A stretch of 55,547 nt of DNA from Spirochaetaceae bacterium (lineage in GTDB: Bacteria; Spirochaetota; Spirochaetia; Treponematales; Rectinemataceae), in contig JAOABY010000009.1 of the NCBI GenBank assembly GCA_026418115.1, positions 1 through 55,547 on the forward strand, written 5' to 3'. Below the pieces are notes generated by a model. The model was given only the letters and a program-made list of their open reading frames with translations. It had not been told where the DNA came from and made no database searches. Positions within the stretch are counted from its first letter, which is position 1; the number at the start of each line of letters is the position of its first letter. The translations under genes were made by a program, and so were the position numbers. Below are positions 1-55,547 of the stretch, one piece after another.

Positions 1-646
1 AGCCCGACCATACTTCATCGAGGCACATCGGGTAGACAATATTGACCGGCTTGCCCTTGTAGGACGGGCGGGCGGTCTGCCAGCTCTTTGCGAGCGCAAA
101 AATTTCTTCCCAGGTATCAAATGCGTCAGGGAGGCCGTCCTTGTTCGCATCCTTGGTATCCAGCTTGAGAGCCTCCATCATGGTCTTGTTCCACGCGAAG
201 GTCATTCCGTCATATGCGATTGGTACGAACTTGATTTCCTTGGGACTGTTGGCTCCCGAGAAGAAAGGCTCTACGGCAAAGCCTTTGGCGGCGTTGACGA
301 TGACCGAGTGCAGCGGCAGCAGCGACTGGAAATTCCGGCTCACTTCTCCATCGATGGCAAGAGCGACATCGGGAGCTTCGCCCTGAAGCTGGGTGATCTG
401 GTCAGCCGCACCGGCGGCGCCGAGATTGACAAATTCCACAGCTCCTTTTGCTTCAGGGTGCAATTGATCCCACAGAGCCACGATCGCTGCACCGACTTTG
501 TCATTATCCATGCCAAGGCGGATCTTTGCGCCCTTCTCAATCTGGAACTGGCGCTTTTCCGCATTCCATACTGCCTTGGATGTCTGGGCGAACACTGCTC
601 CTCCCACCATCAGGGCGAGCAGCGCAGCCGCCACCATACGTTTCAT
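1..646 (-). CDS. malE: Sugar ABC transporter substrate-binding protein, MalE-like (partial, 3' end off window)
   Basis: Reading the minus strand from an ATG at 646-644 gives an open frame of about 215 codons to the window edge, so the C-terminal half is missing. The first ~20 residues (MKRMVAAALLALMVGGAVFA) are a signal peptide ending FA. The mature part shows the extracellular solute-binding fold of the MalE/family 1 type: a segment on polymer stretches of Gln/Gly, the acidic EAPDVALAID patch and FVPIAYDGMTFAWNK, typical of maltose/maltodextrin-binding proteins. A strong Shine-Dalgarno AGGAGGT sits 5-11 bases upstream. It diverges from the amylase gene at 758 and shares an operator core with the barrel gene at 2718, which supports a role in periplasmic maltodextrin capture. 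Permease genes would lie off the left edge. Family call secure, substrate inferred. Confidence 0.88.
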   Translation of the reverse strand, partial: MKRMVAAALLALMVGGAVFAQTSKAVWNAEKRQFQIEKGAKIRLGMDNDKVGAAIVALWDQLHPEAKGAVEFVNLGAAGAADQITQLQGEAPDVALAIDGEVSRNFQSLLPLHSVIVNAAKGFAVEPFFSGANSPKEIKFVPIAYDGMTFAWNKTMMEALKLDTKDANKDGLPDAFDTWEEIFALAKSWQTARPSYKGKPVNIVYPMCLDEVWSG

Positions 647-670
647 GAAGGACCTCCTTTTCATGGCAAT

Positions 671-684
671 ATAAAACGGTTTAC
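671..684. promoter_or_regulatory. LacI-type operator core shared with 2686-2699
   Basis: ATAAAACGGTTTAC here is the exact reverse complement of 2686-2699 in front of the glycan-binding barrel gene. The AAACCGTTT-like core resembles LacI/GalR-family operators such as those of MalR. It lies between the malE-like and amylase start codons, so one site could control both. The regulator gene is not in the window. Confidence 0.6.
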
Positions 685-691
685 CATTGAT

Positions 692-720
692 AGAGTAAAT
701 GGAATGCATGGTTCGGTCAA
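692..720 (-). promoter_or_regulatory. Predicted promoter of the malE-like gene
   Basis: On the minus strand TTGACC (720-715), 17 bases, then TACTCT (697-692). The predicted start of transcription, near 685, falls at the edge of the operator core at 671-684, which fits repression by a bound LacI-type protein. The -10 is imperfect. Confidence 0.45.
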
Positions 721-757
721 GAGCATGCAGGCTCATCACATGGAAGAGGAGTAGGAA

Positions 758-2617
758 ATGCAGCAGGCTGCCTTGTTTCATCGGGTCATGTCTCCCTATG
801 CCTACCCAATCGGGAACAGTACGCTGGTACTCAGACTCCTCTCCGCACGGGATGATCTGATGTCCGTGCACCTCGTGATTGGAGATCCCTACGAATGGCG
901 TCCCGGCATTGATGGAAAGCATCAATGGCATGCTGAGGTAATCCAGGCGCATCTTGAGCTCAGCGATGGTGTGCGCGATTGCTGGAGGGCTGCATGGCAT
1001 GCACCCTGGCGCCGGGCGAGGTATTTTTTCCTTATCAAGGATAGTCAGGGGGAGCAGTGGGTGCTTGGAGAAAGACGGCTCTGCAGAGTAGACCCGGAAG
1101 CCGGAGTACAGCAACTTGTACTGCAGCATTACTGGGATGCGTTTGTGATGCCCTATATACACGAGAATACAGTGTTCAGAGCGCCTGCGTGGGTGCCACA
1201 GACAGTCTGGTATCAGATCTTCCCCGAGCGATTCAGGAATGGCAATCCACAGAACGATCCTCCAGGGGTGCTACCCTGGCGGCGGGGGCCGGTAAAGAAC
1301 AGTGAATGGTACGGAGGAGATCTGGCTGGCGTTCTGGCAGGTCTCGATCACATACAGGAGCTTGGGTGCAATGGTATCTATCTGACGCCGGTTTTTTCCT
1401 CGCCTTCGGTACACAAGTACGATACGCGGGAATATTTTATCATTGATCCGGCCTTTGGCACCGAGGAAGACCTGTTGCATCTGGTGGAGGAATGCCACCG
1501 ACGAGGCATGCGCATCATGCTTGATGCAGTGTTCAATCATGCGGGGCGCGAGTTCGAACCATGGAAGGATGTGGTTGCAAAGGGCGATGCTTCTCCCTTT
1601 GCCCGCTGGTTCCGTATTGAGGGTTTTCCTCTTTTTGGCGAACAGGGTGATACGGGCGACAGGCGCCACGCACGCTTTGAGACATTTGCCTTTACTACAA
1701 GGATGCCCAAGTTTGATACAACCAATCCTGAGGTGAGGGAATTTCTGATTAGCGGTGCTGAGGAATTTACAAGGAAGTATGGCATCGATGGCTGGCGTCT
1801 TGATGTGGCAAATGAGATTGATCACGAGTTCTGGCGGGAATTCCGACGCAGAATGAAAAGCATCAATCCTGAACTCTACATAGTTGGAGAAGTCTGGCAC
1901 GACGCGCTTCCCTGGCTGCAGGGAGATAAGTTTGATGCAGTGATGAATTATCCCCTGCAGGCCGCAATCGGTCGTTTCATCGGCGCAGGGAACAGGGAGC
2001 ACGCTGCATCCGCTTCCAGTGGCTGTGCATTCGCCCGGGAGCTTGCTGCGTTGGCAATGTCCGTTCCGGAAATGGTGCCACGCTGGTCCTTCAACCTGCT
2101 CGATTCCCATGACACGGATCGGATCACTACCCGATTCGGGAGTCTGCAGCATGCGCGCCTTGCACTGTTCGTGCTGTGTGCCATGGCGGGCTCACCCTGC
2201 ATCTACTATGGTACGGAGTATGGTCTTGAGGGAGACCATGACCCCGACAATCGCCGTTGCATGATCTGGGACCCCACCGATGAAGAAAATGCGCAGGCTG
2301 TATTCGTCAGGAGGCTGATTGCATTCCGGAAGCGATTCTGGAGGGTGTTTGCCGAAGGTACCAGCCACATGGTGTGGAACGAACATCTGCCGGGCTTCTG
2401 GGGTATCGTCTGGGAGCTTGGCTCTTTGCATCTCGCAATGCTCGCCAACAGGTCGAATGAAGCGGTTGGGGCTGCGGTATGGCGTGCGGCCCTGGGCTGC
2501 GAAGGCAAGGTTGAACTCGTGCTGGACACGGCACCGGGCAGCGACGCAGGGCCGGATCATCCGCTTGCAGAAAAAATTCCGCCCTTCTCTGGCCTGGCAG
2601 TGACCTGGCAAATATGA
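758..2617 (+). CDS. GH13 neopullulanase / cyclomaltodextrinase / maltogenic amylase
   Basis: A 619-residue alpha-amylase superfamily enzyme, expected to hydrolyse maltodextrins, cyclodextrins or pullulan. Residues 1-~130 form an N-terminal beta-sandwich typical of the GH13_20 subfamily; the catalytic barrel starts at VWYQIFPERF (150-159). Region I is DAVFNH (256-261), region II GWRLDVANE with nucleophile Asp349, region III IVGEVWH with acid/base Glu378, and region IV LLDSHD with Asp452, so the catalytic triad is intact. There is no signal peptide, implying cytoplasmic action on imported dextrins. The start is fixed by AGAGGAG at 745-751. It is divergent from the malE-like gene and upstream of a glycan-binding outer-membrane protein, consistent with a maltodextrin locus. 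The exact substrate preference cannot be read from sequence. Confidence 0.93.
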   Translation: MQQAALFHRVMSPYAYPIGNSTLVLRLLSARDDLMSVHLVIGDPYEWRPGIDGKHQWHAEVIQAHLELSDGVRDCWRAAWHAPWRRARYFFLIKDSQGEQWVLGERRLCRVDPEAGVQQLVLQHYWDAFVMPYIHENTVFRAPAWVPQTVWYQIFPERFRNGNPQNDPPGVLPWRRGPVKNSEWYGGDLAGVLAGLDHIQELGCNGIYLTPVFSSPSVHKYDTREYFIIDPAFGTEEDLLHLVEECHRRGMRIMLDAVFNHAGREFEPWKDVVAKGDASPFARWFRIEGFPLFGEQGDTGDRRHARFETFAFTTRMPKFDTTNPEVREFLISGAEEFTRKYGIDGWRLDVANEIDHEFWREFRRRMKSINPELYIVGEVWHDALPWLQGDKFDAVMNYPLQAAIGRFIGAGNREHAASASSGCAFARELAALAMSVPEMVPRWSFNLLDSHDTDRITTRFGSLQHARLALFVLCAMAGSPCIYYGTEYGLEGDHDPDNRRCMIWDPTDEENAQAVFVRRLIAFRKRFWRVFAEGTSHMVWNEHLPGFWGIVWELGSLHLAMLANRSNEAVGAAVWRAALGCEGKVELVLDTAPGSDAGPDHPLAEKIPPFSGLAVTWQI

Positions 2618-2629
2618 AAAAATCTGAAT

Positions 2630-2644
2630 TTGACCACTGGTCAA
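2630..2644. repeat. Perfect 15-bp palindrome at the barrel-gene promoter
   Basis: TTGACCACTGGTCAA is two 7-base arms around one base. It overlaps the -35 area of the promoter whose -10 is at 2661-2666, 13 bases after the amylase stop codon. This is a typical place for an activator or second repressor site; it is unrelated in sequence to the LacI-like cores. Confidence 0.5.
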
Positions 2645-2666
2645 CGGTATGCAGGGACGATATAAT
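2638..2666 (+). promoter_or_regulatory. Predicted promoter of the glycan-binding barrel gene
   Basis: A perfect TATAAT (2661-2666) lies 17 bases after a weak -35 TGGTCA (2638-2643). The start of transcription would be near 2673, directly in front of the operator half-sites at 2675-2699. The weak -35 overlaps a palindrome, which suggests activator dependence. Confidence 0.6.
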
Positions 2667-2674
2667 GAGGAGCT

Positions 2675-2699
2675 AAACCGGTTGTGTAAACCGTTTTAT
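2675..2699. promoter_or_regulatory. Double LacI-type operator downstream of the -10
   Basis: AAACCGGTT (2675-2683, containing the palindrome AACCGGTT) is followed by GTAAACCGTTTTAT (2686-2699), the reverse complement of 671-684. The position just after the predicted transcription start suits a repressor. Confidence 0.6.
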
Positions 2700-2717
2700 C
2701 AGAAAGGGAGGTAGAGC

Positions 2718-4781
2718 ATGCGGAGAATACTCTCTGTAATCGTCGCTCTTCTGCTGCTCGGAAGTGCCGTGTTCGCAGACGTGACACTGAAAGAGCTCGG
2801 CGACGGCAACGTTGAAATTACCTTTTTCTTCCCCTCCACCAAGGCTGCACAGGTACTGCTGGCTGGTGACTTCACCGACTGGCAAAACGGCGCACTGCCC
2901 ATGAACAAGGTGGAGAATGGTTGGGAGCTCAAGAAGGTATTCCCTGCCAACGCGGTGATCAAGTACAAGTTCATCGCAGATGGAACCTGGATTTTCGACA
3001 TCAAGGCACCGGACAAGATTGATGATGGGTTCGGTGGCTTCAACGGCCTCATCGATGTGGCAGAGGTACTTGCGGCGAAGAAGGGTGGTGGAACGGCGAC
3101 AGCTGCTGCCGCTTCTGGCGGTTCAAAACTCCGGTTCCAGACCTGGAGCATGGTTGGCGCGCAGGCTGTGCTGAATTCCTCAACCTTCGAAGTCCAGAAT
3201 GCAGGCGTTGGAGCCAAGTCCTACCTCAAGTTCTCCGGCAATGCTCTCACGGGTGTTCCAGTGTATGTCGAGATTGCACTCGCCGAGAATGATGGCTTCA
3301 AGAACCTGTATGAGAAGGGCGTGCTGGACCTCATGGATGGTCTGAAGAACCTCGCGGTGGACATGGTCTTCGACCCGATCTACTACCTCAATGGCCAGAA
3401 GAAGGCGGGATCCTATCTCGGCCACCTCAAGCTCGGCTTTGATACCGACTATGTGAACTTCGTAGCCGGCTACAAGTACGCAAAGCTCCCCGGTCATACC
3501 AACGTGAACTGGATTACCGTCGACTCCGACTGGGAAGCCGGCTGGAATGAAACCGGTGGCTTCGCCGTGTTCACGCTCGGTCCAGCGCTGCGCAATATTG
3601 GCGACCTCGTGGTGAATGCAGCAATCGGTCCCAACAAGACAGCAGACCGCGCGGGCAACCAGTATGGACTCTTTGCCTATGTGAATGCCCAGTATGGCGA
3701 CCACTATTTCGATGTACAGTACAACGGCGCCTACGGTACCACCTACAAGAACATCTTCGACGAAGTGTACGAAGCTGACTTCATCGGAGGCTATGCCGGC
3801 AAGTTCGGACCGTTCTCGCTCAAGGCAAACGCGCTGTACAGCATGTGGGGTGCCAATATCGTGAGCGAGGATTACATGACTGCGTACAACCCCAGCACTT
3901 CCGATGTGTCCGGGGCAAAGCAGGGCATGGGCTTCCTCCCCAACTTTGCTGCTATCGTCAAGGCTGCCTACGAGGGCGACTACTTCGGCATGACGCTGGG
4001 CTACAGGCTGCGTGGCTTCCAGGCCAACATGATGTACGTGGAACAGGGTGCTGATGGCAACAGCCATATCACCGATCAGCTCGGTGCCCGCAACAGCATG
4101 AGAGCTATGCTCGATGCCTTTGCCTATCCGACAGAGACCCTGACGCTCAGGATGTCTGCCTATGCCGACATGACGCTGCAGAAAGGTGCAACTGTAAAAC
4201 CCTACAACGATGCCGACAACATCCAGATCTTCGGCAAGCCTTCATTCGAACTCAAGCTTGACAGGCTGCTTGATGCAAAAGCCTCTGTTGAAGGCTATGG
4301 CAAGGTTCTCTACAACACCAAGGCAGCGGATGCATTCACCCGCGGCACCGAGACCTCGCAGTTCCTCTTCTCCGAGGCTGGGCTCAAGCTCAGTGTGGCT
4401 GAATTCTCCAACAGCATCGATGCCGTGGAACTCTACTATGGCTTTGACAACCGCAATACGAACTATCTGTTCAACACGCTGATTGGTGCAGTCAAGCTGC
4501 CGTGCGGCTGCTCCATCCAGGCTGGTGGCGGTCTTCGCACTGCCAACAAGGGCCAGGCTGCTCCGACCGCACCCTTTGGTGCTTTCGTCGGCCTGAGCAG
4601 CAAGCTCAAGATGCTCCAGAAACCCACCGGCTATGTGCAGTTCGTGTGGAACATGGATCCCTACCAGGGCTTCGGAAGCGGCCAGGAGAACTTCTATCTT
4701 GATGGTTTCGTGACCAGCAATGGCGTGAACAACTTTGCAGGTGCAGCAGCAGTCCGACTTGGCCTGCACTGGGATCTCTGA
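2718..4781 (+). CDS. Outer-membrane beta-barrel protein with N-terminal AMPK/CBM48-like glycan-binding module
   Basis: 687 residues. A signal peptide (MRRILSVIVALLLLGSAVFA) is followed at ~21-105 by an early-set glycan-binding module: VLLAGDFTDW, a KYKFIADG strand and the DDGFGGFNG end, as in AMPK-beta/isoamylase N domains. A Gly/Ala/Thr-rich linker (~112-131) leads to ~550 residues of alternating aromatic and polar strands (for example YVNFVAGYKYAKL) ending in LGLHWDL, an aromatic C-terminus typical of outer-membrane barrels. It probably binds maltodextrins at the cell surface or in the periplasm and may help their passage. The start is backed by AAGGGAGG at 2702-2709. Operators and the amylase upstream tie it to maltodextrin use. 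Pore activity is inference. The same DDGFGG-ended module recurs in the anti-sigma factor at 20630. Confidence 0.8.
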   Translation: MRRILSVIVALLLLGSAVFADVTLKELGDGNVEITFFFPSTKAAQVLLAGDFTDWQNGALPMNKVENGWELKKVFPANAVIKYKFIADGTWIFDIKAPDKIDDGFGGFNGLIDVAEVLAAKKGGGTATAAAASGGSKLRFQTWSMVGAQAVLNSSTFEVQNAGVGAKSYLKFSGNALTGVPVYVEIALAENDGFKNLYEKGVLDLMDGLKNLAVDMVFDPIYYLNGQKKAGSYLGHLKLGFDTDYVNFVAGYKYAKLPGHTNVNWITVDSDWEAGWNETGGFAVFTLGPALRNIGDLVVNAAIGPNKTADRAGNQYGLFAYVNAQYGDHYFDVQYNGAYGTTYKNIFDEVYEADFIGGYAGKFGPFSLKANALYSMWGANIVSEDYMTAYNPSTSDVSGAKQGMGFLPNFAAIVKAAYEGDYFGMTLGYRLRGFQANMMYVEQGADGNSHITDQLGARNSMRAMLDAFAYPTETLTLRMSAYADMTLQKGATVKPYNDADNIQIFGKPSFELKLDRLLDAKASVEGYGKVLYNTKAADAFTRGTETSQFLFSEAGLKLSVAEFSNSIDAVELYYGFDNRNTNYLFNTLIGAVKLPCGCSIQAGGGLRTANKGQAAPTAPFGAFVGLSSKLKMLQKPTGYVQFVWNMDPYQGFGSGQENFYLDGFVTSNGVNNFAGAAAVRLGLHWDL

Positions 4782-4801
4782 TGGAAAGAGAGGTGAGCAA
4801 T

Positions 4802-5338
4802 ATGAAGAAAACACTCATCGTTCTGACGGTGATCGCGGTGGCGTTGACCCTGAGCGGTTGTCCTGTCACACATACTCAGCAGTATCCCAATTACACGCTT
4901 CCGATTTTCAAAGAGGTTACTACCACCACGGTAGATGATGGCATTACGGTGACTGCTGTTGATACGGCGAATGCCTACAGCACCTATGACATCACCATCA
5001 ATGGCCTTGTGGCGGATGTGGGCAAGAAATTCGTGGTAGCTGGTGCGAGCATCGGATCGACCACCACCAATATTGGTGATAACTGGAATGTGACCGAAGC
5101 ATCCGTGACAGACGCCGGGCTCGTCGCAGAGGTAGATGCAACCGGGACCTGGCACATCGTCTTCTATGGCAAGGCGCCGAGCTGGGCTGACCCCGCCAAC
5201 GGTGCACAGTTCAAGGTCTGCGTCTATGACGATCCGAGCTGGAATCAGGTCCTGGCCCGTCCCGGCAACGAAAACTTTTTTGTAGCAGGTGCAACTGGCA
5301 AGGACATCACGATCGTGATCGATCCCAACCAGTTCTGA
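4802..5338 (+). CDS. Secreted lipoprotein of unknown function (maltodextrin locus)
   Basis: 178 residues beginning MKKTLIVLTVIAVALTLSGC; LSGC is a lipobox, so the mature protein starts at Cys20 and is lipid-anchored. The start at 4802 is preferred over an ATG at 4781 that overlaps the previous stop, because AGAGGTGA lies at the right distance and the signal peptide begins there. The rest is Thr/Val-rich beta structure; the second half (residues ~95-178, with WHIVFYGKAP and QFKVCVYDDPSWN) has the look of a small sandwich fold. No family recognised. It is 20 bases after the barrel gene and followed by a terminator, so both are one transcript; a surface glycan-binding partner is a reasonable guess only. 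Confidence 0.8.
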   Translation: MKKTLIVLTVIAVALTLSGCPVTHTQQYPNYTLPIFKEVTTTTVDDGITVTAVDTANAYSTYDITINGLVADVGKKFVVAGASIGSTTTNIGDNWNVTEASVTDAGLVAEVDATGTWHIVFYGKAPSWADPANGAQFKVCVYDDPSWNQVLARPGNENFFVAGATGKDITIVIDPNQF

Positions 5339-5360
5339 TCCGGCTGGATGTACAATCTGC

Positions 5361-5390
5361 AACGGCGGGGCAATGATGCCCCGCCGTTTT
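5361..5390 (+). terminator. Intrinsic terminator of the maltodextrin barrel operon
   Basis: AACGGCGGGGC and GCCCCGCCGTT form an 11-bp stem with loop AATGAT, followed by a short T run. Confidence 0.9.
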
Positions 5391-5424
5391 CATTGGGAGA
5401 GGCGGGCGCCTCTCTCTGCCTCAT

Positions 5425-5634
5425 TCATGGTTCGGAGGAAGCATCTCCTTCAATAGGCATGGTTTCGAGAAGCTGCTGATTGTCAGGAGCTCCTGACTCA
5501 TCCTCAGGAACTGAGGCCTGGGGATCTGCATCCCGGGCTGCCCGACGCTCTGCCTTCTTCTGCAGCTTTTCTTCTTTCTTTTTCTTTTTGGCCAATTCTT
5601 TCTGGCGTTTCTCATATGAATAGTTCGGCTTCAT
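5425..5634 (-). CDS. Small highly charged protein, conserved-hypothetical type
   Basis: 69 residues starting MKPNYSYEKRQKELAKKKKK; the first half is Lys/Glu/Arg-rich and almost certainly one helix, the second half (DADPQASVPEDESG onward) is acidic and disordered. Short proteins with a KPNY..EKR.KE start followed by a Lys/Glu helix occur in several bacterial phyla, but their role is unknown to me. AGGGAGG lies about 10 bases before the start. It lies downstream of, and on the same strand as, the RRM protein gene, separated by a terminator. Nucleic-acid or ribosome association would fit the charge, but this is a guess. Confidence 0.7.
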   Translation of the reverse strand: MKPNYSYEKRQKELAKKKKKEEKLQKKAERRAARDADPQASVPEDESGAPDNQQLLETMPIEGDASSEP

Positions 5635-5714
5635 CCTGCAGGCCTCCCTGGGTGGCGTAGCATAGCGCCTGGTACATAATGTGGAGTCGATGGCATGTTC
5701 CCTCGCTCCATGTG

Positions 5715-5756
5715 AAAAAGCCGGCCGCTGTGCTGAAGCAACTGACGGCCGGCTTT
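5715..5756 (-). terminator. Intrinsic terminator of the RRM protein gene
   Basis: An 11-bp stem, AAAGCCGGCCG (5717-5727) with CGGCCGGCTTT (5746-5756), and on the minus strand a run of five T. Loop of 18 bases. Confidence 0.85.
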
Positions 5757-5759
5757 GGT

Positions 5760-5795
5760 CCGATGCCTATGCGGAACTCAGTCCTGAGGCATCGG
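5760..5795. repeat. Inverted repeat in the 3' untranslated region of the RRM gene
   Basis: CCGATGCCT (5760-5768) and AGGCATCGG (5787-5795) form a 9-bp stem just before the terminator. No T run of its own; it may stabilise the transcript end. Confidence 0.45.
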
Positions 5796-5818
5796 CTATC
5801 CGTAGGTACTGACTACGA

Positions 5819-6133
5819 TTAGTAGCGGTACGAATAGGAGTTGCGGTTGCGGTTGCCACCTTCGCGGCCGCCACGATCCTCACGAGGCTTGTCCATTGCC
5901 TCATTCACCTTGAGCATGCGGCCATCGAGTTCCTGGCCATTGGTGCCGGCGATGGCAGCCTGCGCCTCAGCTTCGGTGCCCATCTCGACAAACCCAAAAC
6001 CCTTGGAATAGCCAGTGTCGCGATCGGTGATGATGCGCGCAGACTCTACGCGACCGAAGGCTTCAAAGTGCTCTCTCAGAGAATCTTCCATGGTGTTGTA
6101 GTTGAGGTTTCCTACATAAAGTTTCTTGCCCAT
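5819..6133 (-). CDS. RRM-domain RNA-binding protein (cold-shock-type)
   Basis: 104 residues. KKLYVGNLNY (RNP2) and KGFGFVEM (RNP1, with the aromatic residues that stack on RNA) define one complete RRM at ~1-80; the tail is Arg/Gly/Asn/Tyr-rich (DRGGREGGNRNRNSYSYRY), as in cyanobacterial Rbp and other bacterial glycine-rich RNA-binding proteins, several of which respond to cold. The start at 6133 is chosen because the RRM begins there and AAAGGA is 8 bases upstream; an upstream in-frame ATG at 6178 adds an unrelated 15 residues. A likely promoter at 6357-6385 implies a leader of about 215 bases. Probable role: binding single-stranded RNA as a chaperone. Confidence 0.93.
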   Translation of the reverse strand: MGKKLYVGNLNYNTMEDSLREHFEAFGRVESARIITDRDTGYSKGFGFVEMGTEAEAQAAIAGTNGQELDGRMLKVNEAMDKPREDRGGREGGNRNRNSYSYRY

Positions 6134-6350
6134 TGTGGCATCCTTTGTTCCGGCTCTGGAGCACTTGATATGGTGCACGCTGTGCCGGCAATAGTGAAGT
6201 ACACCCGCTCATGCGGATGGCGATCCTTCAGAAGCTTTGCTGCTGATGATCTGGAAAGTTTTCGGACAATCGGTTGGCAGAAACTTTTCGGCAGGAACGG
6301 AACGAACGGCTACGGAAAAGTGCGGTAACGATGTCTCTTCAATCTCTCTG
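6134..6350 (-). promoter_or_regulatory. Long 5' leader of the RRM gene
   Basis: About 215 bases without a supported gene between the predicted transcription start and the RRM start codon. Long leaders are typical of cold-regulated mRNAs such as cspA. I found no recognised riboswitch in it. Confidence 0.35.
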
Positions 6351-6356
6351 GCATGG

Positions 6357-6385
6357 AATATATCGATTTCGGATGATCGTGTCAT
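6357..6385 (-). promoter_or_regulatory. Predicted promoter of the RRM gene
   Basis: Minus strand: ATGACA (6385-6380), 17 bases, TATATT (6362-6357). Confidence 0.5.
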
Positions 6386-6425
6386 CAGGTCAGAGGCGCA
6401 AAAGAGGCAAAAAAGCAGAAAAATA

Positions 6426-7217
6426 TCAAAATTCTTGCTTTTTTTTCTCTTTTTCTGCTCTCCGCAACCACACACGGGCTGCCAACAGTACAAGAACAAG
6501 CATCAGTGCGGTCAGCACCGCATAGTAGACAGGGGAGTAGCGCATGACGACGCTTGCCTGGAGAGGATTGTGAACACCTGGCTTCAATCGCCAGATCTGG
6601 GTTCGACCTCCATCCTGCTGCTCACTGGCATTGCTCTCTGCAAAAGGAATCGGCATGGTAAGGCGCAGCGTGAACTGCATAGAGTCGTAGAGAAATCCGG
6701 GCAGCCCCGAGAGCGGAGCATCAGGAGATGCTGCTGCCTCGGGGCTCAGCATGGTAAGATCGATATCGCCCACCATGCGCCATGTAGCGCTGAGCAAGCC
6801 TCTGGTAACCTTGAGATTGCTGCCAGGATCGATCGGCAGCGTCTTTCCCAGAATGCCAAATCCACCGTCTCTTGCAAGGATCAATGGAACATTGGAGACT
6901 TTTTTCACCGCTGAGAAGCCTGCCTTGCCGTCGCTGTGCTCCTCTGCAACCTGAAAGCCATGCTGTACTGCAGTGGCACGCATGTCCTCAATGATAGCCA
7001 CGGTTGAGGATGCTGCACTCAGACGGGAGAATTGCTGGTCTGCCAGCACCCTGTAGGCGATGATGCCTGAGCCGTCGGACTGAATCGTAATGGTATAGTC
7101 GAAGGCAAGACAGCCCGTGAGCGTCAGCAGAATGCAGCAGAGAGATGCTGTAGCTGCCAGGCTTTTGAGTGCACGGAGCACACCGCGTGCCTGCAGATGC
7201 AATTCAGAGAAGTTCAT
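6426..7217 (-). CDS. LppM-like membrane-anchored lipoprotein
   Basis: 263 residues. The N-terminal segment ends in the lipobox LTGC (Cys36), directly followed by LAFDYTITIQSDGSGIIAYRV, the beta start seen in LppM-domain proteins. A second hydrophobic segment (YAVLTALMLVLVLLAARVWL, ~230-250) near the C-terminus is followed by a basic tail RRAEKEKKKQ, so the protein is likely tethered at both ends with the domain outside the inner membrane. Start codon ATG at 7217 with AGGA 8 bases upstream; the pre-lipobox part is long (35 residues) for a signal peptide and an internal start is possible. Function unknown; in actinobacteria LppM proteins affect envelope and host interaction, which may not transfer here. 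Confidence 0.75.
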   Translation of the reverse strand: MNFSELHLQARGVLRALKSLAATASLCCILLTLTGCLAFDYTITIQSDGSGIIAYRVLADQQFSRLSAASSTVAIIEDMRATAVQHGFQVAEEHSDGKAGFSAVKKVSNVPLILARDGGFGILGKTLPIDPGSNLKVTRGLLSATWRMVGDIDLTMLSPEAAASPDAPLSGLPGFLYDSMQFTLRLTMPIPFAESNASEQQDGGRTQIWRLKPGVHNPLQASVVMRYSPVYYAVLTALMLVLVLLAARVWLRRAEKEKKKQEF

Positions 7218-7307
7218 GCGTGAATCCTATCACGGTTTTCCCATCAGGACAGGTGGGCAGCATGAAAGCAGCTTACCCCCGATCATACAAGCCAGGAGCT
7301 GCTTCAA

Positions 7308-7329
7308 AAAAGCCTCACAAAAGCCTCAC
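7308..7329. repeat. Tandem direct repeat of 11 bases upstream of a promoter
   Basis: AAAAGCCTCAC occurs twice back to back, ending 27 bases before the -35 of the promoter at 7357. An inverted pair AAGCAGCT / AGCTGCTT (about 7266-7305) lies just before it. One-turn spacing of direct repeats suits binding of a response-regulator-type activator. The rest of 7218-7356 shows nothing else. Confidence 0.4.
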
Positions 7330-7356
7330 AATTGTCCATTTTATCATGGCGAAACG

Positions 7357-7386
7357 TTGACAGCGCAAAATCAACCCTTCTAAAAT
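7357..7386 (+). promoter_or_regulatory. Strong predicted promoter of the lipoprotein/protease operon
   Basis: A consensus TTGACA (7357-7362), 18 bases, TAAAAT (7381-7386). Transcription would start near 7393, leaving a leader of about 240 bases before the gene at 7632. Confidence 0.75.
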
Positions 7387-7392
7387 TGCTGT

Positions 7393-7631
7393 AAATAGAA
7401 ATATCGAGGTAAGAAAGGAGGCATTTCGAGTCGTCGCCCATCGTTCACTCTGCAAGAGCAGAATTGCGTACACTGGTTCGGAATCTCGGCGCATACTCTC
7501 GGACAGTTCATGCATGAGTCGGATGCGCCGTGGCACCATGTGGCTCATGATGCCCCAGCCCTGGACTTTCCGAGCGACAGAGTGTGAATCCCCAGGACCG
7601 GAGCCTGCAAAAGAACATGTAAGGAGGAGAG
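7393..7631 (+). ncRNA. Structured 5' leader, possible regulatory RNA
   Basis: No supported gene lies in this stretch. It holds a small hairpin TCTGC-AAGA-GCAGA (7449-7462), a longer stem CGGCGCAT (7487-7494) with ATGCGCCG (7523-7530) whose inside continues ACTC/GAGT, and a further GGCA...TGCC pair (7532-7554). It ends in a strong ribosome site (AAGGAGG) for the lipoprotein gene. I recognise no known riboswitch class; the length and pairing make a cis-acting RNA plausible but unproven. Confidence 0.35.
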
Positions 7632-9632
7632 ATGAACAAGCAAAGATGGATGGTGCCTCTTGTGATGGTTGCCATCCTGGTTTTGACTGGCTGTCCGGTC
7701 AATCCGCCCCCTCTGTCAACCAATGCAAATCTGGAATCGCTGGCGGTCACCGGGTATCAGCTTGACAAGACGTTTGATCCGGCAGTCACAGCCTATACGG
7801 TGCTCGTAGAAAAAACGGTCGATACTGTAGCCATCCTCGCTACGCCGGAAGATGATGCTGCTACTATCGTATGGACACCGGATCCATCGGTCGCAACACT
7901 GGCTGCGGGACCGAATCTGTTTACCATATCGGTAACTGCAGAAGATGGCACTACGAAAAAGGACTATACGCTCAGGGTGTATCGTGCCAATGCAGCTGCA
8001 GAAGTGCTTGACTCCGTCAATGGCAGCAGAATTGCTGCAGGTGGCACGATTGCCGTATTTGAGAATGGCACGCAGCTCTACACAGCACCTTTCAATGCAA
8101 ACCCGCGTGATATCTGGCTGGGTGCAGGGCATGAATACACCGTCCGAGTCTCGCCGACCGGCAGGGCTCAGGCCTCAAGAGAAGCTGTAGCGGGTGCTGA
8201 TGATCTCAAGGTTATCCTCATAAGCCAGCGTCTCGATCAGCCTACCTTCCCTGCAGAGTCCCCCGTGATTGCCGCGATTGAGTATACCACTGCAGATGAT
8301 CCTGAAGATCCTGCTGCAACATGGACAGCAATCGCCAATGGTACTGAGATTGATTTTTCATCGATCACATGGATCAGGGTGGTTGCCAAGGGCAAGTCCG
8401 AGATGGACGAAACCTCGTGGGCGGGCTTCGGTATCAAACTGGGCATTGATCAGGTTCCTTCCGTGTTTACGGGCATGACACCTGATGAGGATCTATCCGG
8501 CTCAACCTATGACGCTGCGAACAATACCTTCACGGGAACAGCCTACTTTGACCTTGCGGGTATTGCTCTTACAGGAGGTTCACATTTCCTGAGCGTCGTA
8601 ATCTATGACAGGGCGAACAACAGAACCGAGCGGACACTGCAGATCACCAATACTGCAGGCGTTGTTGACGGCGCGGACATCAGCAATGGCTATTTCCAGA
8701 ATCTTGCAGCTGACCTGCGTATCTATGGTGTCACCAGAGAGTACTTCGGCGGCGGCAAGGCGGCTGAAGGGATGAACCCGCTGCCTACCGGACCGGTAAC
8801 CTATAGAGCCACACTGAGCTTCAAATTCCAGACACTGGAGACTGGCGGCGACGCTATTCCCATTCTGGGATTCAAGGTGCTTCGCTCCGCCGACAATGGT
8901 CTGAGCTGGACTCAGGTTGGCGCGGTGAATTATGGCGCACTCTACACAGGGAACGCAGGCACGCATACTTTCTATGATTCAGATTCCCAGCTTGAGACTG
9001 GCGTCGATTATACCTACAAAATCATCGTGTTCACTGATGATACCCATCAAAAAGAAAGTTCGCCCATAGGCCCAGCCCACTTCCTCGCTCCTTTCACGGC
9101 ATCGCTCGTTGGCCCAGCCAATCGAACCAAAGAGGTAGACCCCGGGGAACTGCCGGATTTCACATTCACGATCTCGGACCCGACGCTCTGGGATTCAGCT
9201 GTGGCAGACCGCTTCTACTTCTCGCCAGTGATTCGAAAGGCCGACGGAACTCATGCCTATATCGGGCTCTTCTATTACAGGCTGGCAGACAAGAGACTTG
9301 CGTTCTATTATCCGGCGATGGCGGGCTGGTATGCGTTCAGCGTACCCTACACCGCAACACTCATCAGTTTTGATCCAGCCACAGGAACGGTGACCTTGAA
9401 CCCGGCTCTGTTCAGCTATCTGACGAATTATGCAACAGGCAATGACCTTGCACTTGAATCGGGCGTAACGTACTTCTGGGATATCTTCGGCAACTATACC
9501 GGCAGCGCAACCACCAATGCTCCCGCCTATTTCCAGAAAGTCGGGACAGGCTATACCTCACGGTCCTATGCCGATGTCTATCAGAACGGCCAGCAGACTC
9601 TGAATGGCTGGTTCTCGTTCACGGTCAAGTAA
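7632..9632 (+). CDS. Large multidomain lipoprotein with cadherin-like beta-sandwich domain
   Basis: 666 residues. The signal peptide ends in LTGC (Cys17), so it is a lipoprotein. Residues ~30-115 (ANLESLAVTGYQLDKTFDPA ... and KKDYTLRVYRA) match the cadherin-like beta-sandwich repeat often found on bacterial surface proteins. A middle part (~240-350) with LSVVIYDRANNRT resembles Ig-like folds of protease accessory regions, and ~385-480 (LGFKVLRSADNGLSWTQVG ... YTYKIIVFTDD) resembles a fibronectin type III domain. The C-terminus is an unrecognised beta-rich region. AAGGAGG gives the start. It lies 13 bases before the subtilisin-like gene and is probably its surface partner or anchor; that link is inferred from the operon only. 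Confidence 0.85.
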   Translation: MNKQRWMVPLVMVAILVLTGCPVNPPPLSTNANLESLAVTGYQLDKTFDPAVTAYTVLVEKTVDTVAILATPEDDAATIVWTPDPSVATLAAGPNLFTISVTAEDGTTKKDYTLRVYRANAAAEVLDSVNGSRIAAGGTIAVFENGTQLYTAPFNANPRDIWLGAGHEYTVRVSPTGRAQASREAVAGADDLKVILISQRLDQPTFPAESPVIAAIEYTTADDPEDPAATWTAIANGTEIDFSSITWIRVVAKGKSEMDETSWAGFGIKLGIDQVPSVFTGMTPDEDLSGSTYDAANNTFTGTAYFDLAGIALTGGSHFLSVVIYDRANNRTERTLQITNTAGVVDGADISNGYFQNLAADLRIYGVTREYFGGGKAAEGMNPLPTGPVTYRATLSFKFQTLETGGDAIPILGFKVLRSADNGLSWTQVGAVNYGALYTGNAGTHTFYDSDSQLETGVDYTYKIIVFTDDTHQKESSPIGPAHFLAPFTASLVGPANRTKEVDPGELPDFTFTISDPTLWDSAVADRFYFSPVIRKADGTHAYIGLFYYRLADKRLAFYYPAMAGWYAFSVPYTATLISFDPATGTVTLNPALFSYLTNYATGNDLALESGVTYFWDIFGNYTGSATTNAPAYFQKVGTGYTSRSYADVYQNGQQTLNGWFSFTVK

Positions 9633-9645
9633 AAGGAGCCACGAG

Positions 9646-11784
9646 ATGAGAAAGACAGTAATTCTGCTTGCGGCGATCATGGCTCTTCTTGCTCTGGCTG
9701 GATGTACTCTTGCCGTGAATTCCGGAGGAACCTCGATCAGCCAGAACAGAGGCATGACTGCCTATGAAATGTTTGAACCTGCGAATGAGCAGGAACTGAT
9801 GGCAGCCGGCATCGCCGGAGACGTCAATGTCGGGTATATAATCGTCAAGGCTTCCAAGGATTTCGATCCCAAGCTGTTCCAGCGGCTGGGTGCTGAAGTG
9901 AAAGGAAGCTTCGAGATCAATGGTGCTACGTATTACAGGGTCTACAGGGCACAGGGCGCAGTCAAGCTCGTTACCAGCCTCAGAAAGACGCCAGGAATCA
10001 TCTATGCACAGCATGAGCTGCTTTCGAGGATTCCTGACAACGAAAAGGCAGTGCCGGTCGACAGGGCTGCACAGGCAAGAGATGCAGCAGCCATCGCAGC
10101 AGTGTTCAACGACCCCATGACATGGGGACGCTTCGGCCACTTTGAGACCACCAAGGCGCTGGAAGCCTATCAGGCATATGGTGTAGGCGACAACATTGTC
10201 TATGTTGTAGACATCGACACAGGCATCAACCGCACCCATGAGGACTTTGCGCTTGAAGGCGGCCAGATCGTCGAGTATGCCAAGAGCGCGTTCAATTCTA
10301 TCGATGGGGGCCACACCTTCGAGTTCGTCGGCGATGGCAATCTGTTTGTGGATGTCCCCTATGATGAGAACTGGGATGAGAACGGACATGGAACGCACAC
10401 TGCTGGCACCATTGCCGCGCTTGGCAACAATGGCAAGGGCGTCGCGGGCGTGGCTTGGAAAAATGTACGCCTGATTTCCTACAAGTGCTTCTCGGACACG
10501 GCGACAAGTGGCTCCGGCTCGGACTGGGCTGTCTATGGCGGTCTGGCCGACCTTGTCCTGTGGAAGAAGGCGAACAATATCAACCAGACCATTCCCGTGA
10601 ACATGTCGCTGGGCGGATCCTATGCAGGCTATTTCGAGCTTGAAATGATCAACCTTGCGCTGGCGAATGACATCATGATCATCGCTTCCATGGGCAACGA
10701 TGGCTACAACTACCACAAGTATCCGGCATCCTATGCAGGCGTGATGGCAATCGGCGCAACCAGGGCTGATGGCTCGAAAGTCCATTTCAGCACGAGCGGC
10801 AGCCATATTTCGGTGTCAGCACCGGGTTATGACATCTATTCGACCTACAATGAAGATGATGCAAGCTACACCGACATGTCGGGCACCTCGATGTCGACGC
10901 CCTTTGTGACCGGCACCGTAGCCTACCTGCTGACCTTCAACCCCAACCTCAAGCCAGATCAGCTTCGCACCATCATCGAGAATACAGCAACGGATATCGG
11001 TGATGAGGGCTGGGATGAAGATACCGGCGCAGGTCTTGTGAATGTAAAGGCAGCAGCCGATATCGTGAAGAACGGACCGATTCCTGCTCCTGGCTCGAAG
11101 TACAGCACAAAGACGGTCAAGTTCTATGTCAGGAACCTCAACCCCAACTACGATTCCGGACTCCCCGGATACAGGACAGCGGTTGTGGGGCAGTCTGTCT
11201 ACCTGTATGACAGCAATGGAGACTATGTCAGCCTTGGCATGACCAATGCCATCGATGGTTCCGTAGAATTCAGGCTGCTCAAGCCCGGCACCTACAAGGC
11301 GGTGGTGAACTACCTCGGTGAGAAGCAGGAGAAATCCTTTACCATCAGCAATGTGAACAACCTGGTGTACAGCTTCAATTTTGATATTGCAGTGCTGATG
11401 ATTCAGACCATACCCAACCTCGCCATGGATCCTGCTGCCACCTCAGGTGCGGATACCATACTGACCCTGTATGACGATATGGGGAATACGCTGTTCGGAC
11501 CCTATGACTCAGGCATCATGGACAGCATAGCGGTAGCAGGGCTTCAGAGTGGCAAGACCTACATTGTCGGCATCACGCAATATGGCGGTGCGACAGGCGA
11601 ATATGGTCTGTATCTGGGATTCTCCGCCAAGTCCTACGTGGATACCACGAATGGCCGCGGCCTTGGACCTGATGACGACTTTGAGGAAAACGATGATCTC
11701 GCAAGCGCCAAGCAGGTTACGGTTGGCACAGAGTACGGAGTGTATCTGGGAGATGCTGATTATTACTACTTCGTAATGCCGTAA
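9646..11784 (+). CDS. Subtilisin-like (S8) serine protease lipoprotein
   Basis: 712 residues. MRKTVILLAAIMALLALAGC is a lipoprotein signal with lipobox LAGC. Residues ~45-130 are an inhibitor-like propeptide. The catalytic domain carries Asp191 in VVDIDTGI, His248 in NGHGTHTAGT, the oxyanion Asn351 in ASMGNDG and Ser415 in GTSMSTP, so it should be active. After ~500 come beta-sandwich modules; ~575-665 (TILTLYDDMGN ... GEYGLYLGF) resembles most of a pre-peptidase C-terminal domain, and the last ~35 residues (FEENDDLASAKQ ... GDADYYYF) look like the beginning of another one that simply stops. The start at 9646 has AAGGAG at the right distance. Likely a surface-anchored scavenging protease, feeding peptides and amino acids; that role is inferred. 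Confidence 0.92.
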   Translation: MRKTVILLAAIMALLALAGCTLAVNSGGTSISQNRGMTAYEMFEPANEQELMAAGIAGDVNVGYIIVKASKDFDPKLFQRLGAEVKGSFEINGATYYRVYRAQGAVKLVTSLRKTPGIIYAQHELLSRIPDNEKAVPVDRAAQARDAAAIAAVFNDPMTWGRFGHFETTKALEAYQAYGVGDNIVYVVDIDTGINRTHEDFALEGGQIVEYAKSAFNSIDGGHTFEFVGDGNLFVDVPYDENWDENGHGTHTAGTIAALGNNGKGVAGVAWKNVRLISYKCFSDTATSGSGSDWAVYGGLADLVLWKKANNINQTIPVNMSLGGSYAGYFELEMINLALANDIMIIASMGNDGYNYHKYPASYAGVMAIGATRADGSKVHFSTSGSHISVSAPGYDIYSTYNEDDASYTDMSGTSMSTPFVTGTVAYLLTFNPNLKPDQLRTIIENTATDIGDEGWDEDTGAGLVNVKAAADIVKNGPIPAPGSKYSTKTVKFYVRNLNPNYDSGLPGYRTAVVGQSVYLYDSNGDYVSLGMTNAIDGSVEFRLLKPGTYKAVVNYLGEKQEKSFTISNVNNLVYSFNFDIAVLMIQTIPNLAMDPAATSGADTILTLYDDMGNTLFGPYDSGIMDSIAVAGLQSGKTYIVGITQYGGATGEYGLYLGFSAKSYVDTTNGRGLGPDDDFEENDDLASAKQVTVGTEYGVYLGDADYYYFVMP

Positions 11785-11844
11785 GCATCATGCCAGGCAG
11801 GGCTGCCATCATGATTGAAGGGTGACAGATCTGCCGGAAGTGCG

Positions 11845-11879
11845 AGGGCTCCGGGTAATTGCCTGGAGCCCTTTTCTTT
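11845..11879 (+). terminator. Intrinsic terminator of the lipoprotein/protease operon
   Basis: AGGGCTCC...GGAGCCCT stem with inner GG/CC pairs and a T-rich tail TTTTCTTT. Confidence 0.85.
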
Positions 11880-11915
11880 GCAGTCCTCTGGCAGTGTGCT
11901 GCGGTGGTTCTTTTT

Positions 11916-12578
11916 TCATGGTGCAGGAGCAGAGCCTGCTGCCTGGTCAGGAGCGCTGAAACCAGGGCCTGGTGGCGGTGTTGGCATGACGTATACATAC
12001 CAGGCATGTGCATCTGGCCCCTGTGAATGCTTGGGAAGCAGCAGATAGAGGGTGAGCTCCATGGGCGTAGACGCATCCGTCAGGCTCGACAGGGAGGGAT
12101 CAATACCTGCGACTGTGAACATTGTGTCTGAAGGCCTGAAATGCTGAGGCCTGATCAGCGAGCCTATCCCAAGGGGCTCATGCAGGCGCTGGCGGATCGT
12201 TCGACGCTGGGGTGGTACAAAGTCAGAAGGTTTCATGGCAGCGATTGAAAGGCGTGCGGTTTCGAGTTCTGCAAGCAGAGCTGCCAGTTGGTGGTGTGCT
12301 TCTGCATCGCGGCTCTCTCGAACAGGAGACAGTGCTGCGATGCGGGCACGAACAGCCTGCTGTTCCATGGTGAGCGCAGTGAGCATTGCTGCATGAAGCT
12401 TGCTTCTCAGCAGGCTGTCCTGCATGCCTTTGGATGAACCTTGCCATTGAGGAGTCGGCAGCGGTTCCGATCCAGTCGATACCGGCGCAATGTCATGCTG
12501 GGCATGCGCTGACGCCACAAGCGAAAATGGCAACACAACCACAGCAGTCATTACTGCACAGCGCCGTCGAATGTCCAT
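11916..12578 (-). CDS. Secreted protein of unknown function
   Basis: 220 residues. MDIRRRCAVMTAVVVLPFSLVASAHA is a signal peptide ending AHA. The mature part has a helical stretch at ~50-110 (many Ala, Leu, Arg, Glu), followed by a region rich in Pro and by a beta part (MELTLYLLLPKHSQ, HAWYVYVMP), and ends in a Pro/Ala/Gly tail. I recognise no family. ATG at 12578 has GGAGGG 5 bases upstream; a GTG at 12590 is in frame but less well placed. Convergent with the protease operon and divergent from the tungstate operon, with no clear functional link to either. Confidence 0.65.
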   Translation of the reverse strand: MDIRRRCAVMTAVVVLPFSLVASAHAQHDIAPVSTGSEPLPTPQWQGSSKGMQDSLLRSKLHAAMLTALTMEQQAVRARIAALSPVRESRDAEAHHQLAALLAELETARLSIAAMKPSDFVPPQRRTIRQRLHEPLGIGSLIRPQHFRPSDTMFTVAGIDPSLSSLTDASTPMELTLYLLLPKHSQGPDAHAWYVYVMPTPPPGPGFSAPDQAAGSAPAP

Positions 12579-12665
12579 GATACCCTCCACTCTACAAACA
12601 AATCAGACGAAGCATGGATACTCACGGCGTAATGGGGTTGCAATCCTGCATGTCGCCAATTTTTC

Positions 12666-12694
12666 TTGACGGGAGTTTGAGTTCGAGTTATGCT
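12666..12694 (+). promoter_or_regulatory. Predicted promoter of the tungstate/pterin-cofactor operon
   Basis: TTGACG (12666-12671), 17 bases, TATGCT (12689-12694). Transcription would start near 12701, immediately before the folded leader. The 12579-12665 stretch shows nothing else. Confidence 0.6.
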
Positions 12695-12713
12695 CTTCCT
12701 GCTCACAAGGTGA

Positions 12714-12876
12714 GCGCTCCGAATCGCGCTGGCCGCCCAGCGGCCAATGGCCTACAGACTGCATGGCTTGCAGCCGTGCTGATCCATGGCTGCGCGATCG
12801 AGGCCTGTTCCCGCACCGCGGGATGGCCGAGGGTTGTGCAGGAAACGGCACAGCCTCCCGTACTTGGAAAGGAGAA
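12714..12876 (+). ncRNA. Moco/Tuco-type riboswitch candidate
   Basis: This ~160-base leader is densely paired. CTCC (12717-12720) can pair with GGAG (12871-12874), which is part of the tupA ribosome site AAAGGAG, so the closing stem would hide it. ATCGCGC (12723-12729) pairs with GCGCGAT (12792-12798) and encloses three hairpins: GGCCGC-CCA-GCGGCC, CTGCA/TGCAG, and GCCGTG/CATGGC. Then follow TCCCGC-ACC-GCGGGA inside GGCC/GGCC, and GGTTGTGC/GCACAGCC with a GGAAAC-containing loop. Position before tungstate uptake and cofactor genes, size and the CTCC...AAAGGAGA frame fit the Moco RNA family, whose reduced variants are thought to sense the tungsten cofactor. Class assignment from memory of the consensus; not checked with a covariance model. 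Confidence 0.65.
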
Positions 12877-12881
12877 CCTGT

Positions 12882-13727
12882 GTGGTGCCAAAGTCACGTA
12901 CGTTTCTGCTACTCATGGTGAGCCTGCTGGTGGTAGCGGGCAAGGTTCACAGCGAGGATGCCTCCTCTGCGTTCAAGTCCCGATCATCTGGCTCGCTGAG
13001 GATTGCGACCACTACCAGTGTGGAAAACTCAGGTCTGCTGAATGTCCTGCTCCCTGCATTTTCCCGACGCTACGGGCTTGCAACCAGCGTCATCGCTGTA
13101 GGATCAGGAGCAGCGCTCGCCATTGCCGAGCGAGGCGACTGTGATCTGGTCATATCGCATGCGCCAGACCTCGAAGCTCAGTTCATGGCCAAGGGATTGG
13201 GTGAACTGCATGTTCCATTCATGACTGGCGATTTCCTGCTGCTTGGCCCCCGCAATGACCCTGCAGGCGCAGCCCATGCCGACACATGTGTCGACGCATT
13301 CCGTGCCATAGCTGCATCGAAAGCACTCTTCATATCGAGGGGTGATCGATCGGGTACGCATCAGAAAGAGCTGGAAATATGGGCGAACATCAAGGGGCTG
13401 GTGCGCGGGCCGTGGTATCGGGAAGCAGGGCAGGGAATGGCAGAAGTCCTCACCATGGCAGAGCAGCTTGGGGCATATACGCTCAGCGATCGCGCTACCT
13501 GGCTTGCCATGCGCACACGGCTGCCGCATCTGCAGGTACTCCTGCAGGGCGATGCGATGCTTCGCACTATCTATAGCGTCATTATCCCCAGGAGCGCACA
13601 TTTGTCAGGCCGCAATGCCGATGGTGCAGCGAAGCTGGCTTCGTTTCTGACCGGCAGTGAGGGAGCATCACTCATTGCAGGTTTTCTGATTGAGGGCGAA
13701 CCATGCTTTTTCCCGATCGCGCATTGA
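12882..13727 (+). CDS. tupA: Tungstate ABC transporter substrate-binding protein
   Basis: About 281 residues from a GTG at 12882 (another GTG follows at 12885), 7 bases after AAAGGAG; longer readings upstream run through the folded leader and were rejected. A signal peptide (FLLLMVSLLVVAGKVHS) precedes LRIATTTSVENSGLLNVLLPAF, AVGSGAALAIAERGDCDLVISHAP and the TGDFLLLGPRNDPAG segment, which are the hallmarks of TupA rather than ModA. It should bind tungstate (possibly molybdate) in the periplasm and pass it to TupB. The first gene of an eight-gene operon with overlapping frames. Confidence 0.9.
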   Translation: MVPKSRTFLLLMVSLLVVAGKVHSEDASSAFKSRSSGSLRIATTTSVENSGLLNVLLPAFSRRYGLATSVIAVGSGAALAIAERGDCDLVISHAPDLEAQFMAKGLGELHVPFMTGDFLLLGPRNDPAGAAHADTCVDAFRAIAASKALFISRGDRSGTHQKELEIWANIKGLVRGPWYREAGQGMAEVLTMAEQLGAYTLSDRATWLAMRTRLPHLQVLLQGDAMLRTIYSVIIPRSAHLSGRNADGAAKLASFLTGSEGASLIAGFLIEGEPCFFPIAH

Positions 13728-14389
13728 TGAAAACCATGGCAGTATCCACTGAAATCCTTACGATTCTCGGTAGAAGCCTTCTGTTTGCATTTCTTTCGGT
13801 GGGCTTTTCATCATTGGCTGGTATTCCTCTAGGGATGTGGATCGGCTGGGGTGAGAGTCGCGCCAGAAGAATTGCCTATACTCTGTTCCAGTCCTTGGCA
13901 GCGTTGCCGACGGTAGTGGTGGGACTGGTGCTCTATGCGTTCCTGTCCCGCTCCGGGCCACTTGGCCCGATGGGGCTTCTCTATACGCCAGCCGGCGTGG
14001 TGATAGGCCAATATTTTCTTGCCCTGCCAATACTTGTTTCCTTTATCGCTGCCGGTTTCCGAACTGTGGACCGGCGTTTCATGGAAACTCTCGAGACCTT
14101 TGGATGTGGATTGCCTCTGAAATTCGTGCTGGCTCTTCGAGAGGGCAAAACCATCATTGCTGCTGGTGTCGCCATGGCATTTTCACGGGTAATAGGTGAA
14201 GTTGGCGTTGCCATGATGCTGGGCGGCAATCTCCGCAACTCTACCAGAACCATGACTACGGCCATTGCGCTCGATACTTCGCGTGGCGAATTCGAGCAGG
14301 CCATGATCCTTGGCCTCATACTGCTATTCGTTGCGCTGGCAGTGCATTGGCTTATCAATTCACGGAATTCCAGGGGGACTTTAGCATGA
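13703..14389 (+). CDS. tupB: Tungstate ABC transporter permease
   Basis: 228 residues, five to six hydrophobic segments and the permease EAA-type loop (METLETFGCGLPLKFVLALREGKTIIAAG), followed by FSRVIGEVGVAMMLGGN, characteristic of TupB. The ATG at 13703 overlaps tupA by 25 bases with GAGGG upstream; an alternative ATG at 13727 forms the usual ATGA overlap and would drop eight residues. Acts in the inner membrane with TupA and TupC. Confidence 0.92.
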   Translation: MLFPDRALMKTMAVSTEILTILGRSLLFAFLSVGFSSLAGIPLGMWIGWGESRARRIAYTLFQSLAALPTVVVGLVLYAFLSRSGPLGPMGLLYTPAGVVIGQYFLALPILVSFIAAGFRTVDRRFMETLETFGCGLPLKFVLALREGKTIIAAGVAMAFSRVIGEVGVAMMLGGNLRNSTRTMTTAIALDTSRGEFEQAMILGLILLFVALAVHWLINSRNSRGTLA

Positions 14390-15105
14390 ATCAGCAGCAC
14401 GCGCTCTTCAGGTTAGAGAACCTCTGGTATTCCTATCAGCCAGGGGGAACTCGCCAGCTCGATATTCCATTTCTGGAGTTGCGAGAGCACGAATGTGTTG
14501 CATTGCTTGGACCCAATGGCAGTGGAAAGACAACGATACTCAAACTGCTGAATTATCTCCTGCCTTGTCAAGGTACACCGCAGCACTCAGGCGGTACGCT
14601 GCTGTTTCGAGGGCAGCCTTATATTCGCAGGGTGGCTCGCAGCTGTTCTGTTTACCTGCATCAGCATCCATGGATGCTGCGTGGAACCGTAGCAGAGAAT
14701 CTGGCAGCTGCACGAGGACATACAGGACTTGTGCGCTCGGGAACCCTGTACTGCGACATGGATACTGTTGCCTGGGCTTTGCAGGCAGTTGGTCTGGATG
14801 GGCAGGAGCAGAGAGCGGCGCGTGCTCTTTCGGGTGGTGAGGCTCAGAGACTGGCGCTGGCTCGTGTCCTGGCTTCTGGGAGAGAAGTCCTGCTGCTGGA
14901 TGAGCCGACCGCGAATGTGGATCAGGCATCCGCGAGTCTCATTGAGAGAAGCCTCTGCCAGATAAGGAAGCAAAGAACCATTCTCTTTGCCACGCATGAC
15001 AGGATGCTGGCAGAGAGGCTCGCAGATCGCATCATTGTATGTGGCGAGGAACTGAAGCTCATGGAAAGGAGAAAGCAGAGTGCGTACGAACTTGCACCCC
15101 GATGA
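14386..15105 (+). CDS. tupC: Tungstate ABC transporter ATP-binding protein
   Basis: 239 residues. Walker A GPNGSGKTT (~residues 43-51), Q-loop region near VYLHQHPWML, signature LSGGEAQRLALARVL, Walker B VLLLDEPTANVD and switch His in ATHD are all present. The short form has no C-terminal regulatory domain, as usual for TupC. The ATG at 14386 overlaps the tupB stop (ATGA) with AGGGGG upstream; an earlier in-frame ATG at 14347 lies inside tupB. Confidence 0.92.
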   Translation: MNQQHALFRLENLWYSYQPGGTRQLDIPFLELREHECVALLGPNGSGKTTILKLLNYLLPCQGTPQHSGGTLLFRGQPYIRRVARSCSVYLHQHPWMLRGTVAENLAAARGHTGLVRSGTLYCDMDTVAWALQAVGLDGQEQRAARALSGGEAQRLALARVLASGREVLLLDEPTANVDQASASLIERSLCQIRKQRTILFATHDRMLAERLADRIIVCGEELKLMERRKQSAYELAPR

Positions 15106-16303
15106 AGCCCTGGTTCTGGTGCTGGACGCAGCCAGTGAGGCACACCGGTACCTTGCACGGGAGCAGATTCCTCTCGAGCATGCGCTCGGCAGGGCTCTTG
15201 CGGAGGAGATTCGCTCGCCGATTGATCACCCGCCCTTCGATAAGGCAGCCATGGACGGTTTTGCCTATCGAAAAGGTGAGCCACGCAGTACCTACACAGT
15301 GATTGATGCTGTACCTGCAGGGAGAGCGAGTGAGTCTCCGCTTGGCGAGGGTGAGGCGATACGCATCATGACAGGAGCCCCCATACCCCTGGGTGCGACA
15401 GGCGTGCAACGGGTCGAGTGGACCCGAGAGGCGGGAACTGATGCACAGGGTCGTCCTCTCATCACTTTTACACTGCAGGAAAAGATCACGAATATCATTG
15501 CCCGCGGCGAGAATCTGCGGCAGGGTGAGCTTCTTCTCTCGCCCAGGATCCTTCAGCCTCAGGATATCGGCATTCTGGCTACGGGTGGCATAGCCCAGGT
15601 GTCGGTGTATCGAAAGCCACGAGTCTGTGTCATTTCCACGGGTAATGAAATCGTTGCTGCAGGTACTCCGCTGCCCCCCTCATGCATTTTTGACTCCAAT
15701 GGTCCCCAGCTTGTAGCTCAGGCGCAGATGGCAGGAGCAGAGGCCAGATTCCTGGGTATAGTGCCAGACAGAGAGGAGGATCTCCGCCGCACACTGGCAG
15801 AGGCTCTTGCAGCAAGTGATATTGTCATACTTTCCGGGGGCGTCTCGATGGGTGATTTCGATCTCATACCGAAGGTATTGCGACAGCTGGAGGTCGAGCC
15901 TGTATTCCACACGCTGAAGATGCGCCCCGGCAAACCTACTTTCTTTGGCAGGCGAGACCGGGTTGCGGTATTCGGACTGCCGGGGAATCCGGTCTCCACT
16001 TTTGTGAATTTCGAAGTGTTCGTGAAGCCCTACGTTCTGGCGTGCATGGGCCTAGATCATACTCCCCGGACGGTGCGGGCACGTCTTGCATCGCCCCTTT
16101 CGCGGAAGGGCTCTGACCGTGTCGAATTTCATCCCTGCACGCTTGAAAAGGATGAGCTTGGAATGCTGGCAAGGCCATTGCAGTATCATGGCTCCTCAAT
16201 GATAACGGTACTTGCCCATGCGCAGGTGCTCGTTCGCATGGAGCTGGGGCAGGAGAGAATCGAAGCCGGGGAGTATCTCAATGCGCGACTCATTCGGGCG
16301 TGA
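15080..16303 (+). CDS. moeA: Molybdopterin/tungstopterin molybdenumtransferase MoeA
   Basis: 407 residues from a GTG at 15080 (AAAGGAG 9 bases upstream), overlapping tupC by 26 bases. Domains in order: MoeA_N (PIDHPPFDKAAMDGFAYR, MTGAPIPLGATGVQRVEW), the MoCF-binding domain with VISTGNEIV, IFDSNGPQL and the active-site loop SGGVSMGDFD, and the C-terminal beta domain. It inserts the oxyanion into adenylylated pterin; next to tupABC the metal is likely tungsten. One full-length copy, typical size (~400). Confidence 0.95.
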   Translation: MRTNLHPDEALVLVLDAASEAHRYLAREQIPLEHALGRALAEEIRSPIDHPPFDKAAMDGFAYRKGEPRSTYTVIDAVPAGRASESPLGEGEAIRIMTGAPIPLGATGVQRVEWTREAGTDAQGRPLITFTLQEKITNIIARGENLRQGELLLSPRILQPQDIGILATGGIAQVSVYRKPRVCVISTGNEIVAAGTPLPPSCIFDSNGPQLVAQAQMAGAEARFLGIVPDREEDLRRTLAEALAASDIVILSGGVSMGDFDLIPKVLRQLEVEPVFHTLKMRPGKPTFFGRRDRVAVFGLPGNPVSTFVNFEVFVKPYVLACMGLDHTPRTVRARLASPLSRKGSDRVEFHPCTLEKDELGMLARPLQYHGSSMITVLAHAQVLVRMELGQERIEAGEYLNARLIRA

Positions 16304-17078
16304 AATCGACTATCTCAGAATTTCCGTGACGGATCGCTGCAATCTGCGCTGTGTCTACTGCATGCCTGCAGAGGGCATCGATCTTCTGCCTCACGATCAG
16401 ATCATGCGGTTTGAGCAGATTGAGCTTGTGGCACGGGCTGCGGTTGATCTCGGCATACGGAAGATCCGGCTGACAGGTGGCGAGCCCCTTGCCCGCAAGG
16501 GCATTGTTGATCTGGTGAGGATATTGCGGCAAATCGAGGGGCTCGACACTCTTGCGATGACCACCAACGGCACCATGCTCTCATCTCTGGCTAGACCGCT
16601 GGCAGAAGCCGGCCTCGATTCGGTCAACATTTCGCTGGATACCCTTGATCCTGCCCGTTACCGGGCCATCACTCGCGTGGGTAACCTCGAGGATGTACTG
16701 GCTGGCATAGATGCTGCACTGGCAGCGGGGCTTCCCGTCAAGCTCAACATGGTCATACTGGAAGATACTACGCCTCAGGAAATTGTGGCCATGCGGAAGT
16801 TTGCAGCATCCCGAGGCGCAGCTCTCCAGACCATCGCGCACTATTCTCTGGATGAACCCAAGGAAGATGGTGGCGAGTATGACCGCCCACCGCCATGCTC
16901 CCGCTGCAACCGCATCAGACTGCTTGCTCATGGTGTGCTGCGTTCATGCCTGCACTCGGATATCGATATTCCTCTTGATTATCAGGATCTGAAGGCTTCG
17001 CTGCAGAAGGCCATTCTCAGTAAGCCGCTGCATGGTACAGTGAGCACTACAGTATCCGTCGCCCAGACGGGCGGTTGA
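16281..17078 (+). CDS. moaA: GTP 3',8-cyclase MoaA, compact form
   Basis: 265 residues against ~325-340 for usual MoaA. The radical-SAM cluster ligands Cys20, Cys24 and Cys27 (CNLRCVYC) are present, as are the GTP-side cluster ligands Cys206, Cys209 and Cys223 in the exact C-x2-C-x13-C pattern ([18 protein letters not shown]), and the C-terminal Gly-Gly (VAQTGG) needed for activity. The missing ~60 residues lie between the end of the barrel ([13 protein letters not shown]) and the second cluster. The start at 16281 overlaps moeA by 23 bases and has GGGGAG upstream. It should make cyclic dehydro-GTP, the first pterin step, with MoaC. Confidence 0.9.
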
Positions 17079-17101
17079 ATCGAACTGGCAAGGAGGTTGC
17101 C

Positions 17102-17566
17102 ATGAATGAAAAGGCTGCATTCACACATCTTGACAGTGAGGGGAACGCCCGGATGGTTGATGTCTCGGCGAAACCACGCGTGAAGCGCACGGCAACCGCA
17201 TCGGGTCGCATTGAGCTGGCTCCTGCGACCCTTGCCATGATCAGGGAACAGCAGATTGCCAAGGGCAATGTGTTGGCTACTGCCCGTATCGCGGGCATCA
17301 TGGCAGCCAAACGCACCGCAGACCTCATCCCGCTCTGCCACACCATAGGCATCGAGCATGTGGAAGTGGACTTCGAGTTTGAGGAGACAGGGATTGCTAT
17401 ACGCGCCAGAGCCATCTGCACCGACAAGACTGGCATCGAGATGGAGGCCCTGACTGCCGTGTCGGTTGCTGCGCTCACCATCTATGATATGTGCAAGGCG
17501 GTGGACAGGCAGATGCGTATCACCAATATCACACTGATTGAAAAGACGAAAGAGGAACTTGCATGA
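17102..17566 (+). CDS. moaC: Cyclic pyranopterin monophosphate synthase MoaC
   Basis: 154 residues, normal for Moa[20 protein letters not shown] opens the family, followed by [29 protein letters not shown] (catalytic His/Lys region), [23 protein letters not shown] and the end helix. It converts the MoaA product to cyclic pyranopterin. AAGGAGG precedes the ATG. Overlaps the next gene by ATGA. Confidence 0.97.
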
Positions 17567-18108
17567 ACGATAGTATCATCATGTCATCATCAGATTCGCA
17601 GCATGAGCCACAGCTCCCGCCAGAAGGCGAATTCCGCATAGTCTCTGTGAATGTCTCGGAGCGCACCGGCACGCGCAAGCATCCTGTCGAGACTGCAAGA
17701 CTCATTCCCGGGCAGGGCATCGAAGGCGATGCTCATGCCGGAGTGCTCGAAAACCGACAGGTATCGCTGCTTGCCATTGAGGAAATTGAAAAAGCATCCG
17801 CACAGCTTGCAGCACTTGGGAAGGAAGGCATCTGCGCCCTTGCGGGCGCGCCGGAAAGGCTGGCCCCAGGCGATTTTGCCGAGAATATTACGACTGAAGG
17901 TATTGCCCTGCATCTTCTGCCGCTGGGGACGCGTCTGCAGATAGGAGAGGTGGTGCTCGAGGTTTCGAAAATAGGCAAGGAATGTCATGCCGCCTGCGAA
18001 ATACGTCGTCTGGTGGGCGACTGTGTCATGCCGCGCAAGGGAATTTTTGCACGAGTGATCAGGGGCGGGGAGGTACATCGTGACGATCGCTGTCATTACC
18101 GTTTCTGA
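17563..18108 (+). CDS. MOSC-domain protein
   Basis: 181 residues. After a ~20-residue polar start the MOSC core follows: [60 protein letters not shown] and ECHAACEI with the conserved cysteine that carries sulfur in this superfamily. Stand-alone MOSC proteins in pterin operons (next to moaC and mogA) are thought to act in sulfur delivery or cofactor modification; no direct assay can be read from sequence. ATGA overlap with moaC. Confidence 0.9.
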
Positions 18109-18547
18109 CCGTGCATCGCGAGGTGAGTACGAAGATAGGTCCGGGCCTGCCATCATCGAGACCATCAAGTCGATGATCGCCGACATCCAGTGGGAAACCG
18201 AAGTGGTGCCGGATGGAGCGCAGAGCGTGTACGATGCGCTCTGCCGGCACCCGCATGCCGACTGGATCATCACTACAGGAGGCACTGGGCCATCGCCAAG
18301 GGATCAGACCCCTGAGGCAACCATGCGCTACTGCGACAGAACCGTGCCGGGACTTGCAGAATACTTCAGGGCACGTTCGCTGGAGCAGACTCCTTATGCT
18401 GTATTCTCACGAGGCATTGCAGGCATGAAGGGCACGCAGTATGTCGTCAATTTCCCCGGCAGCGTGGCAGGTGCTTCACTCCATGCCGCACTGCTCGCTC
18501 CTCTTCTGGAACACGGGGTCCTGATGGCCCGGGGACATGGCCACTGA
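18080..18547 (+). CDS. mogA: Molybdopterin adenylyltransferase MogA/MoaB-type
   Basis: 155 residues from a GTG at 18080, GGGGAGG upstream, overlapping the MOSC gene by 29 bases. [40 protein letters not shown] and NFPGSVAGASLHAALLAPLLEH are the MoCF-domain motifs of the MogA group. It adenylylates the pterin before MoeA acts. Last gene of the tup-moe operon; no clear terminator follows in the 62-base gap to the convergent gene. Confidence 0.93.
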   Translation: MTIAVITVSDRASRGEYEDRSGPAIIETIKSMIADIQWETEVVPDGAQSVYDALCRHPHADWIITTGGTGPSPRDQTPEATMRYCDRTVPGLAEYFRARSLEQTPYAVFSRGIAGMKGTQYVVNFPGSVAGASLHAALLAPLLEHGVLMARGHGH

Positions 18548-18609
18548 AACTGCAGGCTTCGGCAGTGCTGCAACCATGATGGCTGTAGCACATGCCTCGA
18601 GGCCTTTCC

Positions 18610-19149
18610 TCACTGTCTGCCGCCTGTCCGCTGCCCGAGAGCAAGGCTCTGATTGGGACACGCCTGGACACATGCCAGACAGCGTGAACAGGCATAGGCA
18701 TCGGCAGGAGAATCCTTGCCTTTTCTGAAAAGGCTGTATTTTGCTGGTTCAAGAGTTGAGAGATAGCATGCTCTGTCACAGGCTCCGCAGCTCGTACAGG
18801 TGGTGCTGCTGTGCCTGATGGTGAGCAGGGACAGTCTGTTCAGGAATCCCGTCACCCATGCGATGGGACATCCAAGCTTGTGATACTGGTACAGCTGCTG
18901 GAATCTGGTATCCTTGCTCATGCCCATCATGTACTCCATGAGAAACCCTATTGGGCAGAGCCATCGGCAGAATACCTTTCCGGTGAGTATGCCGAGCACC
19001 GAGGCTCCCAGCAGAATCCAGAGAAGAGGCACACCGGCAAGGGATGCCGCAAGATAGAGGCCTGCACCTGCAATCGCCTGGATCAACCGTCTGTGTCGTG
19101 TGAGTGTCCGTGTGATGCGTGCTGACAGAGTCTGTTTCATGAGAGACAT
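18610..19149 (-). CDS. NapH/MauN-like membrane ferredoxin
   Basis: 179 residues. One or two membrane helices (LIQAIAGAGLYLAASLAGV, LLWILLGASVLGILTG) are followed by KVFCRWLCPIGFLMEYMMG, the motif of the NapH/CcoG/RnfB-like family, then two 4Fe-4S motifs CTSCGACDRAC and CSRCLACVQACP. It would move electrons between the membrane and a cytoplasmic partner. It is shorter than NapH (~280) and has fewer helices. Being next to the tungstate-cofactor genes it may serve a tungsten or molybdenum enzyme, but this is inference. Two starts (19149 and 19140) are possible; neither has a strong ribosome site. Confidence 0.82.
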   Translation of the reverse strand: MSLMKQTLSARITRTLTRHRRLIQAIAGAGLYLAASLAGVPLLWILLGASVLGILTGKVFCRWLCPIGFLMEYMMGMSKDTRFQQLYQYHKLGCPIAWVTGFLNRLSLLTIRHSSTTCTSCGACDRACYLSTLEPAKYSLFRKGKDSPADAYACSRCLACVQACPNQSLALGQRTGGRQ

Positions 19150-19173
19150 CTTAATATAAACATAATTAAATAT

Positions 19174-19197
19174 TCAATATAATATATACTATATTGA
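19174..19197. promoter_or_regulatory. 24-bp palindromic operator candidate before the NapH-like gene
   Basis: Arms TCAATATA (19174-19181) and TATATTGA (19190-19197) are perfect 8-base inverted repeats with an 8-base spacer, set in a very AT-rich patch (19150-19200) unlike the surrounding DNA, 25 bases before the start codon. Typical of a dimeric repressor site overlapping a promoter. Confidence 0.5.
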
Positions 19198-19243
19198 TCC
19201 AGCCATCTCCCGCGCCAGCGCCTCCACTCCAGAAGCCTTGCGC

Positions 19244-19281
19244 AAAAAAAAGGCTCAAGCCTCGCGACGAGGCTTGAGCCT
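19244..19281 (-). terminator. Strong intrinsic terminator of the secreted Q/N/G-rich protein gene
   Basis: A perfect 14-bp stem (AGGCTCAAGCCTCG with its complement), loop CGA, followed on the minus strand by eight T. Confidence 0.95.
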
Positions 19282-19302
19282 GAAGCCATCTACAAGAGAT
19301 GT

Positions 19303-19914
19303 TCAGCGATTGTTTCCACCCTGATTGCCCTGGCCACCTTGCTGCCTGGTCTGATTCCCATTGCCGGCTGCCTGGCCTGCATCGTTGTTCTGACCGGTCC
19401 GGGTCTGATTCTGATTCTGATCGCCCTGCCCCTGTCTCTGCTGTGCGTTTTCATTCTGGCCCTGATGTTCTGCTACCATGGTGCGCAGTTGTTCCTGCTG
19501 TCTGGTGCGGATCTGTTGCTGCAGCGTCTGGCGAAGCGCATCCTGTGTGCCAAGGCCCTGCCAGTCAAACTTCAGCGCATGGAATGCTTCGGAGCCCGGG
19601 GCTATTTCGAGGATTGCAGCAAGCACTCCCCACCCATGGCCTTGCGCATCGGCTGCAAGAGGAATAGCCTCTTCAAGTGGGGTTTCCGTTACCTTGGCAA
19701 TTTCAAGAGCCAGCCAGATCTCTCCAGGGGTGTAACCCTGTTCATAAAGGGAAGTGAGCAGCGCAACATCCACATTGAATGCGCTGGCCAGCTTCTGTAA
19801 TGATGCCGGGATTCCATCAGCGGTATGGACTTGCTGCTGGGAATAGACAGGAATGCTCCCCAGAGCAAAAATGAGAACAAGACTCATGACGACAAGACGA
19901 CTTCGTGCAACCAT
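19303..19914 (-). CDS. Secreted protein with Q/N/G-rich low-complexity tail
   Basis: 203 residues. MVARSRLVVMSLVLIFALGSIPVYSQ is a signal peptide. Residues ~30-130 form a soluble, mostly helical domain (VDVALLTSLYEQGYTPGEIWLALEIAKVTETPLEEAI) with an acidic/aromatic end (EAFHALKFDWQGLG). From ~130 on the chain is Gln/Arg then almost only Gln, Asn, Gly, Thr, Arg. No family recognised. The start at 19914 has GGAGG at the right distance and mirrors the start of the ECF sigma gene across a shared inverted repeat, which suggests co-regulation by that sigma factor. Low-complexity tail resembles that of the other secreted protein at 21345. Confidence 0.8.
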   Translation of the reverse strand: MVARSRLVVMSLVLIFALGSIPVYSQQQVHTADGIPASLQKLASAFNVDVALLTSLYEQGYTPGEIWLALEIAKVTETPLEEAIPLAADAQGHGWGVLAAILEIAPGSEAFHALKFDWQGLGTQDALRQTLQQQIRTRQQEQLRTMVAEHQGQNENAQQRQGQGDQNQNQTRTGQNNDAGQAAGNGNQTRQQGGQGNQGGNNR

Positions 19915-19985
19915 TGTGCAACCTCCTGCGTATATATGGTGTGTATCACACGGATATATACGCAGCAGAGAGCAACATGGTTGCA
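19906..19985. repeat. 80-bp inverted repeat containing both divergent start codons
   Basis: TGCAACCAT (19906-19914) mirrors ATGGTTGCA (19977-19985), and TGCGTATATAT (19927-19937) mirrors ATATATACGCA (19954-19964), all about the same centre. The start-to-arm distance is 13 bases on both sides; the intervening 12 bases match at about half the positions. A smaller palindrome GTGTG-TAT-CACAC sits at the centre, offset by half a base. This is both promoters and both ribosome-site regions facing each other. Confidence 0.75.
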
Positions 19986-20633
19986 TCCAGGCAGAAAGCC
20001 GGCGATCCGGAAGGCACTGCTTCCAGGCAGAGTTGGAGAGGTATGGTGTCCTCCATTGGTGAACTTGAAGAAAAGGAAGCAGTCAGACTCGTACAGGCCG
20101 GCACCAGGAATGCCTTTCGCGTGCTGGTGGAGAAATATGCTCCTTCTGTAATTGCTTTCTGCAGGTATCGGCTGAATTCACGAGAGGAAGCCCTCGATGC
20201 TGCGCAGGAAATCTTTGCCAAGGCATATATGGGCATCAATTCGTTTGATACCGCTGCAGATTTTGGTGCGTGGCTCTTTGGCATCACGCTCAATCACATT
20301 CGCAGTCTGATCCGGCGCAGGAGTTCTGAATTAAGGAAGCTGCATGCCGCAGCCCTTGAGGAATTCTCGAGGCCTGCTGCCGATCCTGCCGGAGATGCTG
20401 AAGATCGCCTTGCGGGAAGTGCACTGAGAGATGCTATGGCAGCGCTGCCAGAATCATTGAGTGTTCCAGTCGAGTTGTATTATTTTGCCGAGCTGCCTGT
20501 GGCACAGATTGCCAATCTGCTCGGCATAGGTGAAGAAGCGGTGAAATCCCGACTGTTCCGTGCGCGCAAGATGCTGAAACGCTCGCTCGCATCTTTCGAG
20601 TCGGGACGTCCCGAAGGAGAAAAGTCGATATGA
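19977..20633 (+). CDS. ECF-type RNA polymerase sigma factor
   Basis: About 218 residues. Region 2 is clear at ~45-110 (AFRVLVEKYAPSVIAFCRYRL, EEALDAAQEIFAKAYMGINSFD, GAWLFGITLNHIRSLIRRR), then a ~45-residue linker, then region 4 (LPESLSVPVELYYFAELPVAQIANLLGIGEEAVKSRLFRARKMLKR). It lacks region 3, as ECF factors do. It directs RNA polymerase to a small regulon in response to release from the anti-sigma encoded next (ATGA overlap). The start at 19977 is preferred because it sits symmetrically to the divergent gene in the inverted repeat; an internal ATG at 20045 is too close to its GGAGAGG. Confidence 0.92.
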   Translation: MVASRQKAGDPEGTASRQSWRGMVSSIGELEEKEAVRLVQAGTRNAFRVLVEKYAPSVIAFCRYRLNSREEALDAAQEIFAKAYMGINSFDTAADFGAWLFGITLNHIRSLIRRRSSELRKLHAAALEEFSRPAADPAGDAEDRLAGSALRDAMAALPESLSVPVELYYFAELPVAQIANLLGIGEEAVKSRLFRARKMLKRSLASFESGRPEGEKSI

Positions 20634-21334
20634 TGCGATGTTCAGAAGTTGCATCATGGTTTGATGCATGGGCTGAGACGGATCCCACCGGAATGAGGGA
20701 AGACAGATCCGATCAGACTCGAGCCCGATGGGTCGAGGTAGAGGAGCACCTGGCGCAGTGTTCTGCCTGTAGAGATCGATTCGGAACGCTGGCTGTACTC
20801 GCGCGCAGGGATTATGGCGAGTCTCGAGGGCCGGCTCCTCTTGAAGATGTAGACGCATTCATGGAGGCCGTGTTCTCCAGGGTGGATGCAGCACGAAATG
20901 CAGACAGCGAGGACGTGTCTGTGGCAGCAAGCCAGCCGGCTGCAGCAAGAGCACTTCGGGATGACAACAAGTTCAGAAAGAGCAGGCTGCTGAAGCTGGC
21001 CTACGCAGCAGTGATACTTGCTGCAGGAATAGTGATGGGCATTCTGATCGGACGAAATGGCAGTACGCAGGACACAATACTGGTTACCTTTCTGCTCGAG
21101 GCGCCCGATGCTGCGAGTGTCTCGCTCGCCGGCACCTTCAACGGGTGGGACACCACGGCATACCAGTTTACAAAAGTCTCCGCGAACACGTGGAGCTTGA
21201 AAATTCCACTCCGGAAAGGCCGGGAATATCTGTACAACTTTGTAATTGATGGAGAAAGGTGGATCCCTGATCCGGCTTCTCCTCTCAAGGTCGATGATGG
21301 GTTCGGAGGCGAGAGCAGCCTCCTGAGGCTGTGA
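20630..21334 (+). CDS. Anti-sigma factor with extracytoplasmic AMPK/CBM48-like domain
   Basis: 234 residues. An N-terminal zinc-binding anti-sigma domain carries HLAQCSACRDRF (His-x3-Cys-x2-Cys, ~residues 40-47). One membrane helix (LAYAAVILAAGIVMGILIG, ~122-141) follows. Residues ~148-234 form an early-set glycan-binding type module: VTFLLEAPDAASVSLAGTFN, the NGW motif, LYNFVIDGERWIPDP and DDGFGG, close in design to the module at the start of the barrel protein at 2718. The domain would lie outside the membrane and may sense alpha-glucan or a protein partner and release the sigma factor. Overlaps sigma by ATGA and is followed closely by the secreted protein. Sensing is inference; the residues that bind glucan are only partly kept (one conserved Trp seen). 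Confidence 0.85.
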   Translation: MMRCSEVASWFDAWAETDPTGMREDRSDQTRARWVEVEEHLAQCSACRDRFGTLAVLARRDYGESRGPAPLEDVDAFMEAVFSRVDAARNADSEDVSVAASQPAAARALRDDNKFRKSRLLKLAYAAVILAAGIVMGILIGRNGSTQDTILVTFLLEAPDAASVSLAGTFNGWDTTAYQFTKVSANTWSLKIPLRKGREYLYNFVIDGERWIPDPASPLKVDDGFGGESSLLRL

Positions 21335-21344
21335 GGAGGCTGAA

Positions 21345-22211
21345 ATGGCAGACTGTTGTATGAAAGTTCGTTGCCGAAGAGCCCTCCTGATAGCAGCTCT
21401 CAGCATGCTGGTGCTTTCCCCTTTGAGTCTGGGTGCGCAGGAAGTGGAAGCCTGGTTCTCTGATGGCAATCATCTGGCAGCTTATGGCAGCATACGGCAG
21501 GCCTCGCTCGAACTGGCCAGGCAGCTCGAAATGCAGGGGCTGACGGATCGTCTGCTGATGCTGAGGCTGGAAGAAGCCTACAGAAAGCGCATTGCCCCTT
21601 CGAAAGCCATCGAGAGTCTGAAAAAGGATGTAGCCCGCTTTGGCACGATTGCAGGAATGCTGGCATCCAGAAATCTCAAGGCGCAGACTCCAGCCGAGGT
21701 TTCTGAACAGATCCTGCGCCTGGATATTTTCCTGCGTGCCGGTCTTTCCGAACAGGAATGTGCCTTCATTCTGGATATTGCGCTCGGATGGGATGGTGAC
21801 CGTTCGAGCCGCAAGTCGCAGCTGCTGTTCAACAGGATTACTGCCGCCATGGCAGCAGTGCTGCCGCTGCGATCAAAGGGCCTGATCGATGCCGAAACCA
21901 CGGTTCTGCTTGCAGGAGCGCTCATCATGAGCGATCGTCCCGATACTGAATTCTCCGCACAGATTGCGCCGCTGGAAAAGGCGGCTGGGCAGAATCTGCA
22001 GCGAGATGCGGCGAATCTTGCAAAGAAATTGTCTGCCACAAGGCAGAACGTGCTCTTTGAACAGGTCGCCAGGTTTGGCAGCCTCATGCGCGAGCAGCAG
22101 AATCCAGATGGACAATTGCAGAGGCCTTCTACAGAAGGCGGCGGCAGCCAGGGAGCAGGTGAGGGCCAGGGTCAGGGCAAGGGCAATCAGGGCAAAGGCC
22201 CATCACGTTGA
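21345..22211 (+). CDS. Secreted protein with Gly/Gln-rich tail, ECF operon
   Basis: 288 residues. A signal peptide (RRALLIAALSMLVLSPLSLGAQ) is followed by a wholly helical part (~35-255) with repeating Leu/Ala/Arg heptads (LASRNLKAQTPAEVSEQILRLDIFLRAGLSEQECAFILDIALGW), and a tail of Gly, Gln, Lys, Glu (~262-288). No family recognised. GAGGAGG sits 5 bases before the ATG, 10 bases after the anti-sigma stop, so it belongs to the same operon. Its tail resembles that of the divergent gene at 19303, so both may be targets or accessory parts of the same system. Its stop overlaps the convergent Rieske gene by 9 bases. Confidence 0.82.
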   Translation: MADCCMKVRCRRALLIAALSMLVLSPLSLGAQEVEAWFSDGNHLAAYGSIRQASLELARQLEMQGLTDRLLMLRLEEAYRKRIAPSKAIESLKKDVARFGTIAGMLASRNLKAQTPAEVSEQILRLDIFLRAGLSEQECAFILDIALGWDGDRSSRKSQLLFNRITAAMAAVLPLRSKGLIDAETTVLLAGALIMSDRPDTEFSAQIAPLEKAAGQNLQRDAANLAKKLSATRQNVLFEQVARFGSLMREQQNPDGQLQRPSTEGGGSQGAGEGQGQGKGNQGKGPSR

Positions 22212-23201
22212 GCGGGGCGGTTGCTCTGCCCGCTTTTTCAGCTCAAGACGCTTCTTGCGGAACTCCATTATGGGATAGTCCCCCTGGATGAGCAGCTCTC
22301 CCGTTCCCGTCCCGTCGCCCTTCGGAATCTGCGTGTTCACTACCCGGCGGTCCTGGTGCGCGACAATCAGATTGAAGACCCCCATGATCCAGTCGACGAG
22401 CTCGCGAAGCACAGGTATGCGGACAAAGTCCTGGTAGAGCCGGAGATAGAGCAGGGTATGGGTCTCGTCCACCGGCACGAACATGCCCAATATTCGAAGC
22501 TTTCTGGAAATATGGTTTTGCCAGAGATTGGGGAGGATGGTTTCGAGCTTGAAGTCGCGGTCGGAAGGTGGCACGGGGACTTCCTGAGGGGTCCGCGGTT
22601 TTGACCCATCATCAACCTTGTTGTAGGTATAGTGAAAGAACATGATGTCGTTCTTCCACTCGAGACCGGGGCCCTCGACGAGGGTACGGTTGCCCCGCCC
22701 TATGGTGTTGTGATGGACAAAGGGCAGATGCACCACATCGAGCTGATTCTCCAGCACTCGCGTGTAGTGGTTGTCCCATGGGTCACGCACGGTTTTCCAG
22801 TGAGTGAAGTGGGTGAGATCGTCAAAAAAGGAGGGCGGCGCGAGGTCCTGTGGCGGGTTTTCTCCCCACCAGATCCAGATGATGCCATAAGCCTCATGGG
22901 TAGGATACGTGCGCATCCTGAAGCGCTCGGGAACCGGGGCGTTCTTGCCATTTGCAGGAATTTTCACACAGCGCCCGCTGACATCGTACTGAAGCCCATG
23001 AAAGGGGCAGGCGATCACATCGCCATGGAGTTTGCCGCCGGCCAGCGAAGCGCCGCGATGTGCACAGCGGTCAAAGAAGCAGCGTACTTTCCCCTCTCGG
23101 TCTCTCCAGAACACCAGCCTTTCTCCAAGGCGAGTGACGCCAACAATACCATCTTTCACTTCGCTCGATTCAAGCACCGCATACCAGAGGTTTCTGATCA
23201 T
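22203..23201 (-). CDS. Rieske [2Fe-2S] non-haem iron oxygenase
   Basis: 332 residues. Rieske ligands Cys46/His48 (DRCAHRGA) and Cys65/His68 (CPFHGLQYD) are intact, and the catalytic iron site is seen in LENQLDVVHLPFVHHNT (Asp155, His158, His163). The overall layout is that of the VanA/aromatic ring-hydroxylating oxygenase alpha-subunit group, which uses O2 and an electron-transfer partner. No reductase gene lies nearby. An O2-using enzyme is unusual next to fermentative lysine genes. Start at 23201 with AGGA upstream; same strand as, and downstream of, the PH-like gene (67-base gap). Confidence 0.92.
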   Translation of the reverse strand: MIRNLWYAVLESSEVKDGIVGVTRLGERLVFWRDREGKVRCFFDRCAHRGASLAGGKLHGDVIACPFHGLQYDVSGRCVKIPANGKNAPVPERFRMRTYPTHEAYGIIWIWWGENPPQDLAPPSFFDDLTHFTHWKTVRDPWDNHYTRVLENQLDVVHLPFVHHNTIGRGNRTLVEGPGLEWKNDIMFFHYTYNKVDDGSKPRTPQEVPVPPSDRDFKLETILPNLWQNHISRKLRILGMFVPVDETHTLLYLRLYQDFVRIPVLRELVDWIMGVFNLIVAHQDRRVVNTQIPKGDGTGTGELLIQGDYPIMEFRKKRLELKKRAEQPPRST

Positions 23202-23268
23202 GGCATCATCCTAGCACCATAACGAGACGGGCACCATCCATCGGTCAAGTGGGGCAACGATGCAGAAT

Positions 23269-23754
23269 TCATTGGTACTGGATGGGGTATCCGTATTGCT
23301 CAAGTGCAGTGAGAAGATTCTTGAATGCTCCGCTGTCGAAATATTCATTGGTCACCATGATTCTGGGGCCTGTGAAGTACGTAAAGCCAGGCATGACTTT
23401 CAGCGGTCCGCCTCCCAGGAAGAAAACTACCCGCACCAGACTCATTTTTCGATACACGCCTATTGCGGTGATGCGGTCTCTTGCAATCTGCTGCATGGTG
23501 CGGCTGCGACCTTTCCAGAGTGTGACTGTCTCGGCATTCACGGCGATGCTGCGGATACCTTTCTGCTCCCAATACAGGTAGTCGATGATGACATACAGCC
23601 CCATCAGTGCTGCGACGAGCACGCCGGAGAACCATGTCAGAATGCCCCGGAGGCTCATCAGCAGCAGCACGATGCCCATCACTGCGAGGGCTTTCAACAA
23701 GAGAACGCCTTTCGAAGGACCTGTCGCATACAGCACAAATGCGTCTTCCGGCAT
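23269..23754 (-). CDS. PH-like domain membrane protein
   Basis: 161 residues. Two membrane helices at ~17-60 (LLLKALAVMGIVLLLMSLRGI, WFSGVLVAALMGLYVIIDYLYW), then ~90 residues of strands (GIRSIAVNAETVTLWKGRSRTMQQIARDRITAIGVYRKMS, RIMVTNEYFDSGAFKNLLTAL), the layout of bacterial PH/DUF2244-type proteins. AAGGAGA gives the start. Likely in one transcript with the Rieske gene; function unknown. Confidence 0.7.
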   Translation of the reverse strand: MPEDAFVLYATGPSKGVLLLKALAVMGIVLLLMSLRGILTWFSGVLVAALMGLYVIIDYLYWEQKGIRSIAVNAETVTLWKGRSRTMQQIARDRITAIGVYRKMSLVRVVFFLGGGPLKVMPGFTYFTGPRIMVTNEYFDSGAFKNLLTALEQYGYPIQYQ

Positions 23755-23863
23755 GGTCTGATCTCTCCTTGTTACATCATCCTAGGCGAGGTGCTGCGCA
23801 GATGCAACTGCCAGTCTGCATCATGAAAAACAGGTTCAAGCGAAGGCTGATCATCGCGGCCGG

Positions 23864-23892
23864 TTGCCGATAAGATTTTTCATATATAAATT
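23864..23892 (+). promoter_or_regulatory. Predicted promoter of the beta-barrel gene at 23918
   Basis: TTGCCG (23864-23869), 17 bases, TAAATT (23887-23892), inside an AT-rich patch with an inverted TATATA pair. Leader only ~20 bases. Confidence 0.4.
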
Positions 23893-23917
23893 GATATATA
23901 TTATTTGGAGGTTTTAC

Positions 23918-24769
23918 ATGAGATATCACAAAAGGTATGCAGCGCTGTTGATCGCCTTGGCAATGCTTCCTCTTGGCATTATGGCTGCACCTTCTCCGCT
24001 CGATGTATCGCTGGAAGCAGAGCTCGGGACAGTCAAAGTATTCTCTCACACCTACAGAGTGGGTCCATCTCCCGCCAATACAGAGTTCGATTTTGTTACC
24101 ATGGGCGGGCAGGAGATACTCTTTCCTTTCTCGCGGCTCAGTGTGCAGATGCTGGCAGACGGAAGGCACTCGATCCGCTTTCTCTACCAGCCTCTTGAAC
24201 TGACCACGCAGACTGTTGCACGCACTGCATTCACTATTGATGATGTGACCTTTGCTGCTGGGTCGCCGGTGGATATCGTGTATTCATTTCCTTTCTACAG
24301 AGTTACCTATCTATATGATCTTCTCAGGGGGGCGGACTTTCTCGGGGTAGGCGCGGCAGTCCAGTTGCGGAATGCTTCGATTCGATTCAGCGGTTTTGAT
24401 GCTGTCGGGAATGACGTGCGCGCTGTCTCGCAGAATCTGGGAATTGTTCCTGCTCTTGCGGTGGCGGGTGAATTCGGATTGCCAGGAGGTTTCTTTGCAG
24501 GGTTTGAAGCGACAGGCATCTACGCCTCGAGTGCCCTGCTCAATGGAGCTACGTTCCAGTTTGAGGGCTCCATTCTTGATGCTTCCATCCGGGCAGGCCG
24601 ACGGTTTCAGTCAGGTGCGGAGGCATTTCTCAATTTCAGGTTCCTGGGCGGCTCGGCGGCAGGTGTGTCACAGTATCCCGATCTGTTCTGGACCGAGTCC
24701 CAGAACGATGAGACGGCCAACTATCTGACTACAGGCAGTGTGACATTCGGTGCAAGAATCGGGCTTTGA
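23918..24769 (+). CDS. Secreted outer-membrane beta-barrel-type protein
   Basis: 283 residues. MRYHKRYAALLIALAMLPLGIMA is a signal peptide. The rest alternates hydrophobic and polar residues in short strands (LSVQMLADGRHSIRFLYQPLEL, GVGAAVQLRNASIRFSGFD, EAFLNFRFLGG) and ends in SVTFGARIGL, a barrel-like end. TGGAGGT precedes the ATG at 23918; an upstream in-frame ATG at 23864 overlaps the promoter and was rejected. A small pore or structural barrel; no specific family. Confidence 0.75.
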   Translation: MRYHKRYAALLIALAMLPLGIMAAPSPLDVSLEAELGTVKVFSHTYRVGPSPANTEFDFVTMGGQEILFPFSRLSVQMLADGRHSIRFLYQPLELTTQTVARTAFTIDDVTFAAGSPVDIVYSFPFYRVTYLYDLLRGADFLGVGAAVQLRNASIRFSGFDAVGNDVRAVSQNLGIVPALAVAGEFGLPGGFFAGFEATGIYASSALLNGATFQFEGSILDASIRAGRRFQSGAEAFLNFRFLGGSAAGVSQYPDLFWTESQNDETANYLTTGSVTFGARIGL

Positions 24770-24841
24770 GCTGATCATGAACTGGCCTGGTGCGGCTGCA
24801 GGGCTTGCAATGCATCAAGCTTCAGGTCTGCCAGCATGCTC

Positions 24842-24881
24842 AAAAAAAAGGCCGGACACCCTGCCTGGGTGTCCGGCTTTT
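24842..24881. terminator. Bidirectional intrinsic terminator (barrel gene / tRNA-Ala)
   Basis: GCCGGACACCC and GGGTGTCCGGC, 11-bp stem, loop TGCCT. T run of four to the right and eight A to the left, so it serves both converging transcripts. Confidence 0.92.
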
Positions 24882-24884
24882 CCA

Positions 24885-24957
24885 TGGAGAATAGGGGATT
24901 CGAACCCCTGACCTATAGATTGCGAACCTATCGCTCTACCAACTGAGCTAATTCCCC
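24885..24957 (-). tRNA. tRNA-Ala (anticodon CGC)
   Basis: 73 bases folding into a full cloverleaf on the minus strand: acceptor GGGGAAT/ATTCTCC with the alanine identity pair G3-U70, D arm GCTC/GAGC, anticodon loop TTCGCAA (CGC, reads GCG), T arm GGGG-TTCGAAT-CCCC, discriminator A. The CCA end is not encoded. Confidence 0.97.
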
Positions 24958-24996
24958 ATTGGCTGGTGCGCTGCACATGCCGCGCAACCATGGGCG

Positions 24997-25026
24997 AATA
25001 TAGCAGAATTGAGCCTATTTGGGCAA
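24997..25026 (-). promoter_or_regulatory. Predicted tRNA-Ala promoter
   Basis: Minus strand: TTGCCC (25026-25021), 18 bases, TATATT (25002-24997), about 40 bases before the tRNA. Confidence 0.55.
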
Positions 25027-25070
25027 GAGGTGCAGAGGTTGTGCAGGCTCTGCACCTCACCTCAAAGGCT

Positions 25071-26153
25071 TCAGTCCAGCACGGTCACCCACCCGTAGGG
25101 ATCAGGCACGCGGCCGGTCTGTATGCCGTCCAGAAGCTCGTACAGTCTGGCTGCGATGGGGCCGGGTTCATCGCCGAAGTGATGGGTACGGCCATTCCAT
25201 GTGATATCCGAGATCGGGCTGATCACCGCAGCAGTTCCCGTGCAGAATGCTTCATCGGCAGGACCCTCGCCCTCATATGCTCCAAGTCCCAGCACACGAT
25301 CCAGTTCCAGCTGACCGAAGACTACTTCGATACCCAGCATCTCGCGGGCTATCCTCATGATGGAGTCTCTGGTGATGCCCGGCAGGATTGAGGGTGAGTC
25401 TGCCACATACAGCACGCCCTTTTTCACCATGGCAAAATTGGCTGTGCCGACCTCCTCGACAAACCGGCCACTCTGGTCCAGGAACAGCACATCCGAGTAT
25501 CCTTCGTGCTTGGCTTCATCGGCAGGCAGGAAACAGGGAGCATAGTTGCCGGCAGCCTTGACCCAGCCTGTTCCTTTGGCTGCCGCACGCTGATAGCGGT
25601 CTTCTACCTTGATCTTGAGCATGGCGGTACCTTTGTAGCGGAGACCGACCGGCAGTGTGGTGACGGCGAACATGGTGGTGTCGGAAGCCACGGGGCTCAG
25701 TGTCGCTCCAACGCCGGCCAGAATGGGGCGGATATACAGCGAGCCCTTGCCATAGGGCGGGACATAGTCTGCATTCGCCTGCACGACTTCAGTTACAGTC
25801 TTGCGGTACAGATCTGCAGAGGGTACGGCCAGCATGAAGCGGGCAGCACCCCTGGCCATGCGCGCAGCATTGGCATCGACACGGAAGAGGCGAACCTTCC
25901 CATCGGCTCCTCGACGCGCCTTCATGCCTTCAAACAGACCCTGTCCGTAATTCAGCACGCAGGCGAGGGGAGGAATGGCAAGCATGCCGTTGGGTACTAC
26001 TACTGGGTGCTCGAACACGCCATCCGCCAGGGCGATCGATCCGCCGATGTACGGTGTGACAATGACCGAGAAACCGAGACGGTCCCAGTCGATCGATGCG
26101 AGCGGGGTGGGTTCGATGGTGCCTTGCAGTACCATGGACTCGAAACGACTCAT
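25071..26153 (-). CDS. ilvE: Branched-chain amino acid aminotransferase (class IV)
   Basis: 360 residues, the size of the longer BCAT type. Key pieces: YGQGLFEGMKARRGADGKVRLFR, KGSLYIRPILAGVG, WVKAAGNYAPCF with the PLP lysine, FLDQSGRFVEEVGTANFAMVKKG and LPGITRDSIMRIA. It transfers the amino group between Ile/Leu/Val and 2-oxoglutarate, in synthesis or breakdown. The start at 26153 has AGGGAGG; upstream in-frame ATGs were rejected as they run through the divergent promoter region. It stands alone, divergent from the riboswitch-controlled permease. Confidence 0.95.
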   Translation of the reverse strand: MSRFESMVLQGTIEPTPLASIDWDRLGFSVIVTPYIGGSIALADGVFEHPVVVPNGMLAIPPLACVLNYGQGLFEGMKARRGADGKVRLFRVDANAARMARGAARFMLAVPSADLYRKTVTEVVQANADYVPPYGKGSLYIRPILAGVGATLSPVASDTTMFAVTTLPVGLRYKGTAMLKIKVEDRYQRAAAKGTGWVKAAGNYAPCFLPADEAKHEGYSDVLFLDQSGRFVEEVGTANFAMVKKGVLYVADSPSILPGITRDSIMRIAREMLGIEVVFGQLELDRVLGLGAYEGEGPADEAFCTGTAAVISPISDITWNGRTHHFGDEPGPIAARLYELLDGIQTGRVPDPYGWVTVLD

Positions 26154-26181
26154 AAAGACCTCCCTGCGTAAAAATTGTTGA

Positions 26182-26211
26182 ATACTAGCGCAGTGGAGGG
26201 TGAGGGCGCAA
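26182..26211 (-). promoter_or_regulatory. Predicted ilvE promoter
   Basis: Minus strand: TTGCGC (26211-26206), 18 bases, TAGTAT (26187-26182). Confidence 0.4.
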
Positions 26212-26219
26212 GTGCCACA

Positions 26220-26248
26220 TTGACGCACCGAAGGGGCATCGATATAGT
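26220..26248 (+). promoter_or_regulatory. Predicted promoter of the Mn2+ riboswitch transcript
   Basis: TTGACG (26220-26225), 17 bases, TATAGT (26243-26248). Transcription would start near 26255, at the very first conserved bases of the aptamer. Confidence 0.7.
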
Positions 26249-26250
26249 AA

Positions 26251-26361
26251 GTGTGCGGGGAGTAGCCGCCTGCCACTGAAGGCAGGCATGCCGATCGTCA
26301 GCACGAGGCTTCAGCCTTCCGGTCGGCATGTACCATCAGCAAGGTATGCGCGAGACCGCAC
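26251..26361 (+). ncRNA. yybP-ykoY (Mn2+) riboswitch
   Basis: The three conserved parts of the yybP-ykoY aptamer appear in order: GGGGAGTAGCC (26257-26267), the CGTCAGCAC loop (26296-26304) and GCGAGACC (26350-26357). Between them are hairpin GCCTGCC-ACTGAA-GGCAGGC (about 26268-26287) and the stem CATGCCGA/TCGGCATG enclosing AGGCT-TCA-GCCT. The closing stem is GTGCG (26253-26257) with CGCAC (26357-26361). Its 3' strand is also the 5' arm of the terminator at 26355-26387, so binding of Mn2+, which stabilises the closing stem, would stop terminator formation and turn the permease on. Confidence 0.88.
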
Positions 26362-26387
26362 GGACATCATGCCGTGCGGTTTTTTTT
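26355..26387 (+). terminator. Riboswitch-linked terminator / attenuator
   Basis: ACCGCACGG (26355-26363) and CCGTGCGGT (26372-26380), followed by a run of eight T, 72 bases before the permease start. Overlaps the aptamer's 3' strand. Confidence 0.92.
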
Positions 26388-26458
26388 ATTCGCAGGGCAT
26401 GCATGAGGCGGATTTCCGAACTGCCTGTCCGGATATTTTCTGCACCGGAGGTGCGTGC

Positions 26459-27739
26459 ATGCAGGAACAGCTTCCTCTCATCGTAGCGATTGCAATGTAT
26501 GCTGCCATCATCATTTTCCCCGGACTGAAGGCATGGTGGCCTGTGGTGGCGGCCGGCATCCTTGTAGTGGCTGGTGTGCTCAGCATAGGCGATGCGCTCA
26601 GCCTGATAAACTGGAACATCCTGATGATCTATGCGGGGAGCCTCCTGCTCGCCGAGCTGTTCATTCATTCGGGAGCGCCTTCACTGCTTGCAGACAGAAT
26701 TCTTGAACGCGCGCCCAATCCAGGAGTCGGAATAACAGCCATACTTGTGTTCACCGGCCTTGTGTCCGCATTTGTGGAAAATGTGGCCACTGTACTGGTC
26801 GTTGCTCCGGTCGTGCTGGAACTCGCCAGAAAAAGCCGAATGCCGCTTCCGCCCTTCATGATCGGGCTCGCGGTCATGGCGAATCTGCAGGGCACCGCCA
26901 CGCTGGTCGGTGATCCGCCGTCGATGATCTTTGCCGATTTTGCGGGGTATTCCTTCAATGATTTTTTCATCAAGGATGGGCGGCTCTCGATTTTCTTCAT
27001 TGTACAGGCAGCAGCAGTGGCTGGTGCTATATATTTCTTTCTTCATTTCCGGAAGCTCCAGAGTGAGCATCTCTCACTGCCGGATGCACATGTATCTTCA
27101 TGGGTGCCCGCCTGGCTGCTGGGAGCAATGATTGCAGGCCTGGCGCTCCTTTCGACGGTATCGGAGGAAGGCGGCATTCATCCAGGGAGCGGACTGCTCG
27201 TAATGGTGCTCGGAGTGGGTGGCCTGGCCTGGCTTGCCTTACTGAAGGGAGACCGAGAGGCCGTCCGGAGAATGCTGCAGGGTTTTGACTGGCAGACCAT
27301 GGTATTCCTGGCAGGCATTTTTATCACAATTGGCGCAGTCTCCCATTCGGGCGTGCTTGAGAAGCTTGCCGCGGGGATGGCTTCTGCTGCTGGTGGCAAC
27401 AGGCTGCTCGCATTCGTGATGATCACTGGCATATCGGTGCTGATCTCTGGTTTTGTGGATAATGTACCCTACATTGCCGCCATGCTGCCGGTGGGGATGA
27501 GCCTTGCTTCCACCATGGGGGGTAGACCGGAGCTCTTCATGTTCGGTCTGCTGGTCGGCTCATGCATCGGAGGGAATCTGACGCCATTCGGGGCGTCAGC
27601 GAATATTGTTGCGGTGAGCATCTCACAGAAGCAAGGCCAGAGTATCGGCATAGGCAGGTGGATGCGGCTTGCGGTTCCCTTTACACTGCTCACGACGCTT
27701 GTTGCATCAATGATGGTATGGTGGCTCTGGGCTTCTTGA
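26459..27739 (+). CDS. ArsB/CitMHS-type ion permease under Mn2+ riboswitch
   Basis: 426 residues with ~10-12 membrane helices in two halves. Each half has the family signature of the ion transporter superfamily: FVENVATVLVVAPVV and GTATLVGDPPSM in the first, GFVDNVPYIAAMLPVG and GGNLTPFGASANIVAV in the second. Members move arsenite, Na+, citrate or other anions; the riboswitch suggests that this one handles manganese, as exporters often follow yybP-ykoY elements. GGAGGT is 7 bases before the ATG at 26459; the upstream in-frame ATGs would start inside the riboswitch and were rejected. Substrate is inference. Confidence 0.88.
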   Translation: MQEQLPLIVAIAMYAAIIIFPGLKAWWPVVAAGILVVAGVLSIGDALSLINWNILMIYAGSLLLAELFIHSGAPSLLADRILERAPNPGVGITAILVFTGLVSAFVENVATVLVVAPVVLELARKSRMPLPPFMIGLAVMANLQGTATLVGDPPSMIFADFAGYSFNDFFIKDGRLSIFFIVQAAAVAGAIYFFLHFRKLQSEHLSLPDAHVSSWVPAWLLGAMIAGLALLSTVSEEGGIHPGSGLLVMVLGVGGLAWLALLKGDREAVRRMLQGFDWQTMVFLAGIFITIGAVSHSGVLEKLAAGMASAAGGNRLLAFVMITGISVLISGFVDNVPYIAAMLPVGMSLASTMGGRPELFMFGLLVGSCIGGNLTPFGASANIVAVSISQKQGQSIGIGRWMRLAVPFTLLTTLVASMMVWWLWAS

Positions 27740-27765
27740 CACATGTTGCCATGCGCTGCTATATA
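27736..27765 (+). promoter_or_regulatory. Predicted promoter of the purine operon
   Basis: TTGACA (27736-27741, overlapping the permease stop codon), 18 bases, TATATA (27760-27765). Transcription would start at about 27771, which is the A of the purL ATG. Confidence 0.65.
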
Positions 27766-27770
27766 TCGGC

Positions 27771-30731
27771 ATGGCGACCAACCGAATGATGTACCGTTTG
27801 GAGGTACGTGGAAGGGGTGCTGGAGGCCCGCGCGTGGAGGCGTTGCACGCCGATATGCGCGCGCTGGGAATGGGCGGAGTGCGAAGTGCGCACTCGTGTG
27901 CCCTCTACTTCGTGGACGGGAAGATTGCGCCCGAGGAGATGGATCTCCTCGGGCGTTTTGTTTTTTCCGACCCCGTAGTTGAAACCTGTGCGTGGAGGGT
28001 GCTGGGCGCGCCTTCCGAGAGCGGAAGCAAGGCTGCCGGTGTTGATGGCGCAGCTGCTCGCGCAGTGATTGAGATTCTCCGCAAGCCGGGCGTGGCCGAT
28101 CCTTTTGGCGAGGAAGCAGTCAGAGCGGCGCATGAGCTTGGTGTAAAGGGAGTAGAGCGAGTTGCCACCGGTACCCGGTGGGAGTTTGAAGGAGAGGGGC
28201 TGACCTCAGCGGTACTCGAAACCATGGCGCGCCGCCTGCTGGCCAATCCCCTGGTAGACCGATGGGCCTTTGGCGAAATCCAGCCGCTTTTCCCTGATGA
28301 GGAGGCACATGGTGCTCCCGTAGTATGGCTTGATGTCGCTTCGATGGATGACGAGGCCCTGCTTGCCCTGTCGCGGGAACGAAGGCTCGCGCTCGATCTT
28401 GTCGAGATGAGGGCGATCAGGGACTGGTACAGGCAGGCCGGAAGAGCTGCCAGCGATGTAGAGCTGGAAATGCTTGCCCAGACCTGGAGCGAACACTGCG
28501 TCCACAAGACCTTCAAGGCGCTGGTGCATGTGCGCGAAGTTGACCGCAATAGCACGCTGGTACGTGACTATACGGTCGACAGCATATTCAGAACCTTTAT
28601 CCAGACCGTTACCCGTTCGCTTGACAGGCCATGGGTTGCTTCGGCTTTTGTCGACAATGCCGGCATCGTGAATTTCGATGGTGCATGGGATCTTTCCTTC
28701 AAAGTGGAAACTCACAACCATCCTTCTGCCGTTGAGCCTTTTGGCGGTGCGAATACCGGTGTGGGCGGCGTGATTCGGGATATTATGGGCGTTTCTGCAC
28801 GGCCCATTGCCGTCACGGATGTGCTCTGTTTCGGACCGCAGGACACGCCTGCCGACCTGCTTCCCGAAGGAGTGCTGCATCCACGACTCATTGCCCGTGG
28901 CGTCGTCGAGGGTGTTGAGGACTACGGCAACAAAATGGGCATCCCCAATGTGAATGGAGCGGTAGTTTTCCATCCTGGCTATGCGTCCAATCCTCTGGTG
29001 TACTGCGGCTGTGTCGGTCTTGCTCCGCGAGGAGCGCATGTGCACCAGCCCCGACCTGGCGATCATGTCATCGTCCTGGGAGGCAGAACCGGACGGGACG
29101 GTATTCGTGGCGCTACCTTCTCATCAATGACCATGGACGCCTCGACCGGTGAAGTGGCGGGAGCTTCGGTACAGATAGGCGAGCCCATCGTTCAGAAACG
29201 TGCACTCGATGTCCTGCTTGAAGCGCGTGATGCGAAGCTCTACACGGCAGTCACTGATTGTGGTGCCGGCGGGCTGTCGTCGGCGATTGGAGAAATGGCC
29301 TCTCAGCTGGGTGCAGACATCGAGCTGGCGGGGCTCGGCACCAAGTATCCCGGTCTTTCGGCATGGGAACTCTGGCTTTCCGAGGCGCAGGAGCGGATGG
29401 TGCTTGCAGTACCGCCGGAGCATGTAGCTGCTCTTGATGCGCTCTGTAAGAAGTGGGCTGCGGAATACTGGGATCTAGGCAGTTTCAGGAATGATGGAAG
29501 ACTTGTGGTGAGACTTGGCGGAGAGGTGGTGCTGGATCTGCCTGGCACCTTCCTGCATGAAGGGCTGCCGAGACGGCAGCTGGAAGCGAGGATCGTTCGT
29601 GATGAGTCGGACCTTGCATCGGAAGTGCTCGATGCGACTAGTACTACATTCCAGGTTGCCCAGCCTGCCCGTGCTGCTGTCGATGCAGGCAGCAGACCAG
29701 CTGGGCAGGGTACGCATGTGCAATTTGCCTCCCGCCTGCTGGAGCTGCTTGCCAGTCCCAACATTGCTTCACGCGAGCAGATCGTCCGCCGCTACGATCA
29801 TGAAGTCCAGGGTGGTACTGTCGTCAAACCATTTGCCGGCCCGGGAGGTGATGCGCCTCAGGATGCTGCGGTACTGGTACCTCAGGGAACGGGAGGCGCG
29901 TGGGGTATTGCGCTTTCCAACGCGATAAGGCCTGACAAGGGCGAAGTCGATCCGTGCGGCATGGCGTGGTCCTGTGTGGACGAAGCAGTCCGCAATGCGG
30001 TAGCGGTAGGCGCAGATCCTGACAAGCTTGCAATTCTCGATAATTTCTGCATGGGCAATCCCAATGATCCACTTGTGATGGGTGCGCTGGTAGAAACAGC
30101 CCGTGGTCTCCATGATGCCGCGCTTGCCTATGGAACTCCCATCATCTCGGGGAAGGATTCCTTCTATAACGAATACCTGGGCGGTGATGGACGACGTCAT
30201 GCCATTCCACCTTCCCTGCTCGTGTCGGCAATGGGATTCGTACCTAATGTCACCAAAGTCATGACTTCATTTCTGAAGCAGCCAGGGGACTTGCTCATGC
30301 TGGTCCGCGGAAGCCATCTCCTGCCAACCGACAGGATCAGAAATTTCTATCGGGCAATCCATCAGGCAATACAGGCTGGGGAGCTTGCCGCCGTGCATGA
30401 TTGTGCGGAGGGCGGAGCTGCAGTAGCGGTGGCAGAAATGTGCATGGGCGGCAGAATGGGAGCTGTTCTGGAAATTCCGTCTTCGGAAGAGGGGGATGAT
30501 TTCTGGTTTGCCGACATGGATGCAGCGCTGATTGTAGAAGTGCGTCAGGGATTCGAGGAGAGATTCGAAATGCGCATGGCTGAGGCAGCAGGGAGCGAGG
30601 CTCTGACCTTGCTTGGGGAGGTCCAGCGAGCCCCTGTGCTCGAGATTACCGGCCATGGAGTACGGGAAACGATTGCAATCGATCAACTCCTGACTGCGTG
30701 GAAAGTGCAGGGTGCGGAGGTATTGCCATGA
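27771..30731 (+). CDS. purL: Phosphoribosylformylglycinamidine synthase, PurS-PurS-PurL fusion
   Basis: 986 residues, longer than small PurL (~740) and shorter than the large enzyme (~1300). The N-terminal part holds two PurS-like units, at ~7-78 (MYRLEVRGRG ... DPVVETCAW) and ~93-178 (ILRKPGVADPFGEEAVRAAHELGVKGVERV ... LLANPLVDRWAF). From ~200 comes a complete PurL (MLAQTWSEHCVHKTF, KVETHNHPSAVEPFGGANTGVGGVIRD, TDCGAGGLSSAIGE, ISGKDSFYNEY). The glutaminase part is a separate PurQ downstream with ATGA overlap, so the synthase is PurSS-L plus PurQ. It makes FGAM from FGAR and glutamine. The start is uncertain: ATG 27771 has no ribosome site and lies at the predicted transcription start (leaderless), while 27786 and 27789 are alternatives. 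Confidence 0.95.
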   Translation: MATNRMMYRLEVRGRGAGGPRVEALHADMRALGMGGVRSAHSCALYFVDGKIAPEEMDLLGRFVFSDPVVETCAWRVLGAPSESGSKAAGVDGAAARAVIEILRKPGVADPFGEEAVRAAHELGVKGVERVATGTRWEFEGEGLTSAVLETMARRLLANPLVDRWAFGEIQPLFPDEEAHGAPVVWLDVASMDDEALLALSRERRLALDLVEMRAIRDWYRQAGRAASDVELEMLAQTWSEHCVHKTFKALVHVREVDRNSTLVRDYTVDSIFRTFIQTVTRSLDRPWVASAFVDNAGIVNFDGAWDLSFKVETHNHPSAVEPFGGANTGVGGVIRDIMGVSARPIAVTDVLCFGPQDTPADLLPEGVLHPRLIARGVVEGVEDYGNKMGIPNVNGAVVFHPGYASNPLVYCGCVGLAPRGAHVHQPRPGDHVIVLGGRTGRDGIRGATFSSMTMDASTGEVAGASVQIGEPIVQKRALDVLLEARDAKLYTAVTDCGAGGLSSAIGEMASQLGADIELAGLGTKYPGLSAWELWLSEAQERMVLAVPPEHVAALDALCKKWAAEYWDLGSFRNDGRLVVRLGGEVVLDLPGTFLHEGLPRRQLEARIVRDESDLASEVLDATSTTFQVAQPARAAVDAGSRPAGQGTHVQFASRLLELLASPNIASREQIVRRYDHEVQGGTVVKPFAGPGGDAPQDAAVLVPQGTGGAWGIALSNAIRPDKGEVDPCGMAWSCVDEAVRNAVAVGADPDKLAILDNFCMGNPNDPLVMGALVETARGLHDAALAYGTPIISGKDSFYNEYLGGDGRRHAIPPSLLVSAMGFVPNVTKVMTSFLKQPGDLLMLVRGSHLLPTDRIRNFYRAIHQAIQAGELAAVHDCAEGGAAVAVAEMCMGGRMGAVLEIPSSEEGDDFWFADMDAALIVEVRQGFEERFEMRMAEAAGSEALTLLGEVQRAPVLEITGHGVRETIAIDQLLTAWKVQGAEVLP

Positions 30732-31489
30732 AAGCGCTGGTACTCAAAGCGCCGGGTACGAATCGTGACCGAGATCTTGTCGAGGCACTGGAGCTGGCAG
30801 GCAGCCAGGCAGAGGTGGTGCCACTCGCCATACTCAGAGAGGCGCCGGAGCGGATACAGAAGTATGGCATGGTAGTGGTGCCGGGCGGCTTCTCCTATGG
30901 TGATGCGCTGGGTGCTGGGAAACTTCTTGCGCTTGATCTGATAACGTATTTTCAGGAAGCAATGTCGGATTTCGTGGCGTCCGGCAGACCGGTGCTCGGC
31001 ATCTGCAATGGATTCCAGGCGCTGGTCAAAGCTGGTCTGCTGCCCGGTTCAGCCAGGTCGCTGCAGGTAACCCTCACTGCCAATGAAAAAGGCAGGTTCG
31101 AGTGTCGATGGGTCAGGCTCGCTGCACCAGCCTCGCACTGCATCTGGACACAGGGATTAGAAGATTTCTGGTGTCCTGTGGCGCATGGTGAAGGAAGGCT
31201 TGCTTCATTTGAGAACGAGGCGCTGGCCCGGCTGCGTGAAGGGGGTCATATCGCACTGATCTATACGAATGCCGACGGCCAGCCAGCGGGAGGCGAATAC
31301 CCTGCAAATCCCAATGGATCAATCGGAGATATCGCGGGGCTCTGTAACGAACAGGGGAACGTGCTTGGTCTGATGCCGCATCCAGAGAACGCGGTATTCA
31401 GCTACCAGACAGCGAGTCTGCCTGGCAAGTCAGGCAAGGGAGCACTCGAACTGCTGCGGCGAGGGGTGGCCTTTGCCTTGCAGTCCTGA
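30728..31489 (+). CDS. purQ: Phosphoribosylformylglycinamidine synthase, glutaminase subunit
   Basis: 263 residues. Class I amidotransferase with Cys93 in VLGICNGFQAL and the His/Glu pair near 228/230 in LMPHPENAVF. It supplies ammonia to the PurSS-L protein. GGGFSYGD-type start (VVVPGGFSYGDALGAG) is typical. Overlaps purL by ATGA. Confidence 0.96.
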   Translation: MKALVLKAPGTNRDRDLVEALELAGSQAEVVPLAILREAPERIQKYGMVVVPGGFSYGDALGAGKLLALDLITYFQEAMSDFVASGRPVLGICNGFQALVKAGLLPGSARSLQVTLTANEKGRFECRWVRLAAPASHCIWTQGLEDFWCPVAHGEGRLASFENEALARLREGGHIALIYTNADGQPAGGEYPANPNGSIGDIAGLCNEQGNVLGLMPHPENAVFSYQTASLPGKSGKGALELLRRGVAFALQS

Positions 31490-31524
31490 ACATGTCACAC
31501 GCTCTACGGGCGCATACAGGAGAA

Positions 31525-31550
31525 GCGGCCTGCGAGCAGGCAGGTGCCGC
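31525..31550 (+). other. Intercistronic hairpin purQ-purC
   Basis: GCGGC...GCCGC with an inner CCTGC/GCAGG pair in the only sizeable gap (75 bases) of the purine operon. No T run, so rather an mRNA processing or stability element. Confidence 0.35.
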
Positions 31551-31564
31551 AACAAGGAGGGTAC

Positions 31565-32527
31565 ATGGTTTCTGAATCCCTGGTAAAGGAAGTACTGCCA
31601 CTTGCGTACAAGGGTAGGGGTGGCGCACAGGGCGAGGGAAAGGTGAGAGAGTGGTGGAATCTGCCTGGAGGAAGGCGGCTGATTGTCACCACCGACAGGC
31701 TCTCGGCATTCGACAGGGTGCTTACGGCAGTGCCGTTCAAGGGCCAGGTGCTCAATGAGCTTTCGGCGTTCTGGTTCAGGCAGACCGCTGATATTGTACC
31801 GAATCATCTCGAGTCCACTCCGGATCCCAATTGTGCCATCGTCCGGGAAGCTGAACCTCTGCCTGTAGAAGTCATTGTACGTGGCTACATTACCGGTGTT
31901 ACCTCCACCGCACTGTGGCGGCGTTACGAGCTTGGTGAGCGCACCATCTATGGGCAGCACTTTCCGGAAGGGCTGCGCAAGAACGAGAAGCTGCCTGTAC
32001 CAGTCATTACGCCTACTACGAAAGGCGGGCCTACCGGCCATGACGAACGGCTGGATCTCGACGAAGTGGTAACGCGCGGCTGGATGGCTGCTGCATTGTG
32101 GGATCAGATCAAGCAGGCGGCGCTTGCGCTGTTCCAGAGAGGAACGGAAATCGCTGCCCGGGCAGGCCTGATTCTTGTGGATACCAAGTATGAATTCGGT
32201 CTGGATGCCGAGGGGAAACTGGTGCTTATCGATGAGGTGCATACACCCGATTCCTCGCGCTTCTGGCTGGCATCAAGCTATCAGCAGCGATTCGAGGCTG
32301 GGCTCGAGCCGGAATGCTTTGACAAGGAATTCGTGAGGCTCGAGTATGCCAGGACGGGCTACAGAGGCGACGGCGAACCTCCAGTCATGCCTGATGAACT
32401 GTGGGTCCGGACGAGTCTGTTGTACCAGGAATCCTTCGAGCGGATCACCGGCATGCCTTTCATACCGGCTTCCTATCCTGTCGAACCGAGAATCCAGGCT
32501 GTGCTCAAATCGGAGGGTCTGCTATGA
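31565..32527 (+). CDS. purC: SAICAR synthetase
   Basis: 320 residues, the longer PurC type (bacterial forms ~240). GKVREWWNLPGGRRLIVTTDRLSAFDRVL, FWFRQTADIVPNHLESTPDPN, EAEPLPVEVIVRGYITG and KYEFGLDAEGKLVLIDEVHTPDSSRFW are the ATP and substrate sites. It joins aspartate to CAIR. AAGGAGGG sets the start at 31565. Overlaps purE by ATGA. Confidence 0.96.
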   Translation: MVSESLVKEVLPLAYKGRGGAQGEGKVREWWNLPGGRRLIVTTDRLSAFDRVLTAVPFKGQVLNELSAFWFRQTADIVPNHLESTPDPNCAIVREAEPLPVEVIVRGYITGVTSTALWRRYELGERTIYGQHFPEGLRKNEKLPVPVITPTTKGGPTGHDERLDLDEVVTRGWMAAALWDQIKQAALALFQRGTEIAARAGLILVDTKYEFGLDAEGKLVLIDEVHTPDSSRFWLASSYQQRFEAGLEPECFDKEFVRLEYARTGYRGDGEPPVMPDELWVRTSLLYQESFERITGMPFIPASYPVEPRIQAVLKSEGLL

Positions 32528-33039
32528 GTGGCAAGGTAGTAATTCTGACGGGAAGCCAGGCTGACATGCCGCATGTGGATGCAATCGGCAAAGCGCTCTC
32601 GCAGTTCGGGATCCAGCATGAAGTGCATATTGCATCAGCTCATAAGACGCCTCGCAGGCTGCTCGATCTGATTGATGCGCTGGAGCATGTCGCAGAGCCT
32701 GTTGTGCTGATTACGGTCGCAGGAAGATCCAATGCGCTTTCGGGTATGGTCGATGCTGCCACCACAAGGCCTGTCATTGCCTGTCCTCCTCCCTCCGAGG
32801 CCTGGGGCGCACAGGATATCTGGTCCAGTCTGCGGATGCCGTCGGGCGTGGCTCCCATGGTGGTCATGGATCCGGCAAACGCAGCACTGGCGGCAGCCAA
32901 GATGCTCGGGCTGCAGGATACGACCATCCGAGAGGCGGTACGCCTTTCACAGGAACAGCAGGTGCAGAGATTGCTTGATCAGGATGCCGCGCTCGCGGGA
33001 ACACGCGGCAGGAGCATCGCTGAAGGAAGTGCATTGTGA
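32524..33039 (+). CDS. purE: AIR carboxylase, class II PurE
   Basis: 171 residues. LTGSQADMPHVDAIGKALSQFGI and ASAHKTPRR are general PurE; AGRSNALSG instead of the class I AG-x-AAHL stretch, and CPPPSEAWGAQDIWSSLRMPSGV instead of the usual LLS-x-VQMP segment, match class II enzymes as in animals and Treponema denticola, which use CO2 directly. No purK is in the operon, in agreement. ATGA overlap with purC; the longer upstream reading lies inside purC and was rejected. Confidence 0.93.
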   Translation: MSGKVVILTGSQADMPHVDAIGKALSQFGIQHEVHIASAHKTPRRLLDLIDALEHVAEPVVLITVAGRSNALSGMVDAATTRPVIACPPPSEAWGAQDIWSSLRMPSGVAPMVVMDPANAALAAAKMLGLQDTTIREAVRLSQEQQVQRLLDQDAALAGTRGRSIAEGSAL

Positions 33040-34475
33040 CCGAAGATCGCTTCGATGCCATCGAAATGAAAGAAGCCTGCGGCATTGTCGGCATTGCAGG
33101 TGCCGAGGCATCGAGACTTGCATTCTACGGGCTATTTGCCCTCCAGCACCGGGGTCAGGAATCCGCCGGCATCGCCGCAAGCGATGGCATATCGCTCAGA
33201 CTGCACAAGGATACCGGGCTGGTGTCACAGGTCTTCCGTGACAGAGACCTCGACCAGCTTGCAGGGAATTTTGCCATCGGCCATACCCGCTACTCCACGA
33301 CTGGTGGTTCGACAGCCCGCAACGCACAGCCATTTCTCATAGATACCCGGTATGGGCCTCTGGCGCTGGGGCACAACGGCAATATCGCCAATGCGCCTGC
33401 CCTGCGAAAGATGCTCCTCGAAAAAGGGATAGGCCTCATGACCGGTTCCGACAGTGAACTGCTCGCAATGATGCTGGCCGGCTCCGAAGGGGAGAACTGG
33501 CCGGCTCGCATTGCCTCGGTGATGCACCAGTGGGTGGGCGCCTACTCGCTCGTCCTGCTCACCAAGGATGGAGTCTATGGTGTTCGTGATCCATGGGGCT
33601 TCAGACCGCTGGCATGGGGAGAGCTGTCTGATGGTGGCTACGCGCTTGCATCCGAGACCTGTGCCCTGCAGCTCCTTGGCTGCAGGGAAATAGGCGAAGT
33701 GCCTCGTGGCGCCATCGTTCGGCTCGATGGGGCAACACTCACTATGTTCGATGGATGGAGCATGGCATCCCAGGGGAACCCTGAGACGCGCAGCCAGCCG
33801 CAACAGGCTTCCTGCAGCTTCGAGTATGTCTATTTCTCTCGCCCGGACTCGGTGTGGAACGGGAAATCGGTGCATGCGGTACGGCGGGCAATGGGCGAGA
33901 TTCTCGCTGAGGAAGCACCTGCCGATGCCGATGTGGTGATCGCCGTTCCGGATTCCTCGATTGCGGCTGCAATCGGTTATGCTCACCGCTCGGGGATTCC
34001 CTATGACGAAGGCCTGGTCAAGAACCGCTATATCGGCCGCACGTTCATCGAGCCGACGCAGTCACTTCGAAAGAAAGGCGTGGCACTCAAGTTCGCTACT
34101 CTTCCCGGCACGCTGCAGGGTGCGCGCATCGTAGTGGTTGATGACTCGATCGTGCGGGGTACGACTACCAAACCGCTCGTCGCACTGCTGCGTGCCGCAG
34201 GAGCCAGTGAAGTGCATCTGCGGATTGCTTCGCCGCCAGTCCTCCATCAGTGCTACATGGGCGTGGACATGGGCGAGCAGCTCATTGCCGTGGGCAGGAC
34301 TGTTGACGAGATCGCCAGAGAGCTGGGAGCAGACTCACTCGCCTATCTGAGTGTGGACGGTCTTGCAAGGGCCATAGGAGTGCAGGGGCTCTGCAGAGCC
34401 TGTTTTGATGGCAATTATCCGATTCCTGTCGATGAGGGATTCGAAAAATCGAGCTTTGAAGGGGGTATCCGATGA
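33036..34475 (+). CDS. purF: Amidophosphoribosyltransferase
   Basis: 479 residues from a GTG at 33036 overlapping the purE stop. A 14-residue propeptide precedes Cys15 (EACGIVGIA), the glutaminase nucleophile after processing. PRPP site VVVDDSIVRGTT. Four cysteines at the places of the Bacillus-type iron-sulfur cluster are kept: SCSFEYVY, HQCYMGVDM, and CRAC near the C-terminus. First committed purine step. The cluster makes it O2-sensitive in related enzymes. Confidence 0.96.
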   Translation: MTEDRFDAIEMKEACGIVGIAGAEASRLAFYGLFALQHRGQESAGIAASDGISLRLHKDTGLVSQVFRDRDLDQLAGNFAIGHTRYSTTGGSTARNAQPFLIDTRYGPLALGHNGNIANAPALRKMLLEKGIGLMTGSDSELLAMMLAGSEGENWPARIASVMHQWVGAYSLVLLTKDGVYGVRDPWGFRPLAWGELSDGGYALASETCALQLLGCREIGEVPRGAIVRLDGATLTMFDGWSMASQGNPETRSQPQQASCSFEYVYFSRPDSVWNGKSVHAVRRAMGEILAEEAPADADVVIAVPDSSIAAAIGYAHRSGIPYDEGLVKNRYIGRTFIEPTQSLRKKGVALKFATLPGTLQGARIVVVDDSIVRGTTTKPLVALLRAAGASEVHLRIASPPVLHQCYMGVDMGEQLIAVGRTVDEIARELGADSLAYLSVDGLARAIGVQGLCRACFDGNYPIPVDEGFEKSSFEGGIR

Positions 34476-36739
34476 AGGTGCTGCTCGTCGGCGGAGGGGG
34501 GCGGGAACACGCACTCGCGCGTTCGATTGCGGGCTCTCCACTGTTGGACCGGATGATAGCGGTGCCGGGGAATCCAGGCATCGAGGAGCTGGCCGACTGT
34601 GCGCCGCTGTCTCCACTTGATGTGAAGGCGATAGCGGATCTTGCGGTTCAGGAGCGAGTGCAACTGGTGGTGATCGGCCCTGAAGCGCCTCTTGCTGCCG
34701 GCCTGGCCGATGAGATACGCAAGCGAGGCATTCCCTGCTTTGGAGCCGGAAAAGATGCAGCCCGCATGGAGAGCTCCAAGGCTTTTGCAAAGGCATTCAT
34801 GGACCGGCATGGCATTCCCACGGCTGCGTGGAAGAGCTTCACGGAGGCAGCAGCAGCGAAAGCATGGGCGCGGGAGTTCGGCAGGCCGGTAGTGGTCAAG
34901 GCATCGGGGCTTGCTGCTGGCAAAGGAGTGATTGTACCGGAATCGGAAGAGGAACTTGATGCAGCGATCACGCAACTCCTGGCTCTGGGAGGCGAGGATG
35001 GTTCGATTGTGCTGGAGGAGCGGCTGGATGGGCAGGAGCTTTCGCTCATAGCGCTGTGCGATGGTACGCGGTATGCGCTGCTGCCTCCTGCGAGAGATCA
35101 CAAGCGGCTGCTCGATGGCGATCATGGTCCCAATACGGGAGGCATGGGTACGATCGCACCGGTGTGCAGCAGGGAGCTTGCAGAGGAGTATGCCCGTCAG
35201 GTCATTGCACCAGTGCTCAGGGGGCTGGCGGAAGAGGGGACGCCTTTTGTGGGCGCTCTCTATGCGGGACTCATGCTGACCAAGGATGGCCCGCGCGTAT
35301 TGGAGTACAATGCCCGATTCGGCGACCCCGAGACCCAGGTCATGCTGCCGCTGCTCGATGGTGACCTGCTGGCTGCCTTGTATGCTGCTGCCAGGGGGCG
35401 GCTTGACCCTTCGATGATCCGCTGGCAGGAGCGGCATGCTGCCTGTGTCGTGCTCGCAGCACATGGCTATCCCGAACATCCGCGCAAAGGCGATCCCATT
35501 ACCATAGGCGAGCTGCCCGAAGGTGCATGGATGCTGCATGCAGGTACTGCCCGCAAAGATGGACATCTCGTCACGGCAGGGGGAAGGGTGCTCTGCGCTG
35601 TTGGCGTTGACGATACGCTTGCAGCAGCGAGGGCAAAAGCCTATGCGGCAGCATCCAGCGTGCACTTTGATGGCGTCCATTTCCGATCAGACATCGGATC
35701 CGATCTGCAGCATCCGAAGCCCGCAAGTTCCTATGCAGCCGCAGGTGTCGATATTGATGCAGGGAACAGGGCGGTAGCCATGATGAAAGCTGCAGTCGTG
35801 TCGACCTATGGGCCGGAGGTGCTCGCAGGCATTGGCGCCTTTGGCGGCCAGTATGATGCCTCGAAACTCAAGAGTCTCCGCAAACCTGTCCTGGTTGCCT
35901 CGACTGATGGCGTCGGTACCAAGACTAGCCTGGGGCTCTCTCTAGGCAGGGTTCGCCAGCTTGGCCATGACATTGTCAACCATTCCTTCAATGATATTCT
36001 GGTGCAGGGCGCCCGACCGCTCTTTTTCATGGACTACATCGCTGCCGACAGACTTGATCCCGCCAAAGTAGCGGAAATCGTTGCAGGCATGGCAGAAGCA
36101 TGCAAGGCAGGTGGCTGCGCGCTGCTTGGCGGGGAAACGGCAGAAATGCCGGGAACCTATCGCACAGCAGAGATGGATATTGCCGGTACCATTGTTGGCG
36201 TGGTCGAGGAGGAACGGAGACTCCCGCGGCCGAACCTTCAGGCCGGCGACGTGCTGGTGGGCCTCGCTTCGTCGGGACTGCATACCAATGGCTATTCACT
36301 GGCACGCCGCATTGTGGCCGGCAAGAAGCTCGACCGCCATTATACAGGCCTCGATGGCACGCTTGCCGATGCTCTGCTGGCGCCGCACCGGTCCTACCTG
36401 CCCCTGCTCGATGCTGCTCTGAAGGCGGATCCTCAGCCAGTCAAGGCACTGGCGCATATCACCGGCGGCGGATTTCTTGAAAACATTCCTCGCGTCCTGC
36501 CTGAGGGCCTTGATGCGCATATTCGCCTGGGTTCCTGGCCTGTGCCGGCACTGTTCAGGCTTCTGCAGGATTGGGGCCAGGTGGATGCAGAAGAAATGTA
36601 CCGCGTCTTCAATATGGGCATCGGCATGGTTGCTATAGTCGCCGAACATGATGTTGAACGTTTCCTCAGACTCGTACCCGAGCCTGCTTTTGTGATTGGC
36701 TCACTCGAGCCCGGTACCGGGAAGGTGCGTCTTGAGTAG
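34472..36739 (+). CDS. purDM: Fused GAR synthetase / AIR synthetase (PurD-PurM)
   Basis: 755 residues, two complete enzymes in one frame. Residues 1-~412 are PurD: VLLVGGGGREHALARS, PVVVKASGLAAGKGV, DHKRLLDGDHGPNTGGMGT and LEYNARFGDPETQ. Residues ~417-755 are PurM: SSYAAAGVDIDAGN, STDGVGTKTSL, NDILVQGARPLFFMDYIA, GGETAEMPGTY, LASSGLHTNGYSLAR and HITGGGFLENIPR. The junction is only a few residues. It catalyses steps 2 and 5 of the pathway. Followed by purN after 36 bases, so the order GARS-AIRS-GART of the animal trifunctional protein is seen here with only the last joint open. ATGA overlap with purF. Confidence 0.95.
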   Translation: MKVLLVGGGGREHALARSIAGSPLLDRMIAVPGNPGIEELADCAPLSPLDVKAIADLAVQERVQLVVIGPEAPLAAGLADEIRKRGIPCFGAGKDAARMESSKAFAKAFMDRHGIPTAAWKSFTEAAAAKAWAREFGRPVVVKASGLAAGKGVIVPESEEELDAAITQLLALGGEDGSIVLEERLDGQELSLIALCDGTRYALLPPARDHKRLLDGDHGPNTGGMGTIAPVCSRELAEEYARQVIAPVLRGLAEEGTPFVGALYAGLMLTKDGPRVLEYNARFGDPETQVMLPLLDGDLLAALYAAARGRLDPSMIRWQERHAACVVLAAHGYPEHPRKGDPITIGELPEGAWMLHAGTARKDGHLVTAGGRVLCAVGVDDTLAAARAKAYAAASSVHFDGVHFRSDIGSDLQHPKPASSYAAAGVDIDAGNRAVAMMKAAVVSTYGPEVLAGIGAFGGQYDASKLKSLRKPVLVASTDGVGTKTSLGLSLGRVRQLGHDIVNHSFNDILVQGARPLFFMDYIAADRLDPAKVAEIVAGMAEACKAGGCALLGGETAEMPGTYRTAEMDIAGTIVGVVEEERRLPRPNLQAGDVLVGLASSGLHTNGYSLARRIVAGKKLDRHYTGLDGTLADALLAPHRSYLPLLDAALKADPQPVKALAHITGGGFLENIPRVLPEGLDAHIRLGSWPVPALFRLLQDWGQVDAEEMYRVFNMGIGMVAIVAEHDVERFLRLVPEPAFVIGSLEPGTGKVRLE

Positions 36740-36775
36740 CTCCAGGAATGGCCATCTGACAGAGAAGGAGCCTGC

Positions 36776-37426
36776 ATGAGGGTTGTCGTGCTTGCTTCGG
36801 GGAATGGATCCAATTTTCAGGCGCTCGTTGACGCACTCCACGACGGCAGCATAGCCGGTTTGGAGATTGCTGCGCTGGTCTGCAATGTACCTGGCGCACC
36901 CTGTCTGGGACGGGCAGTGCGTGCTGGCATACCAGCGTGGCTGTACCCGCCTGTGGCGGCATCAAGCGCTCCCGGCGCGAGCCGTGATGCACGCAGGCGA
37001 GCCTATGACAGACATCTCGCCGACATCGTGGCGCAGTGGGAGCCTGACTATGTCCTGCTGCTCGGCTGGATGCGCCTGCTCACTACCGAATTCCTGTCGA
37101 GGTTCCCCCTGCGTGTGATCAACATGCATCCCGCGCTGCCTGGCATGTTTCCAGGCACCCATGCAATCGAGAAAGCCTATGCTGCCTCACGAGAAGGAAC
37201 GCTCGATCGCACCGGCGTCATGCTCCATCTGGTGCCTGACGAGGGTGTAGATTGCGGACCGGTACTTCGGCAGGCTGAAATCCCGATCTCGCCGGACGAT
37301 ACGCTTGAAAGTCTGGAGGCAAAAGTACATGCAGTGGAGCACAGAGAACTGCTCGCACTGGTTGCGGAACTCGCTGCGAGCGAAAGGCAGCGGACTGTCT
37401 GCTCAACAATGCAAGAGAGAACATGA
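36776..37426 (+). CDS. purN: Phosphoribosylglycinamide formyltransferase PurN
   Basis: 216 residues. VVLASGNGSNFQALVDAL, NMHPALPGMFPGTHAIEKAY (catalytic Asn/His) and LVPDEGVDCGPVLRQ (Asp) define folate-dependent PurN. It formylates GAR with 10-formyl-tetrahydrofolate. The C-terminus is slightly extended. GAAGGAG precedes the ATG. Confidence 0.96.
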   Translation: MRVVVLASGNGSNFQALVDALHDGSIAGLEIAALVCNVPGAPCLGRAVRAGIPAWLYPPVAASSAPGASRDARRRAYDRHLADIVAQWEPDYVLLLGWMRLLTTEFLSRFPLRVINMHPALPGMFPGTHAIEKAYAASREGTLDRTGVMLHLVPDEGVDCGPVLRQAEIPISPDDTLESLEAKVHAVEHRELLALVAELAASERQRTVCSTMQERT

Positions 37427-37445
37427 AAGCACGGAGGAGTAGCAT

Positions 37446-39119
37446 ATGCCTTTGGCACTCGTTTCTGTACATGACAAGCAGGGGCTCGCCGAGTTTGCGC
37501 ACAGGCTTGCAAAGCATGGCTGGCGTTTCCTGGCGTCGGGAGGAACTGCCGAGACTCTGCGCCGCGCAGGTCTTGCACCTGTCGATGTGGCAGCCTATAC
37601 CAAATCACCCGAACTCCTGGGAGGCAGAGTAAAGACCCTGCATCCCGCCATTCACGCAGGTATTCTGGCAAGGCCTCACCAGTCTGATCTGGCGCAGCTC
37701 AAGGCGCAGGGCTGGGAGCCCATCGACATGGTAATTGTCAATCTCTATCCCTTCGAGGCGACAGTAGCCAGGCCAGGTGCTACCGACTCCGAAATCATAG
37801 AGGAAATCGACATAGGCGGGGTGGCACTCATCCGGGCTGCTGCAAAGAACGCCGAGCGAGTGACGCTGGTGATCAGTCCTGATCAGTATGATGAGGTTGC
37901 GCAGGCGATTGAGACAGGCGGCATTCCAGAATCGCTGCGCCTGCGGCTCGCTCTGGAGGGCTTCAGGCGGACAGCATCCTATGACAGGGCGATCTCGGCC
38001 TGGATGGAAGGCAGGGTGAGCTCAGCCGCTGTCGCCACTCAGGGGGCGGAAATCAATGGGAAAGATAATGAGGCGAACGTTCCAGCCAGTAGCGGATCCG
38101 AGCCCGTGCTGCTTGTTGAGGCTGGTATCGAGCGCATGCTCCGCTATGGAGAGAATCCTCACCAGCAGGCGCTGTTTGCGATCCCCACGTTCATGAAGGT
38201 GCAGGGAGAGGTGCCAGCGGGGTTCCTCAATGCTGCTGCCTCCTCCACCGCACACTCGCACAGCATGACGATGGTGCAGGCGGGACCGCTGGGAGGCAGG
38301 GTGTTGGGAGGCAAGGAACTGTCCTACAACAACCTCCTCGATCTTGATACAGCATGGCGCGCAGTGCTGGCGTTCCAGCAACCAGCAGCGGTGATTGTCA
38401 AGCATCTTTCGCCGTGTGGAATAGCTGTCGCGGAAAGCCCGGCTGCTGCATTTCAGGCAGCGCTTGCCTGTGACCCGGTCTCTGCGTTCGGCGGAATAGT
38501 CGCCTTGAACAGAACGGTGGACGAATCTACAGCAGAGGAACTGCGCGGTCTTTTCCTTGAATGTGTCGCTGCTCCCACCTTTTCCGATGCTGCGCTCAAT
38601 CTGCTGAGCGCGAGAAAGAACCTGAGGCTGGTGGAAGGGGATCCGGAGCTCTACACGAAGCTTCCCTGGGAACTGCGCAGTGCCGCAGGAGGCATTCTGG
38701 TGCAGACGCGGGACGCGGGTGATCCTGCGGGAACCGAGTGGCGGGTAGCCAGTACCCGCGCGCCGACTGCTGCAGAAATGGAAGCGCTGCGCTTTGCCTG
38801 GCACGCGGTGCAGCATGTCAAATCCAATGCCATTGTGCTGGCAAGGGGAACCGCGACTGTGGGTATTGGTGGAGGACAGACCAATCGAGTTGATGCAGTG
38901 CGACAGGCCTGTGCCAGAGCGGGAGATCGTGCCCGTGGTGCCGTGATGGCCTCCGATGCCTTTTTCCCATTCCCTGATGGCATCGAAGCAGCAGCAGAAG
39001 CAGGCGTCACGGCAGTCGTGCATCCTGGCGGCTCGGTACGTGATGCCGAGGTGCTGGAAGCTGCGAACAGACTCGGCATGGCAGTGGTGCTCACCGGCAT
39101 CAGGCATTTTCGTCATTGA
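37446..39119 (+). CDS. purH: Bifunctional AICAR transformylase / IMP cyclohydrolase
   Basis: 557 residues. The N-terminal ~200 residues are IMP cyclohydrolase ([51 protein letters not shown]). The C-terminal ~350 are AICAR transformylase ([54 protein letters not shown]). The usual Lys-His pair is kept. A ~25-residue insertion after the first domain ([14 protein letters not shown]) is not conserved. Makes IMP. GGAG ribosome site. Confidence 0.96.
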
Positions 39120-39133
39120 GAGAGGAGATGAAT

Positions 39134-40612
39134 ATGGATCTTGAGATACTTTCCGAGGAAGGCATGGGACTGACCTTCGATGATGTGCTCATAGTGCCGG
39201 GGTACAGCGAAGTACTGCCCTCAGAGGTAGATATCAGCGCACAACTCGTAGCGGGCATCAGGCTCAAGGCACCGGTGCTCTCTGCAGCCATGGATACCGT
39301 CACGGAATCACGCCTTGCCATTGCACTTGCCAGAGTAGGTGGTTTTGGCGTGATCCACCGCAACCTCCCCCCGGAAGCGCAGGCTGCCGAAGTCTACAAG
39401 GTGAAACGCTCTGAATCAGGGATGATCAGCGATCCTGTGTCGCTGCCGGAGACCGCCACTCTGGCTGAAGCAGAGCACCTGATGGCCACCTATCGCATCT
39501 CCGGCATACCCATTGTCAATGCCACCACCAAGAGGCTTGTTGGCATCATTACCAACAGGGACCGCCGTTTCTGTGGACCTGAGGACATGGGCCGTCCGGT
39601 TTCAGAATTTATGACCCGCGAAGGGCTTGTCACTGCGCCAGAAGGGACCTCGGTGGATGAGGCGAAAGCCATTCTCCGCAGACACAAGATCGAGAAACTT
39701 CCCTTGGTGGACCAGGAAGGCCGCCTCAAGGGTCTCATCACCATCAAGGATATTGTCAAACGCGAAGAATACCCTGATGCAGCCATCGATGAGCGCGGCC
39801 GGTTGCGGGTAGGCGCTGCAGTGGGGGTAGGCAAGGACCTCGAAGAAAGGGTCAGCCTGCTGCATGCACGCGGTGTTGATGCAGTAGTCATCGATACTGC
39901 ACACGGACATACCAGGTCGGTGATTGAGGCCATACGCCGCATCAAGAGTGTTGCTCCTTCTCTGCCTGTCATCGCCGGCACTGTGATGAACGCCGAGGGT
40001 ACGGTGGCGCTTATCAAGGCAGGCGCCGATGCAGTCAAAGTGGGCGTGGGCGCTGGTTCGATCTGTACGACCCGTATCATCTCCGGCGCCGGCATGCCGC
40101 AGCTCACTGCAATCTACGAATGTTCCAAGGCAGCGAGAGCATATGGCATTCCTATAATCGCTGATGGCGGCATCCGTTATTCCGGCGATATCGTCAAGGC
40201 GATTGCAGCCGGAGCAGAGACAGTCATGCTGGGGAGTATGCTTGCCGGCCTTGAAGAGGCGCCTGGCGAGCTGGTGCTCTACGAGGGCAGACAGTTCAAG
40301 AGCTATCGAGGCATGGGCAGTCTGGGCGCATTACAGGGTTATGGGCGAGACCGCTATGGTTCTGGACAGGGAGGCGGCAAGCTGGTGCCGGAAGGTGTGG
40401 AAGGCATGGTGCCATATCGAGGCAAACTGGCTGATTACATCGCACAGATGATGGGTGGTCTGCGTTCGGGCATGGGCTATGCCGGCGCCCGTACGCTGCA
40501 GGATCTCAGATCAGCCCGGATGGTACGCATTACAGCTGCTGCTTATGCAGAGAGCCATCCTCACAGCATCGTCATCACCAAGGAAGCGCCAAACTACCAG
40601 AGGAGGGACTGA
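39134..40612 (+). CDS. guaB: IMP dehydrogenase
   Basis: 492 residues. [21 protein letters not shown] opens the barrel, two CBS domains lie at ~90-205 ([21 protein letters not shown] ... [13 protein letters not shown]), and the active loop [15 protein letters not shown] bears the catalytic Cys. Ends in the flap region [10 protein letters not shown]. It makes XMP from IMP and closes the purine operon. Start at 39134 chosen by GAGGAG at 7 bases; the in-frame ATG at 39128 is too close to the site. Confidence 0.96.
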
Positions 40613-40681
40613 CCAGCAGAGAGTTGTGGACACGGCAAGCCGGATGCAGCCCGGACGGCCACGGCAGGCAAGGATTTTCCC

Positions 40682-40709
40682 TTGTACTCTCAATGACTTG
40701 CACTACAAT
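40682..40709 (+). promoter_or_regulatory. Predicted promoter of the lectin-like lipoprotein gene
   Basis: TTGTAC (40682-40687), 16 bases, TACAAT (40704-40709). A 6-bp GC hairpin (40761-40776, no T run) lies in the leader. Confidence 0.45.
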
Positions 40710-40803
40710 TATTAAAGGTACATCGTGTGGAGCATCCTGGTCATTTGAACTGTGATATCCCCGGGGCTCGCCCCGGATAAATCTGATGTCCAGGAGGCAA
40801 AGT

Positions 40804-41526
40804 ATGAGGAAAGCAAGTTTCTCTGTGGGTGTGCTGTTGCTTGGATGCCTGCTGTGCGTGATGCTGACGGGATGCGACCTGCTGCAGGAACTGCTGAATC
40901 AGATGAAACCCTATCAGGAAGACTTCGGTAACGTGGTGCTGGGTACCAACACAGGCCCAACCTACTGGTATGTGTATCCAGAATCTACGGGCAGCGCAGC
41001 AGTCATTACTGATCCAACGGGATCGGGCAGGGGCAAAGTGCTAGAGCTTAAGGATGCCATTATGGGAACCCATGACAAAGGCATCGTAGTCTATTCGCCG
41101 GTCATTGACGGGCTCAAGACGGCGAACCTGCTGGGGAAGAAGCTCGAGCTGGATTTCTACCGGGTAGACGATGTGTCTGCTCGCTGGTTTCTGCTTGCCA
41201 AGACCCAGAACGGCGCTTTTGTCATGATTGATCCCTACCATTCAGTGGATGCCTATGCAGCGCTGAATCACCAGTATGTCGGCATCAGCCCTAATACATG
41301 GTACCGCTTGAAAATCACCTTTGGCACAGGGTCCTATACGGTCGAGGTCCGCGAGGCAGCCAGCAGCACACTGGTGGGCACCATCTCACAGGCTATGAAT
41401 TCAGAGAACTATGCCCATCTCGCCGACCAGGATGGGCGGATCTGCTTCGGCAGCTGGTTCAGCGGAGCGCCAGATACGTCATATGGTCATGTCTACATTG
41501 ACAACATCAAAGTAGGAACGCTGTAG
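40804..41526 (+). CDS. Lipoprotein with concanavalin-A-like (LamG-type) fold
   Basis: 240 residues. MRKASFSVGVLLLGCLLCVMLTGC gives a lipobox LTGC. The mature part from ~40 is a beta-sandwich of the laminin-G/lectin type: KVLELKDAI, KLELDFYRVDDVSARWFLLAKTQNGAF, NTWYRLKITFGTGSYTVEV and HVYIDNIKVGTL, the last strand being typical of these folds. Probably a carbohydrate- or surface-binding lipoprotein. AGGAGG sets the start at 40804. Confidence 0.8.
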   Translation: MRKASFSVGVLLLGCLLCVMLTGCDLLQELLNQMKPYQEDFGNVVLGTNTGPTYWYVYPESTGSAAVITDPTGSGRGKVLELKDAIMGTHDKGIVVYSPVIDGLKTANLLGKKLELDFYRVDDVSARWFLLAKTQNGAFVMIDPYHSVDAYAALNHQYVGISPNTWYRLKITFGTGSYTVEVREAASSTLVGTISQAMNSENYAHLADQDGRICFGSWFSGAPDTSYGHVYIDNIKVGTL

Positions 41527-41581
41527 TACAGGCAAGGTGTTCTGAATGGCAGGGGAGTGGTTCTGAAGTCTCCTGAAAGCA

Positions 41582-41611
41582 CAACGGCTTCCCGCAGACG
41601 GGAAGCCGTTG
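41582..41611. terminator. Stem-loop between the lipoprotein gene and tRNA-Thr
   Basis: CAACGGCTTCCCG and CGGGAAGCCGTTG, perfect 13-bp stem, loop CAGA. It has no proper T run on either side, so it may be an atypical bidirectional terminator. Confidence 0.45.
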
Positions 41612-41645
41612 TCGTACTGAAGGCAATCGGATGGTGTAGATTGTA

Positions 41646-41718
41646 AGCCGAGATCGGGATTCGAACCCGACACCTGCGCATTACGAGTGCGCCGCTCTGC
41701 CTAATGAGCTATCTCGGC
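41646..41718 (-). tRNA. tRNA-Thr (anticodon CGT)
   Basis: 73 bases, minus strand. Acceptor GCCGAGA/TCTCGGC, D arm GCTC/GAGC, anticodon stem GCGCA/TGCGC with loop CTCGTAA (CGT, reads ACG), T arm TCGGG-TTCGAAT-CCCGA, discriminator T. CCA not encoded. Confidence 0.96.
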
Positions 41719-41732
41719 ACGCAACGCGCCAC

Positions 41733-41762
41733 ACTATAGCAAACACCAGGGGATTCAATCAA
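41733..41762 (-). promoter_or_regulatory. Predicted tRNA-Thr promoter
   Basis: Minus strand: TTGATT (41762-41757), 18 bases, TATAGT (41738-41733), 15 bases before the tRNA. Confidence 0.55.
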
Positions 41763-41799
41763 GAGTTGGCAGATTGGGCAGGCGTCTGCATCCTGTCTG

Positions 41800-42714
41800 T
41801 CAGGCAATTGTATGCGCTGCGCAAGCTTGGCGGTAAGCGAGCAGTGCGGCGCCCAGCAGCCCCGCATCCTCGCCCAGAGCCGCCTGCCTGATGCGATAGT
41901 TCGGTGCCTCAGGATCAGCAGAGCCATACCCTGCAAGCAGTTTGGTTGTTCGTATGCGTATGCGCTCAAGCAGCCCCTGCCGCAGGCCGACTCCCCCACC
42001 AATGACGATGCAGGGATTCCCCAGCGTCAGCATGAGTGTGGCACAGGCATGTGCCAGATACGAGGCTTCAAGTTCCCATGCAGGGTGGTTATCATGCAGT
42101 GCTGCTCCCGGCTTCCCCCACCGCAGTGCCAGCGCTGGGCCGCACGCAAGCCCTTCCAGACAATCTCCGTGGAATTCGCAGATACCAGGGAAGAGGTCCT
42201 GCGATGCATGTGGTATGCGAATATGGCCGAACTCGGGGCGTGCAGGTCCGGGTAACGGGCGCCCTTCCACCAGCAACCCAAGTCCTATGCCGGTACCGAC
42301 AGTGAGATAGCAGACTACGGGCTCGTGCAGCGCTGCTCCCCATTGATACTCGGCCATCGCAGCCGCCGTTACGTCTGTATCAATTGCCACCTCAGTACCT
42401 GTTGCTTCCCGAAAGGGGCTGGCTATGGGGATGTTGCTCCAGCCTGGTTTGGGTGTGGATACCGTGGAGCCCCAGCCAGGATCGTGTCGGTCGAGCTGCA
42501 GGGGGCCGAACATGGCGATGCCAGTCGCCTCCAGCGTGAGCCCCTTTTTCTGCTGTTCATTGAAGAATGAGATGCAGGCATGCAGCGTAGCTTCTGGCGT
42601 GGTGGTCGGGATTCTGCAGACGGCGAGCTGTTCCGGAATGCCTGTTGCATCGTTCCATTCATACACGGCGCAGACAAACTTGGTACCGCCGCCTTCGACA
42701 GCTCCTGTAAGCAT
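41800..42714 (-). CDS. ROK-family sugar kinase (fructokinase type)
   Basis: 304 residues. GAVEGGGTKFVCAV (phosphate loop), IDTDVTAAAMAEYQWGAA, YLTVGTGIGLGLLVEG and the zinc motif formed by PEFGHIRI and CEFHGDCLEG match the fructokinase branch of the ROK family (GmuE/ScrK-like). It phosphorylates a hexose, likely fructose or mannose. Start at 42714: four bases after the upstream gene's stop, with AAGG nearby; an upstream ATG pair at 42738-42735 overlaps that gene and is possible. Confidence 0.92.
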   Translation of the reverse strand: MLTGAVEGGGTKFVCAVYEWNDATGIPEQLAVCRIPTTTPEATLHACISFFNEQQKKGLTLEATGIAMFGPLQLDRHDPGWGSTVSTPKPGWSNIPIASPFREATGTEVAIDTDVTAAAMAEYQWGAALHEPVVCYLTVGTGIGLGLLVEGRPLPGPARPEFGHIRIPHASQDLFPGICEFHGDCLEGLACGPALALRWGKPGAALHDNHPAWELEASYLAHACATLMLTLGNPCIVIGGGVGLRQGLLERIRIRTTKLLAGYGSADPEAPNYRIRQAALGEDAGLLGAALLAYRQACAAHTIA

Positions 42715-42718
42715 TGCC

Positions 42719-43264
42719 TTACTCTTCTTCACCATCATCCTGCGGCAGCGATGGCAGAGTATCCTCAAATGGCTTGTCGATCTTGATGAATCGAGGAGGA
42801 TTGCGGAATATTGCCTTCACATAATAATAGAAATCATCATGCTCGCCAAAATGCCCCTGAATATGGCCGAGCATGCAGTAACCCGCTTCTTCCAGCACCT
42901 TTTCGCCCAGGCTCCTGTATTTGGCACCTGATATCTCGAGTCTGATCACTGCAAAAGGTATTTTTCTGAGCAGTTCAGTATCGATGAGTTTCAGCATATG
43001 GTGAATGGCACTAGTTGCGTGGTAGTCGCGATCGAGCACCAGATATCGAAGGTCAAAGGTAAAATTCCTGCCTGATACTCTCTGTATGATGGCAAAGGAT
43101 GCGAGCGTCTTCCCGTCACGGAGTTCGAGGACGGTATAGGGTTCGCCAGGCGAACGTTTCCAGTCGCCGAGAATCTCTTCCATGAGATCGAGCTCGACGC
43201 CCTTGAATGCGTTCGTATTCAAGGCAATGGTCTGATATTCCCTGAAATCAAGCATGGCAAGCAT
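42719..43264 (-). CDS. GNAT-like hypothetical protein
   Basis: 181 residues. The pattern YTVLELRDGKTLASFAIIQRVSG, FTFDLRYLVLDRDYHATSAIHHMLKLIDTELL and IRLEISGAKYRSLGEKVLEEAGYCMLGHIQGHF follows the strand-helix order of GNAT acetyltransferases, but the acetyl-CoA loop R/Q-x-x-G-x-G/A is not clear. The tail is acidic. It may be catalytically divergent. Same strand as the ROK gene with a 4-base gap, so co-transcribed. Two starts (43264, 43255); the first has AAGG. Confidence 0.65.
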   Translation of the reverse strand: MLAMLDFREYQTIALNTNAFKGVELDLMEEILGDWKRSPGEPYTVLELRDGKTLASFAIIQRVSGRNFTFDLRYLVLDRDYHATSAIHHMLKLIDTELLRKIPFAVIRLEISGAKYRSLGEKVLEEAGYCMLGHIQGHFGEHDDFYYYVKAIFRNPPRFIKIDKPFEDTLPSLPQDDGEEE

Positions 43265-43301
43265 TCATGAGCCTTTTTTCTTTCACGGATTTATAGAAAA
43301 A

Positions 43302-43330
43302 AATATAGCCCACAAGCTCCTTTTTGTAAA
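43302..43330 (-). promoter_or_regulatory. Predicted promoter of the GNAT-like/ROK operon
   Basis: Minus strand: TTTACA (43330-43325), 17 bases, TATATT (43307-43302), in the AT-rich gap 43265-43440, which otherwise shows no gene. A small GC-rich hairpin lies at about 43438-43460 after the PEGA gene. Confidence 0.6.
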
Positions 43331-43499
43331 GGTATACACTTGTAAATTTTTTCTGAAACATTATAAATTTCAAAAATGTAATGTATTTTGGTAAAAATAT
43401 TCAGCAATTCCCGTCCTGTTTCGTGCAACTTCATGACAGGAGCGCTACCGCTCCCCTGTATGGGAACGGCAGCGCCCAGCAGCAATCCTGCAACCCCTC

Positions 43500-44465
43500 T
43501 CACCGAACCATGACTCCGAAGAAAGGTTCGATCACCACAGGATTCCCCAGCCTGACCTCGAACTGGGTCTCGAATCTGAAGTTCCTGAATTCGATCGCCA
43601 ACGTATGCGTGCCCGGTTCCAGTACCCCTCTGAGGGATTTCTGATACTTGTTGTCAATATAGATATCGAAATCCTTCATGTCGAGTTTGCGGCCGAACAT
43701 ATCCATGAAGCTCTGTGGCAGTCGGACCTCATATTCCACAAGCGCCGGCTGCAGTACAATCTGCAGAGTCATCGGGCCATTCACCCTGATGCGCTCTACA
43801 TAATCGCGATAGCCGGTTGCAGAGATGCGGATCGTGTAGCTGCCCGGGCTGAGGAAGCCATAGTAGGGGGTCTGCCCGACATAGCTGTCATCAATATAGA
43901 CTGCAGCTCTGATGTTATTGTTGAGATTGATCGATACGGGGAAGGTCGCCCGCAACAGACTTGCGAAGAAGGAAACCGGACCCGTCAACTGGACGGTTCG
44001 GAAATAGGAGTCATAACCAGGTGCGCGGACTTCGATCTGGTACGAACCGGCAGGGTAGGAAACCGCAAACGGAACGGTACCTGCGTATGATCCGTTGATA
44101 TAGACCTGAGCTCCAGCTACGTTTGACTGTATCTGCAGCAAGTGAGCACGGGGCGGGGGTGGTGGCGGTGGAGGTGCTGGAGGCACGGGTGTATTCCCCA
44201 GCGTCGCGATAATGGTGACAGGCGTGTTCCCCAGAACTACAGTAGTGGAAAAATCAGGGTAACCATCCATGCTGACCCTTACCTTGTACGTACCAGGTAG
44301 CAGGAGCACGGAAAAGTTGGGATTGGTGTATCCGGCCAGCTTGTCTTCAATATACACTCTGGCTCCGTGTACATTTGACTGTATGGTGAGGGCGGTTTTG
44401 GCCTGTGCCGAAAGCCCCGACACCAGCAGGCATACCAGAAGAATCAATCCAATGTATCGTTTCAT
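43500..44465 (-). CDS. Secreted PEGA-repeat protein
   Basis: 321 residues. Signal peptide MKRYIGLILLVCLLVSGLSA. Three clear PEGA-type repeats (IQSNVHGARVYIEDKLAGYT ... LPGTYKVRVSMDGY; IQSNVAGAQVYINGSYAGTVP ... PAGSYQIEVRAPGY; NNIRAAVYIDDSYVGQTPYYG ... SPGSYTIRISATGY) and a fourth, divergent unit at the C-terminus. A linker PPAPPPPPPPP separates repeats 1 and 2. PEGA proteins sit on the surface or in the periplasm and bind sugars or other proteins. GAGGAGG gives the start. Confidence 0.9.
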   Translation of the reverse strand: MKRYIGLILLVCLLVSGLSAQAKTALTIQSNVHGARVYIEDKLAGYTNPNFSVLLLPGTYKVRVSMDGYPDFSTTVVLGNTPVTIIATLGNTPVPPAPPPPPPPPRAHLLQIQSNVAGAQVYINGSYAGTVPFAVSYPAGSYQIEVRAPGYDSYFRTVQLTGPVSFFASLLRATFPVSINLNNNIRAAVYIDDSYVGQTPYYGFLSPGSYTIRISATGYRDYVERIRVNGPMTLQIVLQPALVEYEVRLPQSFMDMFGRKLDMKDFDIYIDNKYQKSLRGVLEPGTHTLAIEFRNFRFETQFEVRLGNPVVIEPFFGVMVR

Positions 44466-44670
44466 GGTTCTCTGCCTCCTCAGCAGGTGGGTTCATGGAT
44501 GAAACCCATTTCGCAGTCTTTTTGTTACACGGCTTCTCTTCAAAACTATAACGGCAGAGGATGAATTTTGCATGATCTGATGTTTCTGTATCTTTCGAGA
44601 TGCGATATTGTTTTCTAATTGTGTCATGGTTATTCATGCTGGCGACTCTGCCGGCAGGGAGGAACAGGAA

Positions 44671-45255
44671 ATGAAGAAGAACATGATACTGGCCTTGCTT
44701 GTCGCAATGCTCGCTATCATGCCTGCAGCGGCTGAGTTCGGCCTGGGTGGTTCGCTGTCTGGCCTGTATTCACCCGCAGCAACCATGGAAGAGATGCTGG
44801 CACGTCTTCTGAGTGGCGATGGTATCTTTCATGGCATGTTTGTGGAGATCGGAGGAAAGTATACTACCTTCGGTGCATCCTTTGCCTGGTCAAACTTGCT
44901 TCCTGGTATTGGTGGCAATCCCTTCAGAGATGCGGATCGCATGATGTATATCCAGGGGCATCTGGTTGGCTATAAAGCGATGCTGGATCCTTTTATCGAA
45001 GTGGGGTTCGGCAGACTGACAAGAGACTATGCGAACTATATCGATGATCCCGACCCATTCCAGCCTCTCACCGCGACGCGATATCTGGCAGGAGGTGGCG
45101 GGCTTGGCCTGACGGCCGGCAGGCTGAATATTTTTACCAAGATTCTCTATCTGGTTCCTGCTGGCCAAGTCACTGGCTGGAATGGCTATCCGCTGGAGCC
45201 ATACATGACTGCTCCAACGCTGAAAGTCTTGGCAGGAGCGAAGCTTGTCTTCTAG
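44671..45255 (+). CDS. Small secreted beta-barrel-like protein
   Basis: 194 residues. MKKNMILALLVAMLAIMPAAA is a signal peptide. The rest is Gly- and aromatic-rich strands (EIGGKYTTFGASFAWSNL, GHLVGYKAMLDPFIEVGFGRL, LTAGRLNIFTKILYLV) ending TLKVLAGAKLVF with a terminal Phe, an outer-membrane barrel sign. No family recognised. Start at 44671 after AGGA; a longer upstream frame lacks a ribosome site. Confidence 0.75.
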   Translation: MKKNMILALLVAMLAIMPAAAEFGLGGSLSGLYSPAATMEEMLARLLSGDGIFHGMFVEIGGKYTTFGASFAWSNLLPGIGGNPFRDADRMMYIQGHLVGYKAMLDPFIEVGFGRLTRDYANYIDDPDPFQPLTATRYLAGGGGLGLTAGRLNIFTKILYLVPAGQVTGWNGYPLEPYMTAPTLKVLAGAKLVF

Positions 45256-45285
45256 CGGAACGGATTGGGTCAGCATCATGCCTGC

Positions 45286-45319
45286 AAGGGGTTCCCGTGA
45301 GGGAGCCCCTTTGCTTTTT
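45286..45319 (+). terminator. Intrinsic terminator of the small barrel gene
   Basis: AAGGGG-TCCC-GTGA-GGGA-CCCCTT stem with one mismatch, then TGCTTTTT. Confidence 0.85.
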
Positions 45320-45391
45320 CAATGAACATTCTATCGGCAGTATTGTCTGGCCCCCTGGCTGTCCCATATCACAGAATGGTATTCCAATCTT

Positions 45392-45409
45392 GCATATTTA
45401 TTCATATGC
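45392..45409. promoter_or_regulatory. Palindromic operator candidate upstream of the lysine operon
   Basis: GCATAT (45392-45397) and ATATGC (45404-45409), perfect arms with a 6-base spacer, about 80 bases before the predicted transcription start, a position fitting an activator. Confidence 0.45.
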
Positions 45410-45441
45410 TCTTGCCTTGCAAACAATTACATTTCTTCTGT

Positions 45442-45470
45442 TGACGAGCTGACAAACCCGTGTGATGATA
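45442..45470 (+). promoter_or_regulatory. Predicted promoter of the lysine fermentation operon
   Basis: TTGACG (45442-45447), 17 bases, GATGAT (45465-45470). Weak -10, consistent with need for an activator. Confidence 0.5.
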
Positions 45471-45489
45471 GAGCCGGAGGTACGCAACC

Positions 45490-46530
45490 ATGCCAATGGG
45501 TGATAAATATGGTACACACCGCGTCATTGAACCGGTTGGCGTCATGCCGCAGACAGCGCTCAAACTTGACAATGACATGTCGAAACTCTATGACAACGAA
45601 ATTCTCGTTGATGTCATTGCGCTGAACATCGATTCAGCCAGCTTCACCCAGATCGAGGAGGAAGCCGGCGGCGATGAGGAAAAGATAAAGGCCATCATCA
45701 TGAACATTGTTGGCACACGGGGCAAGCAGCAGAATCCCGTGACAGGCTCCGGCGGCATGTTCATTGGCCGTGTGGCCAAAATTGGCCCGGCGCTTGCACA
45801 CCGTGATCTCAAGGTCGGTGACAAGATCGCAAGCCTTGTCTCTCTTTCCCTGACCCCGCTCAAGATTGAGCGAATTCTGGCGGTGCACAAGGACATCGAC
45901 CGTGTGGAAATCGTTGGTCAGGCCATCCTCTTTGAGTCTGGCATCTATGCCAAGCTGCCTGATGACATGGATGAGCGCCTTGCGCTGGCGGCACTCGATG
46001 TTGCCGGCGCTCCCGCACAGACTGCCAAGCTGGTGAAGCCGGGTGATTCCGTCCTTGTTCTTGGAGCTGGTGGCAAGTCCGGCCTTCTCTGCTGCTATGA
46101 GGCCATGAAGCGCGTCGGACCGACCGGCCGTGTGGTGGCCAATATCCATTCGGAACGCTCCCGCGCCTACATCGAGGAAATGGGCCTGGCACATGAAATT
46201 GTTGTAGGCGATGCCACCAAGCCGGTGGAACTCCTCCACAAGGTGCTCTCGGCCAACAAGGGCCGCGAATACGATATTGCCATCAATTGCGTGAATATCC
46301 AGGGATGCGAGATGGCATCCATCCTTCCTGTCCGTGATGGCGGGCTCGTCTATTTCTTCTCCATGGCGACCAGCTTTACCCGTGCAGCCCTTGGTGCCGA
46401 AGGCATCGGCAAGGATGTCACCATGATCATCGGCAACGGCTACACAAAGGATCACGCGGAAATTACGCTCTGGGAGCTGCGCGAGAATCCCAAACTCCGC
46501 GCATTCTTCGAACAGCATTACGTGAAATGA
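45490..46530 (+). CDS. kdd: L-erythro-3,5-diaminohexanoate dehydrogenase
   Basis: 346 residues. YGTHRVIEPVGVMPQTALKLDN opens the family; GSVLVLGAGGKSG-type Rossmann motif (SVLVLGAGGKSGLLCCYEAMKRVG, ~190-213) binds NAD; the C-terminal YFFSMATSFTRAALGAEG is typical. It oxidises 3,5-diaminohexanoate to 3-keto-5-aminohexanoate. GGAGGT ribosome site. First gene of the operon. Confidence 0.95.
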   Translation: MPMGDKYGTHRVIEPVGVMPQTALKLDNDMSKLYDNEILVDVIALNIDSASFTQIEEEAGGDEEKIKAIIMNIVGTRGKQQNPVTGSGGMFIGRVAKIGPALAHRDLKVGDKIASLVSLSLTPLKIERILAVHKDIDRVEIVGQAILFESGIYAKLPDDMDERLALAALDVAGAPAQTAKLVKPGDSVLVLGAGGKSGLLCCYEAMKRVGPTGRVVANIHSERSRAYIEEMGLAHEIVVGDATKPVELLHKVLSANKGREYDIAINCVNIQGCEMASILPVRDGGLVYFFSMATSFTRAALGAEGIGKDVTMIIGNGYTKDHAEITLWELRENPKLRAFFEQHYVK

Positions 46531-46536
46531 GCCAGA

Positions 46537-46558
46537 GGGGCTCTCCTGCGGGAGCCCC
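46537..46558 (+). other. Intercistronic hairpin kdd-kce
   Basis: GGGGCTC...GAGCCCC stem right after kdd, with no T run. Probably slows or protects the transcript rather than ending it. Confidence 0.4.
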
Positions 46559-46594
46559 GTTCCCCCGCCGACAGGCTTTGTACAAGGAGGCAGC

Positions 46595-47416
46595 ATGAGC
46601 CAGAAACTCGTCATTACCTGTGCCTGCACAGGTGCCGAAACCACAAAAGCCCAGCAGCCTGCGCTGCCCATCACACCCGAAGAAATCGCGGATGCAGCCT
46701 ATGATGCATGGAGAGCCGGCGCTGCCATTCTGCATCTCCATGTACGCGATGCCGAAGGAAAGCCAACCATGGATACGGAGGTATTCCGGCGCACCATGGA
46801 GCTGATCCGGCGCAAGTGCGATATTGTGATCGAGATCACCACCGGTGGTGCAGTGGGGGATACCCCGGAAGCCCGGCTTGCTCCGCTGGTTGCATTGGAG
46901 CCTGAAATGGCCAGTCTCGATTGCGGCACGGTGAACTTCGGCAATGATTACATCGTCAATACGCTGCCCATCATGCGGCAGTTTGCCCAGGCCTTCAGGG
47001 ACCATGGTGTCCGCCCCACACTGGAATGTTTCGACCTCGGACATGTCCATGCATCGAAAATACTCATTGAAGAAGGACTCATCGCGCCTCCCTATCACTA
47101 CGGTTTTGTGCTGAATGTGCCGGGAAGTGTACCCTATTCTCCTGAAGCTCTGCTGGAGTTCCGGCATGCCATGCCCCAGGGGGCTTTCTTTACCGTCATG
47201 GGCATTGGGAGGGCTTCGCTTCCTGCACAGTATGGTGCAATTGCTACTGGCGGCTGGATCCGGGTCGGCTTCGAGGACAATGTCTACTACGCCAAAGGCC
47301 GTCTGGCCACTTCCAATGCGGAGCTCGTAGAACGGGCCGCGCGTATCGCCAGGGAAGCACAGCTCGAAATCGCAACACCCGACGATGTCCGTGCAATGCT
47401 CAAGCTCAGGAGATAA
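46595..47416 (+). CDS. kce: 3-keto-5-aminohexanoate cleavage enzyme
   Basis: 273 residues of the BKACE family. Zinc ligands His47 and His49 in ILHLHVRD, the Glu at 15 in CTGAE, SLDCGTVNFG, and ECFDLGHVHA are as in Kce. It condenses acetyl-CoA with 3-keto-5-aminohexanoate to give 3-aminobutyryl-CoA and acetoacetate. CAAGGAGG ribosome site. Confidence 0.95.
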   Translation: MSQKLVITCACTGAETTKAQQPALPITPEEIADAAYDAWRAGAAILHLHVRDAEGKPTMDTEVFRRTMELIRRKCDIVIEITTGGAVGDTPEARLAPLVALEPEMASLDCGTVNFGNDYIVNTLPIMRQFAQAFRDHGVRPTLECFDLGHVHASKILIEEGLIAPPYHYGFVLNVPGSVPYSPEALLEFRHAMPQGAFFTVMGIGRASLPAQYGAIATGGWIRVGFEDNVYYAKGRLATSNAELVERAARIAREAQLEIATPDDVRAMLKLRR

Positions 47417-47418
47417 TC

Positions 47419-48705
47419 ATGCATGAATACCCTTCCTTCGACTGGAGAAGGATTCCTCTCTACAGCAACGTCACGCCAGAGCAGTGGTATGACTGGCACT
47501 GGCAGATGTCCCATGCCATCCGTGACATTCCCACGCTGGAACAGGTGGTACCGCTGAGTGAACAGGAAAAGCATGACATAGGCGAAGTGCTCAAGATCTT
47601 CCGGATGGCGATCACGCCGTACTATGCATCGCTGATAGATCCGGTGAATCCCGCCTGCCCGGTACGCCTGCAGGCTATTCCGCGTATCCAGGAAACCCAT
47701 TTCCTTGCCTCAGATCAGGCCGATCCTCTCCATGAGGATGTCGACTCGCCTGTGCCTGGTCTCACCCATCGCTATCCCGACAGAGTGCTGCTCCTTGTCA
47801 CCAACATCTGCTCGATGAACTGCCGCCACTGCACGCGCAGACGCTTCGTTGGCCATGAAGATGTCCACCTTGATGAGCAGCGCATCAGTGCTGCAATCGA
47901 TTATATACGCCGCACGCCTGTCGTCCGCGACGTGCTCATTTCTGGTGGCGATCCCCTGGTGCTCTCGACAGAGAGGCTCGAGCGCATCATCTCGGAAATA
48001 CGTGCGATTCCGCATGTAGAGATTATCCGCATTGGGACGAGGACGCCTGTCGTGATGCCGATGCGCATCACCGATGAGCTCGTCGAAATGCTGAAGAAGT
48101 ATCATCCGATCTATATCAATACCCACTTCAATCACCCCAAGGAAATCACGAAAGAAGCACGGGAAGCCTGTGAGAAGCTGGCCAATGTCGGCATTCCCCT
48201 GGGCAACCAGAGCGTGCTGCTCAGAGATGTCAACGACTGCCCGGTGCTGATGAAGAAGCTGGTACAGAAACTGCTCACCATCAGAGTCAAGCCATACTAT
48301 ATCTACCAGTGTGATCTTTCTCTGGGCATTTCCCATTTCAGAACCACGGTGTCCAAGGGTATCGAGATCATTGAGAATCTCCGAGGCCATACCAGTGGGC
48401 TTGCGGTGCCTACCTTCGTCATCGATGCTCCCGGAGGCGGCGGCAAGATTCCTGTCATGCCGGACTATCTCATTACCTCGAATGAAAAACGAGTCATCCT
48501 CCGCAATTACGAAGGTGTCATTACAACCTATGATGAGCCGGAAACCTACAAGGAAGACTGCGGAATGTGCAGGATATGCAAGGATGAGCCCTGGCTGGAG
48601 CCAAGCTGCGGTGTAGCGCGTCTGCTCAGCGGCCAGGAGCGGGTGCTGGAACCGAAGAATCTGGCACGGGCAGTCAGATCGGCCCATCACGAATCCGGTA
48701 CCTGA
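47419..48705 (+). CDS. kamA: Lysine 2,3-aminomutase
   Basis: 428 residues. Radical SAM ligands Cys131, Cys135, Cys138 (CSMNCRHC); PLP lysine Lys343 in DAPGGGGKIPVMPDY; substrate region GDPLVLSTERLE and THFNHPKEIT. It converts L-lysine to beta-lysine, the pathway's first step. The C-terminus has a further Cys-rich stretch (CGMCRIC) as in other KamA. AGGAGA before the ATG, 2 bases after kce. Confidence 0.97.
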   Translation: MHEYPSFDWRRIPLYSNVTPEQWYDWHWQMSHAIRDIPTLEQVVPLSEQEKHDIGEVLKIFRMAITPYYASLIDPVNPACPVRLQAIPRIQETHFLASDQADPLHEDVDSPVPGLTHRYPDRVLLLVTNICSMNCRHCTRRRFVGHEDVHLDEQRISAAIDYIRRTPVVRDVLISGGDPLVLSTERLERIISEIRAIPHVEIIRIGTRTPVVMPMRITDELVEMLKKYHPIYINTHFNHPKEITKEAREACEKLANVGIPLGNQSVLLRDVNDCPVLMKKLVQKLLTIRVKPYYIYQCDLSLGISHFRTTVSKGIEIIENLRGHTSGLAVPTFVIDAPGGGGKIPVMPDYLITSNEKRVILRNYEGVITTYDEPETYKEDCGMCRICKDEPWLEPSCGVARLLSGQERVLEPKNLARAVRSAHHESGT

Positions 48706-48709
48706 AGCC

Positions 48710-49648
48710 ATGCTGCCTGCTTCGGACTGGTTTGCCCGGCGCATCAGTCTGGTGACGGGGCTTGGCAGCGGAAGCGGCAAGACAACCTTCACCAAGGCAG
48801 CGCTCGCCTCTCTCCACAGGGCGGGGGAGCGCTGCATCATCATCAGCGCTGGTTTTGAAGGAGGAACAGATCCTGTCAACGGAGTCTCTCGTGTGCCTGT
48901 ATTCCAGGTAGAGGGAGGAGATGTCTTTCTGACGGCGGCAAGGCTACTCCCGCTTCTTGATTGTGCCCCTGTGATCATGGACGTGCCTTCCCGCACGCAG
49001 ACGCTCGCAGATGAAAGCCAGCAGGCGCGGCCTCCGCGGGGCATGAGCGCGCTCGGTCCGCTCGTAATGGTCAGGGCAGGAAGAGAGGGCGTTGCGCTTC
49101 TGGCTGGACCCTCCCGCAATGATGATCTGCCTCGAATCATTCAGAGAGCACGCGAGCTTTCCGGGATTTCGACTGTCCTGGTTGATGGATCTCTGGACAG
49201 GATTTCGCAGATTTCCGCGCTGCCCGAAGCGACACTGTTCTGCAGCGTGATGGCAGACAAGGCAGGCTGGCAACGGGCCGTACACCGCATGACTGTGTTC
49301 CATGCGCTGGTGACGCTCCCGGTCTGGCAGCAGCAGGCAGCAGCGATGGAAGCTTCAGTGGAACTCCCCGGTCTGCTGACATCCGAGCTGTACGGCAGTA
49401 TTGCAGCAAATCGCGTGGCAGTGGTAGTCGATGACATGGCGCATGTATTTCTCTCTGATCAGGAAGTGCTTGCTCTGGCATCACAGCGAAGACTCCACGT
49501 AAGACGAAAAGTTACCTTTGGAGGTTTCTGCGTAGTGTTGCGCGATGTGGATGGTATCAGATTCAGGCAGGCACTCCGCCCAGACGTAGATGCTGCGGTG
49601 TGCTGCTGGAATCCCTATGTTCATGAAACACCTGGAGTGGCGGCATGA
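48710..49648 (+). CDS. kamB: Lysine 5,6-aminomutase reactivase subunit KamB
   Basis: 312 residues. P-loop LGSGSGKTT near the N-terminus (~residues 18-26), then a nucleotide-binding-like core (GPLVMVRAGREGVALLAGP, TVLVDGSLDRISQISALPEATLFCSV). Position between kamA and the MutS-like kamC is that of kamB in clostridial lysine clusters, where KamB and KamC together restore the B12-dependent mutase. Low similarity between species; assignment rests on size, P-loop and synteny. Gap of four bases to kamA, ATGA overlap with kamC. Confidence 0.85.
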   Translation: MLPASDWFARRISLVTGLGSGSGKTTFTKAALASLHRAGERCIIISAGFEGGTDPVNGVSRVPVFQVEGGDVFLTAARLLPLLDCAPVIMDVPSRTQTLADESQQARPPRGMSALGPLVMVRAGREGVALLAGPSRNDDLPRIIQRARELSGISTVLVDGSLDRISQISALPEATLFCSVMADKAGWQRAVHRMTVFHALVTLPVWQQQAAAMEASVELPGLLTSELYGSIAANRVAVVVDDMAHVFLSDQEVLALASQRRLHVRRKVTFGGFCVVLRDVDGIRFRQALRPDVDAAVCCWNPYVHETPGVAA

Positions 49649-51411
49649 CATTCGTCGGAAATCAGATACCTCGGCATGTCCTCGATTTTGCACGTGTCTC
49701 CGAGTTTCTCGGTTTGCTGCAGCCACTCACTCCCTACGGGCGCGACATCCTGGACTCGACGGGGTTCATCGAGAATGGGGCGACGCTGGAACGTCTGTAT
49801 GATGATATTGAGGCAGCCGGGCGAGCGGTGAGAACCCTGCAATCGAAGGGGACGGCATTTGAAAGGGTATGCTGGCATCTTGGAAGGATGCCAAGGCTCC
49901 CCTCAATCGGGGATGCTGACTCCTGGGGGCTCATGGAGCTCTTTCTGGTGAAGAAGTTCCTGGCACACTGCAAAGCTGCAGGCAGTCTGCTGGATGATGC
50001 GACAGTTCACTATTTCGGACTCGATTTTGCTTGTGAAGGCCTGCTTGCACATCTTGCCGCCGGCAATGCGGATGCCGAGTCATTTGCCATAACGGAACGC
50101 CATGAACCAAGGCTCGCTGCCATACGAACCAGACTCAGCGAGCTGACAGCACAGGCCAAGACCTACAGGAAGAATCTGGAAAGCAGGGTGCGCGACTCTC
50201 ATGGACTGGAATTCATGGGCAGAGAATTTCTTCTGGTTACCCATGAAAAAGGCCTTGCCCTGGCGCGCGTCTGCAGCGAACCCGATGCTCCCAGGATCGA
50301 AGTTGAGCCATATGATGAGCGATACGTAAAGATACGCCTGCTTCCTGATGCTGATCTGCTTACGCTAGAGGAAGAACGACGTGCCGCACGTGAAATGGAG
50401 CGAACCCTCGAGGAAATAGTGATCAGGCGTCTGGCGCAGGAGACCGCATCGTGCAGCGAGCAGATCGAACGCGCTGTTCAGGCGATCGGTCGCTTCGACG
50501 CAGCGCTGGCCCGGTGGACGCTGGCCAATTCCTGGCACATGACAAGACCGCAGCTCGGCAGAGCCGAGTGGAGCTGCAGGGGAGGCCGGCTTGTGCCGCT
50601 TGCATTGGAATGTCAGGAACGGGGATTTGCATACGTGCCCCTGGATCTGGAACTGGACAAGCCGGTGGCGCTTCTGACAGGTTCAAACATGGGAGGCAAG
50701 ACCTGCGTCCTGCAGACCGTGCTGTTCCTCCAGGTACTCGCACAGACAGGCAATTTTGTGCCGGCAGACAGCCTGCAAGCCCCTCTGTGCGCCTGGGTTG
50801 ATGTGGTGGGCTCCGAAATCGACAGTAATGGTGCACGACGGGGACTTTCATCCTTTGGCTATGAGATTCACCGCCTGACGCAGGTACTCAGGCGTGCACG
50901 ATCACAGCCCGGCATCGTGGTATTTGATGAATTTGCCCAGACCACCAGTGGAGAGGAAGGCAAGGCGATCATGCAGGCAGTCTCTGAACATCTTGCGCGC
51001 TACCATGCTGTCCGGGCTCTGTTTGCCACCCATCTGGCCTGCGATTTCCGCCACCCGTACATCCGGCACTTCCGGATGGCTGGTTTGAATAGAGAAGCTG
51101 CCCGGGCAGCACTTGCTTCCGGAGAAAACAGTGCCGATGATACTCAGCGGGGAGTACTGTCATCCAGCAGTCCTGCAGAAGGCAGCGATGCAGCTGACGG
51201 TACTGCGCCTGCGACCGAAAAAGACCTGACGGAAAGACTCCGTGCCATCAACGCCATGATGCAATACCGAGTGATTCCGGCGGAACTGAGTCAGGACATC
51301 CTCCGTTCCGATGCAATAATGATTGCGGAACTGCTGGGACTCGATCGTCCGGTCATCGACCGGGCAAGAGCTTTGCTGGAAGGAGAACGACAATCATGCG
51401 ATCCAAGCTGA
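49645..51411 (+). CDS. kamC: Lysine 5,6-aminomutase reactivase ATPase KamC (MutS-like)
   Basis: 588 residues. N-terminal and central helical parts as in MutS core (~60-320), then the MutS ATPase: Walker A LTGSNMGGKTCVLQT, DVVGSEIDSNGARRGLSSFGYEIHRL (signature loop), Walker B GIVVFDEFAQTTSGEEG and the His of LFATHLACDF. No mismatch-recognition domain. Part of the lysine operon, hence a reactivase rather than DNA repair. Overlaps kamD by 16 bases. Confidence 0.93.
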   Translation: MTFVGNQIPRHVLDFARVSEFLGLLQPLTPYGRDILDSTGFIENGATLERLYDDIEAAGRAVRTLQSKGTAFERVCWHLGRMPRLPSIGDADSWGLMELFLVKKFLAHCKAAGSLLDDATVHYFGLDFACEGLLAHLAAGNADAESFAITERHEPRLAAIRTRLSELTAQAKTYRKNLESRVRDSHGLEFMGREFLLVTHEKGLALARVCSEPDAPRIEVEPYDERYVKIRLLPDADLLTLEEERRAAREMERTLEEIVIRRLAQETASCSEQIERAVQAIGRFDAALARWTLANSWHMTRPQLGRAEWSCRGGRLVPLALECQERGFAYVPLDLELDKPVALLTGSNMGGKTCVLQTVLFLQVLAQTGNFVPADSLQAPLCAWVDVVGSEIDSNGARRGLSSFGYEIHRLTQVLRRARSQPGIVVFDEFAQTTSGEEGKAIMQAVSEHLARYHAVRALFATHLACDFRHPYIRHFRMAGLNREAARAALASGENSADDTQRGVLSSSSPAEGSDAADGTAPATEKDLTERLRAINAMMQYRVIPAELSQDILRSDAIMIAELLGLDRPVIDRARALLEGERQSCDPS

Positions 51412-52955
51412 ACCTGCCACAGGACAAGATCGACAGAGCCCGTGCACTGGCTGCTTCCATCTGTGCACCTGTTCTCGAATTCATAGAACAGCATACTACG
51501 GTGACGGTGGAGCGTGCGACACTCCGTCTGCTCGGCGCGGATGGAGCCTCACCGGATGGTATCCCCGTACCCAACCTGGTGGTGGACGCACTGAGGGACA
51601 GGCTCGGTGAAGGAGTGGCAGCATGGTATGCGAACGCTCTCCTGCAGACCGGTCTTGAACAGGCCGAGCTTGACAGACGGATTGCCGAAGGATTCAGCAT
51701 TGCGACGCTGCCGATGGGCGATCGTCAGCGGGCGCTCGAGCTTGCCAGCGAATTGGCAGCGAGGAATTTTGCGCGCATCGATGCAAATCGTGCCTTCCGT
51801 CAGGCAAAGCAGGAAGAATACAAGGGCCGCAACCATAGCCCACTGCTGTACCTGATTGTTGCCACAGGCAATATCTATGAGGACGTGAAACAAGCCCAGG
51901 CCGCCGCCCTCCATGGTGCGGATGTCATCGCCGTTATCCGTACCACGGCGCAGAGCCTTCTTGATTACGTGCCCTATGGAGCGACTACCGAAGGCTTTGG
52001 AGGTACCTATGCGACCCAGGAGAATTTCCGCATCATGCGGCAGGCCCTGGATGAGGTCATGGAGCGTGAGCGCCGCTACATCTACCAGACCAACTATGCT
52101 TCCGGGCTCTGCATGCCGGAAATCGCAGCCATGGGCGCGCTCGAGCGTCTCGACATGATGCTGAACGATTCGATGTACGGCATCCTGTTCCGCGACATCA
52201 ACATGTACCGCACCTTCGTCGACCAGCGCTTCAGCCGCATGATCAATGCCTACTCGGGCATCATCATCAATACCGGCGAAGACAACTATCTCACCACCAG
52301 CGATGCCTTCGAGAAAGCCTACACGGTGCTTGCCTCCCAGTTCCTGAACGAGCGCTTTGCCTATGCGGCTGGCCTCCAGCCCTGGCAGATGGGCCTCGGC
52401 CATGCCTTCGAGATGGATCCATCGATAAAGAACGGCATTCTCTACGAGCTGGCACAGGCTCAGATGGCACGCGAAATCTTCCCCGAGCACCCGCTGAAGT
52501 ACATGCCACCTACCAAACACATGTCAGGTGATATTTTCAAGGGCCTTGTCATGGACAACATGTTCAACTTTGTCTCTAAGGCCACGGGGCAGGGTATCCA
52601 CCTTCTCGGCATGCTCACCGAAGCAATTCACACGCCATTCATGATGGACCGCCACATCGCGGTCGAAACTGCGCTGTACGTCATGAATGGCATCGATGCC
52701 ATCATGGATGAGATCGAGTTCCGCCCCGACGGATTGATTGTGCGCCGTGCCCATGAGGTGCTGGATCGCACCGTACAATTCCTCGAGGAGGTCGAGCGCA
52801 TTGGCCTTATGCAGAGCATCGAGCAGGCCATGTTTGCTGATATTGCGCGCCCGCGCACAGGCGGCAAAGGCTTTGAAGGTCTCGTGCCTCGCCTCGAAAC
52901 CTATGCCAATCCAGTCGAGGACAGGCTGGAGCGGGCACTCGGACTTGCCCACTGA
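51396..52955 (+). CDS. kamD: Lysine 5,6-aminomutase alpha subunit
   Basis: 519 residues. NLVVDALRDRLGEGVAAWYANALLQTG, EEYKGRNHSPLLYLIVATGNIYEDVKQAQAAA, GADVIAVIRTTAQSLLDYVPYGATTEGFGGTYATQENFRIMR and MHMSGDI-type end (KYMPPTKHMSGDIFKG) are the family blocks. Forms the barrel that binds adenosylcobalamin and beta-lysine with KamE; moves the amino group from C6 to C5. Start at 51396 with GGAGAA; overlaps kamC. Confidence 0.97.
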   Translation: MRSKLNLPQDKIDRARALAASICAPVLEFIEQHTTVTVERATLRLLGADGASPDGIPVPNLVVDALRDRLGEGVAAWYANALLQTGLEQAELDRRIAEGFSIATLPMGDRQRALELASELAARNFARIDANRAFRQAKQEEYKGRNHSPLLYLIVATGNIYEDVKQAQAAALHGADVIAVIRTTAQSLLDYVPYGATTEGFGGTYATQENFRIMRQALDEVMERERRYIYQTNYASGLCMPEIAAMGALERLDMMLNDSMYGILFRDINMYRTFVDQRFSRMINAYSGIIINTGEDNYLTTSDAFEKAYTVLASQFLNERFAYAAGLQPWQMGLGHAFEMDPSIKNGILYELAQAQMAREIFPEHPLKYMPPTKHMSGDIFKGLVMDNMFNFVSKATGQGIHLLGMLTEAIHTPFMMDRHIAVETALYVMNGIDAIMDEIEFRPDGLIVRRAHEVLDRTVQFLEEVERIGLMQSIEQAMFADIARPRTGGKGFEGLVPRLETYANPVEDRLERALGLAH

Positions 52956-52980
52956 TCCCGGGAGGAAGGAGGAATACTGC

Positions 52981-53712
52981 ATGGCAACGATAATACGGCC
53001 TTATGGCGATACGATGAATGATGGGAAGGTCCAGCTCTCGTTTACCCTTCCTGTACCCTGCGGATCGAGGGGCATGGAGGCAGCACGCCGGCTGGTCCAT
53101 GCGTGGGGGTTCCATGAATGCGAAGTCGTCCATGCTGCACCCATGTCTGAGGAATTCACCTTCTTCGTGGTCTACGCTGCGACCCATCACGGCATAGACT
53201 GGGATACGGTGGAAGGTGATCGCGACGACAGTGAAAAATCAATGACCATGGACGAAATCAACGCGTTCATCAAGGAGAAGATAGGGCGCAAGGTGGTTGT
53301 CGTTGGTGCCTGTACGGGCTTTGATGCGCATACGGTCGGCATTGATGCCATCATGAACATGAAAGGCTATAACCACCATTATGGGCTCGAGCGGTACGAA
53401 ATGATCGAAGCGCATAACCTGGGAGCCCAGGTACCCAACCAGAAACTCATTGAATATGCGTGTGCGCACAACGCGGACGCCATTCTGGTGTCCCAGGTGG
53501 TGACGCAGAAGGAATCCCATATTCACACGCTGACCGAATTTATCGAGCTGCTGGAGGCGCAGGGGCTCAGAGGAAGGTTCATCTGCATTGCCGGCGGCCC
53601 CCGAATTACCAACAAGCTCGCTGCCAAACTTGGCTTTGATGCAGGCTTTGGACGCGGCACCTATGCCGAAGATGTCGCGACCTTCATAGTACGGCGTATG
53701 ACCGCCTCGTGA
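52981..53712 (+). CDS. kamE: Lysine 5,6-aminomutase beta subunit, B12-binding
   Basis: 243 residues. B12-binding Asp115-x-His117-x2-Gly120 in GFDAHTVGIDAIMNMKGYNHHYGLER, then LVSQVVTQKESHIHTL and FICIAGGPRITN. The PLP lysine of the family is likely the one in NMKGY. The N-terminal ~90 residues form the dimer part. AAGGAGGA before ATG 52981; the longer upstream reading overlaps kamD and was rejected. Confidence 0.96.
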   Translation: MATIIRPYGDTMNDGKVQLSFTLPVPCGSRGMEAARRLVHAWGFHECEVVHAAPMSEEFTFFVVYAATHHGIDWDTVEGDRDDSEKSMTMDEINAFIKEKIGRKVVVVGACTGFDAHTVGIDAIMNMKGYNHHYGLERYEMIEAHNLGAQVPNQKLIEYACAHNADAILVSQVVTQKESHIHTLTEFIELLEAQGLRGRFICIAGGPRITNKLAAKLGFDAGFGRGTYAEDVATFIVRRMTAS

Positions 53713-53752
53713 GGGCGGTGAACAGGTCAGGGAGCACGGAGGGTCAGCAGAT

Positions 53753-54454
53753 ATGGTAGAAAAGAGCATCATTCGTGCGGATGAGGCTGCAGCCATGGTC
53801 CGGGATGGCGCAGTCGTACACGTGGGAGGCTTCCTGGGCTGCGGCTCGCCAGATATGCTGCTGGCTGCGCTGCTGGCCTCAGGGAAGAGCAATTTCACGC
53901 TGGTTTGCAATGATACCGCGATTTATGATCCCAAAAGCGGGCGCACGACAGGCGTGGCACCGCTCATACTGGGGCGGCGGTTCAGGAAAGTCATTGTGTC
54001 CCACATCGGTACCAATCCCGAAACGCAGCGGCAGATGCATGCAGGCGAGCTGGAGGTTGAGCTCGTACCGCAGGGTACGCTTGCCGAGCGCATCCGGGCA
54101 GCAGGCTTCGGACTTGGAGGCATTCTGACGCCTACCGGCGTGGGGACGGAGGTGGAACAGGGCAAGCAGGTGCTCGAAGTGGAAGGCCGGCGCTTTCTGC
54201 TCGAGCTGCCGCTCCCCGGCGATGTGGCCCTTATCAAGGCGCGCAAGGCGGACAGGGCAGGCAATCTTGTCTATTCCAAGACGGCGCGTAATTTCAATCC
54301 GCTGATGGCTACCGCATGCAGCCTTGTCATTGCCGAAGTGGAGGAGATTGTGCCCATAGGAGCGCTCGATCCCGATCAGATTCACACACCTTCCATTTTT
54401 GTGGACTATCTCGTGCTGTCGGACGGAAGGCCGGAAGGAGGTTCACATGCCTGA
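53753..54454 (+). CDS. atoD: CoA-transferase subunit A (acetoacetate type)
   Basis: 233 residues. GGFLGCGSPDMLLAAL, VCNDTAIYDPKSGRTTG, HIGTNPETQRQM, GGILTPTGVGTEVEQGK and ALIKARKADRAGNLVY are the type I alpha-subunit blocks. With the next gene it moves CoA from butyryl- or another acyl-CoA to acetoacetate made by Kce. GGAGGG ribosome site 9 bases before the ATG. Confidence 0.95.
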   Translation: MVEKSIIRADEAAAMVRDGAVVHVGGFLGCGSPDMLLAALLASGKSNFTLVCNDTAIYDPKSGRTTGVAPLILGRRFRKVIVSHIGTNPETQRQMHAGELEVELVPQGTLAERIRAAGFGLGGILTPTGVGTEVEQGKQVLEVEGRRFLLELPLPGDVALIKARKADRAGNLVYSKTARNFNPLMATACSLVIAEVEEIVPIGALDPDQIHTPSIFVDYLVLSDGRPEGGSHA

Positions 54455-55112
54455 GTATGTGGAAAACAAGGAAATCATTGCCCGACACATTGCCCGCTTC
54501 TTCAGGACCGGTCATGTGGTCAATCTAGGCATAGGGCTGCCTACACTGGTGGGAAACTATGTGCCGCCCGATGTGACCGTCATTCTGCAATCAGAGAACG
54601 GCCTTCTGGGTCTGGGGCCAGCTCCTGCGCCAGGCGAGGAAGACAAGGATCTCACGAACGCAGGCGCTCAGCCGGTCACCCTGCTTCCAGGCGGATGCTT
54701 CTTCGATTCGGCAACAAGCTTCGGCATCATCAGGGGAGGTCATGTTGATTTCACCGTGCTTGGAGTTCTCGAGGTCGACCAGGAAGGCAATCTTGCCAAT
54801 TACAAGATTCCTGGCAAGATGGTGCCGGGCATGGGTGGTGCCATGGACCTTGTGGCCGGCTCCAGGCATGTCATCGCTGCGACTACCCATTTTGAGAAAT
54901 CGGGAGCAAGCAAGCTCAAGCGCCGATGTACCCTGCCACTCACTGCTATGCATGAGGTTGATTATGTTGTTACCGACCTTGGCTTCTTTGAAGTGAAGGA
55001 AGGACGGTTCGTACTCAATGAATATTTTGATGCGTACGATCCCGCCTGGATCATAGAGCATACCGATGCCGACATCGTAGTCGCACCCGACTGCCATCGA
55101 TGGGAGCCATAG
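54447..55112 (+). CDS. atoA: CoA-transferase subunit B (acetoacetate type)
   Basis: 221 residues. IARHIARFFRTGHVVNLGIGLPTLVGNYV and the active Glu in LQSENGLLGLGP identify the beta subunit; FTVLGVLEVDQEGNLANYKIPGKMVPGMGGAMDLVAG follows. The start at 54447 with AAGGAGG overlaps the alpha subunit by 8 bases. Last gene of the lysine operon. Confidence 0.95.
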   Translation: MPEYVENKEIIARHIARFFRTGHVVNLGIGLPTLVGNYVPPDVTVILQSENGLLGLGPAPAPGEEDKDLTNAGAQPVTLLPGGCFFDSATSFGIIRGGHVDFTVLGVLEVDQEGNLANYKIPGKMVPGMGGAMDLVAGSRHVIAATTHFEKSGASKLKRRCTLPLTAMHEVDYVVTDLGFFEVKEGRFVLNEYFDAYDPAWIIEHTDADIVVAPDCHRWEP

Positions 55113-55136
55113 GTTCAGGTGCAGGTTTCATGTACG

Positions 55137-55176
55137 AAACAGAAACGGCAGGCCTGCTGGTCTGCCGTTTCTGTTT
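55137..55176. terminator. Terminator between atoA and pepT
   Basis: A perfect 15-bp stem, AAACAGAAACGGCAG with its complement, loop of 10. T-rich 3' arm on both strands, so usable by both converging transcripts. Confidence 0.85.
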
Positions 55177-55255
55177 GCCTGGCGCGCTGCTGCAGTGAAA
55201 GGGTTCGGAAGGCCCGGGCTTATGTGCCAGGTTCCGGACAGCAGGCGCATGATAC

Positions 55256-55529
55256 TCAGGTTTGAGCGTAAATTCTCACCAGATTCAGAATTGTCTCTAC
55301 TGCCGCTGTCATCTCCGACACCGAAGCCCACTCGAAGCGGCTGTGATAGTTATGGCCGCCTGTGAACACATTCGGTGTGGGGATTCCCATTTCAGTGAGC
55401 CGTGAACCGTCTGTACCTCCCCGGATGGGCCTTGCGTGCGGTTCGAGGCCGGTTGCCCTGATTGCCGCAAAGAGCCTTTCCAGGACTTCGGGGGTCTTGT
55501 CCAGTTTCTGCTTCATGTTCGCATACTGG
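55256..55529 (-). CDS. pepT: Tripeptide aminopeptidase PepT, C-terminal part (5' end cut by adapter)
   Basis: About 90 residues in an open minus frame: IRGGTDGSRLTEMGIPTPNVFTGG and the metal-binding NYHSRFEW stretch are the M20 peptidase T end. It removes the N-terminal residue from tripeptides. The gene enters the window from the right; the apparent start residues MCIRDS come from adapter bases 55530-55547 and are not part of the protein. Confidence 0.9.
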
Positions 55530-55547
55530 CTGTCTCTTATACACATC
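55530..55547. other. Nextera transposase adapter remnant
   Basis: CTGTCTCTTATACACATC is identical to 18 of the 19 bases of the Tn5 mosaic end used in Nextera libraries. It is not genomic and marks an untrimmed contig end. Confidence 0.97.

Follow-up and report, generated by a model that had tools for sequence, protein, structure and literature searches.

ECF sigma factor systems are commonly recognised by an AAC motif at -35, a CGT motif at -10 and autoregulation (PMC8103513). The stretch analysed here is 55,547 nt of a contig from a Spirochaetaceae bacterium of the Rectinema type (the window), in which an imperfect inverted repeat lies between a gene for a secreted protein and an operon headed by the gene for an ECF (stress-type) sigma factor. 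The locus resembles the autoregulated ECF sigma/anti-sigma operons (PMC8103513) in having a factor made up of the sigma2 and sigma4 regions only, a -35 box of AAC type with a -10 box of CGT type, and a putative promoter of this type before its own operon; the gene that overlaps the sigma gene encodes a putative membrane anti-sigma factor with a zinc-finger-like motif. What sets it apart from those operons is that its predicted autoregulatory promoter and the target promoter face each other and overlap, forming an inverted repeat, and that its relatives seem to transcribe the sigma gene from a leaderless promoter of the housekeeping type.

Two other systems are comparable in part. In the alphaproteobacterial general stress response, phyR and nepR-ecfG form two divergent units around an ECF gene, both on promoters of that factor (PMC8103513); the likeness covers the arrangement and not the promoter geometry, and the window has no PhyR or NepR. 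The bidirectional promoters described in E. coli by Warman, Grainger and colleagues (PMC12825309) use one common symmetric -10 element, with start points mostly 18 bp apart. Like the window site they have a pseudo-symmetric DNA sequence, and divergent transcription in which one binding event blocks the other is predicted for the window as well; competition for polymerase is possible in both. The window site, in contrast, has two complete -35/-10 sets that face each other; its -10 boxes lie 20 bp apart and its transcripts are expected to overlap. Because these -10 boxes (19930-19935 and 19956-19961) are separate instead of common to both directions, we do not class it with the bidirectional promoters of this kind. 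A limited literature search, which covered Treponema pallidum TP0092 as well as facing ECF promoters, found no close precedent.

We interpret the 80-bp repeat as two overlapping, face-to-face promoters of the same ECF sigma factor, one predicted to drive the divergent target gene and the other the sigma/anti-sigma operon, and give this reading a probability of about 0.76. The element is best read as a variant of the familiar ECF control circuit and not as a new type of element. Features of the locus are listed in Table 1.

Table 1. Positions of the genes, putative promoter boxes and repeat at the locus, numbered from the first nucleotide of the window.
Feature	Position	Strand	Description or basis
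Divergent target gene, secreted 203-aa protein	19303..19914	-	Signal peptide, helical domain, Q/N/G-rich tail
Imperfect 80-bp inverted repeat	19906..19985	both	Two putative facing promoters; inner GTGTG-TAT-CACAC
-35 box GCAACC, putative plus (sigma-operon) ECF promoter	19907..19912	+	GGTTGC of the target gene's Met-Val-Ala codons on the minus strand
Extra GCAACC	19918..19923	+	Complement of GGTTGC overlapping the target gene's Shine-Dalgarno
Shine-Dalgarno AGGAGG of divergent gene	19922..19927	-	Sequence
-10 box GTATAT, putative plus ECF promoter	19930..19935	+	Motif match; start point predicted near 19941
-10 box GTATAT, minus (target-gene) ECF promoter	19956..19961	-	Motif and relatives; start point predicted near 19950
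-35 box GCAACC, minus ECF promoter	19979..19984	-	GGTTGC of ATGGTTGCA on the plus strand; same box in 11/11 relatives with a divergent gene
ECF sigma factor	20043..20633	+	Likelier start ATG 20043, with GGAGAGG at 20035-20041; other candidates ATG 19977 and GTG 19941
Putative anti-sigma factor	20630..21334	+	H-x3-C-x2-C zinc-finger-like N-terminus, one hydrophobic (transmembrane-like) segment, CBM48; ATGA overlap with sigma gene
Third operon gene, secreted 288-aa protein	21345..22211	+	G/Q-rich tail; no Pfam family

Geometry of the inverted repeat

The symmetry of the 80-bp element is real. Two pairs of arms had been reported from the sequence alone as sharing one centre, and their coordinates hold: the outer arms are TGCAACCAT (19906-19914) and ATGGTTGCA (19977-19985), the inner arms are TGCGTATATAT (19927-19937) and ATATATACGCA (19954-19964), and the centre is at 19945.5. 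The element had been called a mirror image, for which inverted repeat is the correct term; the distance from arm to ATG is equal on either side as claimed, with 12 bases lying between them. With half-arms of 40 bases, 27 of the 40 pairs around 19945/19946 match, the top value in the 55.5-kb window to which these palindrome statistics refer. When the local 240 bp were shuffled 2000 times with dinucleotides preserved, this value was never attained. Genome-wide comparison was made by pattern searches, which found exactly two copies of TGCGTATATAT in the 2.17-Mb genome, both in the repeat.

Putative promoter boxes in the arms

GCAACC-N17-GTATAT is present on both strands, with a spacer of exactly 17 nt each time. 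The arms are best read as ECF promoter elements: each strand carries one set, the two sets face each other, and in both of them the outer arm holds the -35 box while the -10 box falls in the inner arm. Compared with the ECF hallmarks, the boxes read CAACC at -35 and CGTAT at -10. Complementing the -35 box of the opposite promoter (GCAACCAT) gives ATGGTTGC, and the start-codon letters fall within the repeat because each -35 box overlies the start of the opposite gene. The extra GCAACC on the plus strand is probably not the -35 box in use, as its spacing suits only GTAT at 19 or GTGT at 17. By its sequence, the locus has what defines an autoregulated ECF system, a putative sigma-specific promoter before the sigma operon of the same type as that of the target, and the plus-strand promoter would bring the sigma gene under its own control.

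It had been proposed to look for the motif before other genes so as to define the sigma regulon; the genome search did not reveal a wider one. GCAACC-N16..18-GTAT occurs at 13 sites, two of them the window pair, where about 12 were expected from an estimate of chance, and the 10 sites examined among the 11 other exact ones lie inside open frames of 630-3027 nt between stops. With TGCGTATATAT confined to this locus and the examined motif sites in long open frames at a near-chance count, a wider regulon was rejected.

Genes on either side and the sigma start codon

The product of the first plus-strand gene matches PF04542 and PF08281 above cut-off and TIGR02937 at 2.1e-26. It has Sigma-70 regions 2 and 4 only, with no match to region 1 or 3, as is characteristic of ECF (group IV) sigma factors. 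To the sigma factors found within the same genus it is only about 45-47% identical. The anti-sigma-like protein matches zf-HC2 at 17.3 bits, below the cut-off of 22.2, and its match to an NCBIfam antisigma model is weak. The operon runs from sigma factor to putative CBM48-containing anti-sigma factor to secreted protein and ends at 22211 (+). Relatives share this gene order; the one among them that bears a name is Rectinema subterraneum (Spirochaetota, Treponematales, Rectinemataceae).

The divergent 203-aa protein carries conserved IWLALE and GHGWG..LA motifs in its helical domain, and homologues are encoded divergently from the sigma gene in nine relatives. It has no Pfam or NCBIfam match, and structure modelling gave a poor result that contains nothing but helices (mean pLDDT 56). 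Both secreted proteins that flank the sigma/anti-sigma pair (19303-19914 and 21345-22211) have G/Q/N-rich C-terminal tails and belong to no known family.

Both start codons had been placed inside the repeat, with both proteins beginning Met-Val-Ala. On the minus side this is secure, since ATG 19914 is backed by its AGGAGG Shine-Dalgarno, the signal peptide and homologues. On the plus side ATG 19977 has no good Shine-Dalgarno, and the coding score of the first 22 codons is ambiguous from 19977 (-0.02) versus 0.42 from 20043, which also gives an N-terminal length as in most relatives. The plus-side Met-Val-Ala may therefore not be translated as a start, and the sigma factor probably begins at 20043, outside the repeat. 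The third candidate, GTG 19941, would be nearly leaderless relative to the predicted plus start point.

Conservation in relatives

GCAACC-N17-GTAT precedes the divergent gene in all 11 relatives that have one, always with a spacer of 17 nt and, where measured, 19-61 nt upstream of the start codon, and for this reason we regard the minus-strand promoter as well supported. Nine of these relatives (L026, L028, L030-L033, L035, L037 and L039) encode homologues of the window protein and two (L005 and L029) an unrelated lipoprotein-like protein. A twelfth, L038, which is truncated by the end of its contig, has the same motif with one mismatch. In L005 and L029 the position of the promoter is kept while the gene beneath it has been replaced by the lipoprotein-like gene. 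One relative, at L084 (genome G005, contig C72, 3859-3887), has another exact site, GCAACC-N17-GTATCC, whose last base lies about 5 nt upstream of the anti-sigma start codon, which suggests an extra internal ECF promoter there.

The facing arrangement is rare. In a search of 390 genomes of the order, three (G000, G015 and G017) contained the double facing motif, each of them at this locus, and a reversed-pattern control gave no matches. Among the relatives, consensus boxes on both strands are confined to G015 and G017, which hardly differ from one another at this locus and so amount to a single case in addition to the window; no other genomes give the plus promoter close comparative support. 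In these two the plus-strand GCAACC complements the Shine-Dalgarno region, so that their plus promoter could be coincidental. The consensus plus promoter is absent from 9 of the 11 relatives that carry the minus one. Absence of the symmetry from related genomes had been named as evidence against the sequence-only reading; most relatives do lack the symmetry, but they keep the minus promoter.

Relatives also differ from the window in what precedes the sigma gene. In 17 of 18 of them the sigma start codon is preceded by a TAnnnT hexamer whose last base lies 6-9 nt upstream, which looks like a family-wide pattern of leaderless transcription from a housekeeping-type -10. No comparable TAnnnT box precedes any of the candidate sigma starts in the window, and the only sigma-70-like match nearby is weak (9 of 12) and lies within the divergent gene. 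Because the leaderless box is missing, the sigma gene of the window needs another promoter. It seems to have exchanged the leaderless promoter for an ECF promoter, and such a swap would therefore place it under autoregulation.

Origin of the two arms

Outside the boxes, the arms of the window match at 16 of 29 positions where 7.3 are expected (P = 5e-4), and in a gapped alignment with the boxes fixed none of 5000 random arm pairs was as good. In G015 and G017 the arms outside the boxes match at 4-5 of 28 positions, as expected by chance. Likeness that extends beyond the boxes is a sign of common descent of the window's two arms, and the plus promoter is probably derived from the minus promoter by inverted copying. 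Template switching between imperfect inverted repeats can yield related arms (PMC8604942). It is conceivable, though less likely than not, that the autoregulatory promoter originated in one step, by inverted copying of the target promoter through template switching at a quasi-palindrome. This step would have converted constitutive leaderless expression of the sigma gene into positive feedback and, as the two promoters could never be jointly occupied, would have set target and regulator in competition from the outset. Of the earlier proposal of an inverted duplication of a sigma-dependent promoter plus start region, the promoter part is the best supported, by the conserved boxes and the likeness of the arms, and the start region does not belong to the repeated unit.

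Predicted circuit and alternative explanations

From the motif, its spacing and orientation, the conservation of the minus promoter and the absence of the leaderless box, all obtained by sequence and comparison, we infer the following circuit. The membrane anti-sigma factor would release the sigma factor, and the holoenzyme could then bind either promoter. The minus promoter, which the relatives strongly support as ancestral, would transcribe the divergent secreted-protein gene; the plus promoter, apparently a replacement for the leaderless housekeeping-type promoter of other family members, would transcribe the sigma/anti-sigma operon in positive autoregulation. As the predicted footprints overlap, holoenzyme would not occupy both promoters at once, and an overlap of about 10 nt is predicted between the 5' ends of the two transcripts. 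Equal co-expression had been offered as a reason for the symmetry; promoters that face each other and overlap would be expected instead to compete for RNA polymerase.

The most serious alternative, though an improbable one, is that only the minus-strand ECF promoter is real, the plus-strand match and the symmetry being by-products (a coincidence, or a mutational palindrome with no rightward transcription) and the sigma gene being transcribed from elsewhere. Most relatives do conserve the minus promoter alone, and G015 and G017, with a plus GCAACC that is a Shine-Dalgarno complement and arms alike in the boxes only, fit this explanation. However, an exact GCAACC-N17-GTATAT is very improbable by chance in such a short region, and a transcript from elsewhere would have to do without the leaderless -10 of the relatives and start from no better nearby sigma-70-like match than the weak one in the divergent gene.

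Readings that take the repeat for something other than promoters are less likely still. A divergent intergenic position and strong two-fold symmetry are what would be expected of a palindromic operator, at which a dimeric transcription factor represses or activates both genes, but we consider this quite unlikely: in the relatives the conserved element is bipartite and asymmetric, its gap is constant at 17 nt and it always points towards one gene, the palindrome is not kept, and the sigma/anti-sigma pair are the only adjacent regulator genes. With neither a conserved dyad nor a gene for such a regulator alongside, the operator was rejected. Slightly less probable again is chance or an unrelated hairpin (a terminator, the end of a mobile element or a structured RNA). 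The 80 bases do fold well as single-stranded DNA (z = -6.5), but the shuffles never reproduced the symmetry, the element is unique in the genome and the conserved motif accounts for the arms. No terminator-like site and no Rfam match were found at the repeat, and a terminator or structured RNA was rejected on these grounds.

If two facing ECF promoters are the correct reading, the locus offers a predicted consensus (GCAACC-N17-GTAT) and a main target for an uncharacterised ECF sigma factor family in the Rectinemataceae. It also appears to be a compact example of the rewiring of a regulatory loop, with a leaderless promoter in the relatives versus an inverted copy of the target promoter here, and it shows how an inverted repeat that is easily mistaken for an operator may have a simple explanation.

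Elsewhere in the window, a Moco (molybdenum/tungsten cofactor) riboswitch at 12722-12891 (+) lies upstream of molybdate/tungstate-transport-like and molybdopterin genes (about 13.7-18.5 kb).

Follow-up and report, generated by a model that had tools for sequence, protein, structure and literature searches.

A leader RNA at positions 26251–26362 (+ strand) of the DNA stretch analysed here (55,547 nucleotides in full, hereafter the window) is, judged from its sequence, almost certainly a complete yybP-ykoY riboswitch, and it stands directly in front of a gene for a CitMHS-type permease, from a family with no known part in manganese handling. The RNA belongs to an already known class; the novelty lies in the target family, which looks new. 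On our best reading, the leader would be a transcriptional ON switch for Mn2+, both the ligand and the direction being what we infer from the letters. We lean towards the view that the switch drives an exporter of Mn2+, or of a similar divalent cation, with the substrate, the export direction, and the proton coupling all presumed. It hangs in the balance whether the spirochaete CitMHS clade with the ENVAT/GDPPSM/DNVPY signature constitutes a Mn2+ exporter family that has not been described before. Our literature search, which stopped short of the class-defining work (Dambach 2015, Price 2015), found no CitMHS protein as a yybP-ykoY target, and an earlier listing is possible.

The source is a 2.17 Mb draft genome of a Rectinema-type spirochaete, and the whole window lies on a single contig. 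Promoter, aptamer, terminator, Shine-Dalgarno sequence, and a 426-codon permease gene form a compact unit, and the limits given for it in the first-pass annotation, from the −35 box at 26220 to the end of the stop codon at 27739, proved correct. An aminotransferase gene on the opposite strand and a purL-like gene downstream, both named by eye, flank the unit. Its sigma-70-type promoter (26220–26248, + strand; TTGACG, 17 nt, TATAGT) agrees with the consensus at 10 of 12 positions and would place the transcription start near the beginning of helix P1. The aptamer, delimited by RF00080 and held-out models, covariation, and core blocks, is followed on the same strand by an intrinsic terminator (26352–26389) made of a 12-pair stem (26352–26383) and a T run, the Shine-Dalgarno sequence GGAGG (26447–26451), and the permease gene (26459–27739; 426 aa). 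The promoter-like and terminator-like sites are each single matches, against 0.2 and 0.1 expected from shuffles, respectively. A start of the permease reading frame at the ATG at 26288, within the aptamer, was rejected in favour of the ATG at 26459, which GGAGG precedes by 7 nt. The same-genus relative G002 also carries the permease. Elsewhere in the window, positions 12722–12891 (+ strand) hold a candidate Moco (molybdenum/tungsten cofactor) riboswitch with 45.8 bits against the Rfam cut-off of 36.

The first-pass annotation had recognized a Mn2+ riboswitch from its conserved blocks and had named an Infernal search with RF00080 as one check. Taken formally, this check failed, because RF00080 gave the window 15.9 bits against a gathering score of 45 (E = 0.017 in 311 nt), with no match in the window at the gathering score; the sub-threshold match was the sole one in the whole genome. 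On similar terms, however, the validated mntP leader of E. coli likewise stays below the gathering score with 41.6 bits, and the validated E. coli alx leader was not listed by RF00080 at E up to 0.1. The threshold is therefore not discriminating, and these positive controls explain the score missed by the window. The Rfam threshold misses spirochaete riboswitches of this class, and database surveys of Mn2+ riboswitches in general probably overlook many.

Among the permease orthologues gathered from relatives, 16 of 30 have a leader like that of the window. The spirochaete leaders form two subtypes, one of them without helix P2, and both score below the Rfam cut-off. With structures drawn by hand for the alignments, we built and calibrated three covariance models, namely R1 from nine P2-containing leaders including the window, R2 from seventeen leaders of the P2-less subtype, two of which are mntP leaders, and R3 from the R1 set without the window (eight relatives' leaders, realigned, no E. 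coli sequence in training). In a search of 79 kb, R3 recovered the held-out window with 81.8 bits (E = 4.7e-18) and detected the E. coli mntP (E = 3.6e-8) and alx (E = 2.5e-4) leaders, with no further match up to E of 10. R1 and R2 each detected the E. coli mntP leader, too. Covariation among the relatives pointed in the same direction: both sides had changed in 17 of 29 pairs compared with a shuffled mean of 9.4, a count reached by none of 500 shuffles, and the double-change pairs of a second leader alignment likewise exceeded all 500 shuffles, with the slid controls far lower in the leader alignments. P4 was the weakest helix in class A (the R1 alignment), with 60% of cells paired. The predicted fold of 26235–26390 had a z-score of −4.3 relative to shuffles. 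The riboswitch class proposed for the leader was thereby upheld, by its conserved core, by covariation, by mutual recognition with two validated E. coli elements, and by siblings in front of TerC, P-type ATPase, and MntP genes.

Crystal studies show Mn2+ lodged between L1 and L3 (PMC6754395, PMC9190785); its ligands there are five phosphates and the N7 atom of an adenosine that does not vary (A41 in the L. lactis aptamer, A48 in that of X. oryzae). The aptamer of the window comprises, on the + strand, the helices P1 (26253–26258/26356–26361), P2 (26269–26274/26281–26286), P3 (26288–26296/26321–26329), and P4 (26330–26334/26343–26347). Its L1 block GGGGAGUAGC (26257–26266), shared with relatives and the mntP leader of E. 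coli, contains the L1 motif GGGGAGUA with the equivalents of G9 and A10 at 26260–26261, both kept without exception in relatives, the A-minor adenosine A10 corresponding to 26261. The 5' part of L3 (26297–26320) reads GUCAGCACG, as in the alx and L. lactis type, and places the Mn2+-discriminating adenosine at 26300, a position invariant in the aligned class-A leaders; the L3 of the other subtype (UCAACA) is like that of E. coli mntP. A further conserved aptamer block, GCGCGAGACC, occupies 26348–26357. The position equivalent to U44 of L. lactis is an A in the window aptamer.

The anatomy of the sequence also provides a predicted platform for switching. The terminator stem (26352–26383) overlaps the 3' strand of P1, and a terminator is found in most of the relatives' leaders. 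P1 forms when the aptamer is folded alone; with the terminator included, the terminated structure has the lowest energy (−67.3 vs −54.2 kcal/mol with P1 forced). Containing the 3' strand of the closing stem P1 in the first arm of the terminator is the ON arrangement in L. lactis (PMC9190785), as had been claimed for the present leader, and the layout matches the Mn2+-dependent antiterminator examined in work on the yybP riboswitch (PMC11087558). When Mn2+ is scarce, the nascent leader would surrender P1, the 3' strand of which (CCGCAC) would pair into the GACCGCACGG...CCGUGCGGUUUU terminator, and transcription would end upstream of the permease. When Mn2+ is plentiful, it would bridge L1 and L3 via the N7 of A26300, the two legs would dock, and P1 would be locked, such that the terminator arm would be withheld and the permease made.

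We surveyed the genes that lie behind this RNA family in spirochaetes. In 59 relatives, R1 found nine permease leaders and elements in front of one TerC gene and five P-type ATPase genes, two genomes holding both permease and ATPase elements. R2 found 41 elements in 39 of the 197 genomes of the order, and the 30 loci examined comprised 18 permeases, one truncated permease, four MntP, six OAD_beta proteins, and one contig end. Because R1 and R2 were trained mainly on permease leaders, the permease share among these targets is biased; this bias does not explain the non-permease targets, except for the two mntP leaders in the R2 training set. MntP, TerC, and P-type ATPases are known targets of the yybP-ykoY class, and all of the targets listed by the first-pass annotation (MntP, TerC-like proteins, and P-type ATPases) were found behind the RNA family in relatives.

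The pairing with PF03600 genes, for which a wider survey had been suggested, recurs as far as another class of the phylum. Of 80 named permease loci, almost all of them from spirochaetes, 24 have the element in front, and in the permease tree it occurs on each of the two principal branches; the other 56 loci have no detectable element, a few of them for want of upstream sequence, and most Treponema permeases are among those without one. In two Treponema-type genomes (L117 and L127), the order is riboswitch, mntP, permease. In G247, which belongs to another class of the phylum, the element lies directly before a 37% identical permease (64.8 bits, E = 5e-17); it was the sole positive, as no element was detected upstream of 11 other distant orthologues, and R2 found none upstream of a 39% identical Subdoligranulum homologue. 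A phylum-wide R1 search under strict filters, in which few candidates were scored, returned the window as the sole match. Single loci show varied arrangements. One permease (L105, upstream of 4001) is preceded by the aptamer 3' tail and the terminator only, which looks like the remnant of a partial aptamer deletion; two permease paralogues lie in tandem behind one element (L157, G046:C14:150622-153400); and in L146 (G101:C19) the element is followed by the first permease codons only and then a lipoprotein gene, which might reflect a decayed gene or an assembly join.

The same riboswitch type stands before a stand-alone OAD_beta protein in Treponema-type genomes (L132, L133, L137, L138, L142, L144, as well as L166 and L167), a second unexpected target family. 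The family was assigned by search for L132 only (PF03977, 489 bits), the other loci being recognized by sequence likeness, and the two neighbourhoods that were read contain no decarboxylase partner genes. By the same logic as for the permease, these proteins could be a further Mn2+ exporter family. Near the OAD_beta element of L132, positions 1197–1316 (− strand) match the TD-1 RNA with 50.3 bits against a gathering score of 64.5.

The permease itself is a PF03600 (CitMHS) protein with 224.6 bits against the curated Pfam cut-off of 31.9. The Pfam search gave no MntP, TerC, UPF0016, CDF, or P-type ATPase match, and besides PF03600 only a sub-threshold DctM match. PF03600 includes carriers for anions, metal-citrate complexes, arsenite, and Na+, and the permease stays below all functional NCBIfam cut-offs. 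Its identification as an ArsB arsenite pump proper (56 bits vs 457; 41.8 vs 415) or as a MamN magnetosome transporter proper (61.5 bits vs 500) was accordingly rejected, as was that as a DASS Na+-coupled anion symporter proper (79.5 bits vs 198.6), in which SNT motifs stand where the permease has E-N-V and D-N-V. The AlphaFold2 model (pLDDT 87.6) has a two-repeat elevator fold with hairpin tips, and the nearest solved folds in Foldseek were ArsB (TM 0.81) and VcINDY (about 0.71). In the sequence alignment, E107, D152, and D334 stand where VcINDY has its hairpin-tip and GSPPN-loop serines. The metalloid-binding Asn111 and Asn337 of ArsB correspond to N108 and N335, its Asn158 to D152, and its Asn336 to D334. 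Across 86 sequences, each of E107, N108, D152, D334, and N335 is conserved to 97% or more. Because the acidic residues replace the serines of the DASS motifs, an anion substrate is disfavoured. Related Na+/H+ antiporters of the superfamily are expected to share some of these acidic residues, which at best would fit a cation and do not single out Mn2+.

The candidacy of the permease as a Mn2+ exporter, put forward in the first-pass annotation, gained support by association, from the riboswitch-mntP-permease order at two loci and the conservation of the pairing to another class. In the mechanism we propose, the permease, a relative of the ArsB and DASS proteins, would work as an elevator-type carrier and expel Mn2+, probably against protons; E107, D152, and D334 would lie in the pocket or close to it. 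The permease is not necessarily the chief Mn2+ exporter, since its own genome also has MntP (C44:31943-32398), encoded downstream of another gene in what looks like an operon, and a search of this MntP gene found no element. Nor is it a simple MntP substitute, because many genomes have both; functional replacement of MntP was rejected since there is no anticorrelation and most permease genomes contain both.

Other explanations of the pairing have to be weighed. The switch might be a genuine Mn2+ switch with a permease that moves another solute helpful under Mn2+ overload, by Na+/H+ or K+/H+ exchange or as a CitM-type carrier of a Mn2+-carboxylate complex. The diverse substrates of PF03600, NCBIfam scores far under every functional cut-off, the same RNA preceding the stand-alone OAD_beta, which belongs to a Na+-pump family, and MntP encoded in the same genome would all suit such a role. 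Yet the acidic residues in the DASS serine positions speak against an anion, the remaining genes behind the RNA family encode known or candidate metal exporters, and the permease follows mntP at two loci, so that we regard another solute as unlikely, if still worth serious attention. The spirochaete aptamer might instead have drifted to another divalent ion, such as Ca2+, Ni2+, or Co2+, and the permease would then export that ion. Variants of yybP-ykoY with altered specificity or other divalent ligands have been suspected (PMC7266159), both Ca2+ and Mn2+ elicit a response from a pneumococcal element in front of an ATPase (PMC9495176), and the U44 equivalent is an A in the window. Such drift nevertheless appears distinctly improbable to us, as the discriminator adenosine and the L1 core are kept, the two L3 types match those of E. 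coli alx and mntP, and MntP and TerC are among the co-targets in the survey.

Several PF03600 members are importers, and the direction of transport is unreadable from sequence alone, which would leave room for a permease that takes up Mn2+ or a Mn2+ complex behind an OFF switch. This we hold to be very improbable given two orthologues that follow the exporter gene mntP and the P1/terminator overlap, which is the ON arrangement, as in L. lactis (PMC9190785). To an ordinary attenuator or a chance resemblance without any riboswitch we give practically no credence: the RF00080 score below the gathering score could be cited for it, but the held-out model and its two E. coli matches contradict it, as do the covariation that no shuffle reached and the retention of the element across two classes.

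The bacterial Mn2+ efflux systems listed in a 2026 paper were CDF, MntP, UPF0016, and P-type ATPases, plus TerC (PMC13274385). The recurrence of the permease-riboswitch pairing across spirochaetes, sometimes together with MntP, makes the permease a good candidate for a novel type of Mn2+ exporter. If this holds true, a permease of the ArsB/DASS superfamily would add a Mn2+ efflux family with a different fold and coupling, a part of PF03600 would gain a function, and the mntR-linked YbiR of E. coli would become worth examining.

Compared with known systems, the leader of the window shares with the E. coli alx and mntP and the L. lactis yoaB leaders (RF00080) the L1 block GGGGAGUAGC, the discriminator A in L3, the P1-P3-P4 paper-clip, and the GAGACC 3' strand, and with yoaB also the P1/terminator overlap, whereas it differs from RF00080 systems in preceding a CitMHS permease and in scoring under the Rfam cut-off. 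The permease resembles the arsenite/H+ antiporter ArsB (structure 10tp) in its predicted fold, two-repeat elevator layout, and hairpin-tip asparagines, but it is only 18% identical, and its pocket is more acidic at D152 and D334. With VcINDY and the DASS Na+-coupled dicarboxylate carriers, it shares superfamily, fold, and aligned hairpin tips, whereas it has E107-N-V and D334-N-V for the SNT motifs and GDPPSM for GSPPN. E. coli YbiR is likewise a PF03600 protein, but it is 22% identical to the permease and does not share the hairpin motifs; with so low an identity, YbiR is a lead and not a proof of shared function. At NC_000913 853183-854765 (L047), its gene lies directly after the Mn2+ regulator gene mntR and overlaps its 3' end by 4 bp, which suggests a role for YbiR in manganese biology; R1 and R2 found no yybP-ykoY element in the ybiR region. 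The MntP, TerC, UPF0016/MneA, CDF, and P-type ATPase exporters have no sequence relationship to the permease, and the genes for MntP, TerC, and P-type ATPases stand, like that of the permease, behind the same RNA family in relatives.
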